DNA from: Ectocarpus siliculosus | Lineage: Eukaryota > Sar > Phaeophyceae > Ectocarpales > Ectocarpaceae | Reading direction: 5' to 3' | Assembly: GCA_000310025.1 (NCBI GenBank) | Contig: FN649727.1 | Span: forward strand, 5,618,027 to 5,682,026 | DNA: 64,000 nt | Shown: positions 1 through 64,000 of the stretch, piece after piece | How the letters are laid out: the number at the start of each line of letters is the position of its first letter | Numbering within the stretch: the first letter of the stretch is position 1 | Notes under the pieces: generated by a model | What the model was told of the DNA's origin: nothing | What the model saw: only the letters and a program-made list of their open reading frames with translations | Database searches by the model: none | Translations under genes and position numbers: made by a program

Positions 1-3000
1 CGCCCGCCGCAGCTGCCCCCCCTCGTACAAAGCAATAGAACTCTCAACATCACACCTCGTCCCCTCGCGAGACAACTATCACACAAGCCACAAACAACTG
101 GGCGCACCACCATCACAAACTCGAAGCACGACCAACAAACAGCACGTCAAAAAACTACCTACACACATCCACCCACAATCCGCGGCGGCACTCAAGCATT
201 CCTTACAGGGAAAAAAAAAAAATCTCACCGGAGCTCGTCTCGCCGTGCCCTTAGTTCCTCCCCGCTCTCCCTCTTCCGCCCGAGGGCCTCCCGCTGCTCC
301 CTCTCTAAGCGCCCCAGCTCGCCCACCAGGTCGGCCTTATCCCGAGCCAGCTCTAGCGACCGGCGAGCGACCGTCGCCTCCCTCTGAGACCTGGTCAGCT
401 GCGCCTCTGCTACTGTCTGGGACACCCGGAGGATCTCCCCGCGCTCGTGGATGATGTTGGGCGAAACGGGCTGTCCGCATGTGTGGCAGGCACCCTTTGG
501 GCGGGATTGGGGGAGGGACGGTAACAAGCAAACCGGTTGAGTGATCTGGTGCCCTGCAGGTCTTGGTTGAGAATAAAGTTGCAACAGATTGGGTGCGCCG
601 CTCTCCCCCGTCTTCCTTCTGCATCTCTCACGCCAATCCGTTCGTTCGACCCCCGTCAAAACCACTCTATTCCGATCATCAACCCTAACGCTCCTCTGCG
701 ACCACTTAGCATCTTGCTCTTGCGTCGCTATTACTCCGCTCAGCACGGATGTACTCACTTACAACTCGCGACGCTTTCCTTCGTACCTCTACCGGCACTA
801 ATTTCTCTTTCAACGTCGTACGTATTCATCCACCTATTAACGCTGCTCGCCGCCCCCAACCAACCCAACGCCCCACCCCCATCAACAGCGCCACCGCTCA
901 CCACCTCTCACTCTACACGTATCCACACCTTGCCGACCACTTCGAGACCCGCGTGCGCCTGGACAGCCTCGGCCGCGTGCCTGAGGGCGGCCTGTGCGTC
1001 CGCGAGAGAGGCTCGCGAGGACGAGGCGAGCCCCTCCGCCCGCTCAACCTCGCGAGACGCCGCAAGCGCCGCCGCTGCTGCGGTCTGGTCCGGGCTCTCC
1101 CCGCCTGATCTGTTGATGCTGGCGAGCTCGGCTGCAACCACCCCCCCCCCCCCCCCCCCCGGTGTAGATTTTTTTGAGTCCGTGTGACAACGGAGCAACG
1201 GCAAGAACGTTGGATGCAAGCGGTATCGGTCTAGAGTTTCCGTTTTGCGAACGGTAGTCGGTGGATAAACAAAAAGGCAAAGGGATAACAATTAAAAGGG
1301 ATTCTCTCTGTGGTCTTCCTCCCGTGTTGACAAGTCCCGGCTGATGATTCCAAAACATAACGAAAGGTGTCAAAAACTGCTGGCTAGAACAGATGGGGAC
1401 ACAACATACACAATTGCGTTGGGCGTACAAGGGTGGAGTAGATCAAGCGAGCACGCAAACGCGTTTCCCGCCAAGCGGTTACACGGCGAAACCAACCAAA
1501 AACGACCGTTCTTCACAAGCGCGCTAACCGGCAGCCTACCTGCTCCTACCACCACCCTGTGCGCAAAGAGTCAATCCCTCTGCCTGCACTGTAAAAAAAA
1601 TCACCCCCAGACACCCGGCGTTTCCGGATAGCACGCACATCGGGTCACGCTTCAAACAACGAACAGAGAAAACACATTTTCCCCGACGAAGCAAAAATCT
1701 CCCACTCGTGGTTTCCCTCGCGGTAATTCTCGACCTACCTACTCAACTTAGCCGCTACGATGCAACGCCCGCCCTCCGGCAGCATCATCACCACCACCAT
1801 CACCACCACTATCGCCCACAAACGCACCCCACAGATCAGGATCCCTTTTTCGCAGCAGTACCAGTTTCTCCTTCACCCCGAGCTCCGCGCGTTCCGAGTC
1901 TGCCAGTGCCGCCTCGCTCCGCTGCACGTCCCGGCGGAGGAAGGAGACGCGCTCTTGTGCCGCCTTCGCCTCGCCTGTCGTATTTTTAGTAGACAAACAA
2001 ACGACAGGTTTTCCAAATAAAGAGGCACGAAGAATGGAACGGACAACAACCAACTTTGGTGGTGCCACGACAGCACTTGCGCGTGCATGTGTATTTGTGG
2101 GCTGGAGGGATGCTCTTCGTGTGGTTTCAAGTCGTGGCGGCTAAAAGACCGACTGGAATGGTTGGGAAGGGTTAGGTTGGGTTTAGAATTCACGTAAGAC
2201 ATATTTGCCCCAATCCCGAAACAAAGCGCGTGTGCTGCGACAACACCCCTGGCGCAATACGTGTCCCCCCACCGCCTGCCCCGCCTCTCGTCTCATTTCC
2301 TTACCCGTTACCCCACCACTGCCTGCATCCATCCTCTCGCTCGCTTCAACGACATCTTATTCCATCCTGCCATCCCTTCCCCACAACCCCCGTCTCTTCA
2401 ACTCACCCAGCAACCTCATTCTCTGGTCGGTCCAGCCCCGTGCAAGCTCTTCCACCTCCAGCCTCAGCAGCCTTAGCGCCTCCTCGGCAACCTCGGCGTC
2501 GTCCCGCGCCCGCCTGGCGTCCAACCTCGCCTGCCCGCTTGCCCCGCCCGCGGCCTCTTCTTCCAACGCTGCTACTGCCGTGTCTACATCCGTCGCCCCC
2601 GCAGCGGGTTCCTTGCTGTCTCCCCCTTCTCTAGAATTGACCCCGTCGGCAGCAGCAGTAGCGGCGTTTTTGGTGCCGGTCTTGCTGGGCTGCTTCCCTT
2701 CCGCTACGTCCGCAATCGGTGCATCGGACTCGCCCGCCGACGTTGATGCTGTGGGCGCTCCTGAGGCGGAGGTGGCGGCGGCGGCGGCGGCTTCTCTTCG
2801 CGCACGCTGCAGCTCTTCCGTCAGCCTCGCCAGGTCCTCTCGCCGAGTAACGGCCTGCCACACGCCCGTGCAAACGAAACTCGACGATGTTTGCCACTAC
2901 TTTTCATTCAGCGTGCACATCGAGTGCAATGCCATTGCAATATCTGTCGTGTGCCACGTCGCCCACACGCGCGCGAGTGGCAGCATGTAGCCGCTTAACC

Positions 3001-6000
3001 TAGGCTACGGTGAAACTAGTCTTTACAAGTGGTAGACGTAGCGGCCGTCGTTGTTTCATGAAAATTCATAGACGCCTTCTCTTCATCCGCCGACCCTACG
3101 GCAGGGCACCTTTCTATCCTCTTAAAGACAAACACGAAACAACAACGAGCACCACAAAATGTACACGAACGAAAACAAACCAGGCGAACAACGAGAAACA
3201 GAGCGCGTCCGGGGGAACCGCGTTGACCTCTCCTGCCCCCGCCCGGCGTACATGCCTCCCCGACCCCCTACCCCTGTAGTACTCCACCCACCCTTTCTCT
3301 AAACCTTGCGGCTTCCTCGTCGCTTTTCCTTGCCGTGACCCTGCTACGTGAGGCTAAATCCTGCCACAGATCCATCGGCACCTGTTCAAACGCCACACGA
3401 AACCAAGAGGCGCAGGGAGAACACGAGCGCCGATGGGGGGGGGGGGTGTACTCATAGTCGTGCATGCCGTAGTCGTTTGACCATTGACCTCGCATCCCTA
3501 CAAAGCCGGGACGGAGCACGCCGGGTTCTCACCGGACCAGGCTCTCACATCACCAAGCGCGAAGCGCCGTGAGGTATTTGGCGAGTCGCATGAAGGGTGA
3601 GCTGCATCCTGCTAAGGGTGTTCGGCATCTTGTGCTTACTTCCTTGCGTACGGATGACAGCTACGTATGACTTAATTTATTTTCTGGTGCTTTCACTTCC
3701 AGAGACAGTTGTAAGCACTGTGTAACTGCCTCGAGGAAGCTTGACCATTTTAACACAACGTGGTGCGATCATCCCCCGTTGCGCGGAGTGAGGTTTCTCG
3801 ACCCCGCACAACATGATCTACTCGACCACCATTATGGTTACCGCCAAAAAAAAAACCAGAGGTAAAAAAAAAAGACGGTAACCTGGTTGCCGAGTTCACG
3901 AGGTGAATTGGCTTGTTTTACAACGTCGTTGCCAAGCGACGAAAACCCAAACCCCGATGGCAAACACCGGGGGGGGGCGGCTTGTTTTACAACGTCGTTG
4001 CCAAGCGACGAAAACCCAACCCCGATGGGGGGGGGGGGGGGAGGGGGTCAAGACTATAATGCAATTCGGGGTAGACAGCGTGTGTTCCGGGGTAAAAGCG
4101 GGGTAATACCGTCTCGAAGAATGTACGAGATAAGAGACCACGACACACACCAATGCATGCAGTACACACCACGGAAGTGGGCATTATTATTACCAGAAGC
4201 GCCAGGTCTTCCTTGAGCTGAGCGTCCGTGCTCTCCAGTAGGCCGTTGAGGTGGTGCTGCCCCTGAAAGATACCGCGCCCTAGTACGTGCGAGGACAGCC
4301 CGAGCTCGTCCTCTAGAACCACCTGCGTCTCTCTGCCAAACGGGACGCAAAGAAAAAGAAACCAGTGGGGTTAAGAAAAGGGTGAGAGCGTGGACTGGGG
4401 CAGGGCCCGTTGGTCGATTTGTTACGTCATACGACACACACGGGAGAATCAAGGCGGGGGGGGCAGGCGGTAGGGAATGAGAAGGTGGACAGAGGGGAGG
4501 GGCAGAGGGTCGCGCGAACCGCAGTATTCGTGTCTAACCAACTCCATAAAACGCCCGAACAAATACCACAACCACGCGCACTTCCTCTGGCATACGAATC
4601 CAGTTGCATTTAGTGCAACCCGCGGCTGCCGGAAAAACCACCAAGCATCTCGCCCTCTTTACCAACCTACTGTAACCGCTTCCTATCTCCGTGCCCGCTC
4701 CTTCCACCTCAGAACTCACTTTGCTATCTGGCGGGTCAAGTCCTTCCCGTCGTGCTTGAGGAACAGCTGGTTCACCCGCGCCCCCTTCCGCCGCTTCAGC
4801 CAAAGGGGTTTCCCGTTGAGCGTGGCCGTGAGGGTCACCTCCGCCACCGCCGACCGCCGCGAGCCTTCCTCGTTCCCGCCTGTGAGGAGGAAAGCAACAA
4901 GCAAAATGCGGGGGTGGCGTAGCAGGTGTTCACACCTCAACCTTGCAAGCAAAAATGGCAGCCAACGCCGAGGCCAGCGGTGCGGTCGGCAGCAGCACCC
5001 CTCTCTATCCTGCTCTTCCTCGGACGCAGCAACAGCACCACAGCATCAATCAGGAGTCGTCGAGAGCGACGATAGCGGTACGCCGCCTTGTCCGTCCGGC
5101 GAGATATGTTTAGAAAATCACGAAACGTCATCACCACACCGAAAACTGGCACATTGGGGAGTCTACCGACGGAAGGAGTGGCTGCCGCTGATGGGTTGGG
5201 CACCGGCAAGCCCGCCGCAATCGCGGGTCCGGCAAGAAGCACGGACGGTGTCAGCACCGCCGTGCAGGAGATTGACTCACCGGTGGAGGTAGCGGAAGAT
5301 GCCGAGGAGACCGGCGAAAGAGCGCGGGTCACCTCGTGGACCACGTCGGCCACGCGGCCGTCAGACACGGGCCTAGTGTTCGAAGATTGGAAGAACACGA
5401 AAGCAAACAAACAAACAAACAAACAAAAAAAGGGTCGGGACGCAAAGTGCACGCACGTAGAGGGTTAGGCAGCATACAGCAGGCACGGCGTCCCCAATAC
5501 AATGTATCCACCTTAGGGGCAGTGAGAGAGGTACAGTGAGAGGTAGGAAGAGACACAGATTGCTCCACACCAACGGCACATACCGAGAGACAACTGACGC
5601 CAGCGTAAGCCATCAAGGCGGTACTAATGAGCTAACAGGGGCATGCCCCATTTTCACCGACAGAGACGTGCACGAAGAAAACAAACTCATACCGGTATAT
5701 CCAAAGACACCCTCAGAATGGAGGTGCCGCCTCTTGCTTGCCTTTTCCACCCTCTCCCCCTCCCCTTCCATCCCTTTCACTCTCTCACTCTCTCGATATA
5801 TTTTGCTTGCCTCCCCCCCCCTCTCCTCTCCCCTTTCCCTCCCTCCGAGTCTCTCTAAATACATTTCCATCTGTCGCAAACCAGTTCCGTTAGCACTCAT
5901 GAATCCTGCGCCACCACACCACACCACACCACACCTGGCATCGACAACGCCCGCCAGCGCCCAGAGAGCGGACATGGCCAGCGTAGTTTTCCCCGCGCCG

Positions 6001-7769
6001 TTGCTGTCTGCTCCAGAGTCGTCCAGATTACTCCCTCGAAGCAAGACAACGCCTCGCTCGTCAAGGGGATACGTGATCTGGAGAACCGTGTGTGCGTGAC
6101 GGCGGAGGGGGGGGGGGGGGGGGGGGGGGGTCCCCAAAAAATTTGGCCGACGTTACCAAAAAAAAAACGGGCCCCCCCTTGTGGTTTTAAAAAACACCCC
6201 CGGAAATTTCGGGAAGCCCCCCCCCCAGGGACCCCCCCCCCCCCNNNNNNNNNNNNNNNNNNNNNNNNNNNNNNNNNNNNNNNNNNNNNNNNNNNNNNNN
6301 NNNNNNNNNNNNNNNNNNNNNNNNNNNNNNNNNNNNNNNNNNNNGGGGGGGGGGGGGGGGGGGGGGGGGGGGTGCTCTAGAAACATGATTCGAAGTGTTA
6401 CAACAAATGAACGGGTCCCCGTCTTGGCTTTGAACAGACCACCGCGGTAAATTCGGCGATGCACCGCCCTAGGGCCAACACCACCCCCCATGAAGCAGGA
6501 GCTTCACGAAAGCATTCCAAAACATGTAGCGTGAAATTTCCAGATGTGACAGACCGAGACGTTTCACCAAGGCGGGTGAATCTCTACGAAACCCACCAGC
6601 GAGAGAGCCAGAGAGTCGATCGACCCCTACAGCAGTACAGCGCCGAAAAACCATGACACCCTTCACATAAAAATATAGTGCTATTTTTTTCGTCGCGGGC
6701 GGGGGGTTACACGGCAAGCCAGCCCACCAGCCTGCCGTTTCCCCCCTGTTCCACAGCGTCATCATCGCCCACCTCATCGCGAAACGGCCCGAAGTTCTTG
6801 AGCTGGATGCTGTGCAGCGCCAGGGACGTGTGGCGGTCCTCTCGCCCACGTTCCTTCCAGGTAAAAAGTCGGGGTTCAAGAAAAAAACAAAACGTAAAAA
6901 CAGCAGCACCGCCATGAGTTTCGTTTGCTGAGCAATGGGGGAAGATGGGCCTTGAAAGAATCAAAAACAATGTTCCGCACGGCAGGAGCAATCTTGGTTG
7001 TGGGTGGTGAATTAGCTACGGTGACTGACACTCCTTGACGTTTCTGATATATTGTGGCGCGTTTCCTTGCTTTCGGATTCGGAAAGTGGCCGGGTAGCGT
7101 GCCGCGCTTCGGAAGATAACTCGCCGCTGTGGGCGTGCCGGGGCAGTGTTCTTGTCGATGACCACTGCAGCCTTCGGGAGGAGGGAGGTAGTCTCCAGCT
7201 ACATACTGGAGGGCACCAACGATGGTCCTGTTCAGCTTCAACTATATGCCGGGAGCTGGCAAGCAGCCACCGCCTGCTCGAAATTGCCGACGAAGTTCAT
7301 GCAACCCCTCTTCCAACAACCAACAGATGACGCACTTCTAGGTGTGAGCACTTTGCGCACCTTCGACGCTGCCTGCTGCCCGAGGCCTTTGATGAGGCTG
7401 AACCCCAACTCTTCTACCTGCCGTTTTGTCCACGGTTAACGGGGCAGCAACAACAAAAAGAAGCGAGAGCAAACGGTCGACGTGCGATGAACGTCAAGCG
7501 CACCAGGGTGGATTGGGGTAAGGGTGCCTACCATCACTACTGCCTCGTTCGTGTCCTCTGATCGACATAGATCCTGCACAACAAACCGCACTACTTCAAA
7601 CACTCACCATGCCCATATTTTCCCGTTTCATCGTTTCATCGTTTTCTCTCTGCATGGCGTGCTTAGGTCCTCTTCTCGTATCTACGCGACGACGCAAGCG
7701 TTCCGTTGCGTGTACCTTGCATCGCGGCAGTCCAAAATCAACAAGTCATATTTCGAGACACAGTTGACC

Positions 7770-7828
<59 letters not shown>

Positions 7829-10800
7829 TTTCCCGGCTGTGCACGCATGCTCGACGCATCGCCCTCTGCAAGCGTCCCTTTGTCATGGGCGCACAATCCA
7901 GCTCCACCACGAGACTGTCGCACCCATCAGTTTTGGATCAAATCGTTTCGCGTCACGAACCTCCGAGAAAAAAACAACCAAGGAACAATATACTTTTACC
8001 TCTTTCGAGACGTTTCTGCCGCCACCCTCCCTCTCCCTCTCCAAGTAGGCGCCGAACAGCACATCGGGCGACAGGCCGGCCGAGTCCACCGGGAAGCTAT
8101 TGGCCCCGTCGGCACCGGCGACGACCGCGGGAGCGGCCAGGCCAGCCGTTCCGTTCCCGCCGGCTCCTCCGAGGAAGGGTGTGAACGGCGGGAAGGGTCT
8201 CGGCTTCTCGCGGATCTCGACCTCCACCATCTCCTGAAAAACGCGGCGCGATTTTCATTCAAATTCATTTGGATGGGATGGGCGCAAGAACCGGTTTACG
8301 AGTTGCGGGTACAGTGGCCGTGTTGCCCTTTTCGATAAGCGAGGAAAGGCCTCTGCGGGTCGGTGGCGCGGGTGTGTTTGGTGTGTTTGGTCAAAGTAAA
8401 CAACCAGCGGCGGCGGCGGCGGCGGCGACGGCAGCAGCACTGCCCTGCATAAGCTACAAACAGAAGTCTCGGTACAAGAACACCGATGGTTTCGTTTCGT
8501 GTCGCCGCGCTTTCAATTGGCGTGTCCTGAATGGTCCGTGAAATTAAAAAAAAGAAGCAGAACTGCTCCAAGTTGCTGCAACATCTTGTCCACTTTGCAT
8601 CAATACTTGAGCAGTGCTGCACCTTCATGAGCTCCCCCGCGCGCTGCCTGACGTCATCAGAACCGGCGTCCTTGACAGTCCATACCACACGGTCGCCGGG
8701 TGAGACCTTTCCCGCGAAACGCGCAACGAAAGAAGCACCAAAATGGGGGGGGGGGGTGGGCAAGGTGGAGAACGCGCGCCAACCCCCAAGCGGATGATTC
8801 GTGGGTAAACAACGCTTAGAGCGCGCAAGAGGGGCTTGTGAAGGGCAGGGAGAGCGAATGGAGTAGGTGTGGGTGCACCGGGGAGGGGGGTACTCTGTCG
8901 AAAGGCAGCACAAACACGAAACCCTTTCCCGCTGCCAAAAGGACGCACCCACCACTGGAACACGCTGCTTCAAAAAACATACCAACACACATCGTTTGCT
9001 CTCGCGGGCACTCTTACGTCCTAGTTCGACATTATCAGTCGTGTTGTGCACCACCCGCACACCCACAACTGCTGTGTCGTACTGCCGCCCACCTCTCCAA
9101 CCTCGGGGAGTGGCTGTTCTGCCCCCTTGACCCTGAAGAAACGCCTGCCAATGTCGAGCGGGACGAGCTCTTTCTCTTCCCAGGTTTCGGCGTCCAGCAC
9201 GATGAGCGCCTTCGATTGCCCGGACTCCGACAGGGCGGTCTGTTCGCCCAGATAGGAAGAAATATAGAGTGACAAGAGTCATGATACGGTATGGCATAGC
9301 ATCGTGCGCCACTCACCACCCACTTCACGCGCCATTTAACGTTGGGCCTACGGATGCCACGAGACGGCGTGAGGTGCGACAGCAAAAAGGTCATGGTGCG
9401 AACCAAAAAATAAACGAAACAGACGAAACAGACCTCCACACGAAAAATGATGGAATCAGCTAACCGGCACGACAAGACCTCGAAGCAAGCAGAGCAAAGC
9501 AACGCGACTCGGGATGCCACAGTTAACGTAGCGCCTCTATACAGCGGTCGCCCACCCACGCACACCTGGTACGGGGAGCCGACGTAGCGGATGAAGCCGT
9601 CTCGCCCGCCGAGCGTGTGGGGCTTGTGGACGTGTCCCGAGAACGCCGGCACGTTCGGCGGGAAGGCCGACCTCGGGATGCCGGAGTGTGACGAGACGTC
9701 GCCGTTCATGGCCGCTCCCTTGATGTCCACGTGGCAGAATATCGCCCTGTACGCGAGGGAGGCAAGAAGCGTTTGGTAGCACGTACTCGGGTGTCTCGTC
9801 TTCTTGGGGCTGTACCGAGGGAAGCGGGATTGTTGTCTGGGACGGTGGCGGTTTGTTTCTTTGTCTACATAGCCGCGAAAAATACGCAATTCCTCCGAAG
9901 ATCTGTAACTTACAGCAGCAGCAGCAGCAGCAGCAGCGTGGAAGCACACACAGATACACACACAACGCGCTCCGAAACAAGCGTTTATGTACGTAGCACA
10001 TAGGTGCCACTCGATGGTAGTGCCCCTTGGCGGCACAGCGGTCACAAGGATGGTCAAACACAGAAAAAATAGAGGCACTCACCCCGCGCCACGGGCCTCG
10101 TCGCTACCCAGGAGGCCTTCCATCTCGGTGTTGTTCCTCCGGTGGGGTATCCAGAGAGCGCCGAGGAAGAGCGTTGGTTCCGACAGAACCAGCGCCTATG
10201 CGATGGATGCGAAACCACACGAAACAATAGTGGGGGGGGGGAGAGCAATTATTTCAAAAAGAGGGTGGTTGGGAATACACAACCCGCGCGATCAAAGCAC
10301 GTAGCGATGGACGGGAGTAACGGGAGTAACGGGAGTAATGTTCGAATCGGCTACGTTAAAGCGTTAAAGGTGTAGGCAAGGTACGCAGGTTGGAACCAAC
10401 ATGAGAGAGCAGGCATTCCACGCTGCACTTTCGCGTTTTTTCTTCGAGGTGCTGTGTCCGAGTAAATTTTGCTGACGGTGCAGCATGCTCTAACCCTAAG
10501 TACCGTCATGCGCTCATTTGAAACACTGCCGCCCTGCTGTACCCCGCCACAAACCGTCCACAGCCACGCCAACCCACACAGGGGATCTGGATACGCTCTC
10601 GCACCAGTCGGCATGTACCGCCTGATACGCATAGAAACAATCGATGGGCCTCGTCCAAGCTTAGAATGGGGGCGACTCCCAAGACCATGAGTTTTCTGGC
10701 CGACCCACCCCTCGACACCGCCGACCGGCCTAAAAAACCGCCGTGCTAACCTACCTGCATCGGATCGGTGAAGGCGAACTGCAGCGGGGTAAGGGCGTGC

Positions 10801-12752
10801 ATCCCGCCGCCGAGGGTGACCTGGTCATGGTTGCCGGGGATCATCACTACCGGCCGTGTCCAGGTCGCCAGGTGCTCCATCACCGGAACCAGAAGGTCCA
10901 CCTTTCGGAGTTGTTCGATTTCGGCATGGCATGTTGTTGGCGGCATCAGAGGGGTTAGGGTTAGGCTTGCGTGTATTTCAGTACACAAGACAAGGGCCTG
11001 CACTTTCAGAACTGTCCGCTGTCGTGGAATCAATCCACTATTGTAGACTTCACAGCCCAACATACACTACTTGTGGAGCCCCATGAATACCTTGAGGGCC
11101 AACCCCACTGTCATTGGTTGAACACGGGACAAAGACACCGTACGAGTACACGGCTCTACAGCAAGAATCTTGTGAGCCTGTTCTAACAAGCGTCGGGAAC
11201 GGGTGCACCAATCAGAGAAAAGTGCAAGAACGCTCGGCATCACCTTGAGAGAACCTCTGGCGTGCCAAAAGTCGCCCAGAAACGCGATCCCGCAAGCCGA
11301 GCGCTTCATCGCCTCCTCGTTCACGCGATCAAGCACCTGTTGTTAAGCAGATGAACGCAAGCGACGGGAGCCAGGTGTCCGTACCATGATTAGGAGGGCG
11401 GGACACAACAGCGGTCGACCGCCGTGGTCGAAAAACAAATCAGAGGCGACCTGGGAAATACAGGTACAAAAGGGCATCCTACTACTCTTTGGCGGATGAA
11501 AGCTTGAGCAGCATTCGCAATACCTCTTAGAGAAGCAAAGCGACAGTAATCCCTCGAACGACACGTGCACCACACCACCACCACACCACAACACACCACG
11601 CCACGCCACGCTCCGTACCTCCAAAGAAACGGCGAGCGAGGCTGGAGACACATGCAGGTCCGAGAACACCAGCCATTCCTTCATCGTAGCGTGCGCCAAA
11701 CCGTCGGCGCTCATGTTGAAAACAGCGGTCGTGGCCGTCTCGCTGGCTTTCTCTGCTAATGCTGCCGCCGCCGACGGCGGGGACGCTTGCAGCGAAATCG
11801 TTCGCCCCGCCAGCGATGGCGGCACAACGCCGGTCGACCCCCTCGTCGTTTTCCCTCCCGCCTTTGTTCCTTTCCCTCTTGCGACAGCCTTGCCTCCTGT
11901 GCCGGCAACGGCTGTGGCGGCGGCCGATCCAGGCGCCGCGGCCACCTCCTTGGTTTTCCCATTCCTCTTGGTCGAGGCGGAACGTCGTCGCTTTGCCGCT
12001 GGCGTTTTGGCTGCTGGAGAAGCCGCCGCCGCCTCCACCGCTGCCTCCACCGCCGCCGATGTCCCCGCCGATGTCTCCGCCGCTGTGGACGGCGACGCGT
12101 ACGCGTTGCCGAGAGGCTCCATGTTCATCCTTCGAGTCGACACGGGACCACTTGGTCTCGAGGCAGCATCGGCCTCCGTTCCCAGTGCTTTCCCGCTGGC
12201 TGCCCCGCCGCCTCCTCCTCCTCCCCAACTCTCCAGCAGGTCTACTTTCCACCAGCCTCCGGCCTTCCCCACGACCGTGCCGAGGCGGCCGGTGTCAAGC
12301 AAGCGCACGCGAGTTCCGGCGACGATGGCAGCGCTGCTCATGGTGGGCTTATCTTCCGGCGTTTTCGGTCTTCTGGTGGTGGTGTCATCTTTGGCGGCCT
12401 TCATCTCGGTGCTGGTAGAAAAGCCGCCGAGCCCTCGGCGAGCCGCCCTCGTGCTCCCCCGCGCTGGCGGCGCGACAATCGGTGCAGTACAAGCCCCTCC
12501 CCAGTTGCCAGGAATCGCCGGCCCTTGTCGTCGGTGGCCCGAGGATGCAAGGGCATAAAGGGTAGGCTGATTTCGGCGCCCACGCTGCTCGCACTTTGCG
12601 TTGCTACGGTCAATGGAATACCAGCCGTCGACGCCGCCGCTATGTCTATCATCCACGAGTCCGCTAGTGCGGGAGAACTCGCGCAAGGCGCGAGGCAGCC
12701 GACAACGACCGCTCTGCAGTGTTCCCGGCATGCCGCCGACAAAGGACAGCAT
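1..12752 (-). CDS. SbcD-SbcC (Mre11-Rad50-like) fusion nuclease/ATPase, 3' end beyond the window
   Basis: Exons, read right to left: 11619-12752, 11244-11336, 10755-10901, 10083-10195, 9566-9746, 9132-9239, 8623-8706, 8000-8233, 6773-6853, 5935-6077, 5333-5372, 4720-4868, 4194-4332, 3292-3381, 2407-2854, 1828-1974, 929-1131, 229-494, perhaps 1-12. Phases match throughout, giving about 1,270 residues so far. The N-terminus is basic and low-complexity, with a KOW/SH3-like motif (GTRVRLLDTGRLGTVVGKAG, about residue 146). The phosphoesterase has FSDLHVS, LGDFWHARG, IPGNHDQ, FCHVD and GHVHKPH. Exon 9 opens the ATPase (LKNFGPFRDE) with no stop between the halves. Next come a P-loop (SNGAGKTTL), a Rad50-like IFQGQHHLNGLLE segment, Ala/Glu/Arg-rich coiled coil and a zinc-hook CHTCGQPV near residue 1181. 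Walker B and the signature motif lie outside the window. A role in DNA-end or hairpin processing is inferred from the family. The start is the first ATG of the open frame; the exon 12 acceptor (GAG) is weak. Confidence 0.85.
3910..4028. repeat. Two-copy tandem duplication in an intron
   Basis: A unit of about 50 bases beginning ggcttgttttacaacgtcg occurs at 3910-3960 and again at 3979-4028, a period of 69 bases. The copies are almost identical and each ends in a G-rich run. They lie in the intron between the 4194-4332 and 3292-3381 exons of the SbcD-SbcC gene. Confidence 0.9.
6245..6344. other. Assembly gap (100 N) in an intron of the SbcD-SbcC gene
   Basis: A run of 100 N is flanked by long C and G homopolymers (about 6109-6130, 6219-6244 and 6345-6372). 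It lies in the intron between exons 9 and 10, so no coding sequence is lost. The sequence beside the gap looks like low-quality read ends. Confidence 0.95.
7771..7822. repeat. (CT)n microsatellite
   Basis: A nearly uninterrupted CT dinucleotide run lies in an intron of the SbcD-SbcC gene, just downstream of the exon at 8000-8233 in the sense of transcription. The Ser/Leu-repeat ORFs across it are artefacts. Confidence 0.9.
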
Positions 12753-13982
12753 GGACGAGGTGGCGGAGGAGCCCAGGCACGCGAACAGCACCGCCGCTAC
12801 GCAGCGGTTGTTGGTGGTTGGAGTCGGTAATCAAGGACGGAACAGGGAGGATCCAGGAGGAACATTACAGCAAGTAGTGTTGATGTTGAGGTATACATGA
12901 GCACAGCACTGCTGCTTATCGCAGACAGGGCGAACGAGCGAACGAGCAGGTAAACAGATCGTATCTACAAGTATGCGTGGGAGGTCGTGGCTTTTTCTAA
13001 AGCAGCGCGACAGACGCACACACCCTGATGTTACTGAAAGGTGAGCATCTACAACAGCAATACCCGTAGCGAGTAACTGGCCAGTCCGTGGCGTCTATGA
13101 CAATGGCAGTGTAGCAGGACATGGCAGTTTGGGTCACATGAAACAGGAACACAGGCAGGACGTCCCAGTAGTACTGACTGAAACTTACCCTGCGGGCAGT
13201 CGCGCATCGTCGCCTCCGGCCAGGTGTGCGTGATTGGGGGAAATGAGGAGTTGGCGGAGTGGCATGCGTGCTGTGCACGTGACCGAGTAGTACTTACTAC
13301 GCACGGTGCTCAGTCAGTGCTTTGCTGTGTCTCCCAAAGACTATGACTATAATAATAAGGTTATTATAGTCATAGTCTTTGGTGTCTCCCAGCTCGAGGG
13401 AGCTCCGGGTGTATCTAGAAGCAGATGACCCCGGGCTATGTGTGTACATACCTCCCCAGCTGACGACCCCCCATGCAAGCGTCTTGGCGTGGCGCTCCTC
13501 TGTCCTGTCTGCTCTGCTCTCTGCTCTGCCAGACTGCAGACACTACAGTACACAAAGCGGCGAAACGTAGCATCCAACCTGCGGTCAACCCAACTTCGAA
13601 ATGTGAGAGCTTAACGCATACCAGTGTGTGAGATTTCGCAGGAGTGCACGTGTGTTGTTGATGATTGGACGTTGGCGTTGCCACTGGCTCTCTGTGTCCC
13701 AAAGTCATCATGTTCAGTTAGCTGCACATGTTGAACCCGTGACTGTTTACATGATCCCCACATACACCTTTGCAGCAGCCACCGCCCGTGTCAAAGCGAC
13801 TACTCCCTCTGCAGAGCTCTATTTGTGAAGACGGCCTCCCTGACATGTTGTAGCCATGAAGGAAGATCACCATGCGTGTTTGTGCCCACTTTGCCCGTAT
13901 AATTGTTACCTACCAACCGCCGTGGATCCATCCATCCACCAGGCCAACGTCCAAGTCACCACACGCGAAGGCAACGAAAACG
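12753..13982. promoter_or_regulatory. Divergent intergenic region between the SbcD-SbcC and fibrillin-like genes
   Basis: About 1.2 kb separates two genes that point away from each other, so it should hold both promoters and 5' UTRs. I see no convincing coding exon. The only distinct structure is the hairpin at 13327-13391, listed separately. No core promoter element was assigned. Confidence 0.5.
13327..13391. repeat. Near-perfect hairpin flanked by 10 bp direct repeats
   Basis: Two 22-base arms (13334-13355 and 13361-13382) are exact reverse complements around a 5-base loop (taagg). The hairpin core at 13337-13381 sits between two identical copies of gtgtctccca (13327-13336 and 13382-13391). 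The pattern resembles a tiny foldback insertion with a target-site duplication. It lies in the intergenic region upstream of the fibrillin-like gene. A cruciform or a structured RNA is possible but not shown. Confidence 0.9.
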
Positions 13983-16900
13983 ATGAACGCCTTAGCAGTG
14001 CTGACCCTGGGCCTCCACGCCACGGCCGCCTTCGTCACCTCTGCCGGTCCTCATTCGCGGAGCACCACTGCCGCCGGTGTCCACAGCGCCAAGGCGGCCA
14101 TCAGCACCAGCAGGGCTGACGCAAGCAGGATATTGGCCAGCACTGGCACTGGGTTTTTCGAATCCCTCTTCGGTGGACAGAAGGCGAGTCCCGACGACAT
14201 CTCACTTTTCGGAGAAGTTTAGACTATTGCTACGCACACCGACACTAAACGTGCCCGCGACGTAAGATGACACCTCTTCAGGTGCATGTGTCGAGTTCGG
14301 TTGTTGCTCCAGGACCTTTGGCACGGCTGGGAGAGGTGCCACAACAACGGAGGGATAAAAGAACGGCTTCCTGAGGCCACTTGTTACAATAATATCTTGT
14401 TTCCTGACAATAGTATCTTGTTTCATACTTGGTCCCACCACCGTGCTCCTCGGTACCTTCTCTTGTTATGCAGAAGGCAGACGGGCATTCCCCGTCCCGT
14501 CGAGCGATGTCTTCCGCATCGTCATATCGAAAACGCCATCATGGCAACCCATGGAAACGTAACCACCTCCACCCCGCTTCTGTACACCTTGGATGGAGTT
14601 ATCCTCGGCGTGCATACTGCAGTACTCGCGCCGACATCTTCGCGCAATCTCCCGGGCAAATGTTGCGAGTGATGTTACTATTAGGATTTATCGTGTTGGC
14701 GAGTAGAACTGATACGTTTCCCGACGGCATCAAGGTCGTTGCATTGTTCCGGGAGTGAACGACAGCATATTGGCCAATATATTTTTTAATAGCTGAGTGG
14801 CCGCTGTAGCAGCGCAGCCTTGGCACCGTGTACATGTTGATTGCCCAAAATATGTGTTGGGATTGTAGCACTTGTACAAAAATCAAATATTTTCCACCTC
14901 TGTTTATGGTATCCTACAGCTCACATGCTACAACAACAATTACCGGTGTGCGATCAGAACCAAACATGACCTGACCCTCCGTGTGTTCTTGAGGCACACA
15001 CGCCGCTGGCTACGGCATTTGTTCCAACTGTTGTTGTTGTTGTCTTCGTAGGAACTATTGTTCCGATCTCTGCTGAGCTGTCTCACCCCAAGGACTATTT
15101 TAAAACACTTGGCAGACGAAAGAGCAAAACAACTCCGGAGAGACGGCCCGGCTAAGCGAGGAACTTTTCGACTTTCTGACCGCCGAGGGCGCCAAGCCTG
15201 ACGATGTGGCTGTGATGGAGAAGATCGAAGAGCTAGAGGTATGTGCTGTCTGGCGAAGTTGGGGATCAAACGAGCGCCTCGTATCTATGTAGCCCAAGTA
15301 CCTTCCGTCTTTGCGTTACCCCAGGGTCTCTCTTGCCTCTTGTGCCCCAAGTAATGGCGAGTGTTCGAGTGTTCGCACCCCATCGACCGACTTGCTTAGC
15401 TCGGTTGCACCATATCGTTTAGGGTACGATATCCATCCGACACGTGTACGGAAAGCTCTCGACGAGGTTCTTCCAGAATCACCGTGGTCCGGAGGTGGTT
15501 TGGGGAGGGTGCAATCACACGCCGTTTTACGGTATACCTCTCTTCTTTTGGTCGTAGAATGTGCATGAACTTATCGTGATCCGCAAACCATTGGCGTGTA
15601 GCTTTAAGCTGATGATGCGTTGGGAGCGTGGTGTGGGTCTTCCCTCGATTGTTACAGTCATCACCAGCATTCCCCCCGTGTAGTTCAAAGCGTTGTTTAG
15701 TGATAAGTGTTCGCCAGTAGGTGCATTGTACGCCTGTCAATGGGCCGTGTTTGCAACGCGTTGCGACAGCAACCCCTAAACTAGAATAACTTCTGTCGCA
15801 CAGGCGGCCCCAGGAGTTTCGTTCAACAAGGACTACTTGTACGATGGGCCGTGGCGGGTGCTGTGGAAAACCAACACGGCTTGGCAGCGGTACTTCGATC
15901 CTCTCAAAAGCGTGGCCGATAACCGCGCGTATCAGTGGTACAAAGAGGTGAAGGTGCCGTCAGCAGAACGCACAGAGCTCGTGTGGCAAGATCATCACAC
16001 GAAGAATGATCGCGCGAAGAGAAGATAAAACCAGCTAATACAAGTACACGTACACTAGCCACGACCTTGTCTTTTGTCTTTTGTTCTCGTCTTTTTCTCG
16101 ATTTTTTCGGTTGTCGTGTGTAGCTGCATATTTAGCGCAAACTGGCACTAGCGCGCGGTTAGTTGCCCTTTCACACGCATGCCCAACAAAAGGGGGGGGC
16201 AGTAGTCTTCGTCTTTCCTTAGTGAGGGGGCAAAAGGCACGAAAGGAGTAGGTGCCGCAGACTATGCTGCTTAGCTGCTTTTCACGGCGAGCACATCAAC
16301 ACAGACAAAATAAGCACCCTCGTTGTTTCCACGACCGGGTCCCATGCTGTTTCCCCTCTCGACCGCGTCACCGGGAACCGGGGGACAGGATGGATCGGTG
16401 ACCAACATTGCACAAGCTCTGGGCGACAAGCTGTACGTGACTGTAGACGGACAGGGGTCCCCGGCATCTACGGATACGGACCTACCGTACGAGGTGATTA
16501 TTTTTCTCGGTTTTGTAGGAGAATCGGGTGGTTTGGCCTTCTTCGGTGTGGCGTTCGGCCCCAGTAGGGTGTGTGCGGCTCTAACGCTCACGGGAATAGG
16601 ACTTTTTTTACGAGCGTGCACGAAAGAGCAACCCTGGAATAACTGGTGGTTACTCCTGTGAATGTCTCGTAAACTTTATCGCCTACATCAAGAATTTTTC
16701 TCTATATTTTGCCCGCAGGCGCGGGAGTGCCATAAAGGGCCGCTCGAGGGTGCCTCAACGCACTTGGAGACGGATCGCGCATTGCCTGCTGTTGTAATCC
16801 TAAGTTTCCACCCTACGCGAGCAAGATCCGCTTTTGCTTGCACATGCATGCCTTTACACGTTTCTCGAGCTTTCGCGTTCTCACGCAGTCCCAAGAAATG

Positions 16901-18077
16901 CTACAGGCGGATAGATTGGACTATATAGTCTTTAGTCTTCGAGCGGCCCAATTGTCGGCGCCAGGTTCCTGTGTGCCCCTTCTGGCTATGAGACGCTCTG
17001 CTGGGTCCTCCCTGCTCCGCGTCAAGCGTCCGCCGACTGATCGCCTCGCGTCATCGTACTTTCATGTCGCTTGCCCACTGACAAAAGCTCCCCGATCGCT
17101 TTTGCTAGGTCAACGTGGAGGTCTCCCGAGCATGGCTTCACGCGCTGGGCGGGAAGATACCGCTAGACTTCATCAAGGTGGGAGGCGCGTGTAGCAAGAT
17201 GCAGTCGCCCATCGCTCTCCTTGCTTGCTCCTTCGGGCGTCGTTTGCCGATGCCTCGGAGCTGATATTCGCTCGGTGAATGATTCGTTGGCCTGTAATAC
17301 TTGCATCGGCTCCACCGTAGCTTGTATGTCGCACTGCAGTGAAGCACTGGGAAAAGAGCGAAGTGCAAACTACCGTAAGGTTGCGAGTCAGCGCACAGGG
17401 GTGCGATCGATTTTCAAAGCGTAATTGCTCCACAACCAGGAGGGTGCGAGCGCCAACTGATAGATCTCAGGAAAGCTCTCGATGAGGTATTTCCAAAAGC
17501 GCCCCTTTCGACAGCGGTAACCTCCTGGTTGTGGAGAAATCACGCTTTGAAAATCGTTCGCACCCCTGTGCGCCGACTCGCAACCTCACGGTATCTAATT
17601 TTCGCACTCACGACGAAATGACAAACGTCGTAACCAGCAGAGGCAGAGTCACCTGATTGATGTACCGAGACACTCCAATAGCGTCCCCTTTGGGGTTTCG
17701 TGGAACAAATGCCCTGTGCGCGGGGACTTCTACAACGATCTGGAAACACAACTGAGGGGTCTTCTCCGGAATTTATTGTTACGCCGGCGACCCCCGTTGT
17801 AGTGGGGGAAGGGATTGTTTGTCCTGCCCGATGGTATCGCTTTTCATCACGAATGACGACGTATTTGGAGTTCGGAGCCTCAGCCAAACGCACCTGCTGT
17901 ACTTTCCGTCACAAACCCACGGTTGTGCCTGCCGCCCGCCGATTCCGTGTGCTAAATCGTCCTCAGGGGAAAGGAACAACGTTCGTGGTGTACAACGACG
18001 CCAGATTGAGGATTTTCCGGTCCGATACCGGTGGGGTTGTTGTGCAGACAAAAGCCGACGAGGTTGTGCCTGTGTGA
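13983..18077 (+). CDS. Plastid-lipid-associated protein / fibrillin-like (PAP family)
   Basis: Six exons: 13983-14216, 15116-15238, 15804-15947, 16389-16493, 17109-17177, 17967-18077. All junctions are phase 0 and encode 261 residues. The leader is a hydrophobic signal segment with an ASAFAP-like site (ATAAFVTS) and then a Ser/Thr/Ala-rich, acid-poor stretch. That is the bipartite form used for complex plastids in stramenopiles. The mature part shows PAP features: GPWRVLWKTN after a short helical region, KLYVTVDGQGSP, and the C-terminal VVYNDARLRIFRSDTGGVVV, which matches the family's YLDxxLRIxRGxxG ending. Fibrillins bind lipids in plastoglobules and thylakoids; the exact function here is inferred. 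The first intron uses an unusual GTTTAG donor, though the phase fits. Intron 5 contains a foldback repeat. Confidence 0.8.
17362..17609. repeat. Foldback (inverted repeat) in intron 5 of the fibrillin-like gene
   Basis: Arms of about 82-89 bases (17362-17443 and 17521-17609) are imperfect reverse complements sharing gttgcgagtc, gcgcacaggggtgcga, cgattttcaaagcgt and ctccacaaccaggagg. The 77-base centre contains gaaagctctcgatgaggt, which also appears as gaaagctctcgacgaggt at 15451. A degenerate match to the arm and centre lies near 51117-51200. It looks like a small non-autonomous element family. Confidence 0.85.
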
Positions 18078-18801
18078 CCTGAGCTCACGTTGGCGATTCT
18101 GGCTACAAATCCCCACCCACCGCGGTCGAGAGAGAGGTTTACGATGATGATGGCGTTGCGTCGTCGTCAACATGACAACTTTTTACACGCAAGATGCTAG
18201 AATAGATACGGCACTCCGTTGTGGTTGGCCATACGGTAGAGTCAGCAACCTGTTCGAGTGTGTCTCGCTTGGAGTGGTCGATTCCCGTTGGTGTTGTCTC
18301 GAAGCCCGAGGAATGCGGGAAATATACGCCTCTTTGCTTGGTTTCGGGACTTCGACAGTGGTAGTGTATTTGCACTCGCTGCGCCCGGGATACAGACGTG
18401 AACACACGCACATTTACGAGCTGCCATTTTGAATCGTGCAGGCCAGCTGCCATTTGGTCATTTGAAGCTTGTGTGGGCTTAGCTGCGGTGCTCAGCATCA
18501 AAGCTCACACGCAAGAGTAAAGTCCACGGGCAACACAGAAGGCAGTGTGCAACCTGTTGCGCGAACCGCGCCAGTTCCGAGACGGAGGGGACCCTCTGAT
18601 GGTTGAAACATCATAATAATCCAAATAGAAGTTCAACGCCGACGTTTCTTGAAGCCAACTTCTGACGAACCGGCGCATAGATGCTGGCGCTCACAAGAGC
18701 GAGTGATCACAAAACAACGGATCATCGCCTGATGTTTGCAATCTACGTAGATAACTCAAACCCCTCATCACACAATGGCAAAACATTCTCGACTGCTGCC
18801 A
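18078..18801. other. Convergent intergenic spacer
   Basis: About 0.7 kb separates the stop codon of the fibrillin-like gene (plus) and that of the unrecognised gene (minus). It should contain both 3' UTRs. I see no coding exon or repeat. Confidence 0.5.
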
Positions 18802-21800
18802 TCAATCTTCAGGCTCAAAATCCTCGTCTGCATACCGCATGGAGACATCATCGAGTCCTTTCGCAGCAGACTCGTCCACAACAACTTCACTACTACTACC
18901 CGTGCGGTTGTCACCCCCGTCCACGACACCAAGGTCTTTCAGGTGTTTGACCGAATCGTCGATCCCCTCGGCGCTGTTGCGCCACGTGGAAACAAACCTC
19001 CCGTCCGCGAGGTAAATGCGGCCATGGTGCCCCTCCTCCTGCTCCTTCTCCAGACCGTCATCTTCCGAGACCGAGTCAACGTCCGACACGGCAGCTTGCT
19101 GCTCCCCCGGTGATGACGACGCCGGTCCTGTCCCCCCCACAGCCCCATCTTTTGTAGGCGGCACCCCTGCGCTGGTGTGCAGCAGGGTACTCCCTTCGGT
19201 GTATGCTGCTTCTTCTTTTGAGGATGTTGTTTCGGGTTCTCCCGCCGTGTCTGCCCCTGCTTTTGGCGCGCCTGCCGTCCCGACTTCGGCACCGACAGAC
19301 GTCGCTGGCTCCTTGCAATGATTTGTGATGATGCCATCTCTAGCTCGGGTTCCCTCCAATTCGGTCAGAGATGTCTTCTTGCTACCGCCGTCACTCTTCT
19401 CCAACGCGGACGCCTCGGCCCCTCGAGGTGTGCCTGGCCTTACCAAACCAGGCTCCTCGCTCTCCGACAGCTTCTTCTCGGGCTCTGTTCGTGCGACGCT
19501 TTCAGGTCCCTCTGCACCATTGACCACCTCGACATTTCGCACGTCGCCGGCAGCTCTTCCAGCCTGACCTTCTTCCTGCCCAACGTCGGTGGTCCCCGCC
19601 ATAACGCTCCGTTGACCAACCACTTGAGCGTCGCCTCGCTCACCCGTAAGGTTGTTGTCGGCCAAGCTAGCATTGTCCCCTTCGATGACGTTGTTAGCTT
19701 CATCTAGAAGCCCGGCGGGTGTGCCCAACGACGGGAGACTCCCACCATTCGCGACTTTCATCCACCATTTGCGGTACATCGCTCGCAAAGCAGCCTGCTC
19801 CTGAGACCCAATTCGCGGCAAGTCGGCCGAAAGCTTGTCAACTTCTACGCCCGTAGGCACGCCTTCTGGTGCAACTCCCCGTCCGCGGCTCCCACCGGTC
19901 GTGGTCGTTGGGCTGTTCTTTCTCTCGTACAGAAGGCATCTTATCGTTGCCTCGACGGTGCTCTCGGATGCCTTAGTGTTGCCGCCGCCGCCGCCGCCGT
20001 CCTCCTCCGCAGATTCACCACGTATTGCTTCTGACGCCACTGCTGCGGTTGAAGGGCAGCTGATATCCTGCAGGATCGACAGAGCTTCAACATGCTCTGA
20101 CTTGAGAGCTTCAAGGTCTTTGTTCTTGTGAAGCCTTTCCTTTGCGCTTGCGATTCTTTGCTCGGATGCTGAGGCTGATGCCGATTCTGACTTCACAGCA
20201 TCGATACCTGCTGCTGCTGCTTCTGCTACTGCTGCTACTTCAGGCGGTGCTGGCGGATTGGAAGAAGCACCGGTGGGGCTTGCTGCATCGACGTTCCAAC
20301 GACGTCTTGTCCTGCGGTCGGGTTTAGGGATTGACGTAGTCGTCTCAGCTGAAGAACGGTTCTCACCGTTCAATCGCGGCACCATGCGAGCACGTCTGGA
20401 TGAAGAGTCGGTCGTGCTGGCATCCTTTGGTACCCCTCGGCGCAATTTTCCATGAGGTCTTGAAGTCCCCGCTACTGCCTCCGTTCCTGATGATAACGAC
20501 GGCGCCTGATGTCTCGCAAGCTTGGCTCGGGAAGAAGTGGAGGCACCGCCGTTGGTAATGAGGGGCCGTGGTCGAACACCATGCGTGGCGGTGGCTTGAG
20601 TTCGCATTGCCGAACCACGACCTGCGTCCCTGGGATGATTTCTTGCCCCTCGAAAGTCATTAGTCGATGATGTGCCACCAGGAACTAAGGGGGGTCTAGG
20701 AGAAGCTACCGTCGCCGCTGTGATTGGATCTCTCGGAGAAGAACCATCGGTTGTGCTCGTTCCGAGATTATTTCTGCCTGTAGAGTCATGTTTTCCAGAT
20801 TCTCGGCTTGAGTTATAGGTGTTAGTCGTTCCCACGAGGCCTTCTTTCTCCACAGCTGCCATGGGGACAATGCCACACTGATCAAATAGGTCGATTGCTG
20901 ATTGGCCCGAGCTGATCGCGTGGTTTTCCTCTGCGACCACCCTGTTTGTATTGTGAGACGATAATCCTTGCAGCATTAGTTGACCCTTTTCGTCCGCCTG
21001 GTTGCTGCTGCTGATGAGACCCTCTTTGTGTTGTGAATGCAAGACGTGATTCTCGTCTCCTGTCGTATCCGGAGCTGTATTATTTGTTCGAACGAGATCG
21101 CTGCGAGATCCATATGGATACAAACTTTGTGTGCTTCCCCCTAGTGCTGATACTTGATCTGCTATCGCTCGCCTGTCATCGCCCCTTGCCATTTCGGAAC
21201 GGTCCATACTGTTGCGGTGTTGGGCGTGCGCGTTCACCTCATTTCTACCGCCCCTCAGGGCTTCCTCGAGCGAAGACCTCCTCCCCATCGGCGTAGGAAA
21301 CTGCTGGATGTCGCTGCCAACGTTCCCAAAAGGATTGGCAGGGTAGTTTGGTTTGACGTCTGCGTGCTGGAATCGACGATGAGCCGTATGGTGCGTGTGA
21401 TGGCTGTGGTGCTCCGATACATTCGGAAGAGGGCGGCGTTTTCCCCGCCTGTCGGGTTGTGTTATTGATGAGGAAGATGTGCTGCCACCGACGTTGCCCA
21501 TAAGCTTTCCCGACGCCAACACCGACTTGATCTGGCGGAGACGATGTATACGCCCCTTTTCCTCTTGTAGGAATATCGAAGCAAGCCTAGCAAGGACCGC
21601 CGCACGAGCAAAAACGCATTTTATCAGCACCTCTTGTCTTAATGTGCACAACAACGTCTATGAGAGGAGGCAGAGAAGCTTTGGGAGACAAAACTGTAGG
21701 TATGCTTACATGTAGATATGCAGGGATATTGATTGGTTATTACAGACTTTTATTGAAGTACACACATGCGTACTGTAGACAAGATTGCCCACAGGAATGC

Positions 21801-23292
21801 CGAATACATACTTGCACCGCAGGCATGATTTCACGTCAAGCAATCACGATGCGGATAGACTTAGTGCCCTCACTGGATACACGCATGGTTTGATCTTCAA
21901 ACCATGCACTCAAGGCGGCTGCTGTACGTTGTTTAATCTCACTTTGGCGTGCCAAGCGCGTGCTTCGCTCGATCCGTCATCCATTTTTCACGACGGCCGT
22001 CAGTGAGATCTGCGAGCTCCTTCCACCGTTCCTCATGAGCGTCATCAACGCCTGCACGTGTTCCTCGAGCCCGCACGTTCATCTCAAAGCCGTCCACGGT
22101 CATCGCACGAACGACCTTGATGGGGTTTATAATAGATCGTGCATCGGGGAGCCAGCGATCCTCTCAAAACCACAGACCCACATGTATGTTGACCGGTTAC
22201 AAAAATGAGATACCTTCTCGTATGCATATCAGTAGACCATGAGTGCAATAGGGAAACATGAGCAACAAAACCAAGAAATACCTTAGATTGTCCACCACCA
22301 GTAGTTTAGTGTTCGAGCAAAGCGACAACGTGTGGACGGGGGAGAAAGAGGGAGGGATCAGGTGATCAGGTGTAATGTAACTAATGTCGTTGACAATTGA
22401 CATTGACGTAACGTCGAATCGTCGGCGATTCCGCCGCGTTTTTTTTGTTCTTTCTGGGATCTCCATGTCGGACCTCTGTGTGAGCAGCGGGACTCCACAA
22501 GAGAGTCTCGGGCTGTTGGCATAGTCTACAGGCAATTCTTTCCAATGTCTCAACAACTAACGAGGCCACCACTGGAAGTTTTTTCACAAGCATATATACA
22601 TCTTTAATGCCGCCCTGGACAAACCGACAAAGCAAAGGCCAGATGCCGTCGCCAGGACATTGTACATTCTTCAAAGAAACCGATCCACATCTTGTTGAGA
22701 ATACCCTCTTTCTGTTACGAGAAAGGGTCCCTGGAGTGGTGAATAACCGTTCACCAACGGAGGTAAAATCGCTTTTCTTGCAATGTGGCGAGGAAGTGCC
22801 AAGCGTAGCCGAGAGTCTCGGCTTAGCTAGTTCAAGAAACGTGGAAGGTGTGAGAGTGAGGAACGTAGGGCGCTTTCGCCTCCATCTCCTCATCTCCGAG
22901 AGTCACATGAATAGTCACGGTATTCTGTGAATCTTTCCTGGCAAACGTCTTCAGACGGTAGAACGTTGTTCATGTAGTCCGACGATCTTTGCTGGTCGCA
23001 TGTGCATCATTACCCCTAGGAAGATACTTATATCCTGGTTTCCACATTGTTCTATGATACCACACCCTATTGAAACTTTTACGACGGATCACGCGCCCTT
23101 TTATCCTCTGAAACTATGAGGGTACCAACAACAACGTGGCACTACTTTCTTCAATATGTCGGATTCGTTCCACCAACCGACGGATTTGTGTGTGTCTATT
23201 ATCATTCGCGTCGACCGCGCTGAACGGCCGACCAATGATAAATGCGCCAGTCTTCAGTGCGGCTGAAAACAGAAGCGCTTCTTCTGAAGGCC
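18802..23292 (-). CDS. Unrecognised protein with a compact N-terminal part and a long disordered C-terminus
   Basis: Proposed exons, read right to left: 23126-23292, 21943-22160, 18802-21586; the 5' end is not found. The large last exon alone gives 928 residues rich in Ser, Thr, Gly, Glu and Pro, with a short charged helix (KERLHKNKDLEALKSEHVEA), a segment around LRAMYRKWWMKV and an acidic end (ADEDFEPED). It joins in phase (AA|G) to an upstream exon reading WLPDARSIINPIKVVRAMTV and ERWKELADLTDGRREKW. That exon in turn fits an exon reading ALKTGAFIIGRPFSAVDAND and RRLVERIRHIEES. The N-terminal parts look like folded, conserved sequence, but I do not recognise the family. The big exon is secure; the two upstream exons rest on phase, splice sites and codon character. 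Confidence 0.6.
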
Positions 23293-24248
23293 CTGATCTG
23301 GGCCAAAGACAACGGTAGCAGAGAAATGTACGTGTCTACCAAGACTTCTATGCGCTAGTCGTGTTTGTTTCGGCCCCCTTCGCATTTTGTTGCTGCTTCC
23401 ATCGTCCTCCCTGCCTTTACCATTCCCTTCGCCAAAAATATTTCAACCTTAATTTTGGGTATCCTATTCCTCCTGTGCTTGTGTGGAAGATCAGCTGGGT
23501 CGAAACCTTTGCTCTCCAGGCCACCTCTTCCTTCTTCGTTTATGTTTCCATTCGTCTCTCTTCCTCCATTTCCTCCTACTTCTATTTGTAGTACTTACAA
23601 TAAAACATGACAAATCCATCTCTTCCACGGCAAAGAGTTCGGAACAGATTATTAGTAGCGAATCCAACCAGTATTTCTACGATTCCCGAGCAGAACATGG
23701 GGGTACTTCCCTGTGGACACTCTCAAAGTCCAGAGACTGCCGTGCAGTCAGTCCACGCCGCCTTGGTGAACTCATGCGATACCCCTGTGCAATTTCAAGG
23801 GTTGTTTACCCTCGCCTAGCGTATACTATCCCGGCGTCCCGAAGTTTTGCTAGCCACCATTCACAATTAGGGTTAACTTACATTCCACGCAACATCAGGG
23901 AAAAAACGGGCGCGCAACGTGCAGAATATAGCAGACTAGGGAATGTCTCAACCTGAAGGATCGAATCAAACACAATTTTGAGGGACCTTTCACTCCCAGC
24001 AGACCACACAACATATCAAACACAATTTTCGGGAACCTTTCACTCCCAGCAGAACATGCAAATCGCGAACACAGAGGTGTAAGCCGGCTCCTGCGCGCTA
24101 TCTAAATTATTTCAAACAAGCGTGGACAACGAAAAGTAAAGCACTTTGTACATCATGCCACAGTAGTGTTGCTGTGGAGAACTCGAACGCAAGGACATGT
24201 TTTCCTCTCGCTCCACACCACCCCAATGACGAATCGTTCTCGATTTGT
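23293..24248. other. Spacer between two minus-strand genes, with a possible extra exon
   Basis: On the minus strand, an open frame of about 80 codons at roughly 23370-23610 reads, in part, GFDPADLPHKHRRNR and IPKIKVEIFLAKG. It could be a 5' exon of the downstream unrecognised gene, but I could not fit its phase. A 50-base tandem duplication lies at 23965-24056. The rest shows nothing I can support. Confidence 0.3.
23965..24056. repeat. Two-copy 50 bp tandem duplication
   Basis: The unit atcaaacacaatttt ... cctttcactcccagcaga occurs at 23965 and again at 24015 with a few mismatches. It lies just beyond the 3' end of the aminotransferase gene. Confidence 0.85.
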
Positions 24249-26980
24249 TTAGTCCTCGTAAAGCTCGTACGGGACGGCGTCGGTGAACTCAGCACCCTCC
24301 ATGTCTGAAGCCATTGCAATGAAGCGAAGGCAACAAGGAAATCGCGCGTGTGGAAAGAAAGAGAAAAGAGAGAAGGGAAAGGAGGGGAGAGAGAAGGAGG
24401 GGGAGAGAGAGAGACAGGCACACAGAGAAGAGGACGACGAACAGGTTAAAGGCCGAATGATAAACACTGCCGTGCTTCAAGTTCTTCCTCTCTTGCGGAT
24501 AGGGCAGTCTCTCTTGCAGCGGGGGTAAATAGTCTCTCGTGCGTCCTCTCTACCTCGTACGCATTCTCTGCCGCTCCCTCCCGTTTCTCAGCATACTTTT
24601 CCAGACCTATGGCAACGGGAACCCGCGACACTTTTCGTCATACTGCTACAGTTGTATCTCCACCAACAACGTTAGCACACATGCACGCCCTGGTATGAGT
24701 ACCTGCGGCAAGCAGCTCCCGCAAAGCCCAGAACACCGGTCCCGGTTTTGCAGCTTCAGCCTTGCCGGTTTCTGCGGAGGTTCCGTCCCCGATCGTTTCC
24801 TTCTTTACCCGGCCGACCGTGATCCCGTTGATCGACACCACGGAGGTTACCCCGCCGCCACCACAAAGAAGTATTTCTTTGGCTTCTTCGAGCTCGCTAG
24901 CGCGAACGAAGTCGAACTTGAAGGAAGTCAGCAGTCCGTCCTGCAGAGTGATCAGACACGAATCATGAAAACGCTTCCGATGCCTAGGCTGTCCAAAGTG
25001 AGTGAGGCGATGCGTTGGAAAGAGGGGAACGCAGCACAGACTGGGTGGGGGAAGAGGAAGTGAGGAAACAGGGGCACCCACGGCGGCGAATTCGGAGCGG
25101 ATCGATACAATCGACATATTTTTTTGAAGATCCGCGAGCACAACGACCATTGAGATGCCCACGCCGAAAATATCACGGGTTTCGCCACTCTGCCTGTCTC
25201 CACCTGTATGAGCTGGGGCGCGAAAGCGAAAACACGCAGCAACGTAGTGCCGGCCAGGATCGAGCCGTCGTAGTGAGGGCTTCTGAGTACGCCGCCCTGG
25301 TCCACTATCGCAACATTCCCCATGCAGGTCTCCGCTACATTTCCAGCATCGTTGACCCAGATGCCTTCCATGCCGCCCTTGTCCTGATCTCGGCGAACAG
25401 ACAGACCGAAAAAACGACAGCACACATCCGTACGGCGGCGGCGCTAGTTTGTATCCGTAGCATGTCCGTACGTGACACAACTACCGTTGTCCGTTCGTGG
25501 ACGATTTCTAGCACACGGCTCGAGGCGCATTGCCGTGGAAACTTGTATCTGCGAGAAGCAGGAGTTATATGGCAGGGTGCGGTCGTGACGGGGGGGGGGA
25601 CGTACCTGCGATTCCATCGCCGTGAGCGCGTTCAAAAGGTAGTTATTCGTTTTGCAAGAGGCCATGAGTCCGGTCTTCATGGGGACTTTCACGACCCACT
25701 CCTCGATCCCTTCCGACGGATGTCCGGGGAAGTCAGTCACCACGACATAAAAGATCGCATCTCCACAGCCTCGCGGGGAAACCATGAAGTCACCTCTGGC
25801 AGGAGGACGAGCGTTGCAGAGGTGAAGGGGGGGGGGCAAGCGAGATGAGAACGGTGGAGTAGGGTGGAAACAACAAGGAAAAGAAGCTGCCGCCTTGTTG
25901 TGCCTTGTTGTCAAAGGCACAGCTTTTCACAAGCGCAACACCGGCGCTAACGGGTGTGCGGAGCGCACTACATACATGTACCTTCATCATCAACGCTATA
26001 ACGTAGCTGCGGAATACATACGGGGAGTGATGGAGCGGCGTCCGAAAACAGGCAAACGAACCCGTCCGTATTCCAGGAAAATCTGGTTGACGAATACCAG
26101 CGGGTGTGGGAGTGACGTCTGTCGGAGCAACAAGGTGCCCATTGGTCGAAAACGACTAAACTACTCTCCAACCGCGCGTTAGCCATCTCCTGAAACAAGA
26201 TGTTTCAGACAAGAACTGGGCATACACTCGCGTACCTCCCAGCGCTGAGCCAGAACTTCGCGAAAGCGTCCATTCCGTTCTTGGACCGCCCGCCGGCGGC
26301 GATAGTAGCGAGAATGATGTCTCGCAAGGCTTCCTTCGTGTAGCTGTGCTCGATGCGAGCGGTGGCTGCACTCTTCAAGAGCCGATCCAGGTGGAAGTGA
26401 AGACCGTAGGCGCGGCCGTTGTGCACGTTGCACGTATCAAAAACTTTTAGTTTGGTTCGATTTTTGACCCGATTGAAAATATTTCGGTGCGTACCAGTAG
26501 CAGGTGCACGCAAACAAGGAAGCAAGAGGCCGGAGAGCGAAGGCGTGGTGGCGGGAAGTGGGTAGTCTTTTCAACTTTGGTCACGAGGGCTGCACGCGCC
26601 CAAAGGGATGAATCGACACAAGCCGTCTTGGATGCACTTCCGTGTATGCAGTGTAGAACGCGACCTCCCGAAGGCACCCATTGTGGAACTTTGGCCCAAG
26701 ACTTTCGGCCTCGGGCTCAGAGACGCATCGGCACCTCAACAAGACGTCGATCGATCGCACTTGTTGTTCGTCTCGCATGTGCAGTGTACCGGCAAGCTTC
26801 GCATGATAAGACGACACAGGTGTACTTCACACCTGCGTGACCTCTGTGGACCATGTGGTCGTCGATCGGGAGTAGCATCAAGGCGCTGTCTGTGACGATG
26901 CCGCCAGCCAACGAGCTGTAGAACGATCGCCAGCTAGACGTTGGAGGCAGCGCGGCTCGCAGTCGTTCGACCCACGCGTC
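24249..26980 (-). CDS. Fold-type IV PLP aminotransferase (branched-chain / D-amino-acid aminotransferase-like), 5' exon missing
   Basis: Exons, read right to left: 26833-26980, 26236-26443, 25606-25795, 25204-25383, 24703-24940, 24249-24304. Phases agree at every junction, giving about 340 residues. Family blocks appear in order: SSLAGGIVTDSALMLLPIDD, MVHRGHAVFDTCNV, HLDRLLKSAATARIE, FWLSAGRGDFMVSP, the PLP-lysine block SCKTNNYLLNALTAMES, EGIWVNDAGNVAETCMGNVA, DGSILAGTTLLRVF, ELEEAKEILLCGGGGVTSVV and GPVFWALRELLAADM. This matches the plant D-aminoacid-aminotransferase-like class rather than mitochondrial BCAT. The substrate cannot be told from sequence. The N-terminal exon should lie in 26981-28000 on the minus strand, but I could not fix it, so targeting is unknown. 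The gene is divergent from the NEK kinase gene. Confidence 0.85.
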
Positions 26981-28026
26981 CTGCGTGCGACGGAGACGCA
27001 CAATCAAGATTGTTCACGAAAGAAAAAAAGTCAAATGCTGTACAAAAACAAAATGTCGCAACAAGAGTGAACGGTGCACGCGTAGTCCGGTTAATTGCTT
27101 GTACCCTCAATCGTTCCACAAGCAAGCGTGAGTCAAAAGTGTCGATGGGGTGTCGACGTGGGACGATGGGGATGGGTTGAACACGGCTGAACACGGCGCG
27201 GCGGAACTGAACTCACCGATCCAACTCTGCACCAAGTTTTTAGCAACCACGCAGGTGCATGTGTAGTAACGTCAACAGCCGTGCGGTTCGGTGCTCGCTA
27301 TCTTGCTGCCCTCTACAGCCGTTTTCTACGTAGGGGTGGGGTACACAGCGAGGTGGCACGGGCGACGCAACATGGGGCACACAGATCATATGGCGTGGTG
27401 AGCGTCCAACATCAACTTCAAACATGATCGTGTGCTACCTATCTGAGAGAGCTGTTGATTTCACCTGTTGCAGCACTGGAAGCTTCGTGACTTTTGGGGA
27501 AGGTAGCGCCATGGTCCCAATATATCGTTTAACTGTCCTTATTATGCTGCGATGGATGTGTCGTTCTGCTGCGAGACACAGCACACGCAGTGCAACTCAT
27601 GCGGAGCGGGAGTGAAGCAAGAGTGGATACCCCACCTCCCCGCCAGTGCCCCACTGAGATACCCCGCCACCGAAAAAAATCTAACGCGGAGCCCCCAAGG
27701 TTGCGCCGCTATTCTGTCAGCCCACAGCTGTGTTTTGGCGAATTCAACGTAACCACCCGTAGCGTAGCGCTGCCCGCTGTACGGTCGACAGCGCTTGCAA
27801 TACAGGAGAGATTCAGACGAAAAGACAAGGAGGTGTCGGTCAACCTTCTCCTGAGATAGGTTGAACACTCCGCGGGCACCAAGGAGAGCCCTGTTGGAGA
27901 AGGAGTGGACTGGATTTTCGTGGCGGCCGTTATAGACATTTCGACGAGAACCCGCAGACATTCTGGGAACGCTGGCTGTCTGCTGAGTGATGCAGGCCAC
28001 GTGAGGATCGGTGCTGACCTCCAAGC
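26981..28026. promoter_or_regulatory. Region holding the missing aminotransferase 5' exon and the shared divergent 5' region
   Basis: About 1 kb lies between the first recognised aminotransferase exon and the kinase ATG. A minus-strand donor at about 27211-27217 (tcg|gtgagt) and an ATG-led frame near 27950 are candidates for the missing exon. Neither gives a recognisable family sequence. Confidence 0.35.
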
Positions 28027-31000
28027 ATGGATCGCTATCGCGTGGACAAGGTGGTGGGCAAGGGGAGCTTTGGTCAGGCCATCCTCTGCGCTAGGATTGC
28101 AGATGGCAAGGTAAGATGCGATGCAACATCTCGAACTTCTCTGCCATCTCCACCTCTTTTTTTCTTTTTTTGAATGCACGATTTGAGAGGTAGATGCAGT
28201 CTTCATGTCATCTACCATACTCTATGCATGTCGCACATTTACTTCTGCTGCGGGGATCACACGCACCTTCTTCTCGACGACGTACCGCGTAGCGCAGGTT
28301 TGAGAACTACTGGATGAACTGCACATGCTTGAACTACTGTAGGCGCCAGACCCAGCGCGACATACTGAAAAAACCTGCCTGTTGTATATACACATGCAGT
28401 AGTAGCCGTTCGGTTGTGTCGGGATCCGGAGATGCTGTCGTGCGTGCATCGGCAGATCGGCTTGCACACCGACCGCCTACGAATCTGGTCAACGCGCTTG
28501 GAGTCTTCCTGCGTTCGAGATTGTGCTGGAGAGTTCAGCTCAAGAACGAGCAACAGCGGCAGTGTTTGCGATAGATCGGTTCTCTCCTGCCCTGGTTATC
28601 CTTCCTACGGCACTCTGTCGCTGTTGTCGCGAATTCGCAACCGACCCAACTCTCTCGCGCCACCCCAAACGTGCCTGCCATGCCATCGACACAGGCGTGT
28701 ATTGTCAAGCAGGTGGACACTTCGAAGCTCCCTGCAAAGGCTCGTCGAGAAGTGAGTTGGCACGAAAGAAACATCCAAGTGGTATTCAAGTCTTCGCCCT
28801 AAGGTCGTAATTTCGTTCCACGCACGTTACCAACAAACCACCGTGTGGACTGCTGTTGTTGTGATGCCGCCTATCCATAACTCCACTAATACTATATTCC
28901 ACCAGGTATACTCGTGAACACCTCGTGCACGATACCTGAAGATGTGTTTTGGACTAGACGCCCAATGACCGATTGTCCCGGTGTTGAAAGTCGAACAGGC
29001 GCGGGTTTAGTGGATCTGTCTGTCGTGTACATACAAGCTCGGCCGTTTCTTGAGGGAAACGCTATTTAGAGCGTTGTTTGCCACGTCTTTGTACGGGTCT
29101 TCCGCTCAACCATTCCCGCTCATCCGAAAACCGAGTCACAACCTGCACCCACGCCTATGTACCCCCACGCCGACCGCGCACGACAAAAAGGCGAGCAAAG
29201 AAGCTACCTTGCTGGCCAAGCTCAAGCATCCCAACATCGTGGGCTTCTGGGAGAGCTTCTTCCACGGAGCCTCTCGAGACGTGCTATGCATTGTCATGGA
29301 CTACGCCGACGGCGGGGACCTCAGCTCCTGCCTCAGCAGGAGGAACGGCCGCCTGATCGACGAGGAAATTGTCCTCGACTGGTTCGTGCAGACGACGCTC
29401 GCTCTCAAGCACATCCACGACCGAAAGATTTTGCACAGGGACCTCAAGACGCAGAACATCTTTCTGACGCGTTCGAGGGTGGTCAAGCTCGGGGACTTTG
29501 GCATCGCTAAGGTAGAGGGGGAGGAGCGCGTTCGGATACATAGGCGATTAGCACTTTCGAGTGTGACGGAATGCATCAGCGGCAGTTGCAGACAGCATCC
29601 CGATCTGCGTATTGTCAGACGTCATAGGTCAGCTCGACGTGACGATGCGAAACGAACGCGGCAGTTTCGATGACTGGTGCCCCACACTGCCTTCACAACA
29701 ATAGGCAAAGCCCCGAGCAGCAAACTTGCAAACTGGGATACTGTTGGACCATTCTGCTTGGCAACCAAAACAGTTTTCAGTGTCGGCTGGCACTCTATGT
29801 GTATAGAAGTATATATCTCCCGTTTTATGTCGCTCTTGCGGTCGTACCTTGCCTTCTAAGCACCAGTTTGTGCTTGCCCGTCGAAACCCCGTTAAACGAT
29901 TAAAAAAGGTCCTTGGGAGCACCTTTGACCTGGCGAGGACAGCTATTGGAACTCCCTACTACATGTCACCCGAGATATGCCAGGAGAAGCGGTACAACCA
30001 CAAGTCCGACATGTGGAGCTTAGGGTGAGGGAGGAGGCGTGCACGCCGTGGGTCTGCTACCTCCAGATTCTTGGTGGTTCGGCTCGAACAACCCAACCCT
30101 CTCGATCGAAAGTTGGTCCGTCGAGGGCGCCCAAGTGGTTGCATAGCCAAGGCTGTGGGTCGCTGGTGTTCGCCAGGTCCATTGCTCTTTCGAAGCAGTC
30201 GCACACCGTCGAAGATATCGCACCTAGCCCGCTGTTGCGGTAAATCTGCATGATATGCGTGGACTGCTTAGAGGCTGCAGGGACACCGGAAGCTACAGCG
30301 TAGTAGACGGTTCGCTGGTCGGGGTCAATAGTATAATCTACAGTAGTCGGGCGCGTTGTCTACGAGTACGGGCGGAGGAGTACGGAAAGGGTGGATCGGG
30401 CTAGGTTCAAATGAAGGCCCGGGGTCTATTGCTGTTACGGACAAAAAGGCGTTCCATGGATGCGTCTTTACGATCCACTTCCTTTCCGTACTCTTTGCTG
30501 CCGCACAACCTCCTCACTCTTGTTACCCCCGCCCCGCGCGCTCGCCCCAACCCTGTCCCTGCTCCTTCTTTCCTCTTGTGGGTTTTGGTACCTGAAATAT
30601 CGCTGAAATATCAAGTTGCGTCCTGTATGAGATGACCTGCCTACGTCATGCGTTTGAAGGCAACAACATGCGGCTGCTGGTGATGAAGATTTGCTCGCAG
30701 GATCCGCGGCCGATATCTGCAAGGTGGGTTGACGCCTTACGCGTCCCCTTTGACGGATACCCCCTGGTGTGTGCGTGGTGCGTGTGTATGTGTGTGTGTG
30801 TGCATGTATGCACCAGATGTCGAGGTGCTCGAACCCGTTGTGGGAAGCATCTTTGCCGTAGCGTGCACATGTAGCCTGTGCTCGCCGTTTTCTCAAGCGG
30901 GCCATATGACGGCACTTTGTCGCAGAACCAGGCTCCAGCATGCGACAACCGAGCTCAGAGCAAAAACACAGCAGTCTCGAGGTAGATGAACTTCTGCTGG

Positions 31001-34000
31001 GCCTTTTTGTCGAGCTCTGACAGACAATACGCGAAAAAGCGTGCGTCTTCCCCTCCTTGGTTGACTGCTGTCGGCGGCATCACGACATCGTACGAAAAAC
31101 CATGTCTCTGTGCGCACCTCAAGTCTCGGAAGGGTGTGTCGGATGTCTGGTTTTCACACGAGTTGCCGTGGCCGCGCACACACAGGTATAGCTCCGGCGT
31201 GCGCAGCCTTGTGGCGCAGCTTCTGAAGAAGGATCCCCACGCGCGGCCTAGCACCGGTGCGGTGCTGCGGCGACCTCTGATGAAGGATAAGATCGGACGC
31301 TTCCTCAGCAAGGCGCAGGTGATTGACGTTGGCGCAGTCATAAAGTGTGGATGGTGATGTCGAGTCGTGGACCGGTACTGCAGCGGCGTTGCGCCACGCT
31401 GTTCCCCTCACCCTCTGATGCCCTCTAGTCTCCCGCCACAACTTCTTCGGTCTCCTCCCGGTCCCAACCCCGCGTGCTCGCTCGCGTTGCCCGACCCCGA
31501 CCCCGATCTTGTCTACGCCCGCGCGTCTCTCGTCGATGAACCCCATGGCACGATCTTCACGTAGATCAAAGAAGAGTTCAGCAATGGTGTATCTCCAGGC
31601 CATCAGCCAACCGCCTCCTCCTCCTCCTCCTCCGCTGCCGCTGGGGCCGCATCCGCCGCGCCGAACTCTCTGTCCAGTGCGGCCGCCGCCGCCGCCGCCG
31701 CCCCTCGGTGGCCGTTCAACGGTGCCGGTATCAGCCGCCCGCGACCAACGGGCGCTTCGCCCGGGGGCGGTCGCGAGAACATCGACGCCGGGCGACGGGC
31801 ACGGCCGATCGGCCTCGAGGGAGGACGGGGTGGCGGCGAGGTTGTTGCCCAAGGAGAAGCGGCAGCAGGCTTGGCGGAAGAACGGAGAAAAAGGTGGTCC
31901 GCAGAAGAGGAAGCGGCCGACGAGCGGAGGAGGAGGGCTGAGGCTTTGGCGAGAAAGAAGGAGATTCGTGGTGGGTGCTCTGAGTGCGTGCTGTGAGACG
32001 ATGCATATAGAGCCGCTGAGGGTTGCATTGAGAGTTGCTCACTTTTTGGGCGGACTTAGGAGGTGGGAGCCTAGTGTAGTGTAGGTTGAAAGATTGTGGG
32101 GAGGTTTGCTCTCTCGGAGCTCCATCCCACAAATAGTAGCCCGTACCGCCCTCGCTGTCGTCCACTGCTGTGGTTTGGCATGGCGCCCACTCTTCGCTCG
32201 TGCCCCCCCCCCCCCCCCCCCCCCCCCCATGGCCGTGTCTTCCCCACTCCAGGGCACCGCCGCGAAAGAGCGCGGGGAACTCCCGGCCCTCCCCCCCNNN
32301 NNNNNNNNNNNNNNNNNNNNNNNNNNNNNNNNNNNNNNNNNNNNNNNNNNNNNNNNNNNNNNNNNNNNNNNNNNNNNNNNNNNNNNNNNNNNNNNNNNNN
32401 NNNNNNNNNNNNNNNNNNNNNNNNNNNNNNNNNNNNNNNNNNNNNNNNCCCCCCCCCCCACCGCCGCGGGTCCCAGTACGACGGCGACGCCAAGGCTCAG
32501 AGACCCCGCCGGCCGTCTGCGAGAGCTATGTTGCCCGCCGAAGAAGAGGGTCCGGACGTTCGCGGCGCGTGCGGAGGTGTAGCCGGAGCTCGGGAAGAGC
32601 GGGTGTTCCAACGCCTTCAAAACATGCGCGGAGGCGGCGGTGCTTCGCCGGCCGGGGGCGGCCTAGAAGGCCCCGCGAAACCGAAGAGGCCGGACAGGGA
32701 AGCGCAAGCGAAGAGGAGGGGGGTGGTGGGGGGAGGGTTGAGGTCAGAGAGGGTCGTGGGTGCCGCGAAGTACAGGGTCGAGGAGATGAGTGCGGCCTTG
32801 GAGTTGGTGCGGCGGCGGCGAGCGGCGAGGGCCGTCTTCGGAATCGGGAGCCCGGACAAAGACGCCGAGGAAGACGGGCAGAGCAACTTGGAGGTGAAGT
32901 CGACCAGGAGCTGTCGCGATCGTTCTCGGCCAGGGGAGGAAGTCACCACGCCTTGCCGTGAGTCTGGCGAGAGGACGGCGGTACCAGGAGAGCCCTCGGC
33001 CGAAACGGGAAATGCGCCAACACCGTCGTCGGAGTCGAAACATGCAACCAACCGTCACCACGACCGCGATGGCAACCGCGGGACCGCTCCTGCCGACGAC
33101 AAGGGAGGCGCAGACAGCGATGGGGAGATTAACCAAGCCGAGAACGCCAGAGAATATCGCCGTCGGCTGGGACAGGCCCAGCGGGAGACCGTTCCGGAGA
33201 CCGTTGCGGAAACCGTTCCCCGTCAGGCCGAGCGGAAGGGGCCCAGCGATGCTGTTGGCGGCGATGCCGCCCCCGCCCCCGAGAACGAGCGGAAGGCCGG
33301 GGGCGTTTGTCGAGGCGAGGCTGTGTCGATGGACGGCAGGGGGCAGGAGGCAAAGAGCATCGCGCAAGGCCCCGGCAGCGACGTTCCGATGGAGGCTGTT
33401 GATGCGGAAGGCGGTTGCGGAGATGGCGGGGTAAGGGTCAAGGTTAACCTCGGGGTGGACGACGGGTGGTTCCAGACGTTCGAAGCCAAGATGGGCGCGA
33501 TAAAGAAGCAGGTGTGGGCGCGTGTGTATGTCCTTGCCGTTCGGCTTTCGGTGGGTTGCGGCGGGTAAAAGGGTTCGTCCGTTTCACCTGAAAGAGCTTG
33601 GCCGTTGTTGGAGAAGCACATGCACATGCAAAAACATGCGTCTTGAGGTGTTCGTTGAGGTTCTCATCGTTGGATGTCAGTGTATTATGCTTCTCTATGT
33701 TGAGCTTTCTCGCGAACCGTTTTGGCACTGGGTATCATCTTCCATCCTCCGGAAAATACACGCGTTCCCATTCCACTTGCGACCCTTCGAAAAAGGTGGA
33801 GCAGATCAAGTCTCCGCCGACGTCCACGCCGCGACGGAGAGACGGCGACCGGGAGGACTACGTCGGCAGTAGCAGGCCGGACCCGGTCGCAGCAGCAAAA
33901 TCCCATCGAGATTTCGAGACACCGCCGCCGCCCCGCTACCCTATGAGGCAGCAGCGCGCGCCTCGCGGCATCCACAACGACGAACAAGCCGATGACGATG

Positions 34001-37000
34001 ATGATGATGATGAAGCTTCTGTGCGCTCTGCGGGCTTGTTGCGGCGATCTGACTCCTCCTTCTCGCAGCAGACGGCCAGACTTCAAGCGGCGGCAGCTGC
34101 AGTGGAAGCGGCAGCGGAGGTGCTGGCTGCCATCCCGGCGGTAGGTGCACTGCCTTTGCAGCCAACACGGCGTGGTAAAGCTGCGTGGCAATCCGAGTGT
34201 TGGTTCTTTTAATGCTGTATTGCTGGCTCGAACAACAGCAGTGGTCACATTCTATGGGCGGAGGATCGGCGATCGATGTGCCAGTTTATCCGTGGCGTGG
34301 CACGCAAGCACGGCATCAAGCAATTGGTCTTCTTTGGCCCAGCCATACATGCAAAATGGGCGTGATGGCGAGTTTCATGGCTCATGACTGCAAATGTTTT
34401 GCTCTGTGTGTTGTATTGTATGGTCGGGGCCTCGGCGTTTTACCCACTACGTAGTGACCGTCTCACACATGAGCGCTCGTGTTCATTCCGCGGTGAGAGC
34501 CGTTTGTTTTTCGTGTACGCGTGCCCGGTGCTCCTTTTTACACCGCACCGGACCTGCGATTTTCCACACTCCAAGAAGGGAACAACAATTCCGCACGTCT
34601 CTTCGTGTGTCTGTGCACGTACGCATGTATCAGCACACCGCAACTTCGGAGAACAACCAGACTCCCGAAGTGAGGCGCTGCCGCAGCGACGGCGACCTCC
34701 TCGTGGACCAAGGAGACCGCCTTCGTCCCCCTACGTCCGACGAGGCCGGCGACGAGGAGGCTGGCAACCCTGTAGAGGGCGTCGGCGGCAGTGGCAGCGG
34801 GGCGGCGAGGGCGAAGCCTTCGGGCCTTGGGGGTCCCGGGGGCGTGAAGGTGGCCATGACGCCGGCTCAGCGAGGGAGCGGAGGGCGAGCGGCGGGGCAG
34901 CCTCCGGTCTCTAGCCGTAGCGAGAGAAAGCCTCCAAGGTACTCAATCTCCGCTGCGGAAAATATGGTTGGTTGTACAAGTCGTGCTGTATCAAGAGCAC
35001 GATCAAGTGAAGCAAACGGTGTTTGTTAGATCCTCCACCTGATGTCGAAGAGACTGCTTTTTGTGGCGTTCTCCCTCGACCCGCAATCGGTTTTTGTAGG
35101 TCGTAGCGCTTGCGTTTTTTTACCACATCTTACTTTGCTCTTTTCTCCTCCGCTGCAAACCTGCTGGATGTTTTTTTTTTGCCTTCGGTACTCGGGGTCC
35201 AAGACACGCTGCTGCGCTGGCGGCCGAGCTGGGACGGCATTCGGACAACCGGCCACGGGCAAAGGCGAGAAGCGGGGTAAGGGCACCCAGCGGTAACGGC
35301 GACGGCGAGGAAGGAGGAAGAGGACTCGAGGCTCACCCCCCCTCCGCGGAAGAGAGGGTGCAGGTGTGTCCCGTCCCGTCAAGCCGATCTTATCGCGGTG
35401 GTGCAAGATTTCCAGGGAATCGTTGGAATGTATCGTAACAGCGGCGGCGAGCACTCGCTCGTTCGGCATCCCCCTCTCGAAATATTGTTGCGTGCCCCCA
35501 CCACTTCACTGAGTTCTTGGTCGCCAACCCCCAGGCACGGCGTAGCGCACCAGCGCCTGGCATGTTCTCACGCGAGTTAGTTCTCTTTTCGTCGCCGGGC
35601 ACCACAGGATGGTGCCTTCTCCCCACGGAGCGGCCGCAAAGCTTGCGTACCACCCTGTATGTATTGGGTGCCGTTGTACAAACAATCGCCGTTAGGTTTA
35701 CATTTCAGCACACTGGTTGCCCCCAACACGATTTTGTATTCGTGTCGCGCAGGCTCTGCGCGCCACCCGCGACCGCGAGCGAGGCAAGCTGCGGGCTTTG
35801 ATCGCGGAAAAGAGACGGAGGTCAAGCATCGAGAAGGCCAAGGCCGCGGCGGGCGGGGAAGCGTCGCCGCAGGGCGCAGCACCGCGCGGCGAACCGGAAC
35901 CGGACGAGCCGCTCCTGCCACGACAAGAGTGGAGCTCTCCCAGAGACATGGCGGCGGCTGGGGGCGGGGGGCGGCGGCCTGCTGACCGCGCCACGGGACC
36001 CCCGGCGTCCGAGCCACGAGGAGGGCGGTGTCGAGGCACACCCCTACATAGAGTCGCTTGCCCGAAGGGAGGAGCGCGTTCGGGGTCCGTAAACGCTTCG
36101 ACTCGCCGCCGGAGAAGACCAGGGAGCGACTTCAAGAACGTCGACAGCAGCAACCAGGAGGGTGAACTCAACGCAGGGGCGAGGAGGTAAGGCGCATCGG
36201 GGGTGGAAAATGTTTTGGTGTTATTTTTTCTTTTTTTAGTGTATGGCCCAGTTTTGCCCTCGGTTTTTTTGGGTTGTGCTGTCGTTGTGTCGATTTCCTC
36301 TCCGGTGGTTTTGGCTGGATGAGGTTGTGCCGAGAAACGTTTGCTTGTTGTGATGTCGGAGTAGTTGACGTCGTTCTTGGTCGTGAGGGCGTCGAAAGGC
36401 GTGGATTTTCCCTCGGAATGGCCGTGTGGCGCTGGGCATGCTGCTGCGGTTCCCCTGATAAATAGATGTTTTTTTTCTTGTCTTCCCCGGCCCGCTCGGT
36501 CAACCCGCACGGCCAACCCGCAATTGGTTTTTAGTTTTTGCCATCCTCTCATCCACCCCGCTCTAGGAAGGATCTCGCTTGCCTGGCGTGTTTGTTCAAC
36601 GCTCTACTTGTTCGACCTACAAGGTACAGCAATGTAGCCCTGTGTCCCCTTCGCCCTTTGCTTCAACGATGCGCTGGCTGCGCTGTGGTATCGTCTCCAC
36701 GCAGGGAACCCGCGAAGCGGCAACAGAGCCTTCGTGACTTTATCGCGGAGAGTAGGCGGGACCAACGGGCGAGGCGGTCTGTCGGTCGTGATGAAGACGA
36801 CGACGAGGACGACGACGGCGACGGTTTCTCTGTCCTGGTGCCCTCGGGACCAAGCCGCAGGCACGGGGAGGGACGGTCGACGGACCACGATGCGCTAGCA
36901 GCGGGAGGAGAGGAGAAGGGGGCAGGAGAGGTGGTCGGGTTTGACGACGCGGCCGTTGCCGTAGTCGCGGCCCGTAGAAATATTGGCCTAGACTTTGAGA

Positions 37001-38249
37001 AGGAGGGCAGGGTATGGGAGGCAGAAGGAGGAGGAGGGGCAGAGGCAGCAGGCGGGGCAAGAGTTTTCTCCGAGGGTGGGGGTTCCGCCGCTGAGTTTGG
37101 CCGGGGGGGGGCGGAAGAAGAGAAGGGGGGCGAAGAAGAGAACGTTGTCAGCAGAGGGTCGTCGAAGTCGTCGTCATCGTCCACGTTGTGGAATTGGGAG
37201 CACGCGGCGGTTGGCGAGGCTGCGGGTGCCATGGAAGGGGTGCACCCGGGCCTTGCGACGTACAACTCTCAGCGAACAGCGGCGGCGGTGGCGGGGGGCG
37301 GCGGCGGTGGGGGGCGCGCGGGACAGGAGGAATACGCGCGAATGTTAGAGCTGATGCAGCAGGTTTGTGGTTTGGCTTCGGGTTCGGTTGTCGTGACAGT
37401 GTTTACGGAGACAGATGCCCTCAAGTGGTTGTCCTCAGGAGGTGGACGCGTACCGAAAGAAGCACTGCTCAGCAAGTTTCACAAGTTGCGTTCCTGCTTG
37501 ATTGCTCTACAGTACCCGACGTGCTCCTCCTGCACACCAATGTTTTACGCTCGCGCTCCTTCTTGTCCTCCCCCCCACACACCATCCAGGAGGTTCTCGA
37601 GCTAGGAGATGACGCCAGCACGGACTCCGGGTGGGGCGAGAGCAGCTCCAGCTCCGGCGAGGAGTCGAAGCAGCGACCGAGCGGAGGCGACGACGAGGAG
37701 CAGAGGACTAGCGGCGGCGGCGGCGGCGGCGGCGAAGAAAGAAGTCACAACGAAGACGGTGTTAGTAGCAACAACGCTTCCCGGGTCGTTTCAGGACCCG
37801 AGCTGGCCGTGTTCTTGTCTCAGGGGGGGGTGGAGGGTAGCGATCCCAACGGCGGCGGTCTTGATGCGAAGGACGATCATGGGTCGTCGGGAGCGGCGAA
37901 TTTGCTGTCGCCTGGTGCCCCCTCCTGCGGCGGCGGAGACTCCTCGGTCCTCGCGTACTCTGGGTCTGGGCTCCAGGGTTTAGCGGCGGGCGGGGACGTT
38001 TCGACAGCGGAAGAGCTCAGGAGTGCTGCTTGTCGAGGCGGAGAATTCCCGTGGGCAGCGGATGAGGTACTATCTCGTGAAGAGGAGTGCTGCGGGGATA
38101 GTAGTGGGAAGGTTCCGGTGGCAACAGATGGGACGCCTCTCAGAGATACCCGTGAGGATCTCGGGACGAAGTCGTCATCCCTCAGTGGCGAATTGCGAGG
38201 TGTAGATTTTATCCTCAGCAAGTCGATGACCAGAGGTGCGCACCCTTGA
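28027..38249 (+). CDS. NEK (NIMA-related) serine/threonine protein kinase, long-tailed
   Basis: Fourteen exons: 28027-28110, 28695-28751, 29191-29511, 29909-30024, 30616-30723, 31186-31318, 31565-31970, 32253-33511 (contains an assembly gap), 33796-34140, 34661-34938, 35291-35363, 35753-36186, 36705-37362, 37590-38249. Phases are consistent, giving about 1,643 codons counting the gap. The kinase domain is residues 1 to about 273: glycine loop GKGSFG (11-16), lysine in CIVKQVD (33), HRDLKTQN (129-136), GDFGIAK (148-154), GTPYYMSPE (168-176) and WSLGCVLYEM. This is the NEK pattern. The tail is charged and low-complexity, with Arg/Glu-rich helical stretches ([31 protein letters not shown]) and acidic runs, as in long NEKs of cilia and the cell cycle. 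A cilium or flagellum role is inferred from the family only. Confidence 0.9.
32298..32448. other. Assembly gap (151 N) inside NEK exon 8
   Basis: A run of N is flanked by poly-C (32205-32228, 32291-32297 and 32449-32459). With this gap length the frames on both sides agree, but the true number of missing bases is unknown. Several hundred bases of ORFs through it are meaningless. Confidence 0.95.
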
Positions 38250-39870
38250 AAGGGTGGGTCTAGGAGGCGGACGCGGGGACGTAGATTGAACCATCACTAC
38301 CGCAGCTCTGCTGTAGCCTGTGGCGGAAGGACGACCGTTCGGCTTCCAATACCACGATAAATTTAGCGTCGTTTGCACGAGAATATAGTGCCTGCTTTGA
38401 CCGTCAAGTATCGCACTACGCTCTACTGTGTGATTTTTACAACGCGTTTGAATTGGGTCTTCAGTTTCGCAAGCCACATGAGCATTCCTTGCCATGCGCC
38501 CTTAAGGGTTGCGCTCTGGTGCCCTCCCCGCTTCCGGAATTCATGGATTCATGGTCAAATCACCACAGGGTTTGGAATTTAAAATGTAGCTGTCAAAATC
38601 CTTCGAAGTTCTTGTCGCACGCATAAGCGCGCGCGTTGCTATCCAGCATCACCTAGTTTACGGGGCACGCCAAACACCAAAGCTTACAAAACTTATCCAT
38701 CACCCCGCGCTGCCTCACCCTGAACTTTACATACTATACGTGCCCGCTTTCAATCTGCTACCTGAACTCAATCCGTCAGTCGAGTTCCCTGCAAATGGTG
38801 CATACTTGTGCGAGACACACCCAACACAACCTGCCGTAAACATCGGAGGTTCTTTGCTACCCGAAACATTTTTTGGGGGTCGAATGCTACAGGTATCTTT
38901 TTTACGTCGTCTCAAGTGTCAGGGACTGGTCCAACTGGGTGGGGGCTGCTGCCGTTGTTGATGACGTGAATCGACGAATCGCAGCGGAAGCCCTCTTGTT
39001 GCTTCCGTACTCAGCGGATGGAGCACAACACAGTAAGACCTCTCTGCACCCCACTGCTGTACACCCTTTCGAGCACCACCCTCCCGGTGGGTGATCGTGT
39101 CTTTCACACCGCCGCTCCCTCTAGCATGGCGGTTGGTCGCTACCGCACAACCTCGCCTTCGCTCTTCGCCGGTGGGCATTCCGCGCTGTCCGCGCCAGCA
39201 AACCCGGGTTCTTCCTTCTCCAACAACCTGTCCACATATTCCCACTTGGAAGCGGAAACAGAAGAGTGAAGTTGCAAATAGGGCAGCAAGAATGAGAATC
39301 AAGCAGAGAAGAGAGCATCTTTCCCGCCGCGATATTGGACAGGTGTCAGGACGGGCGTCCACGACTCCAGCTCTTATCTTGCCTTTCAATACCGTATCCA
39401 TGGTGTGCATATTTTCTTTCGATTCCGCGGTGCTCCTGCAGCAGACGGAGCCTTGCCGCGATTTTTTGCGGAAAACTTCGGGATGATCTATTGAGGTTGT
39501 AGCCGGGCGCTGCATTTGAGGGGAACGTCACTTGTTTGACTACAGAACAATCAGAGAATAAACGGGCTGGCTCTTCCTTCCGTCACTACAGCGGCTTTTC
39601 CTACCGTCACTACAGCAGTACCAAGGCGATAGGTAATTTGCATGCACCCGGGACCGAGGTGTACATCAACAGCGACGACAGCGAACTTCCCTCGAAACAG
39701 CGCAGATCTCCCATCCCCTGCAGAGAAATCATGCGCGTATATATATAGGTTCGCTGCCAGCATGAAATACACTGACAGGTCATGCTATGTGCCAGCAGAA
39801 CACGCGTAGGTTGGGTATGGAACTACGCAGTAAACAGGAAAAGTTACACTTGTCCGAGCTACAGAGGATA
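38250..39870. other. Convergent spacer between the NEK and TMEM242-like genes
   Basis: About 1.6 kb lies between the two stop codons. It should include both 3' UTRs. A minus-strand ORF at 38919-39515 has no family match I recognise and no splice partner. A short direct repeat (cttcc/ttcc-taccgtcactacagc) occurs near 39578-39617. Nothing else stands out. Confidence 0.45.
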
Positions 39871-42800
39871 TCAAAAGGCGACCTCAAAGCGCAGGCGCCA
39901 CAGTTCCCCCGTCACCTCCTCGTCATACGTCATGCCCCGCATGGCCTCGCGATCTCTGATGTATTCTGGACGATGTCGAAACCCCAGGCGGTGCATCTGC
40001 TCCGGCGCCCAGACCTTCATCTTGTCGTTGAACTCTCTCAGCTGCGAGTCGGGATGCCGGTGTAGGGTGCCGCCAGGCCAGGCCAAAACACGGCGGCGTG
40101 AGAGGGGGCGGAGGAGGAACATGCGGTGCAACACCTTTTCTCTGAGGGGAAGGGTGGGGCAAGATTCCAGCAACACCGAAGAGCGAGTTGCCTTGTACGC
40201 GGTGGATGTCCGAGTGTACCACGAACGAAGATTTCTTGCTACGCCTGACGCTTCACAAAGAAGAGAGCACTCACGTTTGTAACCCCCATGGAGTAACCCA
40301 CGACCAAGACGCCGGCCGAGAAACAGCCCACGGAGAGTGCCGTCCCGTACATGAGCGCCCGCGTGGCTAGCCGGTGCGGGCTGAAAGGCAGCGGCTCGAG
40401 CCCTTGCTTAGCCAGAGCTTCAGCCCCTACCGCATCGGCCTTAATCTAGTGTAGCTCCGTCCGCGTTGTGAGACAGGGGGTTGGGCGGGACGGGGGGGGG
40501 TGAAGGAGTGTGCATGGGTGTGTTTGGTGGCCCAAGTCAGTGTAAGAAGGTGCGCACCTACTTGCTGTATTGGCACATAGGTCAACCGCAGATACTATGT
40601 GAACGTGGCACCTGTGATACAACAACGTCCGAACGACATGCGTAAACATCAGCTGGTAACTGCTCGTGTAAACCGGGCCGTTCAGACACTGCTGTGACAC
40701 GTGGCATGCGGGATGTACTGTAGGATGTGGCACGTTTCGTAGCACGGGTCAGTCAAAATTTGCGGTAGGCAGTTTCAGTCGTGACATGGCACTCCCTGTG
40801 CGTGCAAAGTTTGCTTGTGCTGTCGGCTTCGTCTCCGACTGTTCATGGAGATATTCAGCGTCCGGGTGGGTCCGCGGGTTGTGGTGCGAGCGCCACTTGT
40901 TGCCACCGCCACCGCCGTCGTTCTTCCAGTGTGTGTTTCTTCTTGCCCCGGTTTGGTTGGGCCGATTGTTTTGCGCTAGTTCCGGGCAGTCGCGCTTTAG
41001 TGTCCTACAGCAGTAGTGCCTTGTAATGATAGCATTGCTAGGTGCTCGATGCTGCGGCCACCGCTACTCTTGGGTCCCGCCATGGACGAGAGTGATTGTC
41101 TTGAAACCTCACCGAAAATGAAGCCCGTCCATCGCGGGACGTGGGGTGGCGATGGCCGCAGCATCGAGCACCGACCAATGCCACCATTGCAAGACACTAT
41201 GCATACCGTAAGAGTCGGAGAGTTGGCACGGGCCGGAGAGATGGCACCGGTCGGAGATATGGCACCGGGGTGCGAAAAAAAAAAACGAGAAAAAAAAAAA
41301 TTATTTCGATTCACGCACCGGGGTCCGTGAGATCGCACCCGGTGCGATCTCTCCGACCCCCAAATCCAAGATTGAACTCCTTTTCAGCTGCCGGAATGAG
41401 GCACGTGTGTGTACCTTTTACACGTGGGGACGGAGTCAGCGGAGCGCCACTCCTTTACGTACGATTGGATGGTCGCGGTTCACGCGGGATGCCAGTTGCT
41501 TTCATATATTTTTTGGTATTTGTAGAAATTGCCAACCGTACACTCAACCAAATACACAACGTACAAGCCGCACCCTACCCCACGTTACACAACCCGAAGC
41601 TATTATACTTCTGCGTACGTACTGGTATCCGTAGAAGAAGACCGAAACGAAAGCGGGAACCAATTGATACCGTGTGTACTGGTACGAACTCAGATGCGCT
41701 ATTTCGCCGCTTTTCTCGGGGTTTGATGTATGTGTATTTCGCCGCCTTTTTACCGGCTCATATACATGCGTGTGTGTGCAGAAGACCGTGTGCGTGCGTG
41801 GGTACCTACACTGGTGCCAATCAATACTGTGGCAACGGTCAGGGAGATGGCACCGGGGTGCGTGCATACAACACCTGTGTGCATTTCATCGGGGATCGCA
41901 CCTGTCGGAGAGATCGCACCGGGGGGTGCAACACCTGTGTGTATTTATTTCATCGGGGATCGCACCGGTCGGAGAGATCGCACCGGGGTGCCTTGAAAAT
42001 TCTAAACGAAATGATTTAATTGCATTTCCGCACCGGGTTCGGAGAGATGGCACCGGTCGGAGAGATGGCGCCGGGGTGCGATAAAAAACCCGAGGAAAAC
42101 ACGGACACAGGGAGTACTCCCCCGGCCCATACACACACCGTCAAAATTGCTTACAAACTAGAACAACCTCTCATTCCTCCCATGCCAAATACAAATGATG
42201 TAGGATGCATGAAATGATCAAATGATCAACCCTGTCTTTACTTGTGGTCCACGCTGCCTACAAATGGGAGAGGTAGCCATACCTTCTGCCTACACACGGG
42301 CGAGTTAGGTACCCATACCCACTGCATTTAACACACACCCACATGTCGGTGATGAGACCTCAACCACACGCCTCTATCGGCGACCACGTCAGGAGGCAAT
42401 GATGAGAGAATGTTCTCCCGTGCCCTTTGCACATCTAACGACACGAAATTACACAAAACGGTAAGAAAAAGGTGATAGAGATGGATTCGTTGTGTCATAT
42501 AAAGAAAAATAAAAGATGGTGAGACCACTCCCGTGTGTCCGCACATACTCCGAAATGTGTCCGCACATATGCATACTCCGTACATATGCGTACCACACTG
42601 AAAATACGTTTGAAAACTGAGGGAGATTGCATGCCCTACGACTAACAGGGTGCCACACACAAAACGCCCGACTACCCAACAGTACCTAACACCTCTCTTC
42701 TGCACCTTCCCAACATAACGTATATGAGACACACAAGACAGCTACCAAACTGTTTTGTTGAGCCTGTTACCCGCAGGGGAGATGTCCCTATATGCTGTCT

Positions 42801-45468
42801 GGGAAATCGTAGACATACAGTGGGGGCTACGGTTTAAGAGAGGGGTGTGCGTGATCCAGAAGACCTCTCTTAAACACGACCTTCTCTTAATCCGATTTAA
42901 GAGAGGTTTTCTGTTAAACAGAACTTTCGGTTCAAGAGAAAACCTCTCTTAAACCGAATATATGGCTTTTAACAGGGTCTAACTTGATCGAAGTGATGAA
43001 ACGTTTTTTTAATTTGTGATCCACAATATTTTCGTGCGTTAGAGGGCCCTCACTCAGCGTGATCCCTCCTTATTGTTGTGTACGAAGCAAACAGCAGTAG
43101 CAAAGAACCGATGCAATTCCAAGATGTACAGCAGCAGTGTATATCATAGGACAGCTGCCAACAGAACACAGAGACGTGAGCATCACACCCACAAACAACT
43201 GAAGACCAGTGACTCAAGCACCTACAGCAGTACAAGTAGTGCACCCTACCCTTAAAAAAATCATCCTGTTGGCAGCCTCTCTCTTCTGCAACTAACGTTT
43301 CATGAAGTCTGCCATGCATGTTTGCTTCGTTTTCCTTGACCCAGCCTCGCTCATCCAGGCTAACTTCGCCTTGCGAAGATGGTACGCTACCCCGGCCATG
43401 CTGCACCTCTCTGCTATTTCTTCGAGGTCCCCGAATTGCCTAGATACGTCAGCGTATGGTGGCGGACGAGGAGAGACCAGGGGCTGCGTACACTGGCCCT
43501 CGTCTCCCGCCGAAGAGTCGGCCTCGTCGTCGTCCGAGTCTAGGTTCAGTTGGTCTAAGTTTAGTTGGGCAAGCGACTCCTCACAAAGATCGTCCTTCAG
43601 ATCTGCAATAATGGCCTCCGCCACGTCCGCTTTCTCCTCTACACCCAACCATGTCTGCACCGCTTCCATGGAAGCCTGGGTTGGCGTTGCGCCAGGTGCT
43701 AACCCCAGACCCTTAAGTGCCTCGCCAAGGTCTTCATCGAGAGTTAGTTGTCTTCTTCGCCTCCAGAGAAAGACGCTGCACCAAGTCCGTCAGCTCGTCG
43801 AGATTCTCCTTCTTGTTGGGGATATTCTTTCCCACATCCTGGTCGAGGTCCGCGTGCACCGCTGGAGGAAGGATGTCACATTTCCTCCAGCACCTTGTAA
43901 ACGAAGAATAGCCAAGTACGCGGGAAGGAGAAAATAACATGTACGGTGAAAATAAAACAGAACGAGCTGTACAACTTGAGAGAAAAAAAACGCTTCTTCA
44001 AATACAAACAAAAGGTGCACGATGATGGCATCAGTGAACAATATTTCGTCAACCTATAATATACGTCGAAATGGTATGTGTCTAAGGGAGGGGGGAATTA
44101 GTCTATACAGCAGTAACCACACGACGATGTTGTAGCACACACCTCTTGATTGTCTCCGCCGACACTTCCTTCCACGCCTCGAGGCCTAGCTCAGCTGCGT
44201 CCAGGATGTGAGGCTGCCCTCCTTCCGCGAGCCCCATGCACCCCCGAATCACCTTGCGCTCCTTCGCCTGCTCCCGTAGCTGCGCTGCCGACGTCATCGT
44301 GTCGACGCTGGTGGTCCGGCGTTGCCACGCAGCGAGAACCCGCGGCGCAAGGCATCCGTGGGAGCCGTTTGTCTCGCTAGCTATGTATTATGTGATGGCA
44401 CTACTGTAGCTGCAGTGTTGGGGGGCAGCTGGTGGGCTACAGGTGTGTCTGGCTATTTTGACCTCTCTTAAACCGGCAATTCTCTTAAACTGAGCTCTCT
44501 TAAACCGTAGCCCCCACTGTACAGGTACTTTCTGACGCTATGAATTCATTGCTAATCTGTCTCTGACTCTTTTCTATGATAGAGATGGATTCGTTGTGTC
44601 ATACTAAGAAAAAAAATAAAAAATAAAAAATAAAAAACGATCGCACCCGGTGCCAACTCTCCGACTCTTACGGTAGGTCACTAAAGCGCGACTGTCCGGA
44701 ACTATTGTAGCGCAAAATAATCGGCCCAAAAGAAATTGACGCTGGAAGAACGACGGCGGCGGTGGCAACAAGTGGGTGCCATACCCACCGTTGACCCACT
44801 TGGACGCTGAATGTCAACACAGTCGGAGTCGAACAAGAAGCCGACAGCACAAGCAAACTTCGCGCACACGGGGAGTGCCCATGTTACGACTGACCTATGC
44901 ACGTAAGAGGGCAACCCAAAGTTTTGGATTTTCTTTCCTCGGCTGTTGGGTCCTCAACACTGACAATTTCCATAACATGCGATGCTTGGACCTTCGGACA
45001 GCACAGAGACTGGCCCGCCTGGCGAAATTCCGCCAGGTTTGGTGGTGCCATAAAACCTATCCGGGTGTCCCCAGTCCCCAAATACTAACTTCGAGGTACA
45101 TCATACAACTACAACAGCAGGAGATGTTGCTGCTGCGCAGCCCATGGGGTGTGGTACCTAGTGTCCAGCGTAGGTTGTGTTCCTGTCGAGAACATCCTGA
45201 AACAGCCTTTTGTTTTAACCCCAGTGATTTAACCCAAGTAAGCGACCTCTCGGGCATTACTACAACATTAGTACCTCTGGTGCTACCTCACCTGCTTACG
45301 AAAGCCAGCGTACACCCCCAGGCCCAGGAGACCAAGCCCTGCTGGAGCAAGTTTCCAGTACCCGAAGTCCACCGGAATCAGCGGCGGGGGTAACCTGGAG
45401 TCCGCTATCCGGCCACCGTCCCCCGAGAAGCGGCGATGCAACCCTTCTGGTTTCTTCGCTTCCGCCAT
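39871..45468 (-). CDS. TMEM242-like mitochondrial membrane protein
   Basis: Three exons, read right to left: 45292-45468, 40275-40445, 39871-40041. All junctions are phase 0 and encode 172 residues. Two hydrophobic segments are visible: LAPAGLGLLGLGVYAGF at the end of exon 1 and ALSVGCFSAGVLVVGYSMGV in exon 2. The order short N-terminus, TM1, linker, RLATRALMYGTALSVG, TM2 and then REFNDKMKVWAP resembles TMEM242, whose human member has ALRALGWGSL and then KDFRSKM. Known family role: an inner-membrane factor for assembly of the ATP synthase c-ring and complex I. The similarity is modest, so the assignment is by pattern. Intron 1 is 4.8 kb and almost entirely a nested transposon. The first in-frame ATG was chosen. 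Confidence 0.7.
40998..41199. repeat. 202 bp foldback nested in the left arm of the TIR element
   Basis: The sequence begins tagtgtc and ends gacacta. Inner blocks such as ggtgctcgatgctgcggcca and ggccgcagcatcgagcacc pair across the centre. The right arm of the host element reads tttagtgacctaccgtaag without this insert, so the foldback seems to have inserted into the left arm only. Confidence 0.8.
41217..42080. repeat. Dispersed array of a gtcggagagatggcaccggg-type motif
   Basis: Variants of ggtcggagagat(g/c)gcaccggggtgcg recur at about 41217-41275, 41826-41865, 41897-41935, 41957-41995 and 42036-42080, and inverted near 41329-41360 and 44638-44670. Some copies read gatcgcaccgg and others gatggcaccgg. 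ORFs here merely translate the repeat. Confidence 0.8.
42818..44519 (-). mobile_element. Pogo/Tigger-like DNA transposon, internally deleted
   Basis: Terminal inverted repeats start cagtgggggctacggtttaa on the left (42818) and mirror it on the right (to 44519). Each end is followed by TA (42816-42817 and 44520-44521), the expected Tc1/mariner/pogo target duplication. Further copies of ctcttaaacc lie just inside both ends. The element is 1,702 bp and carries only a C-terminal transposase fragment. Confidence 0.85.
43292..44297 (-). pseudogene. Fragment of a pogo/Tigger-type transposase (C-terminal part)
   Basis: The segment at about 44137-44297 reads ILDAAELGLEAWKEVSAETI and joins in phase across an intron (AG|gtgtgt ... 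acaag|G) to RCWRKCDILPPAV at about 43920. This is the conserved helical region that follows the DDE domain in pogo-like transposases. A second stretch (43292-43727) continues in a shifted frame, with an acidic region and a Lys-rich end (RKTKQTCMADFMKR). There is no room upstream for the CENP-B-type helix-turn-helix or the DDE catalytic domain, so the gene cannot be functional. The frame change near 43745 is either another intron or a break. Confidence 0.7.
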
Positions 45469-45730
45469 CGCGTGTGTGCTGTGGTGCGCCAAGTACCAAG
45501 TGCTATGCTAATTCGAAAGTGCCTTGTCGCGCCCCATGGGAACATGGGAACGGCCGGTCGCTCCACCTCGAAATGTGATTTGCGCAAAAAAAACGAAGGG
45601 ACAACAGTCCCGTGAAATCTTTGCTTGCACGTCTGCTCCAAAACAAAATCGTTCGGTCCCCTTCCTCGTATCCCCGTCCATGGCTGCTGGCTCGTTTACA
45701 GTTTAGCTGCTGGCTCCCCCATCAGCTGAG
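45469..45730. promoter_or_regulatory. 262 bp shared 5' region of the TMEM242-like and LMW-PTP genes
   Basis: Two start codons point away from each other across 262 bases, so one short region must serve both promoters. No specific element was assigned. Confidence 0.55.
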
Positions 45731-47119
45731 ATGCGCATGAACATCATATTCGTATGCACGAGGTAATGATATTGCATGGAACCCGCACGATAGTGAAAAG
45801 TAATATGTAGTTGAAGTGTGTATGAAGTTCCGTCCCAGAATGTTGCAGTTTTGGCTGCACCGATTCTCTGTTGTGTAACGTGTGACGAAGTAACGTAGCC
45901 CAAACGTAGATAACATAGAGAGAGTGTCACCGTTGCCGTGTCGATTAGACAACATATGTGCAGTCTCTCTGTGCCTCGATCCATAGTGCATGCCGCGAAG
46001 AGGAGTGGTGCGGCTGCGAGAGTCCTCCGCGTGCCGCGCTCTTCTAGAATGTCCGCGACCCTTTAGTAGCACTTCCCTCGTGACGCACACCGCTAGGAAG
46101 TATATTTTGGTCTTCTCTCATGCCGTTGTTCATGTGTCACATCTTGGCGAATGAAAATAAGGACTTCAAGACGGCAGTGTTTGTTTGTCAATTAACTCTT
46201 GCTCACGCGCCGGCACCCGTCCCATACAGCAATGTATGCCGGTCTCCGATCGCGGAAGGGCTTGCGAAGAAATGGCTATCCGAAAGATACGGTGTTGGCG
46301 TTCAAGATCTCGAGCAAGCCGGTTACAAAGTGAAATCAAGAGGTAAGAGTCACACCCCGCCGATTTTAACCACTACCAATAATCTGTGTGTCAAGCCTAA
46401 GACGCCCTTCGCAGTTTTTAACATAATTGAGGTATGTGCTGTAGACTAGTCCGGATATCGCCATAAATGGGCAACCTCAGCTTGTTACTTTCGTTTCTGT
46501 CTCAATGCACGCAAGCAAGCGGACGCCACACGCACCATCATCCGAATGAAAAGCGAAACACCGCTCCGCAAAAATCGCAGGATGCTCGACTGACTTCGAA
46601 CCTGTAGGTTCCCCGGCAAGTCCCCATGGCGTCACGATCATGCGAGAGAAGTATGACGTCGACATGTCTGCGCACCGCTCGGCCATGCTGTCGGAGGCGG
46701 ACGTGCTGGAAGCGACCCACATCTACTGCATGTCTCGGCGCCACCACGATTCCGTGCTCAGCCTGCTGCGGCGGGATGCGCCTAACGATCACGACCTCCA
46801 CAGCTCTCCACCATTGGATCGTCCACCATCATCCCGAGCATCGCCGGGACCACCTTGTTACTCGACTCCGGATGCGGGCACCACCGGGGAGAGGGGCGAA
46901 ATGCCGTTTCCGGTTGTGGTATCTGTGTTTGAGCCGGAAGTGCCTGATCCTTGGCACGGAACGATGGAATGCTACCGCGAGTGCACGGGGATTATCAGCG
47001 AGGCCGTGACAAGGGCGCTGGAACGAGAAGCGCCGGGGGGTTCTGATGGACAGCAGCAACCAGAAAGTTCATCAACAAGCCCACGGCCAGATGAGAACAG
47101 GGGGAAACCACAATCATGA
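45731..47119 (+). CDS. Low-molecular-weight protein tyrosine phosphatase
   Basis: Three exons: 45731-45762, 46230-46342, 46608-47119, encoding 218 residues. Exon 1 has only 32 bases and ends inside the active site; joined, it reads NIIFVCTSNVCRSPIAEG. This gives the CX5R loop with Cys9 and Arg15. Exon 3 supplies SPHGVTIMREKYDVDMSAHR, the YCMSRRH block and the general-acid motif VPDPWHG near the C-terminus. The family hydrolyses phosphotyrosine through a cysteinyl-phosphate intermediate in the cytosol. Compared with the usual 155 residues, it has an extra Pro/Ser-rich loop before the DP motif and a polar tail after it. A second in-frame ATG two codons on is an alternative start. Confidence 0.9.
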
Positions 47120-47866
47120 GGAGGCGAATGTTGTTCGATGTTCACGTCGGAGTTATGAGTCGATGCCCCTGTCCATCATACGTGAAACACGTTTCTACGT
47201 GGATTCTATATTTTGTCCAATCTATGTGTAGTTCTTGTGATAGAGGCAGATGACGTGTGGGTTGTTTAGAGTGCTCGTCCCGATGCCACTTCTCCACTTT
47301 CGGTACATACAGTAGAGAGGGGCACTTTTGCAGAAGGTCCGCTCTGTGAGGGGGTGATGCAATGGTACTCTAGCGCGTGATTGCCAGACAGTTGTCCTTT
47401 TTTCGGTCGCTACTCGTCGAGTCTAATGCGAGATACATAACGTCGAAAACACACATATACGATCGGATGCCTCTCCGTGCGTTCGTTTTTTTTGCGTGCT
47501 TTCGCCACAATTGTTTGGCCACAAGCACGACGTCTGGTGTTCATTTTCATCCAGCACGACGAAAACGTTGCACGGAATGCTGTCCTTTCGTTCGTGGTAA
47601 TAGGACCAAAGATGTGGTGGTGGTTCATAGCGTTGGTTTGTGCTTCAACAAGCTTTGTGTGGCTTTCCCACCGCCCGCTGCGTGCAACCCTACCATACAC
47701 AAGCACACTCACCGGCAGTCCCCAACACTAGAATACACACAAACCCGGTGTTGCTGCTCTAATTTTATCATTGCGACATTCACAAGAACCACCAACAAGA
47801 ACAATAAGCAAATCTACAGTAAATGCCAGAAAGGGCAACCAAAAGGTTGTTCCGCGCGAGACAATA
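47120..47866. other. Convergent spacer between the LMW-PTP and HAD hydrolase genes
   Basis: About 0.75 kb separates the two stop codons and should hold both 3' UTRs. ORFs across it have no recognisable content. Confidence 0.5.
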
Positions 47867-50800
47867 TTACAAAGCAAACAGCGGCATCGTCCACGTCGGC
47901 GTTACGTTTTCCCGTGAGAAAGCCCTCTCGAGCGCGTCCGGGGAGAGGTTAAACGTCGACTTGTCGGCCTTGGCGTCGATACCCAGCTCCTCCCCGCAGA
48001 TGCCGCCCGCGATGAAGACGCTATCCAACCCGGCGGAAGAAGCTCCGACAATATCGTGAGCAAGGCTGTCACCTACCTGTTTTCCGTGTCAGAGAGAAGA
48101 ACGAAACAGTGTGGACATTGCAGCCATGGTCGGTAGATGTGCGCTTGTGCTTGACCAGGGTTTCGTGTTGACAGTCACGCCGAGAGGGCACCCTTACACC
48201 TAGTAGAGGCAAATCATGCGCGACGGAAGGTGAAGAATACGGGAAGGTGACAACCTCCTGCATATTTTCCCTCAAGGACCACCACACCTACGAAACGACG
48301 ACAGGAGTACATGCTAGCGGCCTACGGCGGTGGATGCACCAAACCTCTCGAATTGAACGCTATTCCGAATGTGTTGCTCGCGTACAAAAAAAACTCGGTA
48401 AAAATAATAAAAAGTTTGGAAAAACTTTGAACTGACACGCAAAGAAGCGTGTCCTGAGACCACAACGCAGCAGCAGTTGGGACGTACATGAACCACCCTG
48501 TCGTTTCCCAGACCCATCTTCTCCACCGCAGTGTCGTAGTGCTCCTGGCAACCAACGCCCCGATCGGGGTCGCGCCACCACCGGCAGCAGAAGGGCACGG
48601 AAGGCAACAGGCGGCGAGCGCAGAGAGACGTGAGGAGTCGTGGGAATGGGGGGGAGGGGTACGGTACTACCATAAGTCTGCGGGCTTATTGCCGCAACCG
48701 CAAGAGGGAGAGCAGATGTGACGCTTACCTTGTGCGGCTTGCCGAAGTAGGTGACTCTCCCTCCCATCGCCTCGTACCTCTTGGCGAGCAGCCCCGGCAT
48801 GTGCCACAACCCTCCTTGCGGGTTGTTGACCGTGATGTCGGGGTTAACGTTATACATGGGCAAGTCTCGCTCGATCGCCGCCTAGAAGAATAGCAGGAAT
48901 AATACACCACAGCAGGAGCCAAAGCGAGGACCAGGCCGGTGGGCTGTAAAGAGTGATGCTCGGGTCCTACTGTAAGTACAGTTGAAAAGCGAGAATTCAG
49001 GGTCCTGAACGGTATGCTTCAAAGAGTCGGAAATCTATGTTTCCTACAGAAGACGAAACCTCACTAAGCGGATAAAATACCTTCCTCTCCTGTTTCGGTG
49101 CCAGCCGTACGCATCTTAGGGTGTTGTCCAGCTCGCCTCCCCCGGAAAGACAAGACAACTTCACACGAACAACTTGTTATCAACATGATCAAAAGCAAAG
49201 CCAGCCGGTCCACCCTTGTTGAAAATATACCAGACGATACGAGCCCCGTCTGTCCTGCTGCCCACCTGAAAGACGGCTTCGTAAGGCTCGACCTTGCCGG
49301 TGTTGCGCGTGTCGGTGCGCGTTGCGCCCGTGTCGTCCACGATGTTGTCAGGCCCGTGGCAGAGCAGGAACGTCGCTTCTTTCGGTGACGAGTAGTCGAG
49401 GGACAGCGCCTGGTCACGCGGTGTGACGACAAGAGGAAAAACGAAGACGGACGAAACGCGAAAATACAGTGGCACGGGAAGGAAAGATCAAAGGAGAGAC
49501 CACAGATAAGTATTGTTGTTGTTCTTCTTCTTGTTGTCGTCTTCACAAAAAAAAGTTCCGATCTCTGTATCCTGCCCTGTAACATCCGTTTGGTCCAACT
49601 GGTACGGACGCCTTCCGTGGTCGCATGTCGGTTACCCGCAAAAAAGCTAAAGACAATAAACTCGCATGATTCCTGTCGGTGTGTTCCTACTACATAGGCC
49701 AGGGTGTATTCACCGCCGGGTGTCTCCCGGCCAGCCATTCCCCCTCCCCACATACCTAAGAATGTGTGGGGGGCTAAGCAAACAAACAAACAGGGAAATT
49801 CGTGTTGCCGGGTAGTATGCACGGGGAAACTTATATACGGCACCGGGATCGACGTGGGGAAGGGTGGTGGGGACGAGGAACAACAGCGTAAGCAAACGAG
49901 CTTTGAGAAACGGGGTGGTTCGAGAGTGACGCACACTAAGGGATCGAGTGTTCAAAGAGGGCTAAAAAAAAGGCGAAGAGTGGCGGCCTGTGGATACTGT
50001 AACAACGACGCGCACACCGAAAAAAGAGGGTTGGTCCAACGATATAGTCCGGATGAAACCCGTGCTGTTGGCATGTGGGATCGCGTCAACACGTCAGTAT
50101 TACAGCAGTATGAACAGATCGCACCGCCAACAAGCCGTCCGAATCTTCGCCGTTCCATCCCAGCAGCACAGCCTTTCCCCCGACGAGCCCGTTCTGTACG
50201 AGATGCTGGTAGCCCTCCTGAAAACGGTTGCGAGTAATGTGTATGCATTCAGCACCAAGTAGGGGAACATGCCTCACAAGATCGCCCCACGCTCCAGACC
50301 ACGTATGACTGCTACTAACAGTCGGTGGGTGCATCGCCCCCCAGAAGAGCGAGGGCCCCAAAATACCAAAAAATATAAATACCAAAAACGTTCCGCACAG
50401 CAGTGGCTGCTACACGTTCAACAGGTTGCAGCCCAGACGGGACCGCCTTCGCGAGAGCTACTAAATTTCATTAGGGAATAGAACAGGGAGCGGGTACGAA
50501 GACCCCATCCCTAACCTAACCAAAACCCAACTGAACCAATTGCACGCTTTGTCCGACACGTGTACATAGTTGATAGAAAAACCCTGGGAAGGCTACTGCC
50601 CAGACGTACGCCAATGCATAGTGAGGTGTCCCACCTCCCCTGACGTCACTCCGCCATCGAACAACTCTCGTCGGAACCCGAACTTGGGCAGCCTCGCCAT
50701 CGTGAAGTCCTCCCTCTTCGAGGTGTTGCTGAGGATCACCAACCGCTTGCCCTGGCTCCGCAGCTCTTCCAAGCACTCCACTGCGCCGGGCAAGGCATCT

Positions 50801-51920
50801 CTGCCATCTTCACGGCAGGTCGCGGCAGGGGGGGGAAGCAAGCAAAACATCGCAAGAAAGCACCAGCAGATAGACAGAGCGCATCTAGATGGTGCGAAGT
50901 GACGCCGCCGTCGGGTCAGGGCTACCAGTAGGCTTGAGTTGAAGCATGCCTAGCTTGGGTGTGCAGTACGGATGTAAACACCGGTACCCCTCAGGATCAA
51001 CTTCTCGTCGGGGAGAAAGAGCTGACCAAAGATTTTTCAAGTCCAAGGTTACATGTACGAGTCGATTCAGATTCTAACGGTAAATACTAATACTGCAGTC
51101 CGACACCCCCTGGACCGATTTTCAACGCTTGGTTACTCCACGACGAAGAGGATTGCCAAAATCAAATGATACGTGGTCGGAAAACTCTCGACACCACGGT
51201 CCCAGCGCCGCCATTTTCGGCACCGTCACTGTCGTTTGTGCTGCAGAGTACTCGGCGCCCGATTATTCTTCAGAACAAAGGACACGGACCACACCGAAAA
51301 TGACGGCGCTGGAATCGGGCGTCGAAAATCGGTATCCCGGAATGACATCCTCCCGGAAGCGAGGTCTTCTTGCCCCACGGCTTCAACCGCAACATTTTAC
51401 GACTTCAACACGCCAACATGATACAAATTCTCGAAAACGATGCCACTTCATTCGCCATTATTGGTGTGAATCAACATGTCAGCCTATGCATTGATGTGGT
51501 TAGAAAATTAGCCCCAAGGTCTGCGTCGGGAACCCCGGTGGCTGCAACATGTCTATACTTTCGAATCATGGACGATTTTCGAAATGTTCGATGGATTGTA
51601 TGTAGCGCCACACCCTTTCTTGACGGGTCCGATCCAACCTCACCGTGGAGAACACCGAACTGGTCAAGGATGAACCCATCGTACGAATCACACAGTTCCT
51701 TGATTCCTCCAACAACCTTGGTTGTTTGTTGCTCGACACCCGAAGTGCTTGACATCGCTAATCGGTTGGAGGAAGTGCGGCGCAATAAGGACCCCGCGGG
51801 AGATCGAAGATGGAAAGCACTACCACTGCTGCTGCAGCTCGAAAATCCTGCACAAGCCCGTTTCGCTGCTCCGCCTTGGAGTACAAAGCTCCCGAACAGG
51901 CCAATCTGCCGCAGGAGCAT
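47867..51920 (-). CDS. HAD superfamily class IIA hydrolase (TIGR01459-like), probably organellar
   Basis: Exons, read right to left: 51644-51920, 50635-50807, 50125-50217, 49266-49409, 48729-48881, 48488-48544, 47867-48076. They encode 368 residues with all phases matching. Motif I is FILDQFGVLHDG (nucleophile Asp86; Phe replaces the usual second Asp, as the DxWG form does in this subfamily). Then come VILSNTSK (motif II), NVNPDITVNNPQGG, FGKPHKEHYDTA (motif III) and VHVGDSLAHDIVGA (motif IV), ending FIAGGICGEELG. The first 55 residues are Arg/Ser/Leu-rich with few acids, suggesting a mitochondrial or plastid transit peptide; a second ATG at 51755 would give a cytosolic form. The substrate is unknown for this subfamily. 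Start codons of this gene and the oxygenase gene lie 237 bp apart. Confidence 0.88.
51117..51200. repeat. Degenerate copy of the fibrillin-intron foldback family
   Basis: Within intron 1 of the HAD gene, ccgattttcaacgcttgg, ctccacgacgaagagg and ggaaaactctcgac follow each other in the same order and spacing as in the foldback at 17362-17609. Identity is patchy, so this is tentative. Confidence 0.45.
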
Positions 51921-52157
51921 CCGAGATAGTCTTCACGTGGTGTGTGTGTATCGTTATCTATGTTTGTAGAGTAGAAGCAGCACATGAAGTACGTCAGGGG
52001 GCACGCGAAGTATACAACATACCGTCCGTCGGGGAACCTTCTTTGTCTCACAGCAGCAGAGGCAGCACCGCACCGCATTGCATTCACCGCAGACCGACCC
52101 GATACGGCGGACGCCTAGTGTCGCAGAGCAGACACACACAGCAAGCGCAGCCACACC
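51921..52157. promoter_or_regulatory. 237 bp shared 5' region of the HAD hydrolase and oxygenase genes
   Basis: Two ATGs are back to back across 237 bases, leaving one short region for two promoters. No motif was assigned. Confidence 0.55.
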
Positions 52158-54543
52158 ATGGGCAAAAAAGGAAAGCGCACAACCGATGGGACAGAAGACC
52201 CTCGTCGTTCTGAGACTCTGCGACACACAAGAGTCTACGGACCGCTGGTGCTACCCGACGGCAAGGGCGAGAACGATGCGGTCGACCTCGAACTCACATC
52301 GAAGCGCATCTATCAAGACACGATTTTGAGGTGGGTGGGGGAATGAAGTGCTGTAAGTAAATTAGGGGCGATGATGCCATGAAATCCGACAAGCTGATGC
52401 TACCTTGAACCTTCAATGGCTTTGCGGTGTGCATGTAAAAAATGTACTTGTCCATACGGATAGTCTACGTAAATGCCAAATCGTTTTAGGGAGCAATCGT
52501 GTCGGAAGTGTTCGCCGTGTGAACATCGTGCAACATGAGGTTCGCTTCACACAAAGTGTAGCGGTAATTCTCCTGCTTCGCGAACCGCCTCGGTTGAAGT
52601 TTCAATTCACACTAATTATTCAACCCACAAACATGTTCAATGCAAGACTAATGTAAACAAACCACATTTTGCAAGCAACAGGCGGTCCTACAAAATCCCT
52701 GTCCCCCCGCCCACCCACGCCTGACACCCAAGCGAAACAGTCAACATTATCCCCACTGCAGCACCTCTCACATTACTTGAACAGGACCTTTGACAGGATT
52801 TCATCTGCAAAGAATATGTACTTCCTGGTAAAGTGCTTGATGTGCTCTTCCGCCATTCGTCATGACGTCCTACACGACAACAACAACGTCTTCCAACCAG
52901 CATCGACGGCCTGCTGAGCCCCCGTGAGTGCGCCGCCTGGATACGGTACGGCGAAGGCCAGGGGTTCGAGCGGAGCTTTCATAGACAGACGTCCGAGATG
53001 GCCCACCGCGACAACGGGAGGATAACCCTGCACAGCGCCGACGTGGCGGCCGCCGTGTTCGCAAGGGTGGGGAAGTTCGTGCCGGCCAACATGGGCGGAA
53101 GGTGCGTCTTGTTGTCCTTCCTCTCTGTTTTTTCGTCCCGTCTTGCTGCGAATGAGTCGCCGATCGGGAAGGCATTCTCAGCAAACGCAGTGCTGTGGGT
53201 TGTTCGCGTCCAACCATGTATACTTTCGGTCGTGGTCGTCGTCAATCACCCCCTTACGGAGAAAGCACCGCCATCCGTGGAAGGATGCGAAAAGCTTTCG
53301 GCTATGTACAACATCGCTTCGTTGGCCTCCGAACGAATCGTGGTAGTCAGTGCCTTATCTTCCTTGTTTTCTTTGTCCAAGTATTTTGAGCTCTCTCAGT
53401 TCGGTCTCCGCACCTTCTTGCTTCCCACGCTCTACATTCCCCCCCAAGCACAGGCGACCGTTAGCGTGCAACTCCAACATCCGCATCTACCGGTACGCCG
53501 TCGGGCAACGGTTCGGCAAGCACATCGATGAAAGCGTCGACGACGAGAACGGGCTGACCAGCCAGTGGACGGTCCTCATCTACTTGAACGGCGGAGGAGA
53601 AGGCGGCGGCGGCGCTGCTGCGGGTGGTGGTGCATCAGGATCGAAGAAGAAGGGTAGGAGTGACGGAGGTGGGACCTTTGCCGGCGCGGGGGAGGAAGGG
53701 GCGCCGCTTCGTGGGGGCGAGACTGTGTTCTACAAGGTAAGGGAGGAGGAGGAGGTGTTGGGTCACCCAAAATCTCCCTCGTTGTGGAGTTTAAGGTTGT
53801 CAATTGGATTTGTGTTTCTGGACGACGGCTGACGGCGTTTTTCCGCCGTGTGTGGTACGGACACGTTGTGGGTTTTGGATTTCCTCTGGAGTTGAGCGAA
53901 GGATGGATCTTTCACCCGGCTTGGCTCTCCGCCCTCCGCGTTGGGCGTGGGATGCTTATACGTGTTGGCATTGTTTGCTTTGTACTTAATTACCAATACA
54001 TCAACATCTACTTGCCTCTGAGACGTCTACTTGCCTCCTGGGGTGTTCGCTTTGCGAATGAACGCCACACCTGAGACGTGAGGTGCCCCGAAGCCATACA
54101 GCTTGGGGGAAATAGTCCTATCCCTGCTCTCACTACATAGCATGACACGTGCACACGAGGCCGCAGCTGACGCTCTTTGCTGCGTACCATTATTTCCTAT
54201 TGGAACAAGAGGCTTCAAACAAATCTTGGAAGAGAGCGTATCAGTACACAGCCCTACTCTCCCGCTTACTCAAGTGCCCTGTTCCTTATTTCCAACGTGT
54301 GTGTTGCTGCCGCTCAACCCTTCCCCTCTCTCCGCCGTCCTCCGCGCGTTAACTTTCGGTTCGCTCTCGTCCTGTTTGTTACCCTTCAAGGGCAACTACG
54401 GAGACAAGGTTGCGGCGAGTTTTTCGCCGAGACAGGGGGCATGCCTCGTTCACGGCCACGGGCAGCAATGCCTCCTGCACGAAGGCGCCGCGGTCACCTC
54501 CGGAGTGAAGTACCTCCTCCGAACCGACGTGATGTACGGGTAG
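52158..54543 (+). CDS. 2OG-Fe(II) dioxygenase, prolyl-4-hydroxylase-like (P4Hc fold)
   Basis: Four exons: 52158-52330, 52901-53101, 53454-53736, 54391-54543, encoding 269 residues in phase. Family blocks: IDGLLSPRECAAWIRYGEG, MAHRDNGRITLHSADVA, IRIYRYAVGQRFGKHIDES (first metal ligands His and Asp in HID), WTVLIYLN, GGETVFYK, then CLLHEGAAVTSGVKYLLRTD (distal His in LHEG, 2OG-binding basic residue downstream). The enzyme should use O2, iron and 2-oxoglutarate to hydroxylate a protein or small substrate, which cannot be named. A Gly/Lys/Ser-rich insert of about 40 residues separates the YLN and GGET strands. There is no signal peptide, so a cytosolic or nuclear site is likely. The ATG has a good context (cacaccatggg). 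The exon 4 acceptor is ttcaag. Confidence 0.9.
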
Positions 54544-55645
54544 GGGTTGGCCCGCCTCGAATTAACCCACCTCGAAATAGCTGCGGGGAGCCTTCTTCGC
54601 CCCTGCCTGTGTACATGCACGGACAGCAGTGGTCTAGTGCTGACCAGGTTCAGGCAGGCTCTAGGAACGTGTGTGGGCGAGACCCTCTGCTTTGGTTTCG
54701 GCTGTGGTGCTCTCGGGGAGTGCTGAGCTCCCGACTCCAGGCAGGTTACGGACGCGCTGATGCTGTAAATTTTGTACATAGAAAAAATCAGGTTGCGCCA
54801 TCCGAGATGAGCATGCTAAACGCGCCAACAAGCCCACGCTAACTAATAGCTTGCCCAGGGAGCCACGAGCCACCTCGTAGGCCCAGCGCAGTCGTCTCTT
54901 GTATGGCTGACTTCCGGGGGGTGGGGAGTTCTTGAGTTCCGCGGGACTCGTCCACGTGCATCGTCAGCAATTGACGGACAACCCCATTTAGTGCTTTCAG
55001 AACGCATATAGTCCCTACACTGAGTAGATGTGCAGCCTCTTCTGCACACTTCTGTTGCAGCAGATTTATTCCTTTTCACACCGGCCGCCCAACATATCAT
55101 AGCACACAAACTGCAGTTGGGGGACCAGATTGGGAGGACCACTCGATCGAGCGAATCACGATCATTGTCCGATCACCTCCTCCCAGACGCCAACCGATTT
55201 GCACTGAGCCACGGGGGAAAGGAAAGTGCAGCAAGCGAAAACGCACGGGTCAAAGGCAGGGTGGTGGGCGGGCGGGCGGGCGGATGGTTTGTGGTGGTTA
55301 GGGAAGATGCGAACTGCAAGAGAGGTGGTAAACTTTTCCTTCAAAGCTCAATGAACGGCGTGAGATTCGCCCCAACGCTATCCCTGGCTCAGCCAACAAC
55401 AAGTCAAGAGCAGCGACGATCAATCAAAAACAGAGAAATCACAGGATCGGCCCGTTCTGGGCGGCCAGAAGCGACGTGAGTGCACGGCCTGAAACGACCT
55501 GTACCTCCTCCGTAGTGCAAGTAAGTGGCAGACCCTTAGTCCGGGCGCACATGCTACAGCCCATCGGTGGCACGAAAAGAAAACAACGCGCAAGACAAGA
55601 ACACCTCCAAAGAGGACAGGGCAGATACACACCCCAAGACACGCA
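54544..55645. other. Convergent spacer between the oxygenase and Rubicon-like genes
   Basis: About 1.1 kb lies between the stop codons and should include both 3' UTRs. A short exon extending the Rubicon-like protein may lie near 55550, but I could not decide. The (ggcg)n run at about 55266-55282 is a simple repeat. Confidence 0.45.
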
Positions 55646-58600
55646 TTACCGTACCTTCGGACACACGAACTCGTGGTCGTCGGTCTCCGCGTCCTGGTCG
55701 ACCGGCTCCTTCTTGTTGCTCCCGCCAGCCTGCGATTGGTGGTCCGGCCACCTCCACTTCCGACTGCCGCCGCCGGGCTGCGCGGTGGTATACCGCTTGG
55801 ACGAGCTGCTTGCTCCTCCTGCTGCTGATGGAGACTTGCTCTGCTGCTGCTGCTGTGTCTGCCGTTGCGCTGGGTTCCCCGCGACGCATCTGGCGTGAAA
55901 CAGGGTCTCGCAGCTGGGGCAGCGCGCCACCGTCCCGATCTGGTTCGTCGAAAAAGAAAAATGGAGGCGTATAGCAGAGAGCAGTCAACAAAAGTTGCCA
56001 AACTTGGAAGGGAATCGGGACACAATGGTGCAAGCGGGATGTGGTGCAGCAAGACGGCGTCTAACGAGACGAGAGCAGCAAAAACAAACACGATTTTTGA
56101 GAGGTTCATCTCCTCGACGGGGCCATGGAATCACGGAGGTGGTGCGTACAACCGATCAACGCAACCTCCTTCAGACCAACGGCGTAACCGGCTGTAGCGG
56201 GGAGCGTGGTGGCCGAGTAGGCAACTCTTTTTTGGCGCACTGCGCGACATATGGTTGGGAAAAAGAAAAAATCGACCGTGTTGGTGTAGACATCCCGGCA
56301 ACAGCAGCAAGGGATGGTGGGGTTCTTAAACTATGCAACACACGGAGGAAAAAACTAAACGAGCTACACAGGTTGGCAGTGGAACGAACTCCCGTCATGT
56401 CCGACTCAAGCAAGCGAGGCGTGGCGTAAGGCTTGCCTGGAACGGGAAGACCGGTTCGCCAATGTAACAGACCTCGCAGACACGAGCTGCTCGGCCTTCG
56501 CACACATGGCACCCGCCTAAGACGTGAGCGGCCAGAACCTCATTGGTCTGGGACAAACGTACCATTTAGAGCGGGGGGGGGGGGTGAAGAGGGGCGGGTG
56601 GGCGGGCGGTGGCGGCGAACAGCGGCGGTGGAGGAAGGAAGGGGATTGTCTTTTTGCTCGTCGGAACCGAACATCTGATCATCAATCCCAACTTGAAAAA
56701 GTACGCGTGTGATCATCCACCCACAAAGGTCCATATCTGGCGTTGTTTCATGCCCGTCCTTTCTTGCGCGAGACCAGAAGCACCCCCAAGGCGCTGCACA
56801 AGCGGAGCCAAAAGACAGCCTTGTTGTCCCGAGCAAAGCCGGGGATAGGACTGGCTTGTACTTGGTCATCTCCGCCGTCGAAACCGACTCGATTCTCGCG
56901 AATCATCACCACGTTGCCCTAAGAAGACGTTGCAGCACAACTCCTGTTGCTACAAGCCAGGCCAAGTACCCGATGGATGGTATTCTCCCACTACAAAAAG
57001 AAAACACGACTATTTAACGATATCGACGATGACAAGCAGTTCGCTCAAAATGCCACCGCGGAATCCCGCTCGCGCTCTTCTTCCCGCACACACGCACTGA
57101 AGCGACGGACGGCTAAGGAAACCGAGGAAGCCGTAAACCTCCGCGCACACAAACTCTGTATGCCGAACTTTTTTTTGTTGTTCCCCGCTGCTGTGGATAC
57201 AACAAAGAAATATCTTATCAGAAGCATCCCTTAGTACGAGCTCACCTCTTCGAGGAAGTGCAGGAGGTCGCCGTTTTTGACGCTCATGAGATCCTTTAAG
57301 GAATACAGGCCAGGGTTCACGGCGAGGTGAACCCTGGAAAGCGAGCGAGCGAGCGAGCGGTCCCGTACGAAGAGGCAAAAGCGTTTAAGGTACTTCCTAG
57401 TAGTAGTGGTGTGTGTTGGCCAACAGGGGCAAGGGTGACACACACAAAAAAGCAGCGGCAATATCATGCAATGGCAGGACGGGACAGGGGGGGGGGAAGG
57501 TAAACCCCGCATTGTAACAGGTTGTTGTTGTCTTTAGAGCGCTAGCCAAAACCAGATGGGTCATTTGTCGCCTGCCTGGAAACCCTCCTCCTTGCTCAAG
57601 CTGAGATGTGCTCACGGCGCAAGCGGGTGTCAGCGTTGGGCATTGGAGCGGCCGATGATACTTCTGAACTGGAGAGGCGCGGTATAATTTTGTGTGGGTA
57701 AAAACAGCTTTGGTGGTTACAGTTTTTCGCCGCGGTGTATGCATACGACATTAAAAAACAAAACGTGCAAGACCCTTCGACAAGGCACCACTACCACACT
57801 GCCACACGTAGAACTTCGCCCAGAGACAACAACGTGTATGGAGACAAACACAAAGGAAAGAGGCAAAAAAGAAAAACGAACTGTCATACTCTGGGAAGGG
57901 GGGGGGGGGGGGAGGGCACAAGCGTGCGCGCTCACGCACGCACGCACGCACGCACTCACCTGCCCTCAAGAAGCTTGTCAAACAATTGAGCACCGAGGAC
58001 GCACTTGCTCTCCACCGGAAAGAATATTGTACGGCGCAGGAGATGAAGCTGCTTCCTGCGCGATCGCACCATTCGCAGGGACTGACATCCACCATGATTT
58101 CGGTATCAACAGACGGGGGAGATCGTGAAATCGTGCGGTCAGACGGAGAGAGGATCGAAAGGCCAGATTGTTGAAGGTCAATGAGGTACGTGCGATGCGA
58201 GGCTCATGATTATTATATCTGCAAAAACTCAGCGCCAAAGAAACGTAGCACGAAACACCAAGTAGCATGAAACATGGGAGCGTTTCCAACCCTCGTCAAT
58301 CGATCAATCGACCGTCGGTCCCTTTTGAAGCACGAGCTCTCGTTCTTGTGTGTGCTCTCTCCTGATTCCGCGCCACAACATCCACACAAACAACGTTCAT
58401 CTGGATATTGACCAATCGATGTGCGTTATATTGCATTCGGCGTGCACATGCGGTGCGCGTCTGCTTCATTCCATTCGCCCCCTCTCTATCCGTCCGCGGC
58501 ATGGCCACGCCACGCCGGCGCAATCCAGTCAACTCTCTATCCGTCCGCAACCTCAAACGACCAGGCGGCACACAGCACACAAAAAAGAGAGGACCTCTCG

Positions 58601-61600
58601 GCAGCACGTCGAGAAAGAATCGAGAAAGAACCAACAAAACACTGCAAGTTGTGGTTGCTGAAGCGCTACGAACCTGCTGCTGCGTGAACAACGTGGGGGA
58701 CAAGGCCGGCAAGTCGAACACGGGGTGGAACCGCGTAGAGTCCAGGAACACCCGGGCGTCCTTGCAGACGCGGTGCATGACGAAATCCCAGTGGTGCACC
58801 ACCCGGTGGGGGATGACCCGACGATCTTCGGCGTGGCAGTAGCTGCGCGATAGAGGCGGTCGCGGTTTGAGGTCCAGCCGACCCACGGGTCATAAAGAGC
58901 GCGAGGGGGGGAGGGGGAGGAAACCACGGAGACAGCGGGAGGAGATAAAAACGTTGAGTTTCATTAACCGGGGGGTAGATGTTTTGTTTGTTGGCCTGCC
59001 GACGAAAATGCTCGGCATGTGATGTTCATTTATATTTAGGATCTAGATTATCTAGATTTGGCTTGAACCGCGTCACAAGAGGAGATATGAATCAACGACA
59101 GGGTGAGGTGAAACGTGAGCGCGAGGCAAGAGTCTTGCACAAACGAGTGTGGTGCGTGGGCGGCCGTCACGTGGGACAAAGGTGGCGTGGAGGCCTACGA
59201 CAACACCTGACACCTGCCCATGAGCAGCGTGCTAGAAATGAAGGGGGACTACAATGCCCCCCCTAAAACAAATCGTTAGTGCTGTAGGGCATCAGGGCGC
59301 GCGCCTTGCAAGGTCACAGCACGGCACGAGGCACTGGCTAGAGGGGCACAACTCTCTCCCCCTCCCCCCTCGCCCGCACCTCACTTGAACTTCAACTTTG
59401 TCGCACGACACGCTTACCTGCGGCAGAAGAGGCCATCTGCGTACCGACAAGGGAAGTAATCCTTCTTGATCCCCAGGAACTCCGCCGCAATCGCGCGCCC
59501 GCAGCTCATGCACCTGCGCGGTGCGACAAGGGGTTGCACGCACACATGCCGAACATTACGCAACAGAGTGCGAACACCTATAACGGGCGTTCCATTGCCT
59601 GCCCAACCGTTCGTAATCGGTCGGGCGGTCAGCCCTCACTCTCTCTCTCTCTCTTTCGCCGTGCACGGGAAAAGTGTTTGGGTCTTGACATTCGAAACTC
59701 CTGTTTCGCGTTCATCCTTTACCGAAGCGCCTGGAAGTGCCATCGTTTTCCTTCATACTTACGACAGACCATAGCAAACGCGGTCGGGAACACTTGGAGG
59801 CCGTAGAAAAGCCCTTCGAGGAACAGAAGGCAGCGCTGCTTATACCAGATGTGTCATCAAATCGGAATCGGAACAACCAAACACTAACATCGACTTCGGG
59901 CAGAAGGAGAGGTACCCCAGCCCCCCCCCCGTCCCGCTACCGCGCTCCTGCCATTTCGTTTCATACGACAATATCCTCAGGCATGCACACACGCGCGCCC
60001 GCGCACGCACGCACACACCTCCTCTTCTGAACCCTGAGCCGTTCCTCGTCGCCAACCCCGGACCCCAGCTTTCCTCCGGCGATGTCCCGGATCCTCACGC
60101 CGAGGGCGAAGTCGCCCCGCCGCCTCTTCCGGCCGACCCGATCGCAGGTGGAGAGCGCGTCGTGGAGCACCCGCGACATGCGCGACCGGACGTCCGCCTC
60201 CCCTACCGCCTGCAGTGGCATCGGGCAAAGGCGACACGCGGGGGTAACGAACAACGGTAGTAGAGTGCCTTCAGGGGGAGGGGGGGGGGGCGTGCTACGG
60301 AATGGCTATCGCATGTACGGGGCCGGGGGCGAAGAAGATAACGTGCCATGTGTTTGGGTGGTGGCGCCGTTTGGCACGAAGGCAGCGACCCGAGCCCATC
60401 AAAGAGTGTGGCTACGGGGGAATCCAAAACAGCAGGTGTGTGCCTAATAGCCCAGGGTGTGCCGCGCCTCTTAGCGGAGGGGTACGAAGCTCTCACGAGC
60501 AATAAACAAAGTGGCAAGAATCCAGACGACAGCTGCAGAATAGTCCAAGTGAAAGCGCAGAAGCGGCAAGCGCTGCGTCTCGTGCCTACGCACCCTTCAA
60601 CATAACACAACTTCTTAACAAGCACGAGCAGAGAGTAAGCTCCTTCCTGAATAGCCCACCTCGAGCACGCCCAAGAAGCGAAGCAGGCCTGACAGGTAGG
60701 ACCCTACCCGCGCCGCAAGCTTTCGCGTGGGGGAGTTGGCCTTGAAATTGGGAGTGAGCTTGTCGCAATGTACTCGCAAGATTTTTTCCTGCGCGCACGT
60801 GGGAGCAAAGAAGAGAGCGCGTGGAAGGCCCCAGATTTAGTTGACGGGTGGTTCAATGCCAACCATGTTTGGGGCCGTGCCTTGGCCAGGGACCCTCCCA
60901 GGCCCCACTAAAAAACCCAATAAGAATGAAACCGTTGTCGTCGCTCTCTCCTACTCCGTATATCAGCGGAAAGTTGTATTCACGTGCAGTTAGTTGGTCT
61001 GTGTCCCCTCTCGTCTCGCACCGGACGCCTGTACAGATACGCTGCCCGGCGACCGCCTGCAACACAACACAAAATCACAGAATCCCCCCCAAAAAAATTG
61101 AACAAGCACCGGAAAGGCACGAATCACTTCCGAAGATGGGACCAGACACAACAAAAACGGAAAGTGATAGGCGGCGCTACAGCAGTCTCCACCTATGGTA
61201 CCAATCAATCACAACGAGGACACCCAATAGATTGTTACCTCGAGAGTCCCCAGCTCGAACGGGTCGGGAAAGTCGAGGGATTCCGCCGCGATCTCGACCT
61301 CCGCTTCCCCCTTCGACCTCAGCCGCCGGGCTTCTTCCAGCTCCCACATCAGCTGGGGGTGGAGGGCGCAGAGGCTGTTCAGCCTCTTGCTCAGCACCCG
61401 GGTGCGCTGGAGCAAGCCCTTCGCCGCGGTGGCTAGCGCCACCAGCTCAGCGGCCCCGCGGTCGTCGTCCGAATGGACTGCGGTGGTCTTCGTGCGGCGA
61501 CCGCGTCTGCTGTCGTTGCCTCGGTCCAGCAACCCCGGTGTCTCGGACACGGCATCCTTGCCCTGCTGCTCTTGGACCTCGTGGAACACGAGCCGCAGCA

Positions 61601-64000
61601 CGTACTGTGGGCGAAGGATGGCATTCGTGGACAAGGACAGCAGAATTATCGTTCAGCGACGCGGTGGCACCAGATGGAGAAGGTTAACGACGCCGTCGCG
61701 CACAATATGTAGGCGGAATCATCCGGTTCAAAGGCACAATACTTGCTATTGGAAAGCCACGTTGCCCGAGCGGAGCATATCTTGGGAAGCACACAACATA
61801 AGAACACGATCGACTTTGTCGCTCCACCAAAGCATGGCACGCAGGCGCTGGCCGCTACAACCCCACAATCCAAACTCCTTTGTCACTTTCATCCCCGCAC
61901 CACTACCCCGGCCTGCTCTGCACGAAAGGCCGACGTACCTCAACATGCGCCTCGTCCAAGTGTTCCGCGTCGACCACTTCCACCGCAGCCACCTCGATCG
62001 AGTAAGGGACGGGAGGGTCGGCTCCATCCTCCGCCCCCTCAGCAAAGTCGTCGCCGTGGCCGCTGCTGCCGGCAAACCCGGCGCCGACGCCGACACCAAA
62101 GCCGAACGCGCCCTCTTCCAAACCCAGCTCCCAGTCCTCGGGGTCTCTAGGCGGCGGCGGCGGCGGCGCGGTCGGAGCCGCCAGCCACGCCACCGGCCAC
62201 GGCCACCCCGCGTCCGCCGTCACCGCCGCTGGTAGAACCGCGCCCAGATCTCGCGCCGTAGGCTGTTGGTCTTGGTCGTCGTTTTCCAGCCAGTGGCCGG
62301 AGGAAGAGGAGGAGGAGGAAGAGGAGGAGAAGGAAAGGCGTTCTGAAGCATCCACGTGGCCTCGGTTTTGCGCCCTGATCCGCAGTTCCTCCGCCTTTTC
62401 GGCGACCAGCTCCTCGAGCGAGGGGACCATCGGGTTGCTGCTGCCGCCGCTCCCCTCAGCGGCAGCGCCGGCGCCGGCGCCGGCGCCGGCGGCTGTCGCT
62501 CTCGCCATGGCGACTTCTGCCTCCGCTTGTGCCCGGAGGCCAGGTCTCGCCGAGAGCAACCGCTCCGCCGTGATCTCTGTCGACTCCTGCATCACCTGTA
62601 CGCGGAGAAATTGCGGAATATGAGCTGATGGTCGGATGTGGGATGTGGGATGTGGGATACACACTACCTGTCCCGAGAGGAGCAAAAAAAACATGACAGT
62701 GAGTATCATGACTTAAGGCATCATTGGTGGAGTCCTAGGTCAACAACGAGGGTCGTCGAAAACACTCCCCATATCAGCGAGCCAAGAGCACGTCTGCCAG
62801 GAAAGGTTAGCGTAAGGGAGGATGGAGAACACAACGGGCGCGCCGTGCCCGCCTACCTCGTGGAGCTCCCGTTGCGCAACGGTAACCTGGTCCTGTAGCT
62901 GACTTCGTCGAATCGCCAGCATCGATCTTTGTTCCTGGCGAACACCACGAGGGAGAGGGGTATCTCGATTAAGCGCCTGTGCCTACCACCACTCAGCACA
63001 AGAGGGTGGTTGGTTCAGCATTGCGGTTTTGCAAAAATCCCCTCAATAGTCAAACATACCACCCTGTTGCAGCTTGGCTCCAACACGCAGACAGAGGCGC
63101 TATCACAACATGGAAAGCCGCAAGATGCTGCCACCCCCGACAAAACGCTCTCCAAAACGTTCCGCACGGCGAGGCAATTGTAGTGCGTACCTCCATTGTC
63201 CGCAGCAAGAGCTCTCTCGCTTTCTCCACTCGCGAACGTAGTTCCCCACTCGGCGACGGCAGTCTCCACCTCTCCCCCTTGAAGGCGGCTACCGCCTCAT
63301 CGTCCCCGCCGCAGTCAGCCGGTGCACCGGCAACACCGTCCCCAGGCGCCTGCCCGCCGCTAGCATCACAATCACCACGACCACGAAGACTAACACCTCC
63401 ATCATCACGATCACCCCCACGATCCCAGCCGGCAACTTCCCCCAAGACACTGAAATCCTGTTCAGCGGTGCGCAGTACTGCGTTTCCCACGAGCTCCAGG
63501 GGCCTCTGTCGCTTCCGACGCCGCTTCAACCTACCGCTCCCTGCAGCTGCCGTGTCGGCGACTGATGACTCGCCGCCAAGCAAGCCTTCAGCTTCGACGG
63601 ATGCCCCGGCCGCTACCGTGCTCAACCCCACCCCTCTCGATGTCGAACCACCACCAGCCGCCACCTCGCCGACCCCAACGCTACGCTCATCATCGATGGG
63701 CGGTAGCACAGCCGCACGGAACAACGCGGCGGCGGCGTCTGCTGCCTCCTCTTCCCCTTTGACCTGCGTTTGGCTTTCCCTTCCGATACGCATGCTCCCA
63801 GCCCCGGCCACGTCTCCGTCGTCTTCTTCCTGCGTCGCAAACCCCAAGACGGGGGCGGGCGCTTCGGTCGCGTCGGCGGACCTCCACCCGCGGGAAGGGG
63901 GCAACGGTCCATCGCCCAGACAGTAGTACGCGCTTCTCTTTGATACGAGTTCGGGCGAAGAGGCGGAGGGTACTAGAAGGTGCCAGACTTGGGCGACCGG
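55646..64000 (-). CDS. Rubicon-homology (DUF4206) domain protein, 5' end beyond the window
   Basis: Exons, read right to left: 63191-64000 (open at the edge), 62857-62934, 61939-62595, 61239-61604, 60660-60788, 60019-60209, 59418-59513, 58674-58842, 57960-58051, 57246-57333, 56437-56547, 55646-55939. They encode about 1,026 residues and all phases match. The C-terminal third matches the Rubicon-homology domain: RCMSCGRAIAAEF, then FCRSYCHAEDRRVIPHRVVH, HHWDFVMHRVCKDARVFLDS, NPGLYSLKDLMSVKNGDLL, GGCHVCEGRAARVCEVC, FPFQ and CPSCETLFHARC, a run of zinc-binding Cys/His pairs. In animals this domain binds Rab7 and controls autophagosome and endosome traffic. The N-terminal part is acidic, Ala/Gly/Ser-rich and partly helical. 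The intron after 56437 begins GC. The last exon may read to a stop at 55646 or splice at CPK|gtacgg. Confidence 0.85.

Follow-up and report, generated by a model that had tools for sequence, protein, structure and literature searches.

On its minus strand, the 64,000-nucleotide window (the whole stretch of Ectocarpus siliculosus DNA that was analyzed) carries one SbcD–SbcC frame, in which exons hand-picked from six-frame output join in phase at GT-AG borders (Table 1). SbcD/Mre11 and SbcC/Rad50 are normally separate proteins, and the in-phase gene model supports the original prediction that this locus would encode an SbcD-like and an SbcC-like part as one eukaryotic polypeptide. Starting from the ATG at 11684, the model comprises 27 exons and 1283 aa, with GT-AG borders at 26 of 26 introns and no internal stop. 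The first-exon ORF stays open up to an ATG at 12752, which would give 1639 aa in total; either ATG may be the start codon. The 3′ end of the gene lies 3,980 bases past the low end of the window (C2:5614047), and because the gene runs past the window, LSGGQ and Walker B fell outside the coordinates of the original prediction. Exons were chosen by eye, the weak points being exon 9 and the donor (GTCCGC) that follows -438. No run of N occurs between 6345 and 12752, so that the junction of the two halves lies on gap-free sequence, and the alignment with the phage pair described below carries on across the 100-N gap between exons 11 and 12. As far as searched, the fusion gene is single-copy in the genome assembly (G000), and part of the basic N-terminal stretch, searched for elsewhere in the genome, matched only itself.

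Table 1. Exons and other features of the SbcD–SbcC gene (window positions; negative numbers lie past the low end of the window).
Feature	Position	Strand	Content
Exon 1	11619..12752	-	ATG 12752 (alternative ATG 11684); low-complexity basic extension, with a stretch that we take to be KOW-like; MKEWLVFSDLHVS = nuclease motif I
Exon 2	11244..11336	-	Nuclease motif II (GDFWH), from alignment
Exon 3	10755..10901	-	Nuclease motif III (GNHD)
Exon 4	10083..10195	-	EPTLFLGALWIPHRR, nuclease core
Exon 5	9566..9746	-	HVDI and GHVH metal-binding histidines
Exon 6	9093..9239	-	End of nuclease fold, start of capping domain (putative domain limits)
Exon 7	8623..8706	-	PGDRV, capping domain (putative domain limits)
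Exon 8	8000..8233	-	Capping domain and probable helix 1 of the Rad50-binding helix-loop-helix (predicted helix)
Exon 9	7532..7573	-	DLCRSEDTNEAVVM, phase 0; without clear counterpart in phage SbcD; absent from the originally predicted model
Exon 10	7361..7417	-	VEELGFSLIKGLGQQAASK, phase 0; probable second helix; absent from the originally predicted model
Exon 11	6773..6853	-	LALHSIQLKNFGPFRDE, first strands of the SbcC/Rad50 head; preceded by the fusion joint
100-N assembly gap	6245..6344	.	Within the exon 11/exon 12 intron
Exon 12	5935..6077	-	SNGAGKTTL = Walker A
Exon 13	5281..5372	-	Spliced model
Exon 14	4720..4879	-	Spliced model, alignment
Exon 15	4194..4332	-	GIFQGQHHLNGLLE, Q-loop region
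Exon 16	3292..3381	-	Predicted start of coiled coil, from composition
Exon 17	2407..2854	-	Predicted coiled coil
Exon 18	1828..1974	-	Predicted coiled coil
Exon 19	929..1131	-	Predicted coiled coil
Exon 20	229..494	-	CHTC zinc hook, then returning coiled coil
Exons 21-27	-303 to -3979 (C2:5617723-5614047, locus L001)		Remainder, LSGGQ, Walker B, stop

Along the protein, Pfam models placed in order Metallophos (E 1.4e-4, 22.8 bits; cut-off 21.5) and AAA_23 (E 1.8e-6, 29.2 bits; cut-off 27), both of which passed; SbcC_Walker_B (E 1.4e-5, 25.7 bits) fell below its cut-off of 27, and SMC_N (E 2.3e-8) and ABC_tran (E 0.0046) below their curated cut-offs. The PHROGs models scored 136 bits (SbcC-like) and 57 bits (SbcD-like), against best scores of 29 bits (SbcD), 21.8 (Rad50) and 12.8 (TIGR00618 sbcc) for the cellular NCBIfam models, a comparison that is rough because the libraries differ. 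The metallophosphoesterase motifs DxH, GDxxx, GNHD, H and GHxH are all present, and the metal-site residues D9, H11, D44, N77, H78, D79, H145, H178 and H180 are invariant in a five-row alignment. The ABC head is split by a long insert; GAGKTT (442-447), Q572, LSGGQ (1168-1172) and, in the C-terminal part, LDE of Walker B (1201-1203) and LD of the D-loop (1208-1209) are invariant relative to the phage pair. Of the predicted coiled coil and zinc hook, the hook was borne out, CHTC at 892-895 aligning with CPEC of the phage protein, while we infer the coiled coil, like the helix-loop-helix end of the nuclease half. The H-loop histidine was not found: the model has Gln (ILQ/D, at the exon 26/27 joint) where the phage protein has SHD. 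Since this residue falls at an exon joint, it may be a gene-model error; otherwise the ATPase cycle would deviate, and the Gln makes a standard ATPase cycle a less secure prediction. Given that the other tested motifs are present, we place the protein in the SbcCD/Mre11-Rad50 superfamily, with ATP-regulated nuclease action on DNA ends or hairpins as its predicted function.

The original prediction joined the two halves directly across 8000/6853. The phase-0 frame without a stop was confirmed, but two probable phase-0 GT-AG exons (9 and 10) sit inside the interval. A model that omits both is still open, with the final stop only, and the one-chain conclusion, as read from the gene model, stands unaffected by their addition. 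Exon 10 aligns with AQLALDIIKRVSGG at the C terminus of the phage SbcD and by eye resembles the linker of the fused viral proteins considered below. It is very improbable that two adjacent genes, one sbcD-like and one sbcC-like, merely appear joined here and that 8000-6853 is intergenic. The interval is 1146 nt long, the joint is predicted from DNA, and if the exon 8 donor were not used, the frame would close at a stop after 7886, which formally leaves room for a shorter nuclease made on its own; however, phase-0 exons bridge the interval, exons 9-12 have no in-frame Met upstream within their own ORFs, none of the hexamers AATAAA, ATTAAA and TATA[AT]A occurs between 8000 and 6853, and one-chain homologues are both published and present in viral contigs. 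A scan of 6700-8100 for bacterial-type promoters and terminators found one of each, on the plus strand in both cases; such signals are uninformative for a eukaryote.

The nearest relative of the algal protein was an sbcD-sbcC pair (L005) on the phage contig IMGVR_UViG_2716884848_000001, the one close phage relative found. It is co-linear with the algal protein, at identities of 43% (residues 5-256), 37% (398-599) and 31% (1103-1279), and shares with it the zinc hook, LSGGQ and Walker B. The phage genes are unfused and overlap by 4 nt (ATGA); their SbcC has 693 aa, against about 890 aa for the algal part from exon 11 on, and the pair retains the H-loop His and has no comparable N-terminal extension. 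The pair belongs to a module whose other genes include a primase, an SSB, a UvsX-like and a RuvC-like gene; L005-like UvsX gave one short match in the alga (37% over 79 residues). A pattern search of prokaryotic genome contigs gave 91 matches, of which 6 proved to be relatives (30-38% in the best segment); five of these six loci had an SbcD ORF and none an SbcC ORF (E 1e-3), and no relative was nearer than L005. A plasmid search with 593 residues matched 678 of 72,556 records, none covering more than 80% of the query; among the 20 of these matches that were listed, most were confined to the ATPase part, with identities of about 30-32%. The nuclease part alone matched one record, a Methylobacterium plasmid (26.9%), in which two intervening genes separate an AAA ATPase from the match.

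A phylogeny of each half, which had been proposed as a check, placed both as sister to L005, with support of 99/96 and 100/99 in 27-row trees and of 99/97 and 99/98 in 35-row trees; because the rows besides the alga are all viral except for E. coli, which is in both sets, and the Methylobacterium plasmid pair, which is in the smaller one, this grouping with phages partly reflects sampling. The 27-row trees omit L020, whose SbcD is short. Omitted from the 35-row trees are two fused viral loci (L101, cut by the contig end, and L107, which scores the same as L104), the entries for Methylobacterium, QdP_Psa3 and 3-521 that the smaller set has, numerous separate pairs that were near-duplicates or more distant, and the prokaryotic-contig relatives. 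The branch leading to the algal SbcC is long (3.01 and 2.24 in the 27- and 35-row trees), and several rows have odd composition. Constraining the alga to group with E. coli SbcCD was rejected (AU p 0.006 and 0.012, in trees without archaeal or eukaryotic canonical rows). We consider it likely that the locus is a nuclear gene whose product is a one-chain nuclease of the SbcD-SbcC (Mre11-Rad50) type, with probable phage ancestry. An ancestor would have taken up an adjacent phage sbcD-sbcC pair, after which the stop between the genes would have been lost and introns gained; transfer may also have run in the reverse direction or via a giant virus.

The original prediction had suggested that the basic N-terminus may target an organelle, which would fit an endosymbiont-derived repair enzyme. 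On this reading, a bacterial sbcDC of plastid or mitochondrial ancestry would have been fused after nuclear transfer and would work in the organelle that it came from. If translation starts at ATG 12752, the first 30 residues include 5 Arg, no Lys and 1 acidic residue, a composition that makes organelle targeting possible, and in moss, recombination factors of bacterial type work in the organelles, according to excerpts of two studies (PMC8159992, PMC4358946). Such an origin is nevertheless improbable and found no support here: both halves group among viral proteins, apart from E. coli, the cellular SbcD/SbcC models score low, and the prokaryotic contigs gave only the six relatives above, cyanobacterial and chromosomal alphaproteobacterial SbcCD being outside the trees. 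The RuBisCO large subunit was not found in G000, which suggests that the plastid genome is probably outside this assembly; it was a light-harvesting protein that identified the organism as an alga bearing fucoxanthin.

The locus had been presented as the best candidate for a novel system, a claim superseded by the literature: one-chain Mre11/Rad50 proteins of eukaryotes have been in print since 2011, when Yoshida, Claverie and Ogata described such fusions in Mimivirus, bacteria, phage, diatom, moss, prasinophytes and slime moulds (PMC3175470). Their set, Mimivirus R555 and twelve others, includes the stramenopile Phaeodactylum, which forms with Physcomitrella and Micromonas the 'moss-diatom-prasinophyte group'; Ectocarpus and brown algae are not mentioned in the main text. 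All cellular carriers but Deferribacter also have separate canonical homologues, and an operon was proposed as the template for the eukaryotic fusions, which would have come from the viral gene pool and spread via 'unidentified intermediates' (PMC3175470). Going by their description, the algal protein has the same nuclease-then-ATPase order in one frame, and the alga is likewise photosynthetic, with separate Mre11-like and Rad50-like exons. What was already known is thus the one-chain kind; what is new is the sisterhood of the algal protein with a phage pair in trees sampled nearly all from viral contigs. The algal member extends a sparsely known set, and as L005 and the fused viral ORFs are concrete candidates for the viral gene pool, the 2011 proposal becomes testable by phylogeny.

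One-ORF SbcDC fusions were found on eight contigs (L090, L091, L097, L099, L100, L101, L104 and L107), classed as viral by their place in IMG/VR. Stop to stop, five of the six read measure 975-1032 aa, the frame of L100 being open further upstream, and all six have a CxxC hook. They resemble the algal chain in their nuclease-to-ATPase order and similar linker; unlike it, they need no introns, and the six of eight that were used, cut at a motif-based point, form a clade of their own in the 35-row trees (100/99 and 100/100). Their order and linker could suggest that the algal chain was acquired pre-fused, from the lineage of L090, L091, L097, L099, L100 and L104, and grouping the alga with the fused ORFs was not rejected (AU p 0.113 for SbcD, 0.059 for SbcC). 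We regard such an acquisition as rather unlikely, considering that the unconstrained 35-row trees pair the alga with the unfused L005 and set the fused ORFs apart. Since a single fusion origin is not rejected, we do not claim two independent fusions as shown.

In domain families and motif order the algal protein is like canonical eukaryotic Mre11/Rad50 and E. coli SbcD/SbcC, which are separate genes, unlike the algal one-chain gene. In the predicted mechanism, two chains would dimerize via their nuclease parts and ATP-bound heads, and DNA would be tethered by the zinc hooks; on binding ATP, the heads would close over the active sites, and Mn-dependent cutting could act on a DNA end or hairpin once hydrolysis had exposed it, with the 1:1 ratio of the halves fixed by the fusion. 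The protein may act, possibly within an organelle, as a second, specialized end-processing enzyme in addition to the separate Mre11 and Rad50. That an algal ancestor captured a phage-derived pair, which was fused independently of the viral fusions and now serves as an organellar end-processing enzyme is a sequence-based scenario that we advance only tentatively, its full combination being on the unlikely side. Elsewhere in the genome, matches to the Mre11 model (TIGR00583) lie at C47:218242-219302 and to the Rad50 model (TIGR00606) at C2:6712556-6742453, in both cases partial, exon by exon and below the model cut-off; this search of G000 gave no match at the fusion locus, and long models can miss weak matches. 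Compared with the ORFs of the Mre11-model loci, the fusion protein had a single match below E 1, 24 residues at GNHD (E 0.012).

The nuclease and ATPase halves of the minus-strand Ectocarpus gene were modeled in one frame, with exons chosen by eye from six-frame translations. All 26 introns have GT-AG boundaries and the 27 exons remain in phase. The gene crosses the low end of the window, which spans C2:5618027-5682026, and exons 21–27 were taken from adjoining sequence. The frame of exon 1 stays open up to the upper of two candidate ATG codons, which the original prediction had used as the start; this choice stands as far as the open frame goes, but the start codon is uncertain, the lower ATG being an alternative. 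A genome-wide search with the first 593 residues returned 13 matches, all inside the gene's own span, and thus no second copy was seen in the assembly with this query.

Positions of features of the fused gene and its surroundings (window coordinates unless a contig is named)
Feature	Position	Strand	Remark
Inverted repeat	13334-13382		perfect, 22 bp, 5-nt spacer (CCAAAGACTATGACTATAATAA ... TTATTATAGTCATAGTCTTTGG); ~0.6 kb upstream of upper ATG
Upper ATG	12752	-	1639 aa
KOW-like stretch, exon 1	12231-12323		VAGTRVRLLDTGRLGTVVGKAGGWWKVDLLE
Lower ATG	11684	-	1283 codons
Exon 8	8233-8000	-
Exon 9	7573-7532	-	phase 0
Exon 10	7417-7361	-	phase 0
Exon 11	6853-6773	-	first SbcC strands
100-N gap	6245-6344		intron between exons 11 and 12
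Exon 12	6077-5935	-	Walker A
Stop codon	C2:5614047-5614049	-	adjoining sequence
Downstream stretch 1	about -7449 to -7868		L001/L002
Downstream stretch 2	about -18509 to -18943		L001/L002

The two downstream stretches, ~11 kb apart, have near-identical ORF translations and are probably copies of a dispersed repeat.

The two halves had been predicted to join directly from 8000 to 6853. This interval contains two further GT-AG exons, 9 and 10, so that the direct join did not hold, but the one-chain reading behind it was supported. Exon 10 (VEELGFSLIKGLGQQAASK) aligns with the terminal part of phage SbcD (AQLALDIIKRVSGG) and, by eye, looks like the linker of fused viral proteins, such as LRQLGQTILAEIPEA in the viral-contig locus L099. 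Exons 8 and 10 are likely counterparts of the Rad50-binding helix-loop-helix, and a model omitting exon 10 would therefore lose half of the Rad50 contact. Exon 9 is a weaker call than exon 10 and lacks a clear counterpart. No methionine precedes the exon in the ORFs around exons 9, 10, 11 and 12, the stretch from 8000 to 6853 is free of AATAAA, ATTAAA and TATA[AT]A, and there is no run of Ns from 6345 to 12752; the 100-N gap lies one intron beyond the joint, and the alignment with the phage protein is unbroken across it. Together, these observations support a single predicted chain.

Pfam matches comprised SMC_N, AAA_23, SbcC_Walker_B, Metallophos and ABC_tran, with only AAA_23 and Metallophos above cut-off. 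The metal-site residues D9, H11, D44, N77, H78, D79, H145, H178 and H180 are invariant across five sequences, and Walker A, the Q-loop Gln, the CHTC hook, LSGGQ, Walker B and the D-loop all have aligned counterparts in the phage protein. The H-loop position deviates: the model has Gln there, instead of His, where exons 26 and 27 meet; the Q-, D- and H-loop labels are those that we assume for the aligned positions. Residues 1–623 matched nine distinct PDB chains weakly at E up to 1 (best E 6e-5), all named SbcD, Mre11 or putative exonuclease. SbcCD/Mre11–Rad50 complexes are dimers with an ATP-gated nuclease and zinc-hook tethering. As the motifs and motif order of this type are present in the predicted protein, its chains may likewise form a dimer in which ATP would gate the nuclease and the hook would tether, while fusion would set a 1:1 ratio of the halves. 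If the uncertain upper start is used, the first 30 residues include five Arg and a single acidic residue but lack Lys, and their hydrophobic moment reaches 0.61 (ten 18-residue windows sampled), features that we take to be mitochondrial-presequence-like. The N-terminal extension also carries a stretch that we regard as KOW-like; Pfam had no entry there, and a 106-residue query containing it matched nothing in the genome but itself.

The protein scored 136 bits with a phage SbcC-like and 57 bits with a phage SbcD-like PHROGs family, versus 29 (SbcD), 21.8 (archaeal Rad50) and 12.8 bits (SbcC) with cellular NCBIfam models, a comparison that is only rough because the libraries differ. Among 50,697 phage records searched by tblastn with the 593-residue query, 138 matched, none over 80% of its length. 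In a viral-contig scan, 36 of 39 pattern matches were relatives, including L005, an unfused pair on a 42.7-kb contig (IMGVR_UViG_2716884848_000001) whose sbcD and sbcC ORFs overlap by ATGA. UvsX-like and RuvC-like genes flank the pair, and genes for SSB and primase lie nearby; L005 was the one viral-contig locus whose neighbors were checked for phage genes. Identity between the algal protein and L005 was 43% (residues 5–256), 37% (398–599) and 31% (1103–1279). A profile scan of viral contigs gave 67 loci. In the 62 of these that had not been retrieved before, which include some from contigs already met, both halves lay in one ORF in eight (L090, L091, L097, L099, L100, L101, L104 and L107) and in separate ORFs in 49, SbcC being undetected in five.

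In 27-row trees the alga was sister to L005 (SbcD, 99/96; SbcC head, 100/99), as it was with 35 rows (99/97 and 99/98), where the six fused viral ORFs included formed their own clade (100/99 and 100/100). Constraining the alga with these fused ORFs was not rejected (p-AU 0.113 for SbcD, 0.059 for SbcC). Grouping it with E. coli was rejected (p-AU 0.006 and 0.012). Sampling was nearly all viral, since the only other cellular rows were E. coli and, in the 27-row trees, a Methylobacterium plasmid pair. The algal branch is long in the SbcC tree. Several rows are odd in composition, and with 35 rows the program warned of long branches meeting elsewhere in the SbcC tree.

Mre11-model matches on C47 (E 2.6e-16 and 1.4e-15, positions 39–149 of 405) and three matches to the Rad50 model within C2:6712556-6742453 (best E 1.7e-16; a stop interrupts one of them) indicate that separate homologues accompany the fused gene. 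All fell below the model cut-offs, as expected for single exons. By blastp, the only match below E 1 between the fused protein and ORFs of the two Mre11 loci was a 24-residue segment with the GNHD motif (E 0.012). The alga thereby resembles the cellular carriers described by Yoshida et al. (PMC3175470), all of which except Deferribacter have separate homologues beside the fusion. That study describes single-chain Mre11/Rad50 proteins from Mimivirus and from twelve further carriers (five bacteria, one Bacillus phage, Phaeodactylum, Physcomitrella, two Micromonas and two slime moulds), for which it suggests a viral origin, an operon having served as template; the novelty originally claimed is thus lost. 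Passages in PMC12906663 and PMC12153180 concern other Rad50-like or SMC proteins. No closer precedent, whether from brown algae or in later studies of eukaryotic fusions, appeared among the listed matches of full-text searches that take in few subscription-journal papers. The algal gene thus adds to a known kind. What the present analysis contributes is the close unfused phage pair and, from viral contigs, a clade of ORFs in which the two halves are fused.

A light-harvesting protein encoded by the genome matched PDB chain FCP17 (9ygv) at E 2.2e-122, and fucoxanthin or peridinin types made up most of the 60 matches listed, which makes a fucoxanthin-bearing alga very likely as the carrier. Elsewhere in the genome, light-harvesting matches, all of 127.6 bits, were clustered on C92 (n = 10), C232 (n = 3) and C488 (n = 5), the one shared score suggesting recent copies.
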